DNA of 64,000 nucleotides from Halicephalobus mephisto (lineage: Eukaryota; Nematoda; Chromadorea; Rhabditida; Panagrolaimidae). Shown in pieces: positions 1 to 64,000 of the stretch. Location: positions 1 to 64,000 of the forward strand of contig SWDT01000154.1 in assembly GCA_009193035.1 (NCBI GenBank), read 5' to 3'. The notes below the pieces were generated by a model. It searched no databases and had not been told where the DNA came from. It saw only the letters and a program-made list of their open reading frames with translations. The stretch's first letter is position 1, and every line of letters starts with the position of its first letter. Position numbers and translations under genes: made by a program.

Positions 1-1
1 C

Positions 2-1270
2 ATATTAACAAATACAGGATGGCCAACAAATGAAAAGGAAAAAGAAAAGCTACAAGAAGATATTCAACACTTCCTTATCAAGAAAGGAGTAATTCATCGA
101 TCCAACGTAGAAGAAGATACAAAAGATCGACCATTAATTCCATATAATTTACGACAAAGAATCATCACGGAATTTCACTCTGATCCATTTTCTGGAGGAC
201 ATATGGGTCCAGAAAAGATGACGGCAAAGCTTAAAGAGAGGGCGTGGTGGCCCAACATGACCACCGACATCATCAAGGTCATTAAATCATGCAAGACCTG
301 TCAAACAGCAAAAACAAACCCTGGAGACATAGTTCCAGCAGAGACAAGACCGATAGAAACACCAGCAAGACCATTCCAGAGGGTTCACGTAGACACTATG
401 GGACCTATCCCGTCGACAGGCGAAAATCAATTCAATCACATTCTAGTGATTCGAGATGCTCTAACCAGATTTACAATCCTAGAGCCAATCAAAAATCTGG
501 AAGCTATCGAAATAGTGACAATGATCGAACAACAATTCATTTCTATATTTGGAGTACCTGAATCAATCGTCACAGACAATCACAGATCATTAACTGGAAA
601 GGAATTTAAGAAATTAGAAATGACGTATGGAATTAAACACATAACAACATGTCCATATAACCCCAGTGCAAACGGAATAGTTGAGCGAATCAATAAAGTT
701 ATCATGGATGGCATCAAGCAGAATGCGGATGCCAGAAATTGGCATCTACTAGTTAAACCAACAATGTTAGCTATCAATTCCTCAATCTGTCGTTCCACAC
801 ACACGTCACCGTTCTACTTAATATTCGGACGAGACCCTATTTTACCAATTGACAACATGTGGAACCTTGATCGAGAAGAATCAGCAAATCCACATGAACA
901 TGCAGGAAGAGTTCAGACAGGCTGGAAAATAGCTAAAGAACTTTCAGCTCAGAACTTAACTCATGCCGCGAAAGAAATAACGACAATACGATCAGCAAGA
1001 GATAAGACAACGAAAATCGGAGATTTAGTCTTATTCCGTAAATATGTGAAGAAGAACAAGCTGGACCACAGATGGTCAGGACCATTCCGAGTAATTGATG
1101 TCCAGCAACCAAATGCAGTCATCACACCGATCGACGACCCGATAAGCACGAAGACTGTAAGAACTGATCGTCTTAAACGATTCAACGAACCAATCACATT
1201 ACCATTACGTCCGTTAAGAAGAAGAAATGAGAAAGAAGATGAAGAACCACAGGACGAAAGTTTTAAGTGA
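2..1270 (+). CDS. Ty3/gypsy retrotransposon integrase (3' part of pol, open at left edge)
   Basis: The frame is open from base 2, so the first ATG at 203 is internal and the polyprotein continues beyond the left edge. It encodes an H2C2 zinc-binding segment (FHSDPFSGGH, then CKTC), an integrase core with the DDE residues (Asp in VHVDTMG, Asp in VTDNH, Glu in ANGIVERIN), and a C-terminal GPF-like module (HRWSGPFRVI). This domain order is that of Ty3/gypsy pol. The integrase inserts element cDNA into the host genome. The visible part has no internal stop, so the copy may be young. It is followed by a polypurine tract and LTR. Reverse transcriptase, RNase H and gag would lie to the left and are not visible. 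Confidence 0.93.
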   Translation: MLTNTGWPTNEKEKEKLQEDIQHFLIKKGVIHRSNVEEDTKDRPLIPYNLRQRIITEFHSDPFSGGHMGPEKMTAKLKERAWWPNMTTDIIKVIKSCKTCQTAKTNPGDIVPAETRPIETPARPFQRVHVDTMGPIPSTGENQFNHILVIRDALTRFTILEPIKNLEAIEIVTMIEQQFISIFGVPESIVTDNHRSLTGKEFKKLEMTYGIKHITTCPYNPSANGIVERINKVIMDGIKQNADARNWHLLVKPTMLAINSSICRSTHTSPFYLIFGRDPILPIDNMWNLDREESANPHEHAGRVQTGWKIAKELSAQNLTHAAKEITTIRSARDKTTKIGDLVLFRKYVKKNKLDHRWSGPFRVIDVQQPNAVITPIDDPISTKTVRTDRLKRFNEPITLPLRPLRRRNEKEDEEPQDESFK

Positions 1271-1408
1271 ATACTGTAACCATTGTAACATTTACTCATT
1301 TATCCTTTATTGTAGTCATTCTCTCTTAATCGTATAGGACTCATCTAACACCAGTAGTTAGCCAATCAGACGCCGAATTGACTGAGAGCGATGAGGACAC
1401 CGCTTTAA

Positions 1409-1698
1409 AGCGGGGGCAAATGTAGGCACAAAGATCGGACGTAAACCGGAACGGCCTAGACAGGATGCCCAAAGCTCCGCCCAGTCAGCCGACGCCTGTG
1501 AAGTGAGACTAAAGTGTTAGAGAGTCAGTCTCTTGAGAAATTCCAGCTTTAGACGGGTCCGCGTTTGACCTCGGTCAACTAGGACCCTTCCTCCTTTGTT
1601 CTATGCTTTGTTAAGATAAACAAGCTTAATTGCTAATAGTAGGAACCAACAGTTTTCCGTCCAACCAAGAACAACACACTCTTACCTCATTTACTACA
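1409..1698 (+). mobile_element. Polypurine tract and 3' LTR of the gypsy element
   Basis: A purine-rich tract (1409-1420, AGCGGGGGCAAA) directly precedes TGTAGGCAC at 1421, the classic junction where plus-strand priming starts. The LTR runs 1421-1698 and ends in TTACTACA. Its limits are supported by the related solo LTR at 11476-11797, which begins and ends alike. The expected target-site copy on the right would start at 1699. The left copy is outside the window. The LTR ends 49 bp before the first surviving exon of the mannosidase pseudogene, so the element lies in what was an intron or upstream exon of that gene. Confidence 0.88.
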
Positions 1699-1747
1699 AA
1701 ATCAAATTCATGATCTTTTAGTTTTACCTTTAATAATATTGCTGTAG

Positions 1748-4700
1748 ATATGGGTTGGTTGAAGACAGTTGAGGATTACTTTACTGGATATAATGCGAAT
1801 CAAGTTGACACAGCCGTGATGATCATCATTGATACTATAGTGGAATCGCTGAAGAGGAATCCTGAGAGGAAATTCTCCTATGCAGAGGTTGGATTCTTAA
1901 CCAGGTGGCTGGAAACAAGAAGTCCAGAAGAGATCCAAGATTTGATCAATCTAGTCAACAATGGTGGGAAGTTTAAGAAATATAAAATTTAATTAGTAAA
2001 TTTTGGATAATCTCCGGTACGAAATCGAAAGCAAAAAACAAAAGCATTTTAAAACTAATTTGAAAAAACCGGAAATTATTTGAATTTTATAAGCTATGAA
2101 ATATCTAAACTTACAAGTTATCACAATTTGATCCTGAAGCAAAAGTTGATCTTTCTTTCTCTTGTTGTTGGTAAATTGAAAATTGTTGCTTAATATGCTA
2201 CTTTCTAGGTCAACTAGAACTCATTGGTGGAGGCTGGGTTCAATCAGATGAAGCGGCAAGTCACTACATTGAACTCATCGACATGTATACCCTTGGATCC
2301 AGAAAACTCAACTACACTTTCGGATCCAGTTGCAGCAAACCTAAAACTGGATGGCAGATTGACCCTTTTGGTCATAGCAGAGAACATGCCAATTTACTAG
2401 CGATGGCAAGTCAATTAAACTTTAAATGTATTAAATGCAGCACCTTCACCATTTAGATGGGCCACGAATCAGTCTACTTCGCGAGAGCACACTACTTGGA
2501 ACACAGCATGAGAGCGGAACAGAAGAAATTGGAATTCAAGTGATGGCCTTTGGATGAAAATCGTACACATTACTGTGCTGTTAAGTTTTGTTAATTTGGG
2601 TTTTCCAGTCTCTAGGAACTTATTAACGGGCCTTTTCTACGCCCACTACACCCAACCAGGAGGATTTTGCTTCGATTTCCACTGCGATGACGCCCCAGTC
2701 ATTATAAACCCTAATTTCGACAGTTAAAATGCTGACGACGTCATTAGTAGGGCTACAGACTATGTTGAGAAAGATAGAGTAAGTTTTAATTTTTAAAAGT
2801 GGAGAAATAGTACATATGAAAAGTAAATTTAACATTATTCCATTCAGGACCAAAGAAAGAAGTCTTTCCTTGGTCTCGAATGGAATGCTATTAACTATGC
2901 TTTTAAATGTGTTAAGTCGTATTCGTTCTTGAGTCTTTCAAAATTTATGATTCTCTATTCCAGCTCCCGAGCATTCTCCACAAGCATGTCCTCTTCATGA
3001 TGGGAGGTGATTTTCAGTATCAAAATGCGGAACAGAACTTCAGAAACCTCGATAACCTTATTTGGCTGCTTAGAAATAGAACTGAATACAACATCTTTTA
3101 TTCTACCCCGGCCTGTTACACCAAGGCTATTCTGGGGGCAGAGGTTGCTTGAACAAATAAGACTAACGACTTCTTCCCCTACGGATCAGATATGTAAGTG
3201 TTTCTTAAAAATGAAAAAAAACAAATTTCTTTTCAAAAGAAAAATTTTTGATTTTGAAGTCCTAAAACGAAATATATTCAATTGAATTTCGTACTGTTAT
3301 AACAAGATTTAAAATCTGTAATTCTAGTCATGATGTAAAATTTGCTTATTCCTAGCGAAATATTTCAAAAACCTTAATATATCAATTATCGTAATATTTT
3401 TCTCAACAATTCTCTTTCCCAGGAACTCATATTGGACTGGGTACTTCACTTCCAAGCCTGTTTTCAAAGGTCTAATCAGAGCAGCAAGCAACTTCCTCAA
3501 CACTATTCGAGCGTTGAATGCTTTGTCCTTGAATCCCTCTTTAACGGAATACACTTCTCCAGAAGAAAAGTTAGAGCCATCAGCTTCAGTCAGCATCACG
3601 ACGCAGTTACAGGGACTTCTAAGAAACATGTCACCCGTGACTATGAGTACCGCATCTTCCAAGGGATGGACTCTGTTCAGTCTGTTTATCAAAGTGCTCT
3701 TGAGAGAATCTCCCAGAAATCCAAAGGGAATATGGCATTCTTCCCTGACCAAGTAATGTGCCGACTACTGAACGAAAGTGTTTGTGAATTTACGAAAAAT
3801 AATGCTGCTCCATATTCGATTTTACTGAGTAACGGTCACAGTCAACATGTCCAACAATTCGTCAGAATCCCTATCTGTACGAATACTGCAACTCTAGTTG
3901 ATGTAAATAATCAACCCGTCGATGGAGCTGTAGTAATGCCATTACTTGCGCAGTTTGATCAAATCGACAATAATATGTCTGCTCGTTTCGAACTCCAATT
4001 CATCGCGAATATCCCAGCTTTTGGATTTTCTACTTATTTCGTAACCAGCCAATCGAAAGAAGAAAATAACGTCCCAGTTTTGGAACCACAACAAATCAAA
4101 AGTCGTCCGAAATCCGTCAAAACGAATAGTATTACTAATGGACATGTTACTGTAGGCTTTGATGACAATAATCTAATAGCTTCTATTACAACATCCAGTG
4201 GAACAACTTATCCATTAACACAGAATTTCTTTTACTACGAAGGCCACGACAATAATGGAAGAGCTTCTGGAGCCTATATTTTCAGACCCAAAACAAATAT
4301 ACCAATTACTATAAATCAAAAGCCGAATATTTGGGTCGGTAGAATGGAAGTAAAGTAAGCTATAATAATAACACCAAAAATAATATATTAGTCATTTTCC
4401 CCACATATCGGTCTATGGACAGACTGGGTAAATTTAGTTCTGCAGTTGAAAAAATATTATTACTCGAAAACAACTTTTTCTAGGAAATTTAAAAATATAA
4501 CCTTGATTTTTATGTGTACTTTTCATCCTATTTAGTACATATTTTCCGAAATTTTTATACGAATATAAGAACACTTTTTGGTAGTATTTTTAGGTAGGGT
4601 TGCAGTATATCATACAAGGTTTTGGAATTTTCTGAAATATAATCAATAATTCCGAAACCTTATAGAAAGATAAGATATTAAGTTCTACAATTTCCGGTCT

Positions 4701-5830
4701 CAAGTAGAAATTTCTAAAAACTCTTGTCAAAACAACCTTGGAATTTAATAACGAATATCTCTAACTTTATGATAGTATGATATCATACTAGTTCAGAAAA
4801 CATACTATTAAAAAACATCTTGTATAATAACAGAATTAAGATTAGATCAATTTGAAAACGAATATGCTTTTAATTTTCAGACAAATCTTCTCTAACTGGA
4901 TTACCCAAACAATCCGTCTTCATCCAGAAAAAACCTACGTTGAATTCGAATGGACGATCGGTCCTCTTCCTGAAAACGACGCAAACGGTAAAAAATACGG
5001 AAAAGAACTTATTACTCGTTACGAATCTACCGGAATCATCAGTGGGTCGACATTCTACACAGATTCTAATGGAAGACAACTTATTCAGCGAAAACGCAAT
5101 TGGAGCCCTGATTATACTTATGACGACACTGAACCCGTTGCTTCAAATTATTACCCGGTCACTTCTACCGCTATTATAAAGGACAATAACACAGCATTGG
5201 CCGTGTTATTAGATAGAACTCAAGCAGGAGGCTCTATTATCGACAACTCGTTAGAATTTTTGCTTCATGAAAGGGATTTCTATGATGACGGATTCGGGAT
5301 CGACGAAGCTCTAAATGAAATGGGAGCCGATGGAAGACCATTAATAGTTAGAGGAATTCACAGAGTCTTCTTGTCTGATTCTAATACTATTTCTTCTCTT
5401 GCTAGAACAAGATATTATGAACTCTACAATTCCCCCGTTATTAGTTTTTCTAAAATCAACTCTTACGACGATTACAACACAAATTTCGCAACGGAATATT
5501 CTGGTCTTTCTGGGAAACTTCCTTCCAATGTCAAGATATTGACTCTGAAGCAAATTGATCCTAACAACCTTATCCTCAGACTTGAACACATTTTCGCTGC
5601 TAATGAAGATCCAAATCTGTCTAAGTCAGTGACAGTCGATATTTCCACTTTGTTCAAGGACTTGAAGGTCAGCTTAGTTCAAGAAATGTCCTTAGCGGCT
5701 AATTCTTACATTAATGGAAGTAGTAAGTTCCTCCATCAAACTTAACATGTTTAATTTTCTTTTAGCCTCAACAAATGTAATTTTGAATCCACAAGACATC
5801 AAAACATTTCAAATTACTGTCAGTTTGTGA
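1748..5830 (+). pseudogene. Lysosomal-type alpha-mannosidase (GH38) pseudogene, 5' truncated
   Basis: GH38 exoglycosidases remove alpha-mannose from N-glycans in the lysosome. Inferred exons: 1748-1963, 2209-2405, 2457-2562, 2609-2778, 2964-3193, 3423-4354, 4881-5722, 5766-5830. Family landmarks are clear: [28 protein letters not shown] (nucleophile Asp region), [21 protein letters not shown]. The usual N-terminal zinc-binding His-x-Asp exon and signal peptide are missing; the gypsy LTR lies where they should be. Lesions I see: TGA at 2541-2543, TAA at 2725-2727, TGA at 3150-3152, and a one-base frameshift near 3590 just before QHHDAVTG. The distal half (exons 6-8) is open and well conserved. 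One intron (2406-2456) appears to be GC-AG. Sequencing error could explain one lesion but hardly all four. Confidence 0.88.
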
Positions 5831-6802
5831 AGTTCACTAATTACATACCCTCTCGTAATTCATCGGCATTTGATGGATCAAAGTAGTTTAGAAATTGATA
5901 ATTTTATTTACTAACGTTAATTCGTAAACACATTGATGCCCAGGATTGTTTGTCGCACAACGCACCATGGGGGATCAAGCGTTTTTTTAAAGTTTTTTCT
6001 CTTTATATGAAATATATGGCGTATTGTGTACTCCCAGGAATGAATTATTTTTATTAACTATAGTTTATTAGGTATACTAAATTTAAGTAGTTTGGTTGTT
6101 TGAATTGTCTTCAGTTAAAACGTAAAAAATATAAAATAATTGATTGTTATAAATAAAAATGAGAGAATATTCCGTTTTTTATATGCTAAATTTTCGGACC
6201 AACTATATTTTTGGAATCTCCTAGTTGTGCTAATAATATTTTTAAAAAGAATTCAGAAGGTTCAATCATATTTTAAAAATTGATTAAATGACGTAAAGCA
6301 CGTAATATGTCGCTTTTCCTCAACTCCCAAAAAGTGTGACTCACCGGTGACGCACGCAGACGCAAATGTGTTAAGAGTACCACTGACCATCTGGAGAGTC
6401 ACGGTTTCAAAAACACAGACGCTCCGTGTTCGTCCAAATCAGAAATTATCAACCGTGGAAGACAGTGGGTACACGCAATAAGTGCAGAGATGAAAACGGT
6501 CCTAACTTAAAAGCTTGCGTCAGTACTATCAACCCGTACGTAATGGACAGGACCGGAAGATGCTAAAAACGCTCTAGAACCGTTCGAAGAAAATCAATGC
6601 TTGCATCGGAAATCAAACCATTCTGATCCGTTCCCGCATCCAATATTTGAAATTGGGTTGAAGTACGGGGATCTTTTATCTTTATCTCACTGCATAATTA
6701 ATAAACATGGACATAAATGCTTAACAATACAATCTTTATTATATCAATAAATCAAAAAACATCGCAAAACAAAAACAATTTAAATCGGAACTTCAATTTC
6801 TG
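5831..6802. other. Intergenic, with a possible decayed coding remnant
   Basis: Mostly AT-rich. At about 6334-6563 base composition becomes balanced and two short frames are open in series on the plus strand (about 6340-6510, then 6505-6561 ending in MDRTGRC and a stop). A frameshift or unseen intron would join them. This could be a remnant of a small cysteine-containing protein. I do not recognise the family. A TTTATT at about 6735 is the likely poly(A) signal (AATAAA) of the minus-strand gene at 6803-7179. Confidence 0.3.
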
Positions 6803-7179
6803 TCAATCAAAATCAGGTTCATATTGAAATTCTTGACAGCAGACGAAGTAAAGTTGCTTGAAAAAGTTTATTTTGTCTAAATCAAGAAGACACTCATAAT
6901 AGGATGTCCAAATTAAAACATATTTCACAATATCTATGAGGATTTCCTTCTTAAAAGTTCTTTCAAGATTAATTCCGGGAAAATAATTAAATATTAATAA
7001 CCCAAAAATCTGAAAATTCGAAATAAAAATAATCTGATTATTATTATGAAAATTAATATACTTACAATTTTCTTTTCGAGCTCCATCGTGATCTCATTAC
7101 AAAAATAAGCAAAAAGTTTACGTAAATGGTTGTGCAAATACTGGCTCTTGAGGAAACGGATCGTTGACAAAACTGCCAT
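6803..7179 (-). CDS. Small two-exon protein, unknown function (105 aa)
   Basis: Exon 1 (7066-7179) starts MAVLSTIRFLKSQYLHNH and stops at a GTAAGT donor. Exon 2 (6803-7009) follows a TTTTCAG acceptor and stays open for 68 codons to TGA, ending EFQYEPDFD. The two exons sum to whole codons in phase 0, and an AATAAA lies about 65 nt past the stop. Exon 2 contains aromatic-rich hydrophobic stretches (IWTSYYECLL, KQLYFVCCQ). Only exon 1 would show up as a plain ORF. I do not recognise the family. The good splice sites, phase agreement and poly(A) signal favour a real gene. Conservation in related nematodes would settle it. Confidence 0.5.
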
Positions 7180-8185
7180 CTTAAATATTATTAATTTATT
7201 AAAGTAATAAAGAAATTAAAATGCCAAAAAATCGCCCGAGGAAAAATAAAATAATTTAGGCCAGACGTCGAAAACAACTGGAAACAAAATTGAGGGTCAG
7301 GAATTTTTGTGAAAAGAAATTGTATATTGACAAACATGGATATCAACTATGAATTGATCGAGGAGGCGGTTTTTTGCTTCAACCGTGCATCCGTCTTGAG
7401 GTATCCATTTTGAGTCTTGTAAATTTTTATAATTACGCAAAAATATTGATTGTTAATTCTTTCTTTGGTATCTAAGTATTTTTCTTTGTTTACAACTCAA
7501 TTCTTATCACTACAGATAAAAACAAATTTCTGGCCTCTAATGGAATAAAAAGTGAATTTCGTTTGAATTTCCGGGATAGACGCACTTTTTAGAAAATGAA
7601 AATGGACATACACTTTTTTTTCTGGAAAGTTTTGCTGTTTCGAATTTTTACTATTACATCACACATTGAACATTAAATATGCAAATCAACTACCTTACTA
7701 GATTTCAATCCAGATCTCGGTAATTTTGAAGGATATCTACAATGTAATTCGTTTGAAAGTTTTCCCAAATTATTGAACATAATTAAGCTCAGATTCCCAT
7801 TGCAACTTGGTTGATTGTTGAGAATGTTGAAGGTATAAACGATTTATACAAAAGCGAGAGATATTTGAGATAGAATTCTGTGTAAATTTTTTGTTTGAAT
7901 TTTACTCGGTTTCCGTTTAATTGTATAACTCATTACATCGATATTGTAAAAAGAATGAGTTGGTCATATTTCTCTGAATTTCGTAAGGTATTATGTTGAA
8001 ATAAGCAGTATTTACAAAATCAACATGTCAATCATTTGTGATCTTCATTCAACTTTTGACGTATAAAGCAGATTAAATATCTTGATAAGGCAAACGTATA
8101 AAAAGGGTCGAATAGTGTTCTCCTCATTCCATCCTAATTGATATCGTCTGGTTGCGCTGCTACCTTCTTTCTACTTTATTTCATC
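7180..8185. other. Intergenic / promoter of the helicase gene
   Basis: No convincing gene. A short plus-strand frame starts at an ATG near 7336 (MDINYELIEEAVFCFN) but ends quickly, and no good continuation was found. TATAAAAA at about 8097-8104 lies 80-90 bp before the helicase ATG and is a plausible TATA box. Confidence 0.4.
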
Positions 8186-10952
8186 ATGACTATTAATACC
8201 GAATTCAGCTTCTACAATGGATTCATCAAGAGTGCTGGATATTTTGATGATCTTCCTAAAGAATATCATTCTCTTTACGAAACTGTAAACAATAATTCTA
8301 GTCATCAAATTACCGTGAATCTTCTGGCTGAATATTGTAATGATATTTTAAAAGTTCTGAAAGAGGATATTGGCAAAGACGAAAGTGATATTAATACACC
8401 AATGAAGAAGTTCCTTGCTTTTAGTTATATTCATTATATCAGTGAAATGGTATGTTTTTTATAAGAACATGAATAAGTTAAATTTGTAAATCCAAGATTT
8501 TCGTTTTTAACAAAATGCAAACGATGATTCGTAATCCTGATCTTGGTTGAATCATTCTTCTGGGCTTAATTTAGAGGAATATAGTTCAAATTTCAGTATA
8601 AACACAATAAGGCAATAATTTGTAACGGAGTTATTAAATCTTCTCAACAGAAAAGCAAAATTAAGAAAAACAAAGTCATCGAAGTAACTAATTTTAACGA
8701 GCCCATTTATATTCCATGTGCAATCACCGTTGCTTCAAAAGACGCTGAAATTAATCAACTCGAAGAAAGTATTTGTTGCACAGTCCCTGTAATCCTTTGT
8801 AAAACTGATGATGTTGAAAAGTACAATGGCGTTTGGAATGATGGCATCGAGTATATGGAAATCCAAGATCTTCAAGTGAAACGCAGTAACGCATCGTCGA
8901 CAACGATTTATGCTAGATTTAACAACGAAAAACGAACTCTTTTCAAGAAATGGAAAATTGCGAAAACACCACTCACAATTTTCACCTTACCACAAAAACA
9001 AGCATTAAATTTCTCGAAATTTGCTATTACAGGTCTAGTAAAAAAGAAAGAAATAATCAATAAAATTTTTCCGGTGAGTCTATATTTGTAATGATTTCCT
9101 TATTTGTTTTTGTCCAAGGTAACTTCCTTAAAAGTTCGTTTTCATGTAGGCTTGATAAATACACAATAGTGTTTAAAATCCGGATTTTTGGCTTGCATAC
9201 ATTAAGCTATCGCTTTTGTATTTCCTTTAAAAGGTATACCTTTACAAGTTTAGTAATCCCTCTATTTCAGCTTTACTTTCTCTGTTACCTTCGAACTTGA
9301 TATTAGTAGAGATTTAACATCTAGTTAATTTAACATTTTAGACTACAAAAAGCTCTACTATCTCCTGCAATGGTGTTCTAAAACTTGATTTAAATTTGGA
9401 TCAAAAACAAGAACAAGCAGTACTTGCAATCAGCCAACAAGTATCTTCAACATTTGTCCTCATCGGACCTCCAGGAACCGGAAAAACGTCCACCCTTGTT
9501 GCTGCTATTAAGATGCTTCGTCAGAAGAAAAGCAACAAAATTCTCGTATGTACTCCCACCAACAGAGCGGCTGATGTCTTTGCTGAGCAGTTATTGGGTG
9601 TGCTGGACCCTAAAATGATCTTCAGATTGATATCTCGTAGTCAAGATGTTACCAAGATCAATCCAAAGTTGAATGACATTACTATGAAGTCAGCTATTAA
9701 GATAGATGGTGTTAAAAGTGAAGTTTTCGACTGGCCCACAGAAGACGATTTCAAAAAGTTCAAAATTGTGATTTGCACCTTGGGATTGGTCCCAATAATG
9801 GCACAGAAGTATAAACTAAATGCATATGAAGGATACTTTAACTACATTTTCATCGACGAAGCTGGTCAAAGTCCGGAAATGGAATGTTGGTTACCTCTGC
9901 ACTTCCTTGCAAATGAAAACACCCGTTTGATTCTGGCTGGGGATCCGAAACAACTCGGTCCTGTGACGAATGTGGGTTGTTTGCAAATATACGGTTACAA
10001 GAAGAGTTTGCTAGCAAGACTATCTGAAAATTCGCACTTTATCGAAGGGTGAGTAGTTTTATAAAAAATTAGAAAACAATATTTCGGAAATTAATTTCAA
10101 ACTTCTTAAATTCCGTGATTTATTGAATATTCAGATATAGAACACCTTTCAATATGAGTAGAAAGTATAAATTTTCAGACAAAATTTGGTTCAATTAAAA
10201 AACAATTATCGCTCCGATGAGGCTATCGTAAACCTTTTTTCTGGTATATTTTACAATAACACCGTATGCCACACTTACAAACGAAATAAACAATCCCTTT
10301 GCAACATTTGCTCCAACAAAGAATTCCCCATCATATTTGAGGACATTTCTGGCGAAGAAGAGCTTTCTGAAGCAAACTCTTACCGGAATATTGCTGAAGG
10401 GAATATGGTTGTCAAGTATGTTACATGTCTGAAAAGAATAGGGATCAACGATGAAGATATTGGGATTATTTCCCCTTACAAATACCAAGGAAGATACATT
10501 CGTCGCGAACTGAATAAATTACATAAAAACTCCCAGATTATTGTGGACACCGTTGAGAAATTCCAAGGCATGGAAAAAAGAGTTATCATTATGACTACTG
10601 TTCGAACCTCAAAATTGGGCTTCATGGCAGAAGATAACAGATTGAATACTGGAATTTCCCGTGCAAAGGAGCTGTTAATCATTATTGGAGATAAAAATAC
10701 TCTTGTTAGTTCTGCTTGGAAGAAGTAAGTAAAACTTTTACTGAATATTTACGAGATTGTTGATTCTTCGAAATCTTCAATCTCCAAACTCGAATTTTTT
10801 GAAGAGTTCATTACACGTTCAAGTTTCTTAATTTTCAAATTTAAATTAATTAGAAATCAACGGACTTGAATGCTTACAATTGATTTTTATTTTTCAGAAT
10901 TACGAAGATCTGCCAGGAAAACAAATCATTTTTGGAACTCGAGAATAAATGA
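8186..10952 (+). CDS. Mov10/SDE3-like superfamily 1 RNA helicase
   Basis: Exons 8186-8449, 8597-9073, 9342-10048, 10179-10724, 10898-10952; 682 aa. The start is the ATG of MTINTEFSFYNGF; an upstream TTG-initiated frame is not needed. SF1 motifs appear in order: Walker A GPPGTGKT, motif Ia TPTNRAAD, motif II IDEAGQS, motif III LAGDPKQLGPV, motif IV-like NNYRSDEAIVNLF, motif V VDTVEKFQGMEKRV and motif VI NTGISRAKELLIIIGD. The VEKFQG/SRAK pattern is that of the Upf1-Mov10 group and fits Mov10/SDE3 best. These helicases act in RNA silencing and mRNP remodelling; in C. elegans ERI-6/7 is a relative. The N-terminal ~250 residues are not recognised. The gene looks intact, with a TATA-like box upstream. 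Confidence 0.87.
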
Positions 10953-11475
10953 CAATGGTTGCCACAATTCGACTCAATTTTTTTAAAATTTTTTGTAAGC
11001 TAGTTAATCATTTAATTATTAAGAAAATAATAAGCTTTTTTAAAGTTAATTCAAAATTGATTTTTATTCTTCAGTGATCTTTAAAAACTGTATTCTCTTG
11101 GAATTTGCTATTTTTATTTAAATAATTGTTTATGGTATCGTGTAATTGTTGAAATATAGATTAATCCTGACATGACTAACAAGAATTGTTTGTACGCAAT
11201 ACATCGTAAGAAAACAAACATTAAGTTACTGTTTTTTATTCTGAAATCTCACTTTCACATAGAACTTCTTACTGCTAGTGATCCCTATTGTTCGTGATTC
11301 CTATTTTCTAATAGTTTCAAGACTGAATCCAGGAATCATAACGGTAACAACTATTTTCCATTTTTTATCTTTTCTCAATTCCTACTTCGACTTTAAAATT
11401 GTGAAATTTATCAATTAATTCAGGGATATTAATTGGTTTTTTTAATATTTAAATAAGAAAAACATTCAGTGAAGC

Positions 11476-11797
11476 TGTAGGCATAAAGATCGGAGTTAAA
11501 CCAGAAACGGCCTAGACAGAATGCTCAAAGCTCCGTCCAGTCAGCCGACGCCTGTGAAGTGAGACTAAAGTGTTAGAGAGTCAGTCTTTGAGAAAACCCA
11601 ACTCCAACCTGATCCGAGTTTGATTTTGGTCAAACGAGGACCTTTCCTCTCTTTGTCCTATGTTTATGTTAAGATAAACAAGAGTAATTGCTAATAGTAG
11701 GAATCAACAGTTTTCCGCCTAATCAAGGAGCTCCCAAGATGTCACTCCATCGACATCCCCTCGTACTACATATTTTACTTCCATCATTTTTACTACA
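11476..11797 (+). mobile_element. Solo LTR of the same gypsy family
   Basis: It begins TGTAGGCATAAAGATCGG and ends TTTACTACA, matching the LTR at 1421-1698 over most of its length (shared blocks around GGCCTAGACAG, CAGCCGACGCCTGTGAAG and TTGCTAATAGTAGGAA). It is flanked by a direct 4-bp repeat AAGC at 11472-11475 and 11798-11801, the expected target-site duplication. No internal domain is present, so it arose by LTR-LTR recombination. It is longer than the left copy because of an extra stretch near its 3' end (about 11735-11775). Confidence 0.88.
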
Positions 11798-11866
11798 AAG
11801 CTGAATTTTCTAATGAAGTGTTTTTACTTCAATAGGAGTTTCGACGTGATCTCTGCTATCATATTA

Positions 11867-12043
11867 CAGTAGAACTTGGATATAAGATACCCCCTTGGGA
11901 TCGGGTAAAGTGTATGTTATAAGAAAGGGTATATTATAGCGGGGGTAGATTTGAAGCCAGATTAACCAAATTCACTCACTCATACCATATGCTATAACGT
12001 GAGATGTGTTATAGCACGGGTATTTTATATCCAAGTTCTACTG
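11867..12043. mobile_element. Short TIR element (MITE), pogo/Tc-like
   Basis: Terminal inverted repeats CAGTAGAACTTGGATAT and ATATCCAAGTTCTACTG bound a 177-bp sequence flanked by TA on both sides (11865-11866, 12044-12045). CAGTRGAA...ATATAA termini and TA targets are typical of pogo/Tc1-mariner-derived MITEs. There is no coding capacity. A related element lies at 20935-21125. Confidence 0.8.
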
Positions 12044-12182
12044 TAGTGATTTTGAAACATATTTAAATTACACATGCTATTTGTATTGGATACTTTTTTG
12101 AACTGAAATAGTTTCTGAAATTTAAATTATTGGAAAAATATGCATTATTGAATTCTTTTTATTTAGATTTCTACTGAAAAAT

Positions 12183-12383
12183 TTAATAATAAACATAATT
12201 GTAGTATTTTGTAATGATTTTAAAAACCTGGTTCTTCATAGAAATGAATAGTTTCCAAGATTTTTTGAGAAATGTTTGATCACCTTTGAAATAGCGTATT
12301 TGGAAACCATCTTTTGTCGCAGAAAGCAAGAAGGTTCTCATCACGAAAACCCCTAAGATGCAGGGACCCAATTTGCGCACCAT
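12183..12383 (-). CDS. Possible small ORF, unknown function
   Basis: The frame starts MVRKLGPCILGVFVMR and includes a basic-aromatic segment (IRYFKGDQTF). After MKNQ a GTTTTT donor and a TTTTTCAG acceptor would splice directly onto a TAG, giving about 52 aa; unspliced it reads 66 aa. AATAAA follows closely. The N-terminal hydrophobic stretch resembles small mitochondrial membrane proteins, but I cannot name a family. It could be a chance ORF. Confidence 0.3.
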   Translation of the reverse strand: MVRKLGPCILGVFVMRTFLLSATKDGFQIRYFKGDQTFLKKSWKLFISMKNQVFKIITKYYNYVYY

Positions 12384-12550
12384 ATTGTAGCAGCAGTGAC
12401 GTCATTCAGAAGGAAGAAGACAAACGACGACATTGAATCATCAAAAGTTATAAATAATTAGGTTTGTATTGTTGGATCACTCGAATAAACTGCGGAGTTA
12501 TTACTCGTGCAAAACTACACAAAAACGTAACTTTGGGTCTAGTGGCGAAT

Positions 12551-12640
12551 GCAAATCGGCACAAATACCGAATATTCGTGAAAAATGTGATGATTGTATT
12601 TTTGCCACATTTCGTAATTGTCAAGAAGTCGAAAGTTATG
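12551..12640. repeat. Interspersed repeat, copy 1
   Basis: This stretch (core ACCGAATATTCGTGAAAAAT, then CCACATTTCGTAATTGT) is related to 19067-19155, with a few substitutions and a small indel. The ORFs over this stretch are repeat shadows. No terminal repeats are obvious, so the class is unknown. The rest of 12384-13450 shows no gene I can support. Confidence 0.55.
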
Positions 12641-13455
12641 ATTTTTCGTATGTGGTCATAAAAGGACCACGTCAGATTTTCTCTATATTTTTGAAAAGAT
12701 TTCTACTTAGAATGTTAAGTTATCCTTTGTAAGATTGAGATCAGAAAAGTATGTCGACCAATCAACAAACTAGATATTGGAGTCTTCAAACCAAAACAAT
12801 GCATTATCACCAACCGGAATTGAAGCATTATCTTGCAGGAAAGTAAATTGATTCCTTCTTCGTTTCTGAAAAAAGGAATTAATTTACCTTCTAATATCAT
12901 ATGATACTCTTTGTTCTTCATTCGACTAGAAGTAAAAACAATGCATAATTTCTTAAAATAAGAAAATCTTATTCACCTTACAAGACAATTTTTATCAAAA
13001 ACTCGTTTAGAAAAATACTTAGGTCTTTGTGCAAATCATATCGGAAATAATTATAGTCGTTAGAACTACCAAAATTACAGTTTTTGACAACGAAAAAGAT
13101 AGCTTCAAAGTTAGAAGTAAATTCAGTAAAATTTCACCTTGAACCTTATTACTTCCCAGTTTCAGTCCCTACTGATTTTTCTAGAATTCAATCTGTTCTA
13201 GATGTGAGACGGTATCATCTAATATTCCTTCAATTTTGTTTTATGGATGTATAACGACTATTAGAGAACATTTTTGACAATCTTCAAACTCACATCGACA
13301 TTATGGGGGAGATTAGGCTTTTCGAGATGTTTCGGAATTGGGAATGGTTTTGATGTTTGACTTTTTTCTTTATAAAAGAGATTGCAAGGACTTCTTTTAT
13401 GCCTTTTAAGCACTATTTGGTATAAAAAATTACCAAACTTCAAATATGAAATTAT

Positions 13456-13847
13456 TGAAATACTTCTTTCAAAGTTCTAGAGTACATCAACTCCTTCTCA
13501 CCGAATCAGTTTTATGAACTAGCTTCCAATTTCCATTTCTTGTTGTATTTATTAACGAACGATCTGTTGAGACTGGAGAAAGATGATGTATTTGAGCTGG
13601 CTCAATATGTTGCTAACTTTGATAGGGTTGGAGCTGCAAGATGGTCAGAACGAAATGAAAACTGGAAGATATTGATGGATATACTGACACAACATGTTGG
13701 TAAGTCCTCATTGGTTGGTAATTTTAGAAATGGATTTTTTCAGAATCTACGGCAAACGCAACCAAAGGCTGGAATTGTGCTCATTGTACTTTCGAGAACA
13801 CTGAACCTAGCAATGAATGCGCAATGTGTGGGCTTCCTGCAGCTTAA
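13456..13847 (+). CDS. C-terminal exons of a RanBP2-type zinc-finger protein
   Basis: Two exons are visible: about 13456-13699 (open frame from just after a stop, no ATG) and 13744-13847. The join at GTTG|GTAAGT...TTTCAG|AA creates WNCAHCTFENTEPSNECAMC, followed by GLPAA and a stop. That is the W-x-C-x2-C...N...C-x2-C pattern of RanBP2/NZF zinc fingers, which often bind ubiquitin or RNA. The preceding exon reads YINSFSPNQFYELASNFHFL and on, predicted helical and not recognised. The start must lie in an upstream exon I could not place. It may be a fragment of a larger gene or a decayed copy. Confidence 0.5.
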
Positions 13848-14012
13848 ACCTAATGTAATAACTTTGTAAATTTGATGTCCCTGTGTCTGAAACATGTTGT
13901 TAAGTCATGAATATAAAAGAACACAATATTGATTTTAATTTTACAAGACCAGGATGGTCTTCGCGAGCAGATTAAAGATGCCACTAATAATTATGGTAAT
14001 CAATGATGTCAT

Positions 14013-14154
14013 TGATAAAGAGCTTTTGGGCGAGACGATGCAATAAACTGGAAAATGGTGCTTTTCATTGGTGATAAGATTGCAAAATGGGAGTGTCGCA
14101 GATTACTTCTTGGGTGGAGTTGGAGAACAAAGTTTAAAACTTGAGTATTTATAC
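14013..14154 (+). promoter_or_regulatory. GATA-factor-like sites and TATA-like box upstream of the VWA-like gene
   Basis: TGATAA occurs at 14013-14018 and 14072-14077 (the second as GGTGATAAGAT), and GTATTTATAC lies at 14145-14154, about 40 bp before the ATG. In nematodes paired TGATAA sites near the start often mark intestinal, ELT-2-driven genes; the assignment here is inference. Confidence 0.45.
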
Positions 14155-14190
14155 AGTGCCAGAAAGAACAAATCGTCGATTGGAACAAAA

Positions 14191-15466
14191 ATGATTTCCA
14201 GTTTTCTCGTGATTCTTCTCGTTGGAGGATGTGCCGGCCTGCAGATGAAGCCGGTAAGGCCTGACAGACATCTTCAGAAGGATGTGCCGATGGCTGCCGT
14301 ACCTCGACACAACTCGGTGAATGTCCCTAAGATGATGCCTCAACACAACTCGGTGAATGTCCCTAAGATGATGCCCCAACACAACTCGGTGAATGTCCCT
14401 AAGATGATGCCCCAACACAACTCGGTGAATGTCCTTAGAAAAAAGATGATGCCCCGACAGAACTTGGCGGATATGCCTAAAAATATGTCAATGCCTACCA
14501 TGGCTACCATGCCTCCATCAGGCAACTCCACGAACATGTCTGGAAATATGACGATGGTAACTCCATTCCCCACGTTGAATTTGACAACTACTCAATCTGG
14601 AAATGTCACTTATCCATCGTGGAACGTTACCACAACGAGCTCCTATAATGTAACCTATCCACCATGGAACATCACAACCCCCGCCCCTGGCAATAGGTCC
14701 TGTGGAGGAATTATCTTCGTAGAGCAGATGACTCGGGACATCACAACGATGAGAAAACAGAACTTCTTCAATATAACCAAAACACTGGCAAGCATGCTCC
14801 ATACCCAAGGGAAGTGGAATTCTTATTCTTATGCTTATACCCAATATGGAAGCATGGTGTACAGAGGAATGAATGTCACAGACTACTTCGATTTTATGAG
14901 GGATGTGAATCAGGCTGAATACAACTTCACAGCTTCGAACTTACCTAACGGAGGTTACACCTATCTTGCCCCGTAAGTATTAGAAAATTTTTTTTTTGTA
15001 AAAAACGTCTTTAATTCTGATTTCTAAATTCAGAATATGTAGTTGCATCAATCTGGAAGAAATGGAATATCCATAATTCCAGATTGAGGTTTTGAAATAC
15101 AGTAACGATGATTTGTAGTAATTTACTATTACCCTATTTGAAGATTTATTTTTCAGGATGTTGACTCAAATCCTCAACTTCTTTGAATACAGTTACGGTC
15201 AACGATTTGCTGTTCTCCTCATGGGGGAGGACTCCGTCATTCGGGACCCCACTAACGCTTATAGTGTAGCTCAGTCCATCGCTGCATACAACGCGAACAT
15301 CTACGTCCTCGACTACAGCCAAGGAGCCATCCCAATAAGCATCTGGCCTACTTTAACCAACAACAAGCCTTTCCACATTGTGAACGGCGCCGAACTCACC
15401 ATGGAAGAGATTGTTAATCAACTTGATGACACTCTCTTGAGCGATGTCTTGGATGGCAACTGTTAG
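14191..15466 (+). CDS. Secreted VWA-like protein with N-terminal tandem repeats
   Basis: Exons 14191-14972 and 15157-15466; 363 aa. A signal peptide (MISSFLVILLVGGCAG) is followed by four 12-residue repeats (HNSVNVPKMMPQ type), a Met/Thr/Asn-rich stalk with many N-glycosylation sequons (NMTM, NVTY, NITT), and a C-terminal domain from GGIIFVEQMTRD to the end. That domain has the strand pattern of nematode VWA domains (RFAVLLMGEDS, ANIYVLDYSQG), but the metal-binding DxSxS is absent (FVEQMTR instead), so it is probably a non-MIDAS binding module. It is likely extracellular, perhaps from the gut given the TGATAA sites. AATAAA follows about 25 bp past the stop. I do not recognise an orthologue. 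Confidence 0.75.
14308..14451 (+). repeat. 36-bp in-frame tandem repeat, four copies
   Basis: Units start at 14308, 14344, 14380 and 14416 (CACAACTCGGTGAATGTCCC...). The first three are nearly identical and the fourth diverges after GTCC. The length is a multiple of three, so copy number can change without frameshift. High identity implies recent expansion. Confidence 0.9.
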
Positions 15467-16047
15467 AGCTTTAAGAGATAAAAAATGAAATAAATGTTTA
15501 TAAGCAACGGAGTTTAATTAATCTTTTGCTCAAAAAATGATTATAAATGTAATGTGAAGGATTCATGTTGTGCTTGGTGCACAGTTTGTAGGATTCTGAA
15601 GGTCTTTCAATACTCAGTGACTGTTCTTATGGATCTGGAACTATGTCAGTGTTTTCTACAACTTTTTGAATTTCATGTTGAAATTAGCATTTTCGACTGA
15701 ATCTTAGAAATTTCTATTCTGATATGCTTTGTAATCTTGAATCAGAGTCCATTAACTCACAAAACCCTAACGAGCATTGCTAGAGTATAAATATTCTTTA
15801 ATCTCCTTGATCATTCATGCATGAAGTTATCTGTAAGCCTCAACGTTGTTCTTCTAATTTATCATTTTGTTCTGTGCTGAGCAAACCGGATACACTATGT
15901 GTTCTCTTACAACTGTGACCTCAATGGTTGAAATCACAGTAAATTCTAAATTTTTCTCAAAGATTTTTAAATTTTTGATGTCTGGAATTTCTTAATTTAT
16001 GTAATTCTCCTATAAGTTGCTTCCAATCACATCTGAATGCAAGTAAT
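15467..16047. other. Intergenic; possible decayed signal-peptide gene
   Basis: After a TATA-like AGTATAAATA near 15785, an ATG near 15821 opens MKLSVSLNVVLLIYHFVLC and then meets TGA. A one-base shift would continue (AEQTGYTMCSLTTV). This looks like the start of a small secreted-protein gene that has decayed, or chance. Nothing else was recognised. Confidence 0.25.
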
Positions 16048-16241
16048 TGTTAGGATTTGAGGAGACACCATGTAGATGGCGCTCCCTAACTAGGTGGTCT
16101 TGACACGAACACCGTAACCTTGCGAAGTTTACATTGTTATATTGTTGTTTAATAATATTTTCTCTATGAAAGCCTGTGACTTGTTATTCTATAGAGACTC
16201 AAGTATATCTCTCCCTATTCATCACATCACAAGTCACAACA
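16048..16241 (+). mobile_element. Solo LTR with 5-bp target-site duplication
   Basis: It starts TGTTAGGATTTGAGGAGACA and ends AAGTCACAACA; the flanks are GTAAT at 16043-16047 and GTAAT at 16242-16246. TG...CA ends, 194-bp size and an exact 5-bp duplication identify a solo LTR. The TGTTAG start is seen in BEL/Pao and some gypsy elements, so the superfamily is open. A related copy in reverse orientation lies at 62448-62635. Confidence 0.85.
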
Positions 16242-16544
16242 GTAATCAATATATAAAAGGATCCAATTTGCATAAAAATATCTCCTCATTCCACTAGTTG
16301 ATCTCAGAAGTTAAATTTTATTCTTCTTTACTTTCATCAATCTCCTTCAAGAACACTTGATCATTCTCTAACAGTACTCAGTGTCACTTTACTCAACATT
16401 TCCCACACCTCAATCTTGTCCCTCACCCCAATCCCTTTTATGATCATACCAACGACTAACTTAATCTTTTTTCATAACTCATTCCAGCAAAAAAACCTAT
16501 TTCAAATAAAAAACAAAAAAATGTAGTAGCTAGTGACAACTTAT

Positions 16545-17816
16545 TTACAAAAAATTGAGTGTCAAAAAAGTATTTGCTGTCAAATCAACTTTCCAATATA
16601 TTTTACCAAATTTTTTAATTCGAGAACACTGGAATCTCTTCTTCAAAGCCTCTTGAATTTCTGTAGGAAAGCCGCGGAAAGTGATGCAGAAGCCGGATTT
16701 GATGGGGGTTCTGAATTTGGTGCACTTCTCACCGAATTGCTTGATTCTGTTTAGTGACTTGAGAAAAGTGGATTTAGAAATAACCGTATCCATATTAGGA
16801 ACACCAGATTCACCCATTTCTTCTTTGGTAAAAGCAGTCTTGTACTTGATGCTCGGCTCCACAAATATAGTCTGTAAGTTTTCGAGTAAAGGAAGCATCT
16901 TCAGGGCCTTCTTTAGCACGGCTTCATAGTCATTTTTCGGCGGACGAAGAAACAAATTAACCGTCAGGTACCTCACGTGGTCACGGATGACGCTGCAATT
17001 GCTGATATGAAGGAACATTGATGAATTGGAAACCTACGGAACGATACTGTTAAAAAATATACTAGTAGAAACTGGTAAACCATCTAAAAAAACTTGTTTG
17101 GCCTTGATTACCCCGATTCTAGCAAAGTCATCAGAGTTCTTAGCGCACCAGTAGGAAAAATTCTTGAGCTGGTCCATCTTCGCGGGAATCAATTGATCCA
17201 TCAAGAAAGAGATATCATGACGAGAATTGATAACTAACCTCTCCAATTCTACAATGATCGTCGTTTTTAAATTTACTTTTACAGTTAACTCACTTTCGTT
17301 TTCCAGGAGAGTTTCTTTCCAGATTCGGGGAATTATACAATCATATTCGATTTTAGAGGATCTCTTGAACACTCGGGCCAGCAATCCTCGGCGTTTTTCC
17401 TTGACCTCAAAGACGGGTTCATATACGAATCCTGGAGTCTGCTTGTAGAAGTGAGTGACTAAGCCTCGGTGTTCGGCATTGATTTTGAATTCCATACCAT
17501 CTCTCTGTAATGACAACATATAAAAAACACCATATTGCGAAATAAAACGACTTACGAGAGTTACCCAGTAGTACCCGGACTTGGGCCAGACGAGCCAGGT
17601 TGATTTAACAATTTTCAAAAACGCGTTATAGTACACCTTACTGGCGAGGATGAAGTTGATAAGGGTGTGTGGATCTTTCCTGACATTCTGAAGCAGGATT
17701 CTGACAATGTGGATGATGACGTCAAAAGGCAGAGGCTTCTTGTGGACGACTTCAACGGAGGACGATAGTTTCTTGGAAGGGACATTTAATATCAGTTTTG
17801 AAGAAGCACAACCCAT
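16545..17816 (-). CDS. F-box-like protein with N-myristoylation-type start
   Basis: Exons (minus) 17816-17556, 17504-17073, 17033-16545; 393 aa. The protein starts MGCASSKLILN, a consensus for N-terminal myristoylation plus palmitoylation. Residues about 30-70 (LPFDVIIHIVRILL...LINFILASKVYYNAFL) have the LP...V..I...L...L...S..F/Y pattern of nematode F-box domains, which couple substrates to Skp1-cullin ubiquitin ligases. The C-terminal ~300 residues are not recognised. The last intron is only 39 nt. A membrane-anchored F-box-like protein would be unusual; the F-box call rests on pattern alone. Confidence 0.55.
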
Positions 17817-19524
17817 TACTTCTGATTTAAGAACGACGAAGAGACTCCCGGAAGAGATAAACCAACAGAAATTTGCGGTAATCCAAGAGGGAAAAGCGTG
17901 GGACGGGATTTCCGCACGGGATCATCAATGGCACTTCCCCTTCGTTTTCCTCCACATTCACTTCCGTAGGATTTCTGTTCCACTCCTCGCTTCCAGATCT
18001 ATGGTTATTTCTCGTCTTATCGGGGATAATTCAGGAGATTAAGATTACAGGTTAGTTAAGTACTGTTCCGGGAGGAATAAAAACCTAAAATGACTCGAAA
18101 TTTCGGAAATCAAGATATTCGATATAATCAACTTTTTTACTGAAGATATATTGCTTACCAACTATATCAAATGTCGATGTAATTGGTAATCCATCTTCCT
18201 ATTTTTCAATTTTTTCTAATTCCAACATTAACAACTCCGATTTTTAAATAATTCTTCCGGCAATTTTGATTCCAGTAAGTTCATTACTCATTAACGTAAC
18301 TACTAATGACTTCAGAAATCTATTTTGGCATTACTCGAAGCATAACGATATAGTTTTATATGAATTGTATATTTTAAATTTTTTAATAATTTTAATTCAT
18401 TAACAATTTCATTTTTCTCCAAATACTCAATGATGAGGTTTTGCCTGTCTTTATCGAAGATAATTTTTTCGAGATTATCTAGAACCTTTTGAATTTCTTT
18501 TTTTGTTTTTTTTTTGGGTTGGATAAAATTTCAATTCTCTTCTGTACCGTATCTTTTTTTACATCTTCATACTTTACTAATTGATTCTTCTTGTTTTTGG
18601 TTGTTTATTAATTTTTTGGATTAAATTACTTTGTAATCTGTGTATCGATGACAGGTTAAGAGTTTTGGTCTGAAAATTCTCTTCCGATAAGAACAAAAAA
18701 GGTACAACAGTTCCGTTATTTTTATTTTTCGAGTTCCCCCACAAGTGATGCAGGTGTTGACGAAGAACTTCCTTTCAGAAATTTCCAGTTTCAGAATGTT
18801 TAGGTAATTAGCTTTCTCTAACTTCATCTCGGTCTTCTGAAAACAAAACAGAGACCATTTAAGAACATTTTGAAATTTCTTCGTTCTTCATTACAGTATT
18901 TTTATATTTTTCTGTCAGTTTTTTAACAGAACAATAGACCAGAATTTATAATTCTGAATTACTTTAATTTTTTAATTCTTCAATAAATACCAAAAGTTCT
19001 CTTAAACAAAAAAACGTAATTCTTAGTTCAATAACAAATGGAAATCGTCACTATTAAGTTGTATTTTCGTCACAAATATCGAATATTCATGAAAAATGTG
19101 ACGATTGTGTCAGATTTTTGTCACATTTCGCAATTGTTACCAAGTTAAAAGTTACGCTTTTTTGTGTGTAAGCTCCGGAGTTGTGAAATTAGCATTGAGC
19201 GCTCGATATTCGACGCAGCCCCGAGGACCCATCCAAGTTGACATTAATAAGTAAATACCGAAGTCATCATGGGAAATTTAAAGATAATTATTTTGTAAAT
19301 ATTTCGAGTGAAAGATAATAAAAAAAATAAAACTCATTTTCCATTTTTTTTATTAATAAAAATTTTCCAGTACATATTTGATTAATTTTCAGTTAGTCGA
19401 ATGCACAAAACTGAATTGAAAAATAATTATCTCTCAATTTTTCGTCAAACGGAGAATTTCTAGAAAATTGTCCTTCTATTTCTTTGTAATTCTCCTGGAT
19501 ATTTCCAGAAAGTGGAAAAAATCT
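17817..19524. other. AT-rich intergenic with a possible degenerate minus-strand gene
   Basis: On the minus strand, 18827-18650 (MKLEKANYLNILKLEISERK) and about 18500-18310 (ending in a lysine/leucine helical segment with FDKDRQNLIIEYLEK) read like protein. An A-homopolymer and stops separate them, and I could not join them by splicing. This is either a decayed gene or chance lysine-rich frames in AT-rich DNA. The repeat copy at 19067-19155 (see 12551-12640) is also here. Confidence 0.25.
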
Positions 19525-19597
19525 CGACCACGGCAGGAGTCGAACCTACAATCTTCCGCTCCGTAGGCGGACGCGTTGACCATTGCGCCACGCGGCC
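19525..19597 (-). tRNA. tRNA-Arg (ACG), copy 1
   Basis: The reverse strand folds as a 73-nt cloverleaf: acceptor GGCCGCG/CGTGGTC, D-arm around GCGCAATGGTCAACGC, anticodon stem TCCGC/GCGGA with loop CTACGGA (anticodon ACG, read as Arg after inosine editing), and T-arm GTAGG/CCTGC with loop TTCGACT (B box GGTTCGACTCC). A run of T follows on the transcribed strand (terminator). No CCA is encoded, as usual in eukaryotes. No intron. Confidence 0.93.
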
Positions 19598-19975
19598 TGG
19601 GGCAGTCCCTGATTTTTGGATTTAAAAACCTTGTTTTCTGATAGGATTTTTTCAAGATTATAAAAAATAATTTGTTTTTTTAAACTGTCAATCATTTATT
19701 CGGTATCTTTTTAGAATGTATGCCACTTTGTGGAAAACTCAAATGAAGATTCATTCGTTTTTTGATAGTGTCTGACGCAACACCTATTTCGTGCGCTTTA
19801 TTTTTTGAATATTAAATTTTTTTTTATATTAATGAAGATGATTAAATATTTCTTATGGACTAACATACCCATAAAACTTGAAGAAATAAGCGTAAGATAA
19901 TCTTTCAGACGGATAACGGGTCATTTATTTTTTGATTTTTATATGAATATGATTTTTGATCCGTTTTATAAATAT

Positions 19976-20165
19976 TGTTTGATCCTGCACCATGCTGGTC
20001 CTGAGGGAAATACCCCGAGGGTCAATGGGGATTTACGATTGCGAAGTGGAAGGAGATTAAATAATTACGGAATAATTATTAAAGTTGTTTTATATCTCGT
20101 GTCTCCGGCTCAATAAATCAATTTTTGCTTATTTTCCATCTTTATGTGGACTAGAAATCCACCAC
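19976..20165 (+). repeat. Divergent copy of the LTR-like repeat found at 32495 and 35044
   Basis: It shares the blocks GAGGGAAATACCC, TTTACGATTGCG, TAATTA..., TTTTATATCTCGTG and GTCTCCGG with the other two, in the same order, but is far more diverged and its ends cannot be fixed. It is probably an old solo LTR of the same family. Confidence 0.5.
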
Positions 20166-20934
20166 GATCTGACAGATATAAATCGAAGAATGTGATAAAT
20201 TCAATGAACAATTGTTTTTTCTCCACCAAGACAGACAAGTCCAATCTCCGGCACTGAGTTGAATTCGGTCTTTTGCGACAAATGAGAAATTAATTTTTCA
20301 TGTTCCGTTAGTTCTCGTTTTTAATGTTCTTGAAATTATTCATTGCTGTTGTTGTAATATTTCAAAGATATATCGATCAAACAATGAGTAGATATTTCGA
20401 AATATAAAAAAATTTTACAAAAATACTATTTGTCACAAAAGACGGAATTCAGTTTCGGAGTTGAACAATCCACTAACCCAGCTTGATGACGACCAAGTAA
20501 CTATTTACTGAATTTTTCTCATTTTTTAATTAATTTTTATTTTAAAAAAATTACGTATAATTTATATAAAAACCTTCAAAAATACATTCTTTGTCATCAG
20601 TTGATTATATTAAATTTGTCTTTTTCAGTCTGTTAAACATATTAATGAATAGGAAATGCCGGGTTATTTTCATTAGTAAAAAAACTAATTCTAAAAAGTA
20701 TTCAAAAAACAAAGCGCGCGCGAATTTGGCGTTGTGCCACAGACACTATCAAAAAACAGAACATTCATCGAATTTATTGACAGAGCTGCTAGTCGAGAAA
20801 ATCCGCAATTTTCGAAAAAATTCCTTTTCAATGCTGCTCCGTTTGGCGTTTTTAAATTTTTTCGGTACTTTTCGGTTACACAATCGGCCCGGGAAAAATT
20901 TTCGTGTCGAAACTACTTTTTCGTAATTTTAATA

Positions 20935-21125
20935 CAGTGGAATCTCGATATAATGCACCCAGGCTATAAGGCAGGGTTTCAGTGGGCCTCGCTATTACGC
21001 ACCCTCAATATAAGACACCCCATGCTATAAGGCACGATTTTAAGGAATTTTAGTCATATTCGACCCTCGATATGAGGCATTATTTGTTCCGTCCTTTGAG
21101 GGTGCCTTATATCGAGATTAAACTG
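20935..21125. mobile_element. TIR element (MITE), pogo/Tc-like, second copy
   Basis: Ends are CAGTGGAATCTCGATATAA and the complement of CAGTTTAATCTCGATATAA. TA flanks the left end and a decayed CA the right. The interior carries further ATATAAGGCACC-like repeats in both orientations. It is noncoding and related by its ends to 11867-12043. Confidence 0.72.
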
Positions 21126-21964
21126 CATTTTTTCACACATATTTTCTTTCAATTTTTTGTTTTTTCCATGTACAGATGGACAATTTTGAAGAGAAATAAG
21201 CTTGCCCGAGACAGATTTTGCAGCATCTGTAAGACAACAATAACAAGATAATAATAAAAAATATTGTGCATTTTGTTCATTTCTTCCTTTTCAACTATCC
21301 TAACGCTCTGGGAAGAACCTTTGAAACAAGTGATTTAATTATTTATTGTTTGATTAAAATTACGAAAAAGTAATTCCAACATGAAAATTTTTTTTGCCGG
21401 CCATGTAACCAAGTTTTTTTCTATTTATTAATTTCATTGATTATTTCCGAAATTTCCAAATCATAAATTTTATATAAAATATACTTAAGATCCCGATGGA
21501 CGAAAATAATAATTTTCTTAAAAATTAGAGGATTCTTGGATTAACTAAGATTTTTGAAATCTTCTGATAACGTTGTAGGATCTACAAAATTTAGCGTAAT
21601 TTTAATATCAGTTTTGAATTTATTAAATGTGGAAAATTTATGTAGCAAAAAGTTTCTAAAATAATTCATATTTTTTAAAAATGATTATTTAAAGCATTTT
21701 GAAAAATATCCGTGAAAAATTTTTCTCAAAATTTACAAAATGATTTTTAATATTTTATTTTTCAATTTTGTCATACTCGAATATCATATTAAGTGGACAT
21801 TTGTTAATATATCTTTCAATCGTCGAACTCTGGATTTTCGAAGTTCCAATTTGACGTCAAAAAGAAGTATTTTTAGCATAACTTTGAACGAAATGAGATA
21901 AAAATAAATTCTTACGTAATAATAGACCACAGTACATTTATTTAAAAAAAACGATATTCCGTAT

Positions 21965-22440
21965 TATAAAAGTTGACAGCCAAAGTTCGAAGTCGAAATT
22001 TGGATTTTTCGTATTAAAATTCAATTTATAAATAATATTTTAGAAAAATCGAATCAAATTTTAACTGTTAATTTAGATAAATTAAAAAAATTATAGATGT
22101 TTTTCAACACGAAAAATCCAAATTTCGACCTCGAACTCTGAGTTCCAGTTTTTATAATGCGTTTTATCTTATCAAAATTGAAAGTCAGAGTTCGAATTTT
22201 AAGTTAGAATTTTTCATTTTAAAATCCAATTTATGAATCATGTTTGAATTAGAAAAATCGAGTCAAATTTTAACTGTTAATTTAGATAAATTTAAAAAAA
22301 ATTATAGATGTTTTTCAACACGAAAAATCCAAATTTCGACCTCGAACTCTGAGTTCTATTATTGACAAAACAGACCAAAGAAATACTGTATTGTAGAAGT
22401 TGACGGTCAAAGTTCGAAGTCGAAATTTGGATTTTTCGTA
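21965..22440. repeat. Palindromic dispersed repeats in tandem
   Basis: The motif GAAGTCGAAATTTGGATTTT (21990s, again near 22410) and its complement (near 22115 and 22320) alternate, and a stretch TCAAATTTTAACTGTTAATT appears in two copies (22055, 22265). The pattern suggests two or three nested or tandem copies of one palindromic element. A related copy lies in the srx intron (33725-33925). No gene is evident from 21126 to 23019. Confidence 0.6.
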
Positions 22441-23019
22441 CTAGGACGCGATTCATAAGTCATTTTGATTCGAAAATTCCAGTTTTATCAGCTTTGGTAA
22501 GGCAGTATTTTGTAGTAAAAAATTCATAAATGGTTTCTTAGTATAGAAAATCAAAATTCCAGACTTCAAAAATTTACAATACGGAACACAGATTTTCGGA
22601 ATCTGTCATTCTACTTTGGAAAATTGCCCACGGCGATGCAGTTTAATTTTAACGATTTTGCTTATTTTGAAAAAATGAAAAAATTCTGAATAATTTCGAT
22701 GAAAAATTTTAATAGAATATTCTGTTTTATAAATTACTTTTGTAAAATTTAATTATTTTTATTTTTATTATTTTTCAAAGATCGAATTTCTGATTTCGTG
22801 GATGCAGAAGTTTGAATTTTTCCACAAAATACGAGTTTTATCGATTCAAAAAAGAAAAAATAAGAACCCAACACGAAATTTTTATTTAATTTTCCGTTTT
22901 TAATCATTTTTGAAAAAAAAAACTTTCCAGATTCGTTTTTGCCAAAAATTGGATTGAATTTAAATTTAATAAAACTTTTTCCGGTGTTTCTTCTGTAATT
23001 TCTACAGTTCTTTATTACG

Positions 23020-26000
23020 ATGATCGACAAAGATCCTTCAAAACAAGAAAATACCGAAAAGTTACTTTCGAAAGATTTACCAACTCTGATTGAACTTCGT
23101 CAGCTGATAGAATTAAGAGGAAAAGAAGGATTAAACAAGGTCAGTTATTTCTCACAAGGCTAGATTAAAATTTCCAAAATCCTCCAGAATCCATTAAAAA
23201 TTTTAGAATCTACTAGAAATTTTAAAAATTAACATGGATTCAGGAATTTTAGAGGATTTTTGGAAATTCCAGAAGTTCGTGTCAAGATAATTTCGTAGTG
23301 ATTTGGGATTTTTGCAGATTAATTCGGAATTTGGAGGCATCAGTGGACTCTGCACAAAACTACATACTGATCCTAATCTGGGTCTCCTCGATGATATCGA
23401 TGTATTGGAAAGAAAACGGATATTCGGCAAAAATGAAATCCCGATGAGTCCTCCGAAATCCTTTATTCAACTTGTCTGGGAAGCTACCAAGAACTTTACT
23501 CTTTTGTGTTTACTAGTTCCTGCTGTTGTTTCATGGATTTGTTCGATTTGGACATCATTATATCATTCGACTGTGAATGATGATGATGATGAACAATTAC
23601 TCGATTGGGTTGAATGTAGAGCTCTTTTGTTCGCCGCTATTGTTGTCGTCCTACTCACTGCTGTCAATAATTACATGAAGCAAAATCAGTTTCAAGAACT
23701 TCAAGTCAAAACCCAAACTGAAAACAAGTTTTCCGTTCTCCGTGGAGGCGAATCTGTTCGGATTCTGGCAAACGAACTGGTTGTTGGTGACATAATTGAA
23801 ATCAAGCACGGTGACCTCCTGCCAGCTAATGGTGTTCTTACTCAATCCAGTGACTTGACAGTCGATGAGTCGTCTTTGACAGGTGGATCGAGCCTTGCTG
23901 AAAAGTCAGAAAATCACGATCCGATGTTGTTCTCGGGAACTCACGTCATGGAAGGCAATGGTCGGATGGTTGTTACTGCTGTCGGCGTTAATTCCCAAGC
24001 TGGTGTTATGGCACTTCTAGGAGCTATGAAAACTGATAAAAACAAAAGTAAATTTTGAATTTCATATTACAAGAAATGAGTTTCTATTGAAAGAAAATCA
24101 AAACTTTTACTTATGAAAAAAATTATTAAATTTTGTTTTTAGTTTTAGAAAATAATATCTTTAGAAAATGATACCTCAAATCCAGAAGAACCATTGACGA
24201 AAGAACAGGTTGTTCTTCGAGCCAAAATCCGTCGTTTACTTGTCAAGGTTGGATATATCAGTTTTTTCGTCGGCGTCTGTACTACTTTGATCCTCTCTGC
24301 GAGATTCATCATCCATTTCTATTATATTGAAGAAATTCCATTTTCCTTGAATGATATACAGTACTTTATCAATTTTATCATTATCGGATTTACTGTGTTA
24401 CTTTCGGCGATTCCACAACCATTGCCTTTGGCAGTCATTTTCTCCTTGGCTTACTGTGCGAGAAAAGTATGTTTATTCGTAATTTAATTACTGATTACGA
24501 GCATTCCAGATGATGAAAGATAACAATTTAGTTAGACACCTAGATGCATGTGAAACCATGGGAAGTGCAACGACTATCTGCTGCGACAAAACCGGGACAT
24601 TGACTACCAACAGAATGACAGTTGTGCAAAGTTTCATCAACGGTGAATATTAATAATTATTTTTTAATTGTGAGATGTGAGTATTCCAGAGAAATTCTAC
24701 CGAGATTCAACTCCAAAATTCGAGGAACTTGATCGACGAACTGGTCAACTTCTGATTGAGGGCATTTCTGTCAACAGTAGTTACGCTTCTCAAGTCCTCG
24801 ACTCTGCAGTTCCTGAACAGCAAAGACAACAGGCTAGAAATTTGTAAAAATCTTCGCAGACCTATTAAGTGGGGAGTTTCAGATAGGAAACAAGACGGAA
24901 TGTGCTCTTCTTGGGTTTGTACTGGACTTGGGGAGGAGTTATGAAGACATTAGGGAAGAGATCAAAGAAACGGATTTGGTGAAGGTCCACCCCTTCAACT
25001 CGATGAAGAAATCCATGATGACCGTAATCCACCTCCCACATAACGCTGGATATCGCGTCTATGTCAAAGGAGCTGCGGACATGGTTCTGTCTCGTTGCAA
25101 GTACATCCTCGGAAGAAACAGGGAGATTCTTGTCTTCGATGCAAACAAACTGACTGAACTAAAGGATAATATCCTTAAACCGATGGCTTCTGATGGATTG
25201 AGAACGATTGGATTTGCTTACAAGGATTACGTCTTCAGAAATGCTGCTCCAAACGAAGCACTAATCTCGAGTGAACCGGACTGGGGGAATGAGGGAGATA
25301 TTCGAGAAGGGATGACGGCTGTTGCCATTGCTGGAATCCAGGACCCTGTTCGTCCAGAAGCCCCTGAAGCCATTGCTAAATGCCAGAGAGCTGGAATCAC
25401 TGTCAGAATGGTGACTGGAGACGACATTAACACCGCTCGATCTATCGCCGCTGCTTGTGGTATTCTGAAGCCTGAAGACGACTTCCTTGTCTTGGAAGGG
25501 AAGGACTTCAACGCCAGAATCCGTGATTCCAACGGACAAGTGAACCAAGATAAACTCGACGACATCTGGCCGAAGCTCCGAGTGCTTGCCCGAGCCGAGC
25601 CGTCTGACAAATATGTCCTTGTGAAAGGAATCATCGATTCTAAAACCACCAAGAATCGAGAAGTCGTAGCTGTCCTTGGTGATGGAATTAACGACGCCCT
25701 GGCGCTGAAGAAAGCCGACGTCGGAGTCACTATGAGTACTTCCAGTAGTGATGCTGCTAAAGAAGCTTCAGACATTATTCTTACTGATAACAACTTTACT
25801 TGCATCGTGAAAGCTGTCATGTGGGGAAGGAATCTTCATGACTCTATCGCCAAATGGCTGCAATTCCAACTCACTCTGAACGTTGTCGTCGTCTTTGTTG
25901 CAGTTTCTGGTGCTTGTGTGATTCAGGACACGCCGTTGAAGGTGAGAAAGAAATTCCCATATTATACAATCGGAAATTATTTGACTTTCAGACCGTACAA

Positions 26001-26665
26001 ATGCTTTGGGTGAACCTCTTCATGAGCAGTTTTGCTACTCTCGGGCTGGCCGCAGAAGTACCTTCTGAAGATCTCCTTAAAAGGAAACCTTATGGACGTA
26101 CTAGTTCGATTATATCTCGAACTATGGTCAAAAATATCCTTGGACATGCTATTTATCAGTTAGCTATTCTGTTTCCCCTTATATTTGAAGGTGAAAGATT
26201 CTTCGGAATTGATAGTGGAAGATGGGCACCTCTTCATTCTCCCCCTAGCGAGCACTTTACGATCGTTTTTAACGCCTTTGTAATGATGACTCTCTTCAAC
26301 GAAGTCAACGCTAGAATGATCCACGACGAGAGGAATATTTTCCAGGTTTGAATCCACTTTCGTATCTGTCTAAATTGAAAACCTGCCTTCAGGGACTCTG
26401 TTCGAATCCGATTTTCTGCTGCATCTGGATTACAACCATGATTCTACAGTTTCTGATCGTTCAGTACGGTGGTATTTGGTTCTCCACAACCAGTTTGACT
26501 CTCAGACAATGGCTTTGGTGTGTTGTCTTCGGAGTCGGATCTCTCCTTTGGGGACAAGTACGGTTTTCTTATTTCATTTATTATTATTATTATTATGTTT
26601 AGATTTTGGCCACTATCCCGAGTTGTTTGTCCAAGAATGAAGTCAACTACATAAGCGAAGTTTAA
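23020..26665 (+). CDS. PMCA-type P2B ATPase, divergent at ion-binding and catalytic sites
   Basis: Exons 23020-23139, 23318-24047, 24165-24466, 24510-24642, 24690-24832, 24883-25941, 25992-26345, 26393-26557, 26603-26665; 1022 aa. Order: N-terminal cytosolic segment ([12 protein letters not shown]), TM1-2, A domain, TM3-4, phosphorylation site [12 protein letters not shown] domain ([11 protein letters not shown]), hinge GDGIND, TM5-10 ending at WGQILATIPS. PMCAs export Ca2+ across the plasma membrane. Striking departures from the family: A-domain TGES is TGGS; TM4 PEGLP is PQPLP; TM6 WVNLIMDT is WVNLFMSS. The protein ends right after TM10, without the C-terminal calmodulin-binding tail. Intron 5 needs a GC donor (CAG|GCTAGA, 50 nt). 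The frame is otherwise intact, so it may be a specialised or inactive pump. Confidence 0.88.
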
Positions 26666-26993
26666 GCTGTTGATCGTACCATGAGTGAAGAAGATATCGC
26701 TTTTGAAATTGAGAATTGTATTAAAGACAATTTTGAATTGAGTAATTAATTGTACTCAGTAAATGTTGATGTTTACCGAAAGTCCACCTCAAAAATAAAA
26801 ATTACTACGAAATTAAAACGAATTTGAAAAACTTTTGTTTTTATTTTTTTGTGATTGTTTCCTCATAAAAGTTTTCAGTATTTGAGGTATTTTCTGAAAT
26901 TTTTCTGAATTTTATAAACTTAAATTTTCTCTAGACATTTCTGAACACGAATATAAATAACTTTTTGAGGCTGTTGAGACAGAAACTACACTA

Positions 26994-27440
26994 CATAACT
27001 AGACCGCCTCGGGGCCCAAAGTTGTTTCGACATTTCGTTGCGAGAGGATCCTAATTTTAAACATTAATAAAATTATTAAGAGTTTCTTTGGCATTTATTA
27101 TTTTAAAAACAATATTCATGACCTAAACGAGCTTTTAGCATAGGTGCTTTCATCAATTCACAAGAAAATTTCGGACTAAATCCTGCTTGAAGTCAACATA
27201 CACTTTTCACCATTCACAGCTCCAGAATCCGTAAACAGTTAAAAGTCGAACCGTTCATATATCAATAATTTCGAAGTAAATTGCATAAAATAAGAACTTT
27301 CTTACTTTTTTAATATGTCGGTCTTTCAATTAAACACAAAAAAAATCGCTAAAATTATCAAAAAATTTGCTTTAAAAAAACTAAAATTTTTTTTCGTAAC
27401 GAAATGTCGAAACAACTTTGGATCCCGCTGTGTACTATAG
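26994..27440. mobile_element. TIR element (MITE) downstream of the P-ATPase
   Basis: Left arm 27013-27044 (CCCAAAGTTGTTTCGACATT...) and right arm 27394-27425 (complement) match at about 30 positions. Outer sequence on both sides (CTACACTACATA... / ...TGTACTATAG) extends the inverted similarity weakly. The interior is AT-rich without coding. Exact ends and target duplication are not resolved. Confidence 0.62.
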
Positions 27441-27744
27441 AGAAAGCACCTGAAGCGATAGCCTGAATATCAGGGAGCACGGGATACTGTAGGATATGAG
27501 TGAGACTCTTGGTTGTACCGTTTTAAAATTACATAAAATCTGCGCCTTATTGTTCTACTAAAACTCATTATACTGTTGGTTGAAATAAAATTTCAAAATA
27601 GCCAAAACGAGCAGAAAATATTCGGGGAACAAATTACACCAAATTTTATACTTTATTTAATTCTTAGGGTGTCTTCTCGTCAATGTTTTAAAAAATGAAA
27701 GTGATCAGGACAGTTCCCAATTTCTCCGGAAGGACAAAAAGTCT

Positions 27745-27817
27745 CGACCACGGCAGGAGTCGAACCTACAATCTTCCGCTCCGTAGGCGGACGCGTTGAC
27801 CATTGCGCCACGCGGCC
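27745..27817 (-). tRNA. tRNA-Arg (ACG), copy 2
   Basis: Identical over all 73 nt to copy 1. About 100 bp of upstream flank (plus-strand right side, TGGGGCAGTTCCTGATTTTT onward) is also conserved with copy 1, so the gene was duplicated with its 5' region. A CTTTTTG terminator follows on the minus strand. Confidence 0.93.
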
Positions 27818-28435
27818 TGGGGCAGTTCCTGATTTTTGGATTTAAAAACTTTGTTTTCTGACAAGATTTTCTTGAGATAATAAAAAATAATTTGTTTTTT
27901 TTTTAAATTGTCAATCAATTACTGACGGTTTCCTTGTTTTATTTGTGTGCTTTCTCCAAAACATCAAATCCTAGATAAAAAATACAGAAAAAACTTGTAT
28001 CAGCACTGAAAAACATCTTAATGTCGACAAAAATGAAGTTTGAATGTTCGAAGCGAATATGCACTCTCTGCGAAGTTGTTAAAAATCAAACTCTCAGTCA
28101 TTTTACGTAAATTTATAGTTTTTTATTTAACTCTAGTGTGAAATTTGAGGTATTGTTAGAATTGAAAAAATATATAAAATGTATAAAATGAATGAAACTC
28201 GTGGATTTCGGAACTGGAATCAGAATTGAAAATCGACATTAAAAATCAAAAATCTTGTATCCTCAGAATTTGAACACTAATCACCAACATTTACTTCAAA
28301 TCGGAAATTCACACACTATATTACACTATTCTTGATGTTTTCTGTTCGATTCTAAAAATATTTTTACGTTTAGGCTTCAAAAAATACACCTACTTATAAT
28401 ATTCCTTATTTTCTTCCAGGAAATGAAAAAAATCT

Positions 28436-28508
28436 CGACCACGGCAGGAGTCGAACCTACAATCTTCCGCTCCGTAGGCGGACGCGTTGACCATTGCGCC
28501 ACGCGGCC
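28436..28508 (-). tRNA. tRNA-Arg (ACG), copy 3
   Basis: Identical 73-nt tRNA in the same orientation. The conserved flank is shorter and more diverged than between copies 1 and 2. A run of T follows the 3' end. The spacers 27818-28435 and 28509-29069 show no gene. Confidence 0.93.
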
Positions 28509-29069
28509 TGGGGCAGTCTCTGATTTTTGCATTTAAAAAGCTTGCTTTCTGACAAGGTTTTTTTTGAGATCATAAAAAACCACTGCCCAGTTTTTGAGCC
28601 AGTCAGTCATTCTTTCATGATTTCTTCTCTCCAAATGTCCATTTTCTTAGACCAGAAAGGAAGATAAAATACAAGAACACCTCTGTGTCAACACTGAGAA
28701 CTACTTTGATATATGATGTAAATCAATATTGAAATGTTCAAGATATTCATCCGTTGCTTCTATGAAGTTGTTAAAACTGAAATTAACTTGTATAAAATCT
28801 CACAATTACTCAAAATTCCTGAGTTTGGAAGAAAACGTATTTTTCGTTTAAAGTAAAACATAAAGTTCGATGGTCTTTCTGGATGACTTAATTTTTTCGG
28901 TCATACTAGTCATACATTCTCATGTTATCAGTTACAACTAGTTTATCGATAATTTCCAAATACTCAAAAGGCTATTGAAGAACTAGTCACTCTTATTCTG
29001 TGCGATTCGTTGTTGTTTGTTTTTTAAATTTCCATTTTATTTCTTGCGAAAATTCATTCAAATTCGTAA

Positions 29070-31552
29070 ATGTCGCTAGCGGTGGGCATACGGATCTTCA
29101 CCGACAATGGCATCGGAATTCAAACTTACGATCTTCAAACAAAGGAGCTGAAAGGTGAACGGGCAGCTTGCACAAACCTCCGTGAATGTGTCGACGAAGT
29201 TGTAAAGAAATACGGTCAAAGAATTGGGAAAATCGTCATACGTGATGCTGACGAAAAAGATACCCAAGAGGAGTTTAAAAATTACAATAACCTTGTCTAC
29301 ATAGAAACACAAGAAGAAAGAAAACTTTTCTCCATAGTCCAGCCCATAAAATTCACAAAAGGTGATTGGATTCTAATGATAATTTCCGATTATATCGTAC
29401 TATGTCGTTGTGCAGGTGTTGACAAACACAGGAAAATTGAATACGAAATCGAGGAATTTAGATGGTTCGGTCGTCTTTATAAGGATGATCTTCCATATGT
29501 TCTTAGTGTTTTGGACAAGAAAAAACAAGACCTCCATCTTATTTGCGAACACAAAATTCAAGTAATTGATACAGAAGGATTCCAGAGCGTCACCAAAGTA
29601 GCGTTCAATGTACTTGCAAGGGCACGAGCGTTCCTAGGAGACGAGGTTTACTTTATTGAAATACCAATGAAACACAGTCAGAAAGGGAAAATTGACATCG
29701 TGGATGATTGTGGTGTAATTTATTTTCCGAAACTAGTGGGAGAATACGAATCTAGAAAAGACATTGTAGGAATCGACCTCGGATCTACCAGGTGCGTCAT
29801 GGGTGTCTCCAGAACTAACCAAATCCAAGTGATCGATTTGGATAATTCATCTCCTGGAGATCTCTGGACAGAATCTGTTGTTTCTTTTGAAGCAGACCAA
29901 CCCTATATCGGTAAAACAGCTATAAGGAGATTCAGAACACATCCCGATGCTGTTATATTCGACTGGAAAGTGATGTGCAACGAGAAGTACAGATACTGGG
30001 GAAATATGCACGACATAATTCCTTTCAAGTTCAACCTAAAAGACGACAAAAAACCATTTTTCCAACTGAACACATCTCAAGGGATCAAAAACTTCAATAT
30101 GACAGATATGAACAAAATTTTCTTGGAGAAAATGAGAGACCGAACTGTGGAGTACCAGGAACAAAAAGGAAAAAAAGTGAAGGCAGTCATCACTGTACCT
30201 CAGTATTTCCAATTATGTGAACAAGCATATACAATCGAGAACGTCATAGAATCAGCGAACATGGCAGACATTGAGGTCATTGACATCATCGAGGAGACTC
30301 ATGCTGATCTGCTTTATTATTTGTCCAATAGAAATTATTCTAAATACGTCGAGGAAGGAAACACCATTGCTATTCTGGACATTGGTGGAGGAACTGGGCT
30401 TGGTCGTGTTTACGAAATTTACAATCATAACGGGAAAAAACTGGGCTTAATAAAAGATATTATTGAATGCAATTTCTCAGGTAGAGCCTTCGATCACAAA
30501 ATTATGAAAGGTATTTGTGATGTTTTAAAGGAACAGTATAATGTGGACTTAGAGAAGAAAGTAAAGAATGGAGTGGATAAAGGATTCGATAAATATATGA
30601 AGCTGTCAAGTGGTGATGTAGACGATAATTCAACAGAAGTTTCAAAACAAAAAGAACGCGAACAACATTCAAAAATATTTTTAAATCTCTTGGAAAAAAC
30701 GAGGAAAATTAAACATACCCTTTCCTTCGTCGAAGAATATGAGTAAGATTTTTATCGTTTTAATCGTAATTGAATACAAGTTATAGTGTTGATCTATCTA
30801 TATTGTCTCGCGAAATAGAGGCATTTCATACGTTCACGAGGAATTGGTTAGAGAACTTTCTTCATTTCGAAGTTGATTGTTATTCACTGAGTACTCTTGT
30901 TGATCGATCACGCAATCTACCTTTACCGAATCTAGAAATGTCGAACACAATATTGTTATGTGGTAAAATGGTCAGACCTTACTTTTATAAGTTGCTATCG
31001 ATGGAAAAAACCTCTAATTATCAACCTAAAGTAGATACAGTATTCTTGGCAGGAGGAACTTGCAGAATACCGTTTATTAAAAAAAAAATCGAAGAATTAT
31101 TCCCAGGTGCTGAGATTGTTATAGATGGAGAACTGGAGATCATCACTGCTACTGGAGCCGCTGTTCATGCTTTACAAGTCCTCAGTGGAGAAGTTCAGCC
31201 TTATGTGAATGTCAGCAAGTACAATACGGTACTTGGTAAAAAGGAAGAAGAGCAGCAGAAACAACAAGAGTCTTGTGTTCGCTCTGGTAAATGTGATACA
31301 GTACTTGGTAATAAAGAAGAAATTTTGCACAAACAAGAAGAACTTTGTGTTGATACTGACGAAAATAATACAGTATCTGCTGGACAACAAGAGCAGCAGA
31401 AACAAGAAAACACTTACATACGCAATGGTAAATGCGATACGGTACTTACTGGAAAAGAAGAAGAACAACGGAAAGAGTCTCATAATGACAATGACAAAAG
31501 TAGTTCAGAAATTGTTCAAGAAAAAGAAAAAAGTAAAAAACTGTTATCCTAA
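29070..31552 (+). CDS. Hsp70-like ATPase with novel N-terminal region and C-terminal repeats
   Basis: Exons 29070-30742 and 30781-31552 (38-nt intron); 814 aa. Residues 1-230 match nothing I recognise. From about 233 an Hsp70-type nucleotide-binding domain follows: phosphate-1 VGIDLGSTRCVMGV, FDWK (Lys equivalent to Hsc70 Lys71), VITVPQYF and IIEETHADLLYY, phosphate-2 AILDIGGGTG, FSGRAFDHKIM, and adenosine motif VDTVFLAGGTCRIPFIK near 641-657. Key ATPase residues are retained. The Hsp70 linker and substrate-binding domain are absent. Instead the protein ends in about four ~25-residue acidic/Gln-rich repeats (KxxTVLGxKEEExxKQ...) and a charged tail. The N-terminal region might be a degenerate duplicate of the same fold (inference). 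It is probably a cytosolic, lineage-specific paralogue. Confidence 0.8.
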
Positions 31553-32494
31553 TCAAAAATCCCCACAATTCTGTAAACAAACAACAATATATTTCAAATT
31601 TACATTACACTTTTATTTTAAAATATATTTTTAAGTTTAGTTTTTCATATAGCCAAATAAACTACATTTCGAAATATCCATTGCCAGACAATCCTATTTT
31701 TGCCGAACTTTTTCTCTTTATCTGTCTCGCCGCGAATAGAAAAAAAACGTGACTTTAGAAAGACTGGTCTGTTTTTTCTTCATTGATTTCACAATAATTA
31801 ATCTACTCCATGAGAATTCGTCATTGTTGATTGCCTCCTCCTTTATTTCTGATCCATTTTACAAGTTCGCAACGAAAAAGTTTCGGCTTTATGTGAAGAT
31901 CAACTTATACAACGAGATTCTCGCTGAAAAAAAAGAAAAAGAGAACGAGAAATATTTGATTCAAGTTACTGAACTAACGTAGGTTAATTTTGCTCAGTGT
32001 ATTTGGATTATCATTCATTAATTAGGTGAAAAAATGCATTAAACAGAATTGTCAATTTTTTGAAATCTTCGATTTTCGGATTAGTTCGAAATCGACAGCT
32101 TTGGTACTGAATCATAAATTTACGATGATCAACGTTACACAAGTTGTCAACAAAAAGTAAAAGTTTCTATAAATGAGCATAAAATTATCTAATGTCGTTT
32201 TCGGTTCTCCAAAATTCAAAACGCAGTCAAATATCCACTTTTTAGATTTTCTGAAAGGTCTTATTTTCGAATACAGCGGAACCTCCTTAAATTTACCTTT
32301 TATAAACACAACTCCTCTGTAAAAGCAAAATTTCTCCCGTCTCTTCGGTTGCATCTAAGAAGGTTTCATTTTATTATGTTTATTCCGATTGCTGAAAATT
32401 GATCAGATTTGGGTTAGAAAAGAACTATTTATCAACTTGATAGCAGGAAGATATACGGTATTTAAAGATGTTTGAAGTCTAGTTATTTGAATAC
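31553..32494. other. Intergenic, weak ORFs only
   Basis: A plus-strand frame around 31790-31980 (LLIASSFISDPFYK, then a lysine/glutamate-rich helix) ends near a GTAGGT donor but lacks an ATG and a clear next exon. A minus-strand frame at 32112-32354 (MQPKRREKFCFYRG) is similarly unsupported. Nothing else was recognised. Confidence 0.3.
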
Positions 32495-32742
32495 TGTTGG
32501 ATTGTGCACGATCTATTTGAGTGGAAGTCACCCAGCGTTGATCCCGAAGGGAAATACCCTGAGTACCAACGAAAAGTGTACGATTGCGGGTTGGAGGTAA
32601 TTTAAAAATTGCGTAATAATTTTATAGAGTTGTGATTTATCTCGTGCCTCTGGGCCTGTAAAGTTGTTTTATATATTTGTGTCTACATGCAGATCCGGAG
32701 CCCCCAGCGACAATCCAACAATAATAAATACAAAATAAAAAT
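32495..32742 (+). repeat. LTR-like repeat, copy A
   Basis: It begins TGTTGGATTGT and reaches ACAATCCAACA at 32720: an 11-bp perfect terminal inverted repeat with TG...CA ends, typical of a solo LTR. Similarity to copy B (35044-35285, opposite strand) continues a further ~20 bp into AATAATAAATACAAAATAAA, so the true element end or a shared flank is unclear. No target-site duplication was found. Confidence 0.7.
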
Positions 32743-33565
32743 TTAAAAAGTAATGTTCCATTGCAGAAATTTAACAATAAAATTTGTATGTTGACTGAAA
32801 TGAGTCAAATAATATCAATGTTCGAAATATCTTTTTTTATTTATTCCGAACTCAAACTTGGGCAATTAAACATGCCGTATTTTTTCTAAAATGAGCTCCC
32901 CTCCTGAAATAAACCTCGGGACTTATTTTAGAGGGAATACAGTATTATAAATACATCATAAAATACAAACACAACATAATTGGTAAATCTTCGCTAAAAC
33001 TGTCAGCAGTCTTTTCGGATCAGTGGCGTTATTGTCGTTTCAATCAACCAATGACTAAGTATTCCTTACTCATTCTGGAAAATTGTAGGAATTTCAACTT
33101 GGAAAAACATCGAAAAAATAAGTATTACGTCATCAGATTGATTTGTTCCAATTATCAGTTTCGATTTGGATCTCTTGTGGAATGTAAATGTTCACATATA
33201 TCCCTTCCGTGTCGTTTTTTCGATTTTTTCAAAAACTAAACCAATGTGAATTTACTCCTTGATTACTGTAATTGAAAAACCTTACTTTTTGAGTAATATT
33301 GTAATAGACATTTTTTAATTCAACTGAAACTTTTTATTTTTCCCCTGATTCCGAGGTTTTTTGAATCCATTTCTTCATAACATCCAAAAAAAACAATAAA
33401 TCTCCCTTACGTCGTCCGCTAGAGAACCCCGAGGGCACGTTTTTCCTGTTTTCTGCTGAAATCAGACTCTTCTTTGTCATCAGAAAGTGATCGTCGATAA
33501 ACTTCCAGAAAAAAGATCTATCTGTAAACAGGAAATAAACAAACTGCAAGTGTTTACTTAGTAAC
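32743..33565. other. Gap downstream of the srx gene, with an orphan minus-strand exon-like frame
   Basis: At 33334-33525 (minus) an open frame after a TTTACAG acceptor reads RSFFWKFIDDHFLMTKKS and on, ending in TAA. It could be an alternative 3' exon of the srx gene through a GTGAGT donor, but the frame does not join the receptor frame. The short plus ORF at 33051 is unsupported. Confidence 0.3.
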
Positions 33566-36069
33566 TCACTTAACACTGGGCATCGCATTGGATTTCGGGA
33601 CTGAGGAGGCTGTTTGAGCGACTACGGTATTAGGCAATTCAGCGTAAATCCTTTTTATTCTGAGGTTACACAACAAGCTCATTATCCTGAAAATATTCAG
33701 TAATGATTAGAGTTTTGTATTCCGAAAAGTGAGAGTTAAAGTTCAAAATCAGGGTTTGAGATCAAAGTTTGTGTTTTTCGTGCTAGGATGACATTCATGG
33801 ATTTCTTCTATTTCGAAAAGTTATTTTATCTGAATTGATAAACCCCGTCTGGATTTCTCAAACATAACCAGAATGTCTTTTACTTCGGAAAATCCAAATC
33901 TCGACCTCGAACTTTGACTTTCGAATTCACAAAACGAAACACAAACTACAGTATACTTACAGTTTCTCCGTGTCTATCAACATCCAAAGTTCTGTTTGGA
34001 TGACGAAATAGTAAATTCTGCTCTGGTTTTCCATGGCCCCGATCCCGAATACAATCCCGAGATTAATCAACACGATCAGATCAGTAGCAACAGTTTGGAT
34101 CAAGAAATATATTTCTCTTCTGTAAGATTTCATTTTTGAAACAGATTTGTCTGCTAGTTGTCTTTGATTTTTGGAGAACTTTCGGAGTCCCATGAAGGTG
34201 AAAGAGTCGAGGACGATGGACAGGAAGACACTCGCGATTTGGACGTAGCCAAGGGCATAGGTCTCCATGTTCCTTCCGCAAGTCTTCGAAAAGTCATTCA
34301 GAATACACCAACAACTGGAGTAAAAGTACAGTTGACAGTCTCCTAGAACAAAAATGAATAAAAAATCTATTTCGAAATTTCGATTTTCTTAAAAAATAAA
34401 ATATTTTTGAAAATTTTCTTTGTGAAAAAATTTTAATTTTAATTTTTTAATAAATTCGTTTTAGAATTTTTTTGAATGCGAAGTTTTTTGAGAATTTTCA
34501 TTCTGAAATTAAAATAGAATTTTATTCAAAAAATTTTTCAAAATCAGAAAATTAAAATTTTTTAAATTATTTAATTTTTAAAAATTTTCGTGGTAAGAAA
34601 AAAATTCAAAATTACTATTAAAAATTTAAATTTTTTTAATTCTAAAATTTAAATTAAATTTTTTAATTATAAAATTAAATTTTAATTTGTAAAATAATTT
34701 TTTTCAGACATGTCATCATTTTTCGAAAATATTCGTGCTGAAATTACTACTTATTTTTAACTTTCTCCATTTTCTAATTTGTTTAAAAAATTATTAATTT
34801 CAAAATTAATGAGTTTTATAAATAATTAATATAATCTAATTTTGGATTTCTTAAGTTATCAAAATTATATTTTTTAACAGTAATCAACTGTTGTGGAACA
34901 TGAATCTGGATCCGACGTGAGATTTTCTGAAGTCCATAGAAGTCGGTTTGTCTTTAAAAATGAAATTCAAATTTCTGGTACTTAAGGAAGCCGTCAAATC
35001 CCCTTTAACGGCATGGCGGAGATTATCATTATTGTTCAAATTTATTTTGTATTTATTATTATTGAATCGTCACTGGGGGCTCCGGATCTGCATGTAGACA
35101 CAAATATATAAAACAACTTTACAGGCCCAGAGGCACGAGATAAATCACAACTCTATAAAATTATTACGCAATCTTAAAATTACCTCCAACCCGCAATCGT
35201 ACACCTTTCGTTGGTACTCAGGGTATTTCCCTTCGGGACCAACGCTGGGTGACTTGCACTCAAATAGATCGTGCACAATCCAACAATTATCGTGTTTATT
35301 TCTTGTATTACTCTATTGTTCCCCTAGGTTTGTGATATTTATTGTACCGTAATCCTGCTGTATTAGAGTAAATTTAGAAAACTACTGTTTTCAGATTATT
35401 ATAGAACTACGGGAACCGGGTTACAGTTCACACATCAACTTACTGTTAGCTAACGGAATAATGGCCCAAATGGTCGGAAAAGTCCATAAAAATCCAATTA
35501 TAGTTATAATTGTTGATTTTTTGAATATTTTTTCATATTTCAACGGGAACCAGACGGCCACGAATCGGTTGAAACTTTTCGGATTGTCGGTCAATTTGGC
35601 GCAGAAATGGAGGGGAAAAATCACGAACGTCACGACAGACACGTAACCTGGACCGTCGTCTTCCGGATGGAAGAATATCATCGGAGCCATGTAAAACATA
35701 AAACAAAAAATCAAAATTAAATCAGCAATTCGTTGTGAAAGACAGATTCGTCCAAAAGGTGTGTTCAGCTGAGGTACTGTAATGAGTAATTTCAGATCCA
35801 CAACACAGATGCCGGCGGCGATCAAACAAGTCTGAAAATTATTTTTCATCATTTTTTTTTTTATCATTTTTTATCATTTTTCATCATTTTTTTTATCATT
35901 TTTTATAATTTTTTTTATCATTTTTTATCATTTTTCTATCATTTTTTATAATTTTTTTTATAATTTTTTTTCATTATTTTTTATCATTTTTTTACCATTT
36001 TTTATCATTTTTTAAATTAAAAAAACTTACGATGAACAAAATAAAACTACAAAGTAAATTGTCTTCCAT
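33566..36069 (-). CDS. srx-type seven-transmembrane chemoreceptor
   Basis: Exons (minus) 36069-36031, 35831-35444, 34342-33961, 33686-33566; phases agree and give 309 aa. The start MEDNLLCSFILFI lies in TM1. Family landmarks: FGRICLSQRIADL after TM1, TM3 FNRFVAVWFPLKYEKIF (the DRY-like region of Srx receptors), TIIGFLW for TM4, a cysteine-rich second extracellular loop (CQLYFYSSCWCIL), and TM5 followed by a basic loop. Srx receptors are nematode-specific GPCRs expressed mostly in chemosensory neurons. Intron 2 contains LTR-like copy B, intron 3 a palindromic repeat, and intron 1 is a degenerate TTTTTTATCA tandem tract. The C-terminal exon is the least certain. Confidence 0.75.
33725..33925. 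repeat. Palindromic repeat in srx intron 3
   Basis: TTCAAAATCAGGGTTTGAGA at the left and AATCTCGACCTCGAACTTTG at the right are imperfect inverted copies, related to the family at 21965-22440. Noncoding. Confidence 0.5.
35044..35285 (-). repeat. LTR-like repeat, copy B, inside srx intron 2
   Basis: The reverse complement matches 32495-32742 almost throughout (GATCTATTTGAGTG, GGGAAATACCCTGAGTACCA, TTATCTCGTGCCTCTGGGCC). The TGTTGGATTGT end is intact at 35275-35285; the other end is degraded. It lies wholly inside an intron and is inverted relative to copy A. Confidence 0.72.
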
Positions 36070-36584
36070 TTAGAATAGCAAAAAATATTTTAAAATAACA
36101 AAATTGAAAAAAATTACTTTTATTTAAAAAATAATTATATAGTTAAAATAAGCAATTGTAAAGTCTGAAAAGTAGTTATTTTAAACATGATTAAATTTCG
36201 CAAAGATTTTTGAACTTTGCTACCAGACGATTTAAATTACATATTAATAAAATTATTGATTATTAAAAAATAAAATAATAAAATTACATCATTTTAAAAA
36301 AGTAGAATTTAAAAAACAAAAATTTAAAATAATTAAATTTCAAAAACTCAATACAGTAATAAAAATTTAATTTCATTAAGATTATTAATTAAATTTTAAA
36401 AATTGTTTAAATTTTATTTAATTTTCTAATTTTTTTTAAATTCGAAAAATTCAATACAGTAAAAAAATTTAATTTCATTATGATTAAGAATTAAATTCAA
36501 ATAACAGAATTTTAAAAAAGTATAATTTCAGAAATCCAAAATATGAATTGTAAACATTTATAGATATTAGAAAAGAAAAATTGT

Positions 36585-36704
36585 ATTACTATTACTATTA
36601 CTATTACTATTACTATTACTATTACTATTACTATTACTATTACTATTACTATTACTATTACTATTACTATTACTATTACTATTACTATTACTATTACTAT
36701 TATT
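36585..36704 (+). repeat. Hexanucleotide microsatellite (ATTACT)n
   Basis: About 20 perfect copies of a 6-bp unit. The surrounding 36070-37259 is AT-rich with no gene seen. Confidence 0.95.
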
Positions 36705-37259
36705 GAAAATAGAACATATTTTAGTCTTGAGAAAAACGAGGAAATTTATGATTTTATTATGACTTAGACGTCACATTTGTCTGTGAAAAATAAAAATAAA
36801 TCTTAACATACGTAATAAAACTTGAAATTCTAAAATATGAAATTTCAAGTTTTATTATTTTAAATATTTTTTCGAATTTTATTCAATTAAGATTCTGAAT
36901 TTTCAAGAAAATCTTCAATTTCAAGAGCAGTCAAGTGTAAGTTGAAAATAACAAGTTCTCAGAAGTGACTTAATCAGACTGTAAATAATAAAATAAAAAA
37001 GTATTTTATCAACTTTTAGAACAAATTACCAACATAAAATTCACCGTTTTCAGTTGTCAATTAATTTTTTGCATTTTGATACATTTCACATTTAATTCCG
37101 TAATTTGTCCACAAACATGTTTGAGAAAATCCCGTGATGTTTTTTTTGTCCAAAAAAAAATTGAGTTTTGAACACATACGATACTAAGAAGGTTAATGCC
37201 CTGGGGCGGTGTGTGATGCAGGACTTGGAAGTGGATAATTGATGAATTGGAAACAATTT

Positions 37260-37565
37260 TAACTAAATTACAGTAAGCACAATCTTCGGACTAGTTTTGT
37301 TCGTTCGTAGGTCCAAGAGCTCCAGAAGATCCAAGTTATCCAATTATGCAAGAACAGCAAGATCCACCACCAGCAACGACGATTTTGATTTGACAGCAGA
37401 TTCCCCTTCATAATCTCTAGCAGCTCCTCCATGTCCTCCAGCATCTCCACTGTACCTAGCAGCGGCTCTGGCGACAGCATCCTACGGTCTTGTTCTTGAT
37501 GACGGGCTAGTCGAGATTTCATGTTCATCCCATGCTTCATCAGAATATCTCTCTTGATTTTGGAG
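37260..37565 (-). pseudogene. Decayed cuticle collagen pseudogene
   Basis: On the minus strand, one frame reads ARAAARYSGDAGGHGGAARD and another GGGSCCSC followed by an interrupted GSSGALGP. These parallel the intact collagens here ([20 protein letters not shown] and [17 protein letters not shown]). Joining them needs a frameshift, and a TAA lies just after CCSC. Upstream, a third frame resembles the DFC...WEEY segment. The open ORF across this stretch is in the wrong frame for collagen. Only the N-terminal non-triple-helical part survives; the long Gly-X-Y block is gone. Confidence 0.65.
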
Positions 37566-37846
37566 CCAGAATCCTGAAATGCGATCCAGAAACAATTCAA
37601 CTTAAAAAGAAACAAATTTTCGCTCCAGGACAAAAAGTAATAAAAATGAAAGTAATTGAGTACTATTAGCGGCAGATGGAATTCTGGAGGAGAATCGAGG
37701 ATGAAGATCCCAAGAAGGATAACCAAATCGTGGCCAGATAAATAACATCCAATTAAATCATTTGTAATTTCATAGAAGTTTTCTGCATTCTTAGAATTGT
37801 TATTTACTTTTTAAATTTATTATTCGACATCAAATCAAAGCTAAAT

Positions 37847-38345
37847 TTGCAATTTACCTGCAACGTTCCTCCATATCGGCTAGAATTTTTATATTCATAT
37901 TTATGGATATTTCGAAATTGAAAATAAAGATGCATATTGATTTTGATGTTACTTAAATTGCTAATGTATTTTAATCAGAGTCAAATTTACAGTTTGCTCT
38001 CAACATTCCTCTATATCGGTTAGGATTTTTATATTTATATTTATGGAAATTTCGAAATTGAAAATAAAGGCATATTAATTTTGATGTTACTTGAATTGTT
38101 AATATATTTTAATCAGAGTCAAATTTGCAATTTACCTGCAACATTCCTCCATATCGGCTAGAATTTTTATATTCCTATTTATGGATATTTCGAAATTGAA
38201 AATAAAGATGCATATTAATTTTGATGTTACTTGAATTGTTAATGTATTTTAATCAGAGTCAAATTTGCAATTTACCTGCAACATTCCTCCATATCGGCTA
38301 GTATTTTTATATTCCTATTTATCGAAATTTCGAAATTTCGAAATT
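37847..38345 (+). repeat. ~139-bp tandem repeat, about 3.5 copies
   Basis: The unit (AATTTACCTGCAACATTCCT ... TTTTAATCAGAGTCAAATTT) recurs at about 37848, 37987, 38125 and 38265 with few substitutions. Noncoding; function unknown. Confidence 0.88.
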
Positions 38346-39920
38346 TAATAAAATTTGCAGTTTATTTCCAATTTTTAAACAAATTAGTTTACTTAATTAT
38401 TGTGCGAAAATTCAATTTAATTTTGACTTTGATGTTAACCCCTCTATAGACTTCGATACATATATAAAATCGATTTTTGAATCCAGTCTTATCCAGATTG
38501 TTTTCAATCTTTAAAATTCATAAATTTTTGAAATTTTACAGTTTTTTTAAATTATATTTTTTTATTAAAAATTTTATAGATTGTAATTTTCGATTACGAA
38601 AACTGATATGAAATCCGAAAAGTTAAAACACATTGATCGAAACAACTTCGAATATGATGGACAGCTGAAAATAAAAAATTGGAAGATCAGGTTTTCGAAA
38701 AATTATCTCGAAAAAGATCTACCAAAAGAAAAAAGAATTTTCGGAAACGTTTATTCCGAAAAATCCTCAGTAAATTTAAAAAATAATTTAAAACCAAAAT
38801 TTTCATAATCACACATGTCGGTATACGGTATCTCTAAAATCATTTTTTAATTAAAAAATTATTTTTAGTATTTGTATATTTAAGTGAAAATTAAATATTT
38901 TGAATATTTTTAATTTTTCCAATCCCTCTGGCTGTTTTTGAATTTTTTTAAATAATAAAATAAAAAAATAAAATTTTACGAGATATCGGGGATGAAAAAA
39001 CGTGAGTTTATCTTCGAAATAAAAATCTCAATCCGCAATTCTTGTTTGAATATAGTTTGATTTAATGATTTTACAATTTTTAAAGTTTAAAAACATAAAA
39101 ATGTTAAAAATTAAAAAACATAAAAATTTTAAAAATATAAAAAATATAAAATTAAAAAATATAGAAATTTTAAAAATATAAAATTTATAAAATTAAAAAA
39201 CATAAAAATGCTAGAAATTAAAAATATAAAATTTAAAAATTTAGAAAATTGAAAAATATAAAAATTTTAAAAATTTAAAAATATAAAATTTCATAAAATT
39301 TAAAAATATAAAAATATAAAAATTTAAAATATAAAAATAAAATTTTTGATTATAAAATATAAATAAAATTTTCAAATTTAAAAGTAGAAACAGTAAACTT
39401 GAAATTTTTATAAAAAATTTTGTTTACGATTTTCGAAATGAATAATTCCATTCCACAAAGTTCTAAATCCTGTCTTTGCGTAATGTCAAATCATTTCAAC
39501 GAATTACTTTCACCATTTTTTGCAATTAGAGCGTTTTTTGCGACTTGAAACCGCAAGTTTTCAAACATGTTCACATGCTTGTTTTTCTTTCAAAAATATA
39601 AAAATTCATAAACGTCTCTTAAATCATGAGACTTGAAAGGTTTCAGTTTCGAAAATCCAGGTTTTGCCTGAGGCCAAGAAGATAACGCTATCGATAAGCG
39701 GAAAGGGAAATGCAGTCGTTCGAAAACAAGTTGCGCAAGAAGCCGCGCATAACGGATCCATCAAATGGTCTCTCTCATCCTCAAAGTCTCTTCAAATCAA
39801 GTTTTGCTATGTCTGACAATGTTTCGAGGGCGATCATGCATGTCTACCGGCATTTGCCCCCACAACATCAAGGATACAGGCGGAGCTGGCCAAGGTGGGC
39901 CGGAGTCCCATTCATGGTCC
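38346..39920. other. AT-rich low-complexity stretch before collagen 1
   Basis: 39060-39440 is almost pure AAAATATAAAATTTAAA-type sequence. A 66-codon frame at 38608 (MKSEKLKHIDRNNFEYDG) has no supporting splice or promoter signal. 39620-39920 is less AT-rich and is probably the collagen promoter; ORFs over it are chance. Confidence 0.4.
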
Positions 39921-39929
39921 TTATAAAAG
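39921..39929 (+). promoter_or_regulatory. TATA box of collagen 1 (likely)
   Basis: TTATAAAAG lies about 240 bp before the ATG. A likely transcribed leader with a CAAAG/GTGAG-like donor (about 39990) follows, then an ACTTTAG acceptor directly before the ATG, fitting a spliced or trans-spliced leader. Confidence 0.5.
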
Positions 39930-40159
39930 AGTTTTCTGAAGCCAGAATCAACAGCACAGTCGACAGCTCATCTGTCTACGGCTAATAAAGTGAGTTTTCA
40001 TTAATTGACGCTGTTTCGATATATGAAATCCTAACTTCGATATATCAAACTTGGTTTCTTCTTTATCGACACGTTTTACTTATAAAAATCGAGTTTTCAT
40101 ATATTGAAACCTTTTGCGCATATTATTTCCCACTTTTCCCTCATAGTAAACCACTTTAG

Positions 40160-41189
40160 ATGGACGTCAAGAAGCAAGATCACGAGGCCGAGAGCTTGAA
40201 GAAGCTCGCCTTCTTTGGAGTGGCAGTCTCCACCGTTGCTACTCTCACAGCCATCATTGCTGTCCCCATGTTGTACAACTACATGCAACATGTCCAATCC
40301 AGTCTTCAGGAAGAAGTTGACTTCTGCCGTCATCGTGCCTCCGGACTCTGGGAAGAGTACCTCAAGATCGAACGTCTCGCCGGAACCCAAGGTCGTCTGA
40401 AGCGTGCTGCTTACCACAGAGGATCTGGAATCGTTGGAAGAAGACCTCTTGCTCGTGGGGCTGCTTCCTACAGTAACGATGCTTCCGGTTACGGTGGAGC
40501 TCAAGAAGCCGCCGTTAGTGGAGGAGACGTCGCTGTTGGTGGTGGATCTTGCTGCTCTTGCGGAGTTGGAGAAGCTGGACCTCCCGGACCTCCTGGACCA
40601 GATGGTCGTGACGGAAACGACGGACAACCTGGAAATGATGGACAACCCGGACCAGATGGACCTGCTGGATCCCAACCCACAGCTGCCGATTTCTGCTTCG
40701 ACTGTCCTCCTGGACCTCCTGGACCCCCTGGAAACGTTGGACCCAAAGGACCCAACGGAAACCCTGGTGCTCCTGGAATGTCCCCTCCCCCATCTCTTCC
40801 TGGACCCCCTGGACCTCCCGGACCCCCTGGACCTGCTGGACAGCCTGGATTCCCCGGAGAAGCCGGACCCCCTGGATCCCCCGGTATCGTCAACGACATC
40901 CCCGGCCAAGCTGGACCTCCCGGACCCCCTGGACCTCCCGGACAACCCGGTCCTCTCGGACCACCCGGAGGAAACGGAAACCCCGGCTATCCCGGACCCC
41001 AAGGACCCCCCGGAGACATGGGCAACCCCGGAGCCCCTGGTCAACCCGGAACCCCCGGAGATCGCGGACCGGACGGAGAACCTGGAGACAAAGGAGGTTG
41101 CGATGTAAGTTTCCCCCCTAAAAATACAGTAATCCTAATTTTTACAATTTCAGCACTGCCCACCACCTCGTACCGCTCCTGGATACTAA
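40160..41189 (+). CDS. Cuticle collagen 1
   Basis: Exons 40160-41104 and 41154-41189; 326 aa. The ATG follows an acceptor-like TTTAG directly. The N-terminus has the nematode collagen membrane/signal-anchor segment ([17 protein letters not shown]), then EEVDFCRH and a furin-like site RLKR. A cysteine cluster (GGGSCCSCG) precedes a Gly-X-Y block with a short break around FCFDCPPG. The C-terminus [11 protein letters not shown] is spliced on from a short exon. Such collagens are secreted by the hypodermis, cleaved at the RxxR site, cross-linked through cysteines and built into the cuticle. It shares gene structure and tail with collagen 2 at 45139 and is its close paralogue. Confidence 0.93.
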
Positions 41190-41855
41190 ACATCATCACG
41201 AAAATTTCTCAGGTCTCAACTTTACAATCCTTATTCTTTCTCTTTGTCTTATATGTACAGAGCGAAAAGTTGACTGTTCCGTAGATTAGATTTTGATGAA
41301 GGTTGTGAATAAAAGGATTCACTCAAGTTGTCGGGAATCTGGGGAAGGGAAACAGTAACACCAGCTCCTTGAAGAATTCGGAGATTTTAAAAATCGGGAT
41401 TTTTTTGGGGAATAATTGGGGTTTTTGACTAGTGTACTGTAAACAGCAGAGAAACAAGTGACTTTATCTTCTGTCGTGCTGGCCGGGACTAGATGGCTCA
41501 GTATTTTTACAAAGTTTACAAATTACAAATTACAATTTTTGAGGACTTGATAATAATTAGTAGTAACTATTGCGACCACCAATTCCGAAGTTCTTTTAAA
41601 TGCCAAAAAACCCTTGTGGTCACGACACGAAAATAACTCTCCGAAATGATACTGTCGTTCGTCGGATGTTGTGTTCTTGGTGTTTCTTTTCACATGTACT
41701 AAGTCCTCTTCCTTTGAAGTTGTAGAGTAAGGAGTTAATATATAGTAACGATGGGCCACAACAATAACTTAAAGACAACTCCAAACTGAAATTCAAATAT
41801 TCTCTTTGCGCTTTTTCTCCTTCGTTGTGGGTCTTTGTTTAGTCAGATCTTCCAC
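41190..41855. other. Intergenic after collagen 1
   Basis: A minus frame at 41523-41759 (MAHRYYILTPYSTTSKEED) has no splice, promoter or family support. Nothing else seen. Confidence 0.35.
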
Positions 41856-42476
41856 AGGTTTTCTCAAATCACACCTAATTAAATAGAATCAACACGTAAG
41901 AACTTCTAATCACGGTTTTGACGTTATTTGATTCTAACTGAGTGCAATTGATGATAGGATTACAATCCAAAAAAAGATTGATTGTAAAAGGTTAAAAGTT
42001 AAAACTTTTCCGTAATCAAGGATATAGTTTGTAAACCACCGTAGGGATTGCGTCGAGTGGCCAGTGTAGATGTTTAGCATCTTGTCCTAGTCCCTGAGGA
42101 TTATTACCTCCGTAACCAAGTCGTGGACTGCACCATAGTGGTGAATCTTTCCCCCTTTATGAGGTACCCATTGCCTACCGTATTTAGTAACGCCTGGGTT
42201 GGGCAAACACGGGATGTCCATGGTTTGAAACCGCAACTTTTCGAATGACCAGTGGCGAAGATTGATTGTAGCTGAATATAGTCAACGTGATAATATCTTT
42301 TTAACTGGAAACAAACATAGTTCCAACGCGTTTATTACATTCAGCTGCAATCTATCTTTTGTTGGAGTGCAATCCTGCCATCGATTGTGCTCAATTAAAA
42401 TCGAATAATGTGAAAACTGTAATTAGAAGTTCTTACATGTTGGTTCTATTTAATTAGGTGTGATTTCAGAAAACCT
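41856..42476. mobile_element. Foldback / MITE-like element with ~130-bp inverted arms
   Basis: The left arm from AGGTTTTCTCAAATCACACC (41856-41990) is matched in reverse complement by the right arm ending at 42476 (…GGTGTGATTTCAGAAAACCT). The ~350-bp interior is GC-richer and carries no ORF. No clear target-site duplication. Likely a nonautonomous DNA element. Confidence 0.75.
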
Positions 42477-43290
42477 ATGTCCTCGTTTGCATAGGTACGA
42501 GACACGGTTTTCGATATCCTCCTTGCCCTTCGCTGATGTCATGTCTTCCCACTTTCAACTCTGTCGACGGTACTGTATCCATACTGAATCCTTAGCAAAA
42601 CTAACAAATTTCCGATCTACCGTAATACTTGAGAAAAATTTTAGCTTTTGGTACTTATTCAAGTCCCGAAGCGATTTTCACTCTAATACTGTAAAAATCC
42701 AAACTTTCGAAATTATTTCAACTCCTGAAACGATTCTTTATTTTTATTACAAAAATCCTGAATTTCAATAGATACTTAAATTTAAAAAGGATTTTTTTAA
42801 CGATACTTTAGAAATTCTAAATTTTAAAATTATCTCGAATTTGAAAATTATTTTTTTATAAAAATTTAAAAAATTAAAATTTCCGAAAATACTTTAATTC
42901 AAAATAATTCTTCTTAGAAATACTGTAGAAAGTTAAATTTTTAAAATTATTCCAAATTCAAAATTGACTTTATTTTAAAAATAAAAATTCAGAGCTTTAA
43001 AATTTAATTTTTAAAATGTTTTTTTTTTCATAAATTTTTTTTTGCAAAAACGATTTTTCGCGGTTTTTCTTTTGCAGCGGAAAAAGTAGGAAGTCGTCTA
43101 TCCTAAATCTTCGAAAAAAGTCAATTTCAAACCTTTCTTCCCAAAACATCTCCAGAATCACATCTTTAAGCAGATTTCTCGCCAGATAAACCGTCAAAAA
43201 ATAAAAATTGACTTGTTTCAAAGATTATCTAAACCCGTTATTAAAAAACATATGAAAAGTCATCGACTGTCTGCTGATTCAGACAAATTT

Positions 43291-43450
43291 GCTTCGAGAT
43301 CAAAAATTAACTTCATAAATTCGTTTCGAGATTGAAAACTAAATTTATAAATTCGTTTCGAGATCAAAAATGAACTTCATAAATTCGTTTCGAGATCGAA
43401 AAATAATTTTATAAATTCGCTTCGAGATCGAAAAATGAACTTCATAAAAA
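43291..43450 (+). repeat. ~38-bp tandem repeat, four to five copies
   Basis: Unit: AAATTCGTTTCGAGATCAAA followed by an ACTTCAT-type tail, slightly varied. The flanking 42477-43290 and 43451-44379 are AT-rich with degenerate TTAAAATTGATCTTTTTT-type repeats and no gene. Confidence 0.85.
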
Positions 43451-44379
43451 ATGTTTAAATTTCAAAATTAGATTCCTCAGAAATCACTTCCAAAATCGCA
43501 ATATATTTAAAGAATAAAATTTTTAATGAGAAATCAATTTTCAAAAAATCGTGTCAGAACCAAATCAACTAAAAAGATGCTTTTTGAATTTTTGAAGAAA
43601 TTATAATAAATTTACTTTGATAATTAAATCTGATTAAAATTGATCTTTTTTGAGAGTTAAAATCGGTTTTCTTTGAAAATTAAAATAGATCTTTTTTTAA
43701 ATTAAAGTTTTTTTTGAAAATTAAAATAGATCTTTTCGAGAGTTAAAATTGTTTTTTTTTGAAAATTAAAATTGTTTTTTTTAAATTAAAGTTGTTTTTT
43801 TAAATTAAAATTGATCTTTTTTTTAAAAATAAAATAGATTTTTTAAAATAAAATTGATTTTTTTTTTAAAATTAAAATTGATCAAAAAATCAAGTTGTTC
43901 GAGAGTTGACCATAATGATTCTGTTTTCCGTTACATAATCAAACCGTGAGAAACTAGTTGTTTGGCAATCTTGATTTTTTTCCTTGGTCATTTATCAAGT
44001 TGAATAAAAATTCAAGTTTCGTTGGCAATGTCCGTCCTCATCTAGTTGAGCTCCGTGAAGAAAACAGGAATCCTAATAGGAATTCGCCAGAGGCAGTCGA
44101 GAATGCAGAAGGGATTTGAGGCGGGGATTTACAAGTTTTTCGACAAATAAAGCGTGATAGCCACGGTTTACAGTGATCTCATTTCGGAAATTTTATTTTC
44201 TCAAAATTTCTTCGGAAAATTTCCTTATTTTTTAAAACAAAAATTTCGAAAATTTGTAATTTAAAAAATTTTTGAATTTACATAAAAATAAAAAATTCTA
44301 ATAAAACCAAAAGTGGTTTGAAACATCCAAAAATTACGGTAGTTTTTAATAAAAAAAAATTTATAAAATTACTGTAAAA

Positions 44380-44612
44380 ATTATTTTTTGTTAAAAAGTT
44401 GTTTAAATTTTTAAAAATTATTTTTTTTTAAAAAGTTGTTTAAATTTTTAAAAATTATTTTTCTTAAAAAAGTTGTTTAAATTTTTAAAAATTATTTTTT
44501 TTTAAAAAGTTGTTTAAATTTTTTAAAATTATTTTTCTTAAAAAAGTTGTTTAAATTTTTTAAAATTATTTTTTTAAAAAAAAGTTATTTAAATTTTTAA
44601 AAATTATTTTTT
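44380..44612 (+). repeat. ~43-bp AT-rich tandem repeat, about five copies
   Basis: Unit AAAAAGTTGTTTAAATTTTT followed by AAAATTATTTTT with length changes in the T and A runs. Noncoding. 44613-45138 is AT-rich promoter sequence for collagen 2. Confidence 0.85.
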
Positions 44613-45138
44613 TGAAGAAAATTTTGGGTAATTTGGAATCCATTTTTTAAGTGAATTATTTTCTGAAATGAGATAATCAAATAAAATTCCAAAAGCCGGT
44701 GTGTCACGTATTGAGAAAAAAAGTTTTATTTTTTTTGTTCGATTTTCGGTAATTGAAATACTAGTTTTAAAAATGGATTTTATCGATTTTAAATATTCTT
44801 TATTAAATATACTTTTAAATTAAATTCAAATATTTAATTAATTATCGAAAATTTAAATTTTTTATTTTACAAAGTTGTTTAAAAATAAAATTTAAAAATT
44901 TTTAATATTTATTTTTATAAACATATTTAATTTTATTTACAATGATTTTACGAACATTAATTTTAAATAAAAAATTATTTCGATTTTCATGTCAAAATTT
45001 TCGGTTTTATTTAAATATTTATTTTTAAATTTTTTCAAAGTGGAATTTCAATTTTAAACTTTTGTCGTTTTTTGACTTTCTTCGAGACTGTCCTTTATCG
45101 TTTGATCTGGATCCGTTCCAGGGATTTAAACTACCAGA

Positions 45139-46938
45139 ATGGAGTCAGATCAACGAGACGTCAAGTCCCTTCTTGCTGAAGCGAATTCCACAAAGAGACT
45201 AGCTTTCTTCGGAATCCTCGTCTCTACGGTGGCTACCATAACCGCGGCCGTCTGTATCCCTATGCTCTACAGTTATGTCCAATACGTCCAGTCTTCCTTG
45301 CAAGAAGAACTGGATTTCTGTGTCCATCAAACCGGCAATCTCTACAATGAATTTTCCAAGTATGAATCTCTGAAGGGATTTTCGGGAAGAGTTCAGAAGA
45401 GAGAAATCCAGAAATCCCCCTTCTACTTCCAAGTGAGACCCTTGTCTACTGCTTCTTATTCCAACATCAGAAGAGCTCCTCAAGCTGGAGGTTATGCTTC
45501 TGCCCAGGCCGCTGGCTATGGAGCTTCCGGAATCAACAGTGAGCCCGTTGTGACTGCTGCTGTTGGTGGTGGATCTTGTTGTTCTTGCGGAGTTGGAGAG
45601 GCTGGACCTCCAGGTCCTCCTGGTCCTGATGGAAAAGACGGAAATGACGGTCAAGCAGGAACTGACGGACAAGCCGGACCAGATGCTCCTCAGGATAAAA
45701 CTATGACTGCAGACGACTTCTGCTTCGATTGTCCTCCTGGTCCTGCCGGACCTCCCGGACTCGCTGGACCCAAAGGAGAACCCGGTCAGCCTGGAGCCAA
45801 TGGAAAAGACGGAGCCGCTGGAAATCCCGGACCTGCCGGAGAACCTGGACTTCCGGGTATCGCTGGACCACCTGGATCTGCTGGAGAACCCGGAACTCCC
45901 GGTGCTCCTGGAGCTATCAACGATGTCCCCGGAACTGCTGGACCACCTGGTCCTCCAGGTCCTCCCGGACCCCCTGGACCAGATGGACTTGCTGGCCCAC
46001 CAGCTGGAGCCGGAGTTCCCGGACCTCAAGGACCTCCTGGAGACGCCGGAAAGCCAGGACCCGACGGAGCCCCCGGAGAGAATGGTCAACCAGGAGAACT
46101 CGGAGCCCAAGGAGATTCTGGTGAGTTCAGATTAAATATAAAAGAAACAAATCCATCAGGATAACATGCGACACGAATAATATAATCCCAGATACAATTA
46201 TTACAGAAGAATTACATGAATTAAGAAGTGTTTTAACAATTTCCAAACTAACATGAATCTTCTGTGATCCATATATCTGTGGATAGAGTATTATCTTTTG
46301 CAAAAAAATCATAATTTCCTTGGAGTGTAAAACGTAACGAATACGTAACACTTCGTTCCGAAAGATCCCATAACTTTTATCCATCACTTCGTTACGAAAG
46401 ATCTCATAAATTTTATATAACTTTCAATGTTACTTCTTTCAAATGCTACAATTTTCCATAAGTATTGATTCTCCGTGCAAACCGTAACCGTTATGCTGTA
46501 CTCTTTGTCAAAGTTACCAATTGCCATGAAAATTACACGTAACAGTGATGTTTGCATTCGTTACTGAAACAAAAGTTACGGTTTTTCGTGAAACAAATAC
46601 AACCATCACTACTATGTGGTTTGTATGGAGAATCAATACTTATGGAAAATCGTAGCATTTGAAAGAAGTAACATTGAACGTTATATAAAATTTATAAGAT
46701 CTTTCGTAACTAAGTGATGGATAAAAGTCATGGGATCTTTCGTAACGAAGTGTTACATATTCGTTACATTTTACACTCCAAGGAAATTATGATTCTTGTA
46801 TATATAAACTTCATCCACCCCAATATTTCGTCATTGAAATTAATTTCTCTTTATTTTCAAAATCTCAAAAAAATTAATTCCATATTTTCAGGTTCCTGCA
46901 ATCACTGCCCCCCACCACGTACTGCTCCTGGTTACTAG
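45139..46938 (+). CDS. Cuticle collagen 2
   Basis: Exons 45139-46120 and 46892-46938; 342 aa. Same architecture as collagen 1: membrane-proximal [25 protein letters not shown], a basic processing site near VQKR, a GGGSCCSCG cluster, Gly-X-Y blocks interrupted at [10 protein letters not shown] and at a PPAGAG imperfection, and a short last exon encoding [13 protein letters not shown]. The donor is TCTG|GTGAGT; the acceptor is ATTTTCAG. Unlike collagen 1 (49-nt intron), the intron is 771 nt because it holds a foldback element. It converges on PGAP1 with 48 bp between stop codons. Confidence 0.93.
46307..46794. mobile_element. Large foldback element inside the collagen 2 intron
   Basis: The left arm (46307-46475) and right arm (about 46625-46794) are near-perfect inverted copies (ATAATTTCCTTGGAGTGTAA; CATTACTTCTTTCAAATGCT-type blocks), separated by ~150 bp that itself contains GTAACG repeats. 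The two mirrored ORFs beginning MMDKS on opposite strands are by-products of the palindrome. Insertion into the same intron position that is 49 nt in collagen 1 explains the intron length. Confidence 0.85.
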
Positions 46939-46986
46939 AGCCATTCTTTACCAATCCAATCCTCTGTTTTTTAAAGTGCAATAAAC

Positions 46987-49936
46987 CTATCCATATTTTA
47001 AAAATAAGACGTAGATACCATAAGTCATAATGCAGCTGGCTTCGATTGAGTAGAAATAGAACCCGAAGTCGTTGATCCCTGCCCAGTACTGTACTATAAA
47101 CGGAATAACTACGGTCAAAACCGACAGATTACTTCTCCCAGGGACTACAGTATGGATCCAGAAAAATATTGAAGACACAGTATACCCTACAGACGGAAAC
47201 TGAAAACCTGAGCCGTGCTTCAGGAAATCGATCATCGTTACCGTACCCGGGAGAGAGATAAGTAAAGTGAAGAGTAATTTCAAAGATTGACTAGAAGGAG
47301 ATTCTTTAGGGTTACGGTAAAAACAGTAAAGTAAGATCGATGTCAGGAATGGAGAAAAAAGTGAAGTAAAAACAGCAAAAGTACAAAGAACACGATTTTT
47401 CGTGAGTTGTGAATTTGACCTGGAAAATTCAAAATTAACGAAAAATAAAAATTAGGAATTTTACGTAATTTTGCGCATTTTTGATATTTTTAAATTTTTA
47501 GAAAAAGTATTTAAAACGAAGTAATCAAAACTCATAAATTCCAAATTTGAAGTCAAAATTGGAGGCTGATCTTCAGAATCCGGAGATTCTAAACTTGGAA
47601 TCGAAATTAAATATTAACCTTCAGAATCCGAAAACTCCTAATCTTGGAACTTCAAAGCTAAGCTTCAATTCTGACTTCAAGTCCCGAATCTACGGATTCA
47701 ATTGCTTAATTTTGGACGTTTTAAAAAAATCCAAAAATTGTCATTTTTCTTTTCTAGAGCTCCATACAAAAATGTAAAAAATTGTGTAGTTTTTAACAAC
47801 TTACTCATTTGTTTCAGGTTGCTTCATCCGGCTTCTCCAGAAGTTACTCCATCTATCAGAAGCCATCCTTATGGCGAGAGCCAATAGAAGACCCACGAAT
47901 TTCATAAAATACGGTACATTTAGAAATTCGAAACTGACTGCCATGACTGCAGTATGAACAAGAAGTACGGTAGCTTTCAAAAAATACATCGAACTCAAGA
48001 GTTCAAACTCAACAAAGACCAGATTTACCAGAATCAAAAAAGGCAAATAAGCGACCCATTCCAGCAGATTCTGTAAGCAACTTTTTAAAAACTCTACAGT
48101 AACCCATCACTTGCCTGTTTAATCGTACTAATCAAATCTAGTTTCACTTCCAAATTGTATTCACAGTCTTCTGAATCCAGAAAGTACAGAACTCCAGAAT
48201 CTCCTTCAGAATTGCGGATTTTCAACCAACTTTTTTTTCCTTCAGTTCTGGAGAATCTTCTGATTCCACTTCTGGTTTCGAAAAATACTCTATGGATTCC
48301 TCCAACTTTCCCAGGACAAGATCTCTCTACAGTAACACGGTAGACGTCAGAACGGGTACTGTACACTTCCATTTTCACAATTCCGCGAGAAATTTTAAAT
48401 TTTCTCTGAAGTCGTCGAGAAGAGAAAAAATTTGGCAATTCTAAGGGATTCTGAGATGGTGTAGAACTCAAGAACTAAAATTAAAAATAAAATTGAAAAA
48501 AATTTGGAATTTACCCAAAATTTGGAGCTGTTGGTGTTTGTGACGAAATCGGATCCAGCACAGTCATCAGGTAAGATTAAGGAATAAAAATTATCCATCG
48601 TCAAGTACCTAGTTTTTATCCTACAGTTGATTCCTCCATTAACGATAGATATCAATTCAGATCCAGAGGCTTTTCCTAAAACCAAAACTAAATCCGCATT
48701 TTTCCGGAATTTCACATATCCTTTTCCTTCGCATTTTGCGTCTTTCTGACACACTTGAAAATAATCTTTAACATTCTCCTTGACTGGATTTAGTTTTTTC
48801 AAATTTCTCTGAGGTCCTTGGAAGTGGTTCAGAATAACTAAATCAACATTTTCTCTGAACTTGGTCGGATTTTCGGCAAATTCAAAAATGATCCTTGAAT
48901 TTTGTCGGACTAGTTGATTACACCAAACAATGGCCTTGTGATCGGCCTCTAGCCAAACTCGATCAATCCCAGTGGAGGAAAAATGATAGATAGTAGGTAA
49001 ATCTGATTTTGTAAGGACTTCGGCAATCAGGTCGTCCTTCATTCCGCTGCTGATCGAAATCAACCTCACGTGAGAATTCAGTAATTTGGAGGAATTCCAA
49101 GACTTGTCAATGTCGTTCCAGAAGTTATACATCTCAGAATCCATCAAAATAGCTGGAATATACAAGTTGAAATTTTAAAAGTTTAAAATCAACCCACGAG
49201 GTCGCAAGTGGGGAGTCGAAAGGGTCAGTACGAAGGCCACTTTGTCCAAATTAAACCCATCTTTCCCGATAACTTGTCGGATCACGATCCCACCCATGGA
49301 ATGTCCGATGAAAATAATTCCAGGAGGAGGAACCCTGTACATGTCCCAGATGTACTCGACGGCTTTCTCGAGGTAGTCCGCTTGGCGTTGGATTGCTTTC
49401 GAGTTCAGTCCGCTGAATTCCTAAATTCCCACACATCAGTAAAATCATAAAATGCAAACTTACTTCATTAAAATCAAGAGCAAAAGTGTCAAAATGAAAC
49501 CCGGGATTCCTCAAAGTAGTTTTGTTTTGCAACAAGGATCCGATGGATCTCGCCTGCTTTCCCGATCCGGCGTTGCCAGGAACAAATATGACTGGAAATC
49601 CGTTTACTTCTCTCTTATTGCTGTAATTGACATAGTAAGTAAACTAATAACAAAGTTTACTTATAAAAGTAAGTAAAATAATAAAAAATTTCGCATATAA
49701 AACTAACATGAAATTTAAGTAATAATAAGCCTCGCCGTAGAGCCACAAAGAGTACCCGTAGTTTCCGTAATTGAACCCGACATCCTGAATGCTTCATGTA
49801 TTAAGTTAATCTGTAATCAGTTTACCATGTATTTAGGAGTATAGTACATGTAGGTCATCTCGCAGTCGTTTGGTTCAGATTCAAAAAATCCATTTCCGAA
49901 AGAAACTATACTTCCCAAAAACAGAAATATCAGCAT
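46987..49936 (-). CDS. GPI inositol-deacylase (PGAP1/Bst1 family)
   Basis: PGAP1 removes the inositol-linked acyl chain from GPI-anchored proteins in the ER. Exons (minus) 49936-49826, 49784-49708, 49620-49464, 49420-49198, 49152-48515, 48474-48115, 48070-47805, 47419-46987; 754 aa, shorter than the ~920-aa human protein. An N-terminal signal-anchor (MLIFLFLGSIVSFGNG) precedes the conserved CEMTYMYYTPKYM, LWLYGEA, VIFVPGNAGSGKQARSIGS and the lipase elbow IFIGHSMGG with catalytic Ser. TPHLRPP follows, then a beta-rich lumenal region and several C-terminal TM segments (exons 7-8). The intron after exon 6 is GC-AG (CAG|GCAAGT). The start lies 253 bp from the divergent SSADH start. Confidence 0.88.
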
Positions 49937-50189
49937 CACTATATGTCCTTCTCTAGCTTCTCTACCAATACGACACGAAAATTATATAAAAATAATCGAA
50001 AATAAAATAATAAAGAAGCTAAAAAAACATTATCAGTGTTCATAAAGCAATGGAAGGCCAAATTTTCCTTTCACAAAGAATTTCGGCTTTCTTCGTTATG
50101 GGAAAACTGGCCAAGTTTTTTCGTTGCTCGATGTAAACATTTCTTTTGAAATTTATTTTTTGATATAATTTTTTTCAATCTTGACCGAA
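49937..50189. promoter_or_regulatory. Shared promoter region between PGAP1 and SSADH
   Basis: 253 bp separate two divergent ATGs, so both promoters must overlap here. No specific factor site is claimed. Confidence 0.5.
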
Positions 50190-52359
50190 ATGAATTCCCG
50201 ATTGCTATTGAAGCAGACCAAACTCTGGAGTATTTCTATGAGAAGATTTAACTCCGAGTTTCTGCCGGAGGGCGGCAAAGCTTTCATCAATGGTAAACTT
50301 CTTTCGATTTCTTTTTTCATATATCAATTTCACTTTATTTCCAGGTAAATGGATGAATGCCATCAGTGGAAGGACATTTGAAGTGGTTGATCCATTTTCC
50401 AAGGAGATATTGGGCGATGTAGCTAACTGCGATCCTTCTGATGCTCAGATTGTTTGTTTTCTTTTTTGACACACGAATATTGTCATTTCCAGGCCGTCGG
50501 TGCTGCTAGAGAGGCTTTCAACAAATGGGGATTCGAAACCACTGCAAAGGAACGTGGGGCGATTCTGAATCGATGGTTCCAGATTCTGACGGCGAAACAG
50601 GACAGTCTCGCGGAGTTGCTGACCAAGGAGCAAGGCAAGCCTCTGGCTGAAGCCAAAGGGGAGATCCAGTACTCTGCTAGCTTTCTGGATTGGTATTCAG
50701 GAGAAGCCAGGAGGATCTACGGGGACATCGTCCAAGCCCCGGTCCTGAACCGTCAGCACTTCCACACCAGGGAACCCATCGGGGTTGTCGCTATTATCAC
50801 TCCTGTTTGTTCGTTTTTAACTACTTTTATATCAATATTTATTTCAGTGGAATTTCCCATCAGCAATGATAGCCCGGAAAGCAGCCGCAGCCATTGCCGC
50901 CGGCTGTACCCTGGTGATCAAGCCGGCTCAGGAAACTCCTTATTCCGCCCTCGCCCTGGCCCAAACCGCACAAGAAGCAGGATTACCCAGCGGCGTTTTC
51001 AACGTAATCCCTGCGGACCACGAAAACACAGCTGAGATTTCAAAGTATCTCTGTACAGCTCCAGAAGTCTCCTGCATCAGTTTCACCGGAAGCACACCTG
51101 TCGGAAAAGTGAGGATTTTTAAAAAACTATATTAGCCGAAAACTAGAGTTCAGATTTCCCCGAAATTTAACGTAGATCTTTAAAGAAGCGAAACAAGTCC
51201 GGAAAGATCTTATAGGAAAAAACTAACTATACTGTAGTTCCTCCTTTAGGATCTTTATCCCTCTCGCACTAGTTTCGAGATTTTTCTTTTTTAAATTAAT
51301 CTTTTTGGTCACGTGATTCGTGTTCCAGATTAAGTTAATCTAATTAAAAACAAGGATCTCAAAAAAGCGAACCCAATCTTGCGAAATAAAACGATTATTG
51401 TGTAGGTTTTAAATTAATTTTTTGGTCCCTTGATTCCTATTTTTGTTTCCAAAAAATTGGTCTAAAAACAAAAAAGGCAAAACTACTGTGATAAATGAAA
51501 CAATTTTTGCAGAATAATAAAATTCACAGTTATTTTATATCATTTTTTGAAATCAAATCTTCGAAAAAAAATAAAACCATATATTGATATTTATCGTAAT
51601 TTTTATTTTATTGTAATTACTGTATTTCAGCTTCTTCTTTCCCAATCGGCTTCCACTGTCAAGCGTGTGTGTCTGGAACTCGGGGGAAATGCCCCGTTTA
51701 TCGTGTTTGACTCTGCCGACCTGGACGTCAGTGTTCAAGGCTTGATCGCTTCTAAATTCAGATGTTCTGGTCAGACTTGTGTATCTGCGAATAGAATCTA
51801 CGTCCAATCAGGAATCCACGACAAGTTCGTCGAGAAACTCAAGGAAGCCATTTCGAAGTTGGTCTGTGGAAATGGATTAGATCCTAAAACCACCCAAGGT
51901 CCTTTGATAAACGACAAAGCCATCGAGAAAGTCAAATCCCTCGTTGATGACGCTGTAACCAAGAAAGCTACAGTTATCTCCGGAGGGAAAGTCATCGAAG
52001 GAACAAATCTCTTCGAACCAACAATCCTAACCAACGTCACAGAAGCCATGGAAATTGCAAATGTTGAAATCTTCGGTCCAGTTGTTGCAATTCAAAAATT
52101 CGATTCAGAAGATCAAGTTCTCAAAAGAGCCAACAACGTCCGTCATGGTCTTGCTGGATACATCTTCACCAACGATTACAAACAAATTTTCCGTGTTACC
52201 AGAAGACTCGAAACAGGCATGATCGGCATTAACGAAGGAGCCATAAGTGCTGCAGAAGGGGCATTCGGTGGAGTCAAGGAATCTGGTCTCGGCAGAGAAG
52301 GAGGACGTCAAGGAATCGACGAATTTACCCAATGGAAGTACCTGTGTTTAAAAACATGA
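50190..52359 (+). CDS. Succinate-semialdehyde dehydrogenase, mitochondrial (ALDH5 family)
   Basis: Exons 50190-50292, 50345-50451, 50493-50804, 50848-51108, 51631-52359; 503 aa. The N-terminal segment ([20 protein letters not shown]) is basic and hydroxylated, fitting a mitochondrial presequence. ALDH landmarks: [43 protein letters not shown], general base [12 protein letters not shown], catalytic Cys in [19 protein letters not shown] and ESGLGREGG near the end. ALDH5 oxidises succinate semialdehyde to succinate with NAD+, the last step of GABA catabolism. Family assignment within ALDHs rests on these motifs and overall length. Intact. Confidence 0.88.
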
Positions 52360-52578
52360 TCTAATTCCCAATGCCAATCTTGCCATATTAGTTGTAAAAT
52401 GTCCAAGTTTATCCAAGAATAGACACAAACATTGAAAACGCGCCAACTAAATCAAAAATGCAATCAAATTTAGCTTTAAAACATTAATCAAATACACGCA
52501 TGCACTTATAGAAGCAAGCGGGGATTTGAGAAAGAGGAGAAAGACCAGAAAAATTAAAACAAATAATTCTTGCATTAT

Positions 52579-54303
52579 TCAAGCCTTCAACTCACTAAAG
52601 TCGACAGGACCATGGACATTTCCGGCGACGGGTGCTTTGAGAGTAGATTCCCCTTCCCTCGTATAGAGATCAAAGTGTCCCATTAAAGAAGCCATCTGAT
52701 CAGGATTGTAAATTGGTTGTTCTCCGATTTTCTCGACCGCCTTGTTGAGAGCTTCGTTCTCAAGATTTTCATTTTCACGTTCATGCAGATCCACTTCATC
52801 CGCTTCCGATCCATTGATCGAACCCAAGACCGACTGACTAGGGGACATTCCAGCCCATTCGTATAGAGAACGTTTCCAAGCCCTCATCTGGGCATCCCAG
52901 GATCTGCGGGAATAATCGATAAACTTGTTCGGGGTCTTGGGATGAACCCCCTTCTTTCTTTTGTGCTTGGGAACCTCAGCCACATAACGTTGATAGACTT
53001 CTTTTTCTTTGGCTTTTTCGATTTCCTGAAAAAGCAGTTACTGTAACAATTGCAGGAAGAACCTTTACCTTTGTTCGTCGTTGCAAAGTGACTTCATCAT
53101 AGCACCATCCCTGCTTAGGGGTTTCCCAGCCTTCTCTGGGGTTCGGGCTCTCGATGGGCTTGCTCATGTTCTTTCCTCTACGGGAAGGGGTGGAATAAGC
53201 ACTGCTCGCTCTGGACTGGCTCATCTCCTGCTGAACACTGTTTCTAGAAGAACAACTTTCTCTCGAAGGAGTGTACATCCTGGCAGTTTTTCGCGGGATC
53301 CGGCCAGGAGTGGTGTCAGTTGTAGCTGTGGAACTGACGCTCAGTCTTCTCTTTCTTCCGCCTTGCTTGTCCGGAAGCTCGGGAGACCCGTCTTCGTTGA
53401 AAACTACGGTATTCGAACGACCAGTGGCCTTGTAGTCGACTTCAGGAAGCTGGACTCCTTGTTTGGCGGCGTCTTCTCTGAGAGCGTCAATCTGGGCCTC
53501 AATCCCGAAATCCCTCATGCCGGTGTTCTTCTCCCGAAGACGAGCAGAACGCCGAGCAAGAAGGATATTGGTCAAATTGGCCATGGTTTTTTCGAATTTA
53601 GGAGTTGGATCGGTTTTCTTCGGAGCAGCAGCTTTACGAGTTTTCTTGACCGAGACTTCCGCTTCTTCTTTTACTTCAACCCTGATTTCTTCCTTAACAA
53701 CTTCCTCTGTTTCAAGAACGAGCAAATCTCCACTGTCAGGATTCGTTTCCGGTAAAGTCGGAGGATTAGGAACCGGGTCGCTTTTAGCAACAGAACTCGA
53801 GCACTGGGTGGCTTCATTACTACTGTCATCGTACATCCAATCTGTCCAGGACTGACCCTTATGCTTATCCAAGATGCTAAAGTCTAACATCCTTCCTTTT
53901 ATCGGTGAAGCCTAAAACAGTTACTGTCACTATTTTAATAATCAAACAACTTTCATTTTTGGAAATCACCTCAAAAATACCTCCTCAAGCCTTGAAATCT
54001 CTCAATTTATATATCAACCTTATAATCAAAGTGGATTTTTGAGCAATTTTTACTATAAAAACCGGAAAATTTACATCACTGCGAAATTGTCTCGCCGCGA
54101 ATCTTCAGAAGCCGTAGTAGCCTACAGTTGCGGTTTTGCGAAACAGTAATTCCACAATTTCGTGTTTTAAAAATAAAAATTACAAAAATTCAAACCTGTG
54201 TTTTAGCGGTAGGTTTCGTAATCGGACTTTTGCTCTGAATTCCCCATGGATTCTTTGGATCACGACCACTTTTACGAGGTGTTACTGGTTTCTTTGGAGA
54301 CAT
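52579..54303 (-). CDS. cdl-1: Histone mRNA stem-loop binding protein (SLBP)
   Basis: Exons (minus) 54303-54196, 53911-53069, 53025-52579; 465 aa. Start [16 protein letters not shown], ten bases after a TTTTTAG acceptor-like site. The long middle is charged and Ser/Pro-rich (many SP/TP sites, suited to cell-cycle phosphorylation). The RNA-binding domain spans the exon 2-3 join: [34 protein letters not shown] (phosphorylatable TPNK), [24 protein letters not shown] binds the 3' stem-loop of replication histone mRNAs and directs their processing and translation. The C-terminal tail is acidic. The symbol is the C. elegans orthologue name. RPF1 lies 418 bp upstream on the same strand. Confidence 0.88.
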
Positions 54304-54721
54304 TGTAACGACCTAAAAACATATATTAATAAATTAAAATCAATACAATAGAAATATAGGGAGAAAATAAAACGCGACCATTCAAACAAAACTGAAAACA
54401 TGTTTTGGCGCCAAAATCGCGCGAAGAACCAAATTTGCGCGCGCTACAACAAGGAAGCTGGGAGAAATAGAGGCAAATCGGTCTCGGCACCAGACTGCTT
54501 TGCCGCAAACGAGGTCACTCAATCCAAGTTAATGGCATCCATTGTCGTAAAAAAAGCCAAACGAGGAAAACCTGGCCATGATCCAAAGGTAAAAAATCGA
54601 TAATTTTTCCGCCTAAAATTTCGCACAATTCAAACTCCTCAGAACAATAATATCAAATTTTTTCATTTTCCATAAAATCAACAATAACAACGGATAGACA
54701 AAGTAGTCAATTCCACTGTCT

Positions 54722-55788
54722 TCAAAGGTAAAATCGTCTTCTGCTGGACTCCATTTCATGACGTTTGAGAACCCACTCGTATTCTCCCTCCATCGGATCG
54801 AAAGTTCCTCTTTGTAGCCACTTCAGTCTCAATGTGAACCTCGGTCCGAGTTCGTGAAGCGCCGCCTTCTCTCCTTCCCGCTTGAACTCGTACCGGTGGT
54901 GGCGGAAAAAGATGTAATCTCGTTGATTGTGCCATGTGACCACTCGGCGTCCGGTAAAGTTAGGGTCCTGGGGGAACAAGCAGACGAACATCCGTGAAAT
55001 CAAGAGACCTAGACGAGTGTTAAAGTTGTTAAGGATGACTTCTGGGTAATGGCTAGTAGTTTCACCGACACCTTTGATGTCTTTCGGATAAGTGAGGCTG
55101 TTGATTTTGAAGTACGCTGTCGGGCCTTCTGGGAGATGACAGAGGATCATTCCATCTGGAACAAATAAACATGGTTTTTTAGATTACTTTAGTGATTTAC
55201 CTGGGAGGAATTTCTCTCTGTTTTCGTGGATAATAATCAGATCTGTGAATCCCTTCTCAATAGCCTGTTTTACAATTTTCTTGACAGGGATGCATCTTCT
55301 CGGGAAACACTCTGCGCCAGGAATGATCTTGGTCAAATCGAAGCAAAATTTGTGGGTGTCGACTCTGGCTTTCGGAGATGTAGTGATGATCACCTTCGGA
55401 GTTGTTTCCCTGTTGAAATAACTGGCCATCTGATCGTAGTCTTGGTCATGGAGGATTTCCTCGTCGTCGGCATCGACCATAGTCACGTCGGCCTCTCTCA
55501 TGTTCTCAATCGTCTTTGGTTTTTCCTTTGGTGAGGCTTCATCCCCGAGCATTTCACGTTCCTTCTTACGTTCTTCCCGACGTCTACGTTTCTCCTAAAA
55601 GATGGGGTTTGCAAAAACATCGGGAATTTAAACAAACTCACTTGACTCTTCATTTTCTTGATAATTCTCGCTCTATCACTTCTAGGAGTCTTTTCTTTCA
55701 GCTTCTCAAATTCCAAGGTGTCCTTGAAGCCTGCATCTCGGACAGGATCCGTGATTAGCTGTTCTTTGGATTTGAAACGTTTACCCAT
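54722..55788 (-). CDS. Ribosome production factor 1 (RPF1), Brix domain
   Basis: Exons (minus) 55788-55642, 55594-55201, 55155-54722; 324 aa. The ATG follows a TTTTTAG acceptor-like site by two bases, suggesting trans-splicing. A charged N-terminal helix ([13 protein letters not shown]) precedes the Brix domain: [81 protein letters not shown] and C-terminal [12 protein letters not shown]1 acts in the nucleolus in 27S pre-rRNA processing and 60S subunit assembly. Intact and of normal length for the family. Confidence 0.88.
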
Positions 55789-57562
55789 GTCTAAAAAGCC
55801 TATAAAAAGGATCCTCATATAAAATTCACGTAGATCACGAATGAATATACTAAAGTTTACTTCTCGAAAAAGACAAAAATTCAATTGGATAATGCAAATA
55901 AGGATCGTAGGACACCGACGATAAGTTCAAGTTTGGTGTTTCGAAACAAATTGATAAAGAAATTTGTTCATATATGAAAACTATGTTAAATGTACAGTAA
56001 CAGGTACGAGGAAGGTAAATGGGCGAAAATAAAGTAAAAAATAGGGAAATAAAACGAGAAAAATAAAAGTAAACGAGGAAACAGAAAAACGAGACGAAAA
56101 ACACAAGCGGCGGAACTCTCGAAAAGAAAATTTTCTTTCAGCGCTTTCTAAAAAAATTGAATTTTTTGAATAATTTTGTTTTTATAATAATTATTTTTTA
56201 CTACGATGTCTTGTAGAATTTTGAATTTCACAATTTTAAAATCAATTTCCCGAACAATTTGAATATAAAAAATTTAATTAAAAACTGAAAATTAAAAAAA
56301 AAATTAATAATTTTAAAATTCATAGATTTTTGAAAATTGACAAATTTAAATTTCAAATTTCAGAAAAATAATTTTGAAGATTTTTGTTTTTTTCTGAATG
56401 GAAAACTTCGAATTGTGTTTTTATCGAAAATCAAAAAAGTTTTAGGATAAACAGTACTACAGTATCTGCAACATTCTATGATGAAATAATTTCCTAAAAT
56501 AAAAAAATTAAATAAAAATTAACAAATTAGAAATTAACAAATATTTTGCAATGTCTCTACTGTAGGTGTAACCAATGGGACATTTCGAGTAATTTTCTAA
56601 AATTATTACTGTACTATTATAAGAATCGAAAATAACTACTTTTACGAAATTATTTTAAAAAGAATTTTAGTTTTCAGAAAATACAGTAGCCTAGATGATA
56701 ATTTTGGTTTTGTATGGCGATTTCGTAATCATGTTAGAAAAGTTGAATTTCCAAAATTGTCTCGACACGAATTTCTAAAAACTAAAAACTACAGTAATCT
56801 ACATGGTAATTTTGATTTTACGTGATGATTATTTCGTAACATTCATATTACAAAAATTTAGAAATCAAATTTTCGGAATTGTCTCGACACGAATTTCTAA
56901 AAACTACAGTAACTTACATGATAATCGCAATTTTTTATTATTTTGTAATTTTATTCGATTTCATAATCCGTTTTGGAATTGTTCTTCTTAGATGGATCTA
57001 GAAAGTCCTAAATTAGGGCTATATAGAGCACATAACCTTCCGTCCACCCCTAAAATTGAAAATTATATATGAAAGTAGTTTCAAATATTTTAAAAATCAT
57101 AATAAATATCTGTCGGATCCACTAAAAGCGGATTTTCCTGTTTCAAAAAATCCAAAAAATTAAATTTCAAAAAATATTATTTCGAAAAAATCCAAAAAAT
57201 ATTATTTCGAAAAATTCAAAAAATTTAATTTCGAAAAATTCCAAAAAAGCAAAAACGCCAGAGGGGATTCCTGTCCCAGACAGGAAACCGGTGATTAGAT
57301 TCTTGAACGGAATCAACCATTACTGAGGTTATTACTCTCTTTTTTGTCGTTTGTTTCTTATCCAAAGCCACATTCCGTCACAAAAATTTTGTGTTCATCG
57401 TGTCCAGCACTTTTCGAAAGACAGTTTTCTCTTTCGTTCCGTCGACAAGTAATCATTGAACCTGTGTCCCTATGTAATCGATTAAATTTCAATCCAACGT
57501 CAATATTAGTCCTGTTTGAAAAAAATATTTCCGTTGCCTCCATCATCATCCAGGCTACAAAA
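55789..57562. other. AT-rich intergenic between RPF1 and the first nuclear receptor
   Basis: No gene seen. A phrase TTGTCTCGACACGAATTTCT plus AAAACTACAGTAA recurs at about 56757 and 56878, and related GTCTCG-CGCGAAT phrases occur elsewhere (31725, 54085); these are short dispersed repeats. 57130-57250 carries degenerate AAAATTTCGAAAAAT repeats. Confidence 0.5.
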
Positions 57563-60437
57563 ATGGAAAATCGGTTTTGTATTGTCTGCGGAGATACCAG
57601 AGAAGTAAAAAAACACTACGGAGTAGATTGTTGTGAGTTCTTAATTGTCATATATTATTTATATAAGAATATAAATATAGAAAAAATAAAAAAATAAAAT
57701 TTAAATAAAAAATAAAAAAATTTAATTTTAAATAAAAAATAAAAAAATTTTAATTTTAAATAAAAAATAAAAATGTAAAAATTTTAATTTTAAATAAAAA
57801 TATAAAAATAAAAAAAATTCACTACTGTACATTTTTAAAATAAAAATATTTATAATTATATATTTTTGGTGTTTTTATTATTTTTAATAATTATATTTAT
57901 AATTATATATTTTTAGATTATTTTTATAATTTAATTATTTTTAATAATTATATATTATTTTTATAAAAATACTTATAATTATACAATTTTAATAATTATG
58001 TATATTTTTTAAATGCCTACAATTTTAGTTTTAAAAATATTTTTATATTACTTTTTAAACATGTTTATTATTATTTTTAAAGTACTTTTACTAATTTTCC
58101 AGGTTATGGCTGTAAAGCTTTCTTCAGAAGGACAATCAATGACGGGAAAAAATACACTTGTGCTAATGAAGGAAATTGTTCGATTGACAAAAGTGAGTTT
58201 TTCATTTATCAAAAAATAAATGTTTTTTTATCGAAAACCGACTTTGTTTACGATATTCACTTTAGTACTTTATCGAGAATTTTTCAAAGCAATTACAATA
58301 TAGGATTTATAACATTGTATACTCAAGCTTGGACTCCTTTATTGTTCGCTTGCGTTCGCGCATCTCAGCCTTTATGGTCATCTTCAGGAGATTCTTCCTC
58401 TTACTAGAATCATCTTCAGGGAATTCTTCCTCTTACTAGGATCATCTTCAAAGAATTCTTCTCTTACTAGAATCATCTTTTCGGTCCTTCTGACCTTGTT
58501 TCTTTCTTTGATGAGTGCATCTTAATCATTTGTAGTCAGATTGCGGCTGGCAAGACCTGGATCTGCAGTCTTCGGTCGGGAATCGAACCCGAGTCTTGTA
58601 ACTTTGCATTCACGTATACTACCATTGTACTACTGAAGTTACGACATTCAATCTACTGTATAATTCTAAAACTTTATAAAAATATGAAAAAAAATTAAAT
58701 TTCACAATTTTCAGTCTTAAGTGGAAAATTTAAAAATTCGTTTTGAAACAATTTTTACGAAATTTAAAATTTTTAATAATATAATTTATAATCTACCAGA
58801 TATTTTTAAAATTCTGTGAAATTATTTAAAAATTAAATTTCACAATTTTCAGTCTTAAGTGGAAAGTTTTTAATTTTTATTATATTTGTTTTGCAGCATC
58901 CAGAAACCGCTGTCGGTCTTGCAGATTCCAAAAATGCCTTTCTGTCGGGATGAACGAGAGCAATTTGAGGGATTTCAAGTCCAAGAACCCCGTAGATCCC
59001 TCGCCGATCCCCTCCACGTCGGACCAAACAAACGGGAAAATCTCACCTCCGTGGTCCCACACCACTCCGGTCAGGGTCTCTACCCTCTCCCGGAGTGGAG
59101 ATGTGTCTGGATTGCTGGATTCTTTCCATTTGAGGTCTTCAGAATCCACCAACTTACTTGGATTCTTGACGGCCATGACCAGGACTTGTCTGGATACCTA
59201 CGACCCTAACTTCGTGAACTTGACGAAAGATGACTGGCAAAAGTTGGAGAAAAATTTCGGAAGAACAATATCCTTGGCTGAGGGTCTCAGAAGTCCAGAA
59301 CTAGTCTGTCCAAGAACGAAATGGGACTGGTCTTGCTCGAGAGTAGCCGAACCTTCCGACTTCTCCTTCATGTGGTACAGGTTCTTCGTGGTTGTGGCGG
59401 ACTGGGCGAACAGCATTCCTCAATTCAGGATGCTTCCCAAAGACGACCAATTGCAGTTGATAAAATTGAATTTTGTAAATATTTCAATGACATTTTTGAT
59501 GTATTTTCTGTTGAAGAATCCAGTTCTGAAGGACAGCATCCCCATGGGAAACGGATCATACGTGTCCAAAATCGAGAAACAATCGATGTATGTTTTAAAA
59601 ATTCCCCCAAAATTAAAATTAAAATTAAAATTAAAATTAAAATTAAAATTAAAATTAAAATTAAAATTAAAATTAAAATTAAAATTAAAATTAAAATTAA
59701 AATTAAAATTAAAATTAAAATTTATGATGGCAAAAATCGGATGATATTTTCTGCAAGTTTTGTATTTTTTTAGAATCGACATATAAGTGGATTATTATTA
59801 TTTTTGACTTTTAGATATTTACTTTTATGGCATTTCTAAAAAGATCTATCTCCCAAAAACAGATAATTTTTAAGTTTTTTTAAATTTAAAATTTTTTAAA
59901 AATTAAAAAAATTTGTTTTTTAATTTTCGATTATTAATAATTAAAAAATTTTCATAGAAAAATAGATTTTTTTTTTGAATTTCTAGGTAAAATACTTTTA
60001 TTTTTTTATAATAGTATAGGTTTTCGAATTTTAGTTTGAACAAGTTAGTTCGGGCTTCCCTCGATGCCTACGGCACTCATCTCTTCATCCCTATGGCGGA
60101 ACTCGACGCGGATTCCACAGAACTCTCTCTCTTGGCGGCGATACTGCTCTTCCAGTACCACGAAAACCTTTCTTCAGAAGGCCATGTTCTATGTAAAGAT
60201 TACATAGATAAATTGTTTGATGCACTTTTTGAGTACCAAAATCTCAGATTCCTCCAGAAGTCAGCTGTGGAGAAAAGCAGAAGACAATCCAAGCTTCTGA
60301 TGACCGTTGCCAGGATCTCCCAGATCTGGGCGATGGAAAGCGATATCCACCTGATGTTATCCACATTCGACGAAATGAACATTGACGGAATTCCAAAACA
60401 ATTATTATTCTGTGATTTTGAATGTAAAAAAAAATAA
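57563..60437 (+). CDS. Nuclear hormone receptor A (nematode supplementary NHR)
   Basis: Exons 57563-57632, 58103-58192, 58897-59587, 60035-60437; 417 aa. The C4 DNA-binding domain is split over exons 1-3: FCIVCGDTREVKKHYGVDCC, YGCKAFFRR (P-box region, Ala where CKG/CKAF vary), the Cys pair in YTCANEGNCSIDK, then RCRSCRFQKCLSVGM. A linker is followed by the ligand-binding domain with the helix 3-5 signature (FMWYRFFVVVADWA, DQLQLIKLNF) and C-terminal helices (SDIHLMLSTFDEMNIDGIPK). It is a ligand-regulated transcription factor of the large nematode HNF4-derived group. Its end (FECKKK) reads into an A-rich tract and differs from its paralogue, so the tail may be eroded. Intron 2 holds a SINE-like element, intron 3 a hexamer repeat. 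Confidence 0.88.
58378..58482 (+). repeat. ~32-bp tandem repeat, three copies, in NHR-A intron 2
   Basis: Unit TCATCTTCAGGGAATTCTTC followed by CTCTTACTAGAA, in three slightly different copies plus a partial. It adjoins the tRNA-like sequence and may be the tail of that element. Confidence 0.8.
58569..58639 (-). repeat. Degenerate tRNA-like sequence, likely tRNA-derived SINE head
   Basis: The minus strand has an A-box-like AGTACAATGGTAGTA, an exact B box GGTTCGATTCC within a 5-bp T-stem (TCGGG/CCCGA), and a mostly paired acceptor stem (ACTTCAG/CCGAAGA, two mismatches). The anticodon arm is imperfect. On the transcribed strand a further ~190 bp follows, including the 32-bp repeats. It is more likely a pol III-driven SINE or tRNA pseudogene than a working tRNA. 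Confidence 0.55.
59609..59721 (+). repeat. Hexanucleotide microsatellite (AAAATT)n in NHR-A intron 3
   Basis: About 19 perfect copies. It starts about 20 bp after the exon 3 donor. Because the unit is six bases and lacks stop codons in several frames, it creates artificial KLKLKL, KIKIKI and NFNFNF frames that are not genes. Confidence 0.95.
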
Positions 60438-60768
60438 AAAAAAATAAAAAAAATAAAAAAAATAGAAATTTTACAAACTTTTCAAAATTATTGAAAACAT
60501 TAAATTTTTTAAAATAAAAATCTAACAAGATACTGTATATTTTAAAAATAATTTTAATTTTTTCTTTGATTTTAAAAAATTAAAATTTGTGAAATTTAAA
60601 AATAAATTTAATTTTAAAAAATTGCAATTTTATATTTTTTAAAAATTACTAAAATTAATGTCTGGAGAAAATTTAATTCATTAATTGTTCAACAGTTCTT
60701 CCAGACCATTTAACGCTAAAATTATTCCTTATATGTCATCATGGGTTCCGCGACAGTTGTCTCTAGCG
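60438..60768. other. AT-rich spacer between the two nuclear receptors
   Basis: Starts with an A-rich run (60424-60460). No gene or promoter element recognised. Confidence 0.5.
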
Positions 60769-61127
60769 ACATTATCTCCCTCTCCATTTCGCAACATTTA
60801 TCTTATTTATTTAATTTTCATATTAATTTTTTCATAATTAAATTAATTTAATATCTTAGTTAAGTAGGAAAAATTAGTTTAAAAAGAAGTTCGAAATTAG
60901 AGAGAGTCGAAAAAGGAGAACAATGGGGAGCAAATGTCGCTGGAATTGCACAACATTATCTCCCTCTCCATTTCGCAACATTTATCTTATTTATTTAATT
61001 TTCGTATTAATTTTTCCATAATTAAATTAACTTAATATTCTAGTTAAGTAAAAAAATAAATTTAAAAAGAAGTTCGAAATTAGAGAGAGTCGAAAAAGGA
61101 GAACAATGGGGAGCAAATACCGCTGGG
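60769..61127 (+). repeat. 184-bp tandem duplication upstream of NHR-B
   Basis: ACATTATCTCCCTCTCCATT ... GGGGAGCAAAT occurs twice (from 60769 and from 60953) with few differences. The second copy ends about 110 bp before the NHR-B ATG, so the duplication probably lies in its promoter. Confidence 0.9.
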
Positions 61128-61240
61128 GGGACTGTCGTGCAGCCGTCGTCATGTACCCTCGTGATTTTTGACCCGTTGTTAACTGATTTTTCCTTCAATC
61201 GATTTTTGAACAAAAAACTTCCACTACCTATCGAAACCAA

Positions 61241-63155
61241 ATGATTTGCGCTGTTTGTGGTGAGGAAAAAGAAGTCCGAAAACATTACGGAGTTTCTTGT
61301 TGTTATGGATGTAAAGGATTCTTCAGGAGATCTATAAATGAAGAAAGGAATTATGTCTGTTCAAATGAAGGAAATTGCGCTATTCTGAAAGGTCTGTTTT
61401 GCTTGCTTTAATCAATAGTGAAGTTGGTCGATTTCCAGCTAGTAGGAATCGATGTCGAGCATGTAGGTTCCAGAAATGTCTCTCAGTCGGGATGGATGGA
61501 AACCGATTGAGAGACAGTAAAAGTCAGATAAAAATCCCCGACACTCCGAATATTCCTAACCTTACACAAGTAGACTCATCTTCATCTTCTGATGTCGACC
61601 CATGTAGTCAGAATTTGATAAATTTCCTCTCTTCCATGACTAAGAGGTCTTTGGAAAGCTTTGATCCTCAGTATTCTGAAGTCATTCCAGACCAGTGGCC
61701 TCAGCTTTGTACAATGTGCAATCGCAAAATCAGCTTGATCGAAGGGATAAAGAATCCTGCGAAAGTTTGTCCCAGAACAAAAATGGATTTTTCGTACTCT
61801 AGACCAGCTACCAAATACGATTTGTCTTTTATGTGGTACCGATTCTTTGTCGCTATTGCCGACTGGGCAAATGGTATTCCTCAATTCAGAATGCTCCCAG
61901 AAGCCGATCAGGCACAATTATTAAGACTGAATTTCACAACATTGTCTGTCATCGTTTATCTTCATTTTCTGGCTAAACCAGATGTAGATTCATTTAAAGT
62001 ACCTATAGGAAACGGATCATATGTACATACACAACAAGTAAATGGGTAGGTTCATTGGTAATTGTTCTAAAGAGATGTTCTAGATTGCATAGATGATGAT
62101 ATCTTTGAATTCGAAAATAATTGTTCAATACAGAGTAATTTGGCTTCGAATTTCCAGCTACTAGTTAGATAACTCCATAGTGCATACTTTGCGCCAGAAT
62201 TCAAAGATATTTCTCCATGTAGAAGAGAATTAGAGACAGTTTTGTATGCCAACTACTACATGAAGATTTCAAGTTCAATAAGTTTCTTCAAAATCCTTCA
62301 AAATTATGTTCTCATAGCACGTTAGTTAACTAAAAATATCTTTATTCTTCAGAATCTAAGCTTTTAAAACTTATTCCTAATGAATAGTCTCGAATTTGAA
62401 ACCTCAATGACATGTACAGTTTACCCCCATTGGTCCTTTATCCCAAGTGTTGTGATTTGGTGTATAGGGAGCAGGGGAGAGATGTACTTGAGTCTTTATA
62501 GAATGACGTCACGGTCTTTCATCGGTATTATTAAACAATAACACAACGATATAAACTCTGTAGGATTACGGTGATAATGCTGAGACCACCTAACCAGAGA
62601 GTATCACCTGCATGATGTCTCCTCAAGTCCTAACACTTAATAATTCGAACTTCCGTAAATGGTCTTTAACGTCTAAGTTTCGTGAAAACTTCCAGTTTCG
62701 ACGAGCTCCACAGCTCCATCAACCATGCCTACATCCAGCATCTGATCCATCCCTTTCTGGAGATCGAGGCAGATGCTTCTGAGTTCGCTGTCATAATCGC
62801 TATCTTTCTCTTCCAATACAACGAAGATCTCAGTCCTGACGGCAGGAAGATAGCGGAAGAGTATACAGACAAGCTTTATGATGCCCTCTATGATTACCAA
62901 ATAATCAGATTCCCCAGTTGTTCTCCGAAAGAACGGACTCGGAGACAAACTAAGATTTTGATGATCATGGCCAAGATGCCTGTATGTTAAATTAAATTTT
63001 ATTCAAAACCAAATCACACATTTCAGCAAATTTGGGCAGCTGAAAGCGACATTCATCTGATGCTGTCGACATTCGATCAGATGAACATTGACGGCATTCC
63101 CAAAGAGCTTCTGTTTTATCGGTTTGGACTGAAGACAGATTATCCTTTGGTTTGA
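61241..63155 (+). CDS. Nuclear hormone receptor B (nematode supplementary NHR)
   Basis: Exons 61241-61391, 61439-62045, 62696-62981, 63027-63155; 390 aa. DNA-binding domain ICAVCGEEKEVRKHYGVSCC, YGCKGFFRRS (P-box), YVCSNEGNCAILK, RCRACRFQKCLSVGM. Ligand-binding domain with FMWYRFFVAIADWANGIPQF and DQAQLLRLNF; the C-terminal IDGIPKELLFYRFGLKTDY is complete, unlike in NHR-A. The two receptors share intron positions, the FQKCLSVGM/WYRFFV blocks and the same linker-LBD layout, so they are tandem duplicates. Intron 2 carries a reverse solo LTR. Targets and ligand are unknown. Confidence 0.9.
62448..62635 (-). mobile_element. Solo LTR in NHR-B intron 2
   Basis: The reverse complement begins TGTTAGGACTTGAGGAGACA and ends TCACAACA, matching the element at 16048-16241 over its length (shared GTTATTGTTTAATAATA and GACTCAAGTA blocks). 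No matching target-site duplication was found, so it may be older or rearranged. Confidence 0.8.
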
Positions 63156-63601
63156 ATAATACATTCCGATCCACTTGCAAGGCGGTTTTCAAGGTCTTAT
63201 TTGATCATCTCAGAATTTTCAAAAATAATAAATGAACTCATTTGATTTTCGTATGAATAAATTTTTTATAAATTCATCGACGAAATAATATCGATAAAAT
63301 AAACAGTAATTGTAAAAAAGTAATTTGTTCAATTTTGGTCTCCACACAAATATAAATTGATTTCAATCTCGTTTTTGATTATTTTTTACTTTTTTATGTC
63401 TATCAAATTTCGTAAGTTTCCTATTTATCAGATATAAAAAACCAAAAAAATTAAAAACAATATTAAAATTAACAAATTCACCATTCGTGTCAGGACCAAA
63501 GTTGAGCAATTTTATTTAAGTTAATAATCCAAAAGTTAATCTGTTTTTTTAATTTTACGGAATTCGAAATCCGTAAATTTACATTTTTGAGTTTTTTTAA
63601 A

Positions 63602-64000
63602 CTAAATTCCCCTAAGGCATTCTAAGTAAAAACAAGCAATACACGCGTTTTTTAGTTGAGTGCGAGATTTGGTGCAGTCAAATTCGGTGCTGTTAGTTTC
63701 CAAGCTGAAAATACTGGAATTGATAGGTCAATTTTTGTTAGACATAACTGACCTATCGATGGACGAAGATTCCAGAAGATGAGACCGAATGGTGTACTTA
63801 GGTCTGCCCCTTTTGCTCTTGACTTTGTCGGCAATCCAAGGTCCTCGAAAATAGAGCATCTGGGATTCTCGTTTTGAAGGTTCTCCATCGATCGTAGGAA
63901 CTAGAAATAATCGATTTTTTCGAAAAAGTTGGATTGTAAGACAGTAATCTCCTGTGAGCACTGTCTTCCTTCGGACAGGAAAGTTTAGTTTAAATAACCT
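63602..64000 (-). CDS. Partial gene, unknown function, open at right edge
   Basis: Exon frames on the minus strand: 64000-63753 is open throughout (FPVRRKTVLTGDYCLTIQLF, then MLYFRGPWIADKVKSKRGRP), then a GTCAGT donor, 39-nt intron and TTCCAG acceptor to 63713-63602, ending LECLRGI and a stop; phases agree. A KSKRGRPK stretch could be an AT-hook or nuclear signal. I do not recognise the family. The 5' part lies beyond the window. The short alternative frames over 63652-63888 are shadows. Confidence 0.4.

Follow-up and report, generated by a model that had tools for sequence, protein, structure and literature searches.

In SERCA, mutation of the glutamate of the TGES motif blocks dephosphorylation of the E2P form. 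One review speaks of the A domain, with TGES, as a built-in phosphatase, and gives the N domain the part of a built-in kinase (PMC10654040). In PMCA2, the only Ca2+ site has been reported to consist of the backbones of V407, V408 and V410 together with the side chains of E412, N869 and D873, with D873 pairing with Q837, and neuroplastin was found to bind M10, the M8-M9 loop and the M7-M8 loop (PMC12488499). Neuroplastin was reported there to be without effect on PMCA2 transport, so that loss of a partner need not affect pumping itself. The PMCA-like gene described here lies in a window of 64,000 nucleotides (the whole stretch of Halicephalobus mephisto DNA that was analysed) and has the same domain order as the C183-type nematode PMCAs (C183 from the same genome, P0002 from Halicephalobus sp. 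NKZ332, and P0017 and P0021 from C. elegans), with which it shares the N-domain, DKTGTLT, GDGxND and TM7-TM10; however, these pumps have TGES, PEGLP and WVNLIMDT, whereas the PMCA-like gene has none of the three. They also possess a long C-terminal tail, recognized in C183 by alignment and in P0002, P0017 and P0021 by PF12424, which we take to be the PMCA tail domain family, and this tail is absent from the PMCA-like gene.

The gene comprises nine exons with an open P2B-type (PMCA) frame of 1022 amino acids (Table 1). The coordinates and exons given in a preliminary description of this DNA proved right, and a local spliced alignment of an independent homologue, P0003, over 23083-26623 recovered identical internal splice sites and showed neither a stop nor a frameshift. 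Membership of P2B by descent is indicated by homology to PMCAs along the whole length; the best PDB matches are PMCA1 and PMCA2 chains, and six Pfam P-type/HAD families exceed their cut-off. Local identity to the 120 listed homologues (best 120 of 7948) is 48-71%, and no stop or frameshift of the kind expected of a pseudogene occurs over the 1022 codons. The frame ends 20 amino acids past TM10, and the calmodulin-binding, autoinhibitory tail is missing: a search of 26501-32000 in its three forward frames for seven exact tail strings, a crude test, gave no match. The absence of the tail is not decisive alone, since several listed homologues (P0048, P0049, P0055 and P0066 among them) also lack PF12424.

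Table 1. Positions, in the window, of the parts of the PMCA-like gene and of neighbouring features.
Feature	Position	Strand	Content
PMCA-like gene	23020-26665	+	nine exons, 1022-aa frame
Exon 1	23020-23139	+	start codon, N-terminus, aa 1-40; 3' splice junction also by P0003 alignment
Exon 2	23318-24047	+	TM1-TM2, A-domain; TGGS replaces TGES, aa 228-231 (E230G)
Exon 3	24165-24466	+	linker, TM3-TM4; IPQPLP, aa 366-371, replaces VPEGLP (E368Q, G369P)
Exon 4	24510-24642	+	first P-domain segment; DKTGTLT intact (Asp410)
Exon 5	24690-24832	+	N-domain start; GC donor at end
Intron 5	24833-24882	+	GC-AG, CAG/GCTAGA
Exon 6	24883-25941	+	N-domain, second P-domain segment, GDGIND, rebuilt hinge VTMSTSSSD, TM5
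Exon 7	25992-26345	+	TM6 with WVNLFMSS, aa 835-842 (D841S, T842S), TM7-TM8
Exon 8	26393-26557	+	TM9-TM10, close to paralogue C183
Exon 9	26603-26665	+	last 20 codons and stop; without calmodulin-binding tail (tail alignment)
tRNA-Arg(ACG) gene	19525-19597	-	
tRNA-Arg(ACG) gene	27745-27817	-	
tRNA-Arg(ACG) gene	28436-28508	-	
Divergent Hsp70-like gene	29070-31552	+	PF00012 matches in two ORFs
Collagen-like ORF	40160-41284	+	Collagen and Col_cuticle_N matches
Second collagen-like ORF	45130-46164	+	similar by eye
Long repeat	about 59550-59740	+	KLKLKL-coding, at end of nuclear-receptor-like ORF

The three altered motifs, first noticed in the preliminary description, are indeed present, and the residues lost in them (E230, E368 and D841) are kept in 120/120 of the listed homologues (best 120 of 7948) and, by alignment of the paralogues, in each of the three further PMCA genes identified in this genome (C183, C78 and C79). 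The A-domain Glu is likewise kept throughout the N-terminal fragments listed (best 120 of 143), of which 110 read TGES, eight TGET, one TGEA and one TDES. No relative with the variant motifs appears in the best-120 lists for the whole protein, exon 6 or the N-terminal fragments. Isolated sequencing errors were rejected as an explanation, because codons 369, 741, 841 and 842 each differ from C183 by at least two bases. Matched by motif to the PMCA2 numbering, the equivalents of the Ca2+ site are L, S and I for the backbone positions, Q, N and S for the side chains, and Q for the residue pairing with the TM6 Asp; thus, the TM6 Asn is kept (N837), while the TM4 Glu and TM6 Asp are lost (Q368 and S841). 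The P-domain hinge is rebuilt too, with TGDN changed to TGDD and the stretch following VTGDGTND now VTMSTSSSD. Among exon-6 fragments (best 120 of 3163), GDGTND is present in 118 and falls in a gap in two, and a tally of the hinge over 117 of them, from at least 14 kinds, gave FAMG in 114 and VTMS in none. In addition, K938M lies just past TM8, near a partner-binding loop, a point that tells against the pseudo-pump reading given below.

The residue check also agreed with the earlier claim that DKTGTLT and GDGxND are retained: D410, K411, T412, K538, D630, D656, D743, N746 and D747 are all kept, and DKTGT, TGD, GDGxND and the KGA Lys are all present. Through these residues the protein could bind nucleotide and might also be phosphorylated. 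AlphaFold2 models of single exons (mean pLDDT 72.1 for exon 6 and 73.8 for exon 2) were set aside as evidence on mechanism, since pLDDT is below 50 both in the hinge, within exon 6 residues 279-319, and in the TGGS loop, around exon 2 residues 186-190.

The extent of change was gauged over 430 near-invariant columns (at least 97% conserved among the 120 listed homologues), of which the PMCA-like gene has changed 81 (one of them a gap), C79 33, C78 two and C183 none; the most divergent of the 120 homologues has changed 11. Because the homologues themselves define the columns and the paralogues do not, the three paralogues are a fair control. C79, the best of these controls, with 53-60% identity to the other three proteins and an overall divergence about equal to that of the PMCA-like gene, retains every hallmark residue tested. 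Counted by domain over 429 columns in window numbering, the changes are 2/12 in the N-terminus, 10/25 in TM1-2, 14/62 in the A domain, 17/39 in TM3-4, 2/34 in the first P segment, 6/44 in the N domain, 15/115 in the second P segment, 12/46 in TM5-6 and 2/52 in TM7-10. The TM1-6 helices (39/110) are thus changed far more often than the first P segment, N domain and TM7-10 together (10/130; Fisher p = 1e-7), in groups picked after seeing the data that leave the A domain and second P segment, which are changed too, in neither, and the same test on C79 (12/110 vs 10/130, p = 0.50) showed no bias. Relative branch lengths, each taken against the normal rate of the domain in eight chosen outgroups, are 3.8 for TM1-2, 1.9 for the A domain, 2.1 for TM3-4 and 4.6 for TM5-6, and 0.89 for the N-terminus, 0.58 for the first P segment, 0.55 for the N domain, 1.1 for the second P segment and 0.70 for TM7-10.

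Identity to C183 at four-fold sites increases along the gene, though unevenly, from 0.30 at its 5' end to 0.84 at its 3' end. Of the five introns whose length allowed alignment, two show weak similarity to C183. These observations suggest that the 3' part of the gene may have been rejuvenated by conversion from C183; the conservation of TM7-10 may therefore be partly a product of gene conversion. The comparison of the N domain plus first P segment (8/78) with TM3-4 (17/39; Fisher p = 8e-5, again with groups picked after seeing the data) is free of this problem, as the two have similar dS (1.35 and 1.43). For TM7-10, scaling from TM5-6 by dS, itself uncertain, predicts 10.5 changes, and two were seen (Poisson p = 0.002).

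The likeliest source of the PMCA-like gene is the C183 locus in its own genome. This origin is suggested by five exon lengths common to the two genes (133, 143, 1059, 354 and 165; the 5' exons differ), by the identity of the proteins (68%) and by a lower dS, rather than by the trees: in the full-length tree the gene sits on a long branch away from C183, the N-terminal half-tree leaves its placement without resolution (0.13), and the C-terminal half-tree joins it to C183, P0002 and P0003 with weak support (0.51). The paralogues were sought in a genome of 59.9 Mb in 331 contigs, and their gene models are approximate, with first and last exons uncertain in all three and two GC donors (exons of 76 and 91 nt) in that of C183. 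P0002, at 91% identity, is the closest to C183 among the sequences compared; the sole NKZ332 protein among the matches listed, it is the counterpart of C183. At the 69 sites where C183 and P0002 differ, the PMCA-like gene agrees with C183 at 26 and with P0002 at 20, which points to a duplication about as old as, or older than, the divergence of the two species, and a copy would then be expected in NKZ332. None was found in the best-120 lists; the NKZ332 draft assembly is given as only 47 Mb (PMC6909384).

Other features of the C183 lineage were observed as well. The N-domain of C183 (locus L039) is 0.78 identical to that of C78, the C-terminal half-tree holds a clade of C183, P0002 and P0003 with C. 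elegans P0085 (support 0.97), and the tail of P0085 appears C78-like by eye; an old gene conversion between PMCA paralogues of this lineage is possible.

The comparison with the paralogues makes a pseudo-pump the best reading of the PMCA-like gene, and we lean, with moderate confidence, towards a lineage-specific P2B duplicate, most likely from C183, that has turned into one. The preliminary description had seen Ca2+-site and dephosphorylation residues lost within an intact frame and had proposed a pseudo-pump acting as a regulator; the loss and the intact frame hold, and the regulator role is one that we only infer. On the simplest account, a C183-type pump would have been duplicated and the copy kept as a protein and not as a pump. 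The sequence itself shows that the gene has lost two of three side-chain Ca2+ ligands, the TGES Glu, the hinge sequence and the calmodulin-binding tail and has kept the phospho-Asp, the ATP-site residues tested, TM7-TM10 and the open frame. Such a protein would presumably fold, reach the membrane like a PMCA and be able to bind ATP, and it would most likely be unable to transport Ca2+. Normal Ca2+ binding would be gone and, if phosphorylated, the protein would be stuck in a phospho-form; no cycling is expected, because there is neither a normal Ca2+ site nor the TGES Glu. Less surely, it might serve as a scaffold or competitor that is itself unable to transport and that contacts the partners of PMCAs through TM7-TM10, free from calmodulin control. 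TM7-TM10 resemble those of C183 in the alignment, and this likeness, together with the neuroplastin contacts of PMCA2, makes a partner-binding or decoy role plausible.

A bolder reading can be entertained only tentatively: that of a selected, expressed paralogue with its ATP-driven kinase half kept and its phosphatase Glu and Ca2+ site lost, acting as a phospho-locked or ATP-gated scaffold that would tune Ca2+ export by the real pumps. Just as tentatively, it would set a scaffold PMCA paralogue in a heat- and low-oxygen-tolerant subsurface nematode.

The main rival to the pseudo-pump reading is early decay, in which a duplicated PMCA was constrained for a while and now drifts with no stop acquired yet, and which we consider unlikely. 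Between a maintained and a decaying copy the preliminary description had looked to dN/dS, and the outcome, over 965 gap-free columns, was divided. Pairwise with C183, dN is 0.212, dS 1.28 and omega 0.166, with omega = 1 rejected (2 delta lnL 353); the C183-C78 pair gave 0.027. A four-gene branch model put omega at 0.51 on the branch of the PMCA-like gene, where omega = 1 was not rejected (lnL -10907.56 vs -10908.22, delta lnL 0.66), as early decay would have it; the outgroups of this model are saturated at synonymous sites, and 0.23 was obtained only in a three-omega model in which C183 has its own omega. Amino-acid constraint on this branch thus appears weak or unproven. By domain, omega against C183 is 0.15 in the A domain, 0.25 in TM3-4, 0.16 in the first P segment plus N domain, 0.11 in the second P segment, 0.20 in TM5-6 and 0.22 in TM7-10; the last is among the higher values, and the sharp contrast between core and rest is not repeated.

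Neutral simulation from C183 (300 runs) bears on the same question. The PMCA-like gene departs from C183 = C78 at 171 sites, for which about 262 neutral substitutions were needed; these produced a mean of 10.3 stops and a minimum of two, and the gene has none, which argues for a maintained pseudo-pump. The first stop came at a median of 20 substitutions and by 80 in 95% of runs; a short final neutral phase of up to about 80 substitutions could nevertheless have passed without a stop. Loss of the calmodulin-binding tail, the lack of a listed relative with the same changes and the GC donor of intron 5 (the other seven introns have GT donors) would also fit decay, in that retention of this intron gives a stop at aa 481. 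The GC donor is, however, usable in principle, in-frame GT donors lie upstream at 24770, 24794 and 24809 with the frame open for each, and all eight introns can be spliced in frame. Moreover, none of the nine catalytic and ATP-site residues checked has been replaced, although the transport core has changed.

That the protein is still an active, ATP-driven pump, its transport core remodelled for an altered substrate or mechanism, is quite improbable, even though the remodelling centres on the TM1-TM6 helices, no change is seen in the nucleotide and phosphorylation motifs checked, and TM5 retains its Gln and Asn and TM6 its Asn. The A-domain Glu, present in 240/240 of the listed homologues and fragments compared, is now Gly, the sites in TM4 and TM6 no longer have their acidic residues and the hinge is rebuilt as well; the changed ion that the preliminary description had also offered is accordingly the less likely option. 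That the gene is an assembly or sequencing artefact or a chimeric model, as one non-GT donor and the single assembly seen might hint, is hardly credible given 80 residue changes at near-invariant columns spread along an open frame on one contig, multi-base codon differences at key sites and internal splice sites recovered independently.

As for the surroundings, the divergent Hsp70-like gene lies 2.4 kb downstream, and two of the three tRNA-Arg(ACG) genes are about 690 bp apart. Hsp70 is a large family in this genome, with at least 74 matches counted exon by exon, and 57 of the 59 AIG1 matches found exceed the cut-off; expanded AIG1 (84 domains) and Hsp70 (126 domains) have been reported for H. 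mephisto (PMC6872716). The word ATPase is absent from the main text of that genome paper.

A gene of this kind, whose ATP-site residues are spared although the calmodulin tail, the phosphatase Glu and the ion site have gone, would amount to a separation-of-function experiment made by nature, both on calcium pumps and on the pump-independent roles debated for P-type ATPases. Even as a gene in early decay, it shows which parts of a duplicated pump are the first to go. Nothing relevant on dead or pseudoenzyme members among P-type pumps was found in the open-access literature. A precedent among nematode P-type ATPases is CATP-1, a Na,K-ATPase-like protein of C. elegans, for which Ruaud and Bessereau (2007, as cited in PMC11631496) argued a pump-independent role and for which an effect dependent on loss of pump activity is also reported (PMC11631496). 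CATP-1, however, has predicted pump activity, whereas in the PMCA-like gene the loss appears to be built into the sequence. The P4 ATPases, which belong to a different subfamily and are likened to the PMCA-like gene by description only, have their catalytic motifs present. Scaffold functions independent of flippase activity have been described for them in a review (PMC10654040).
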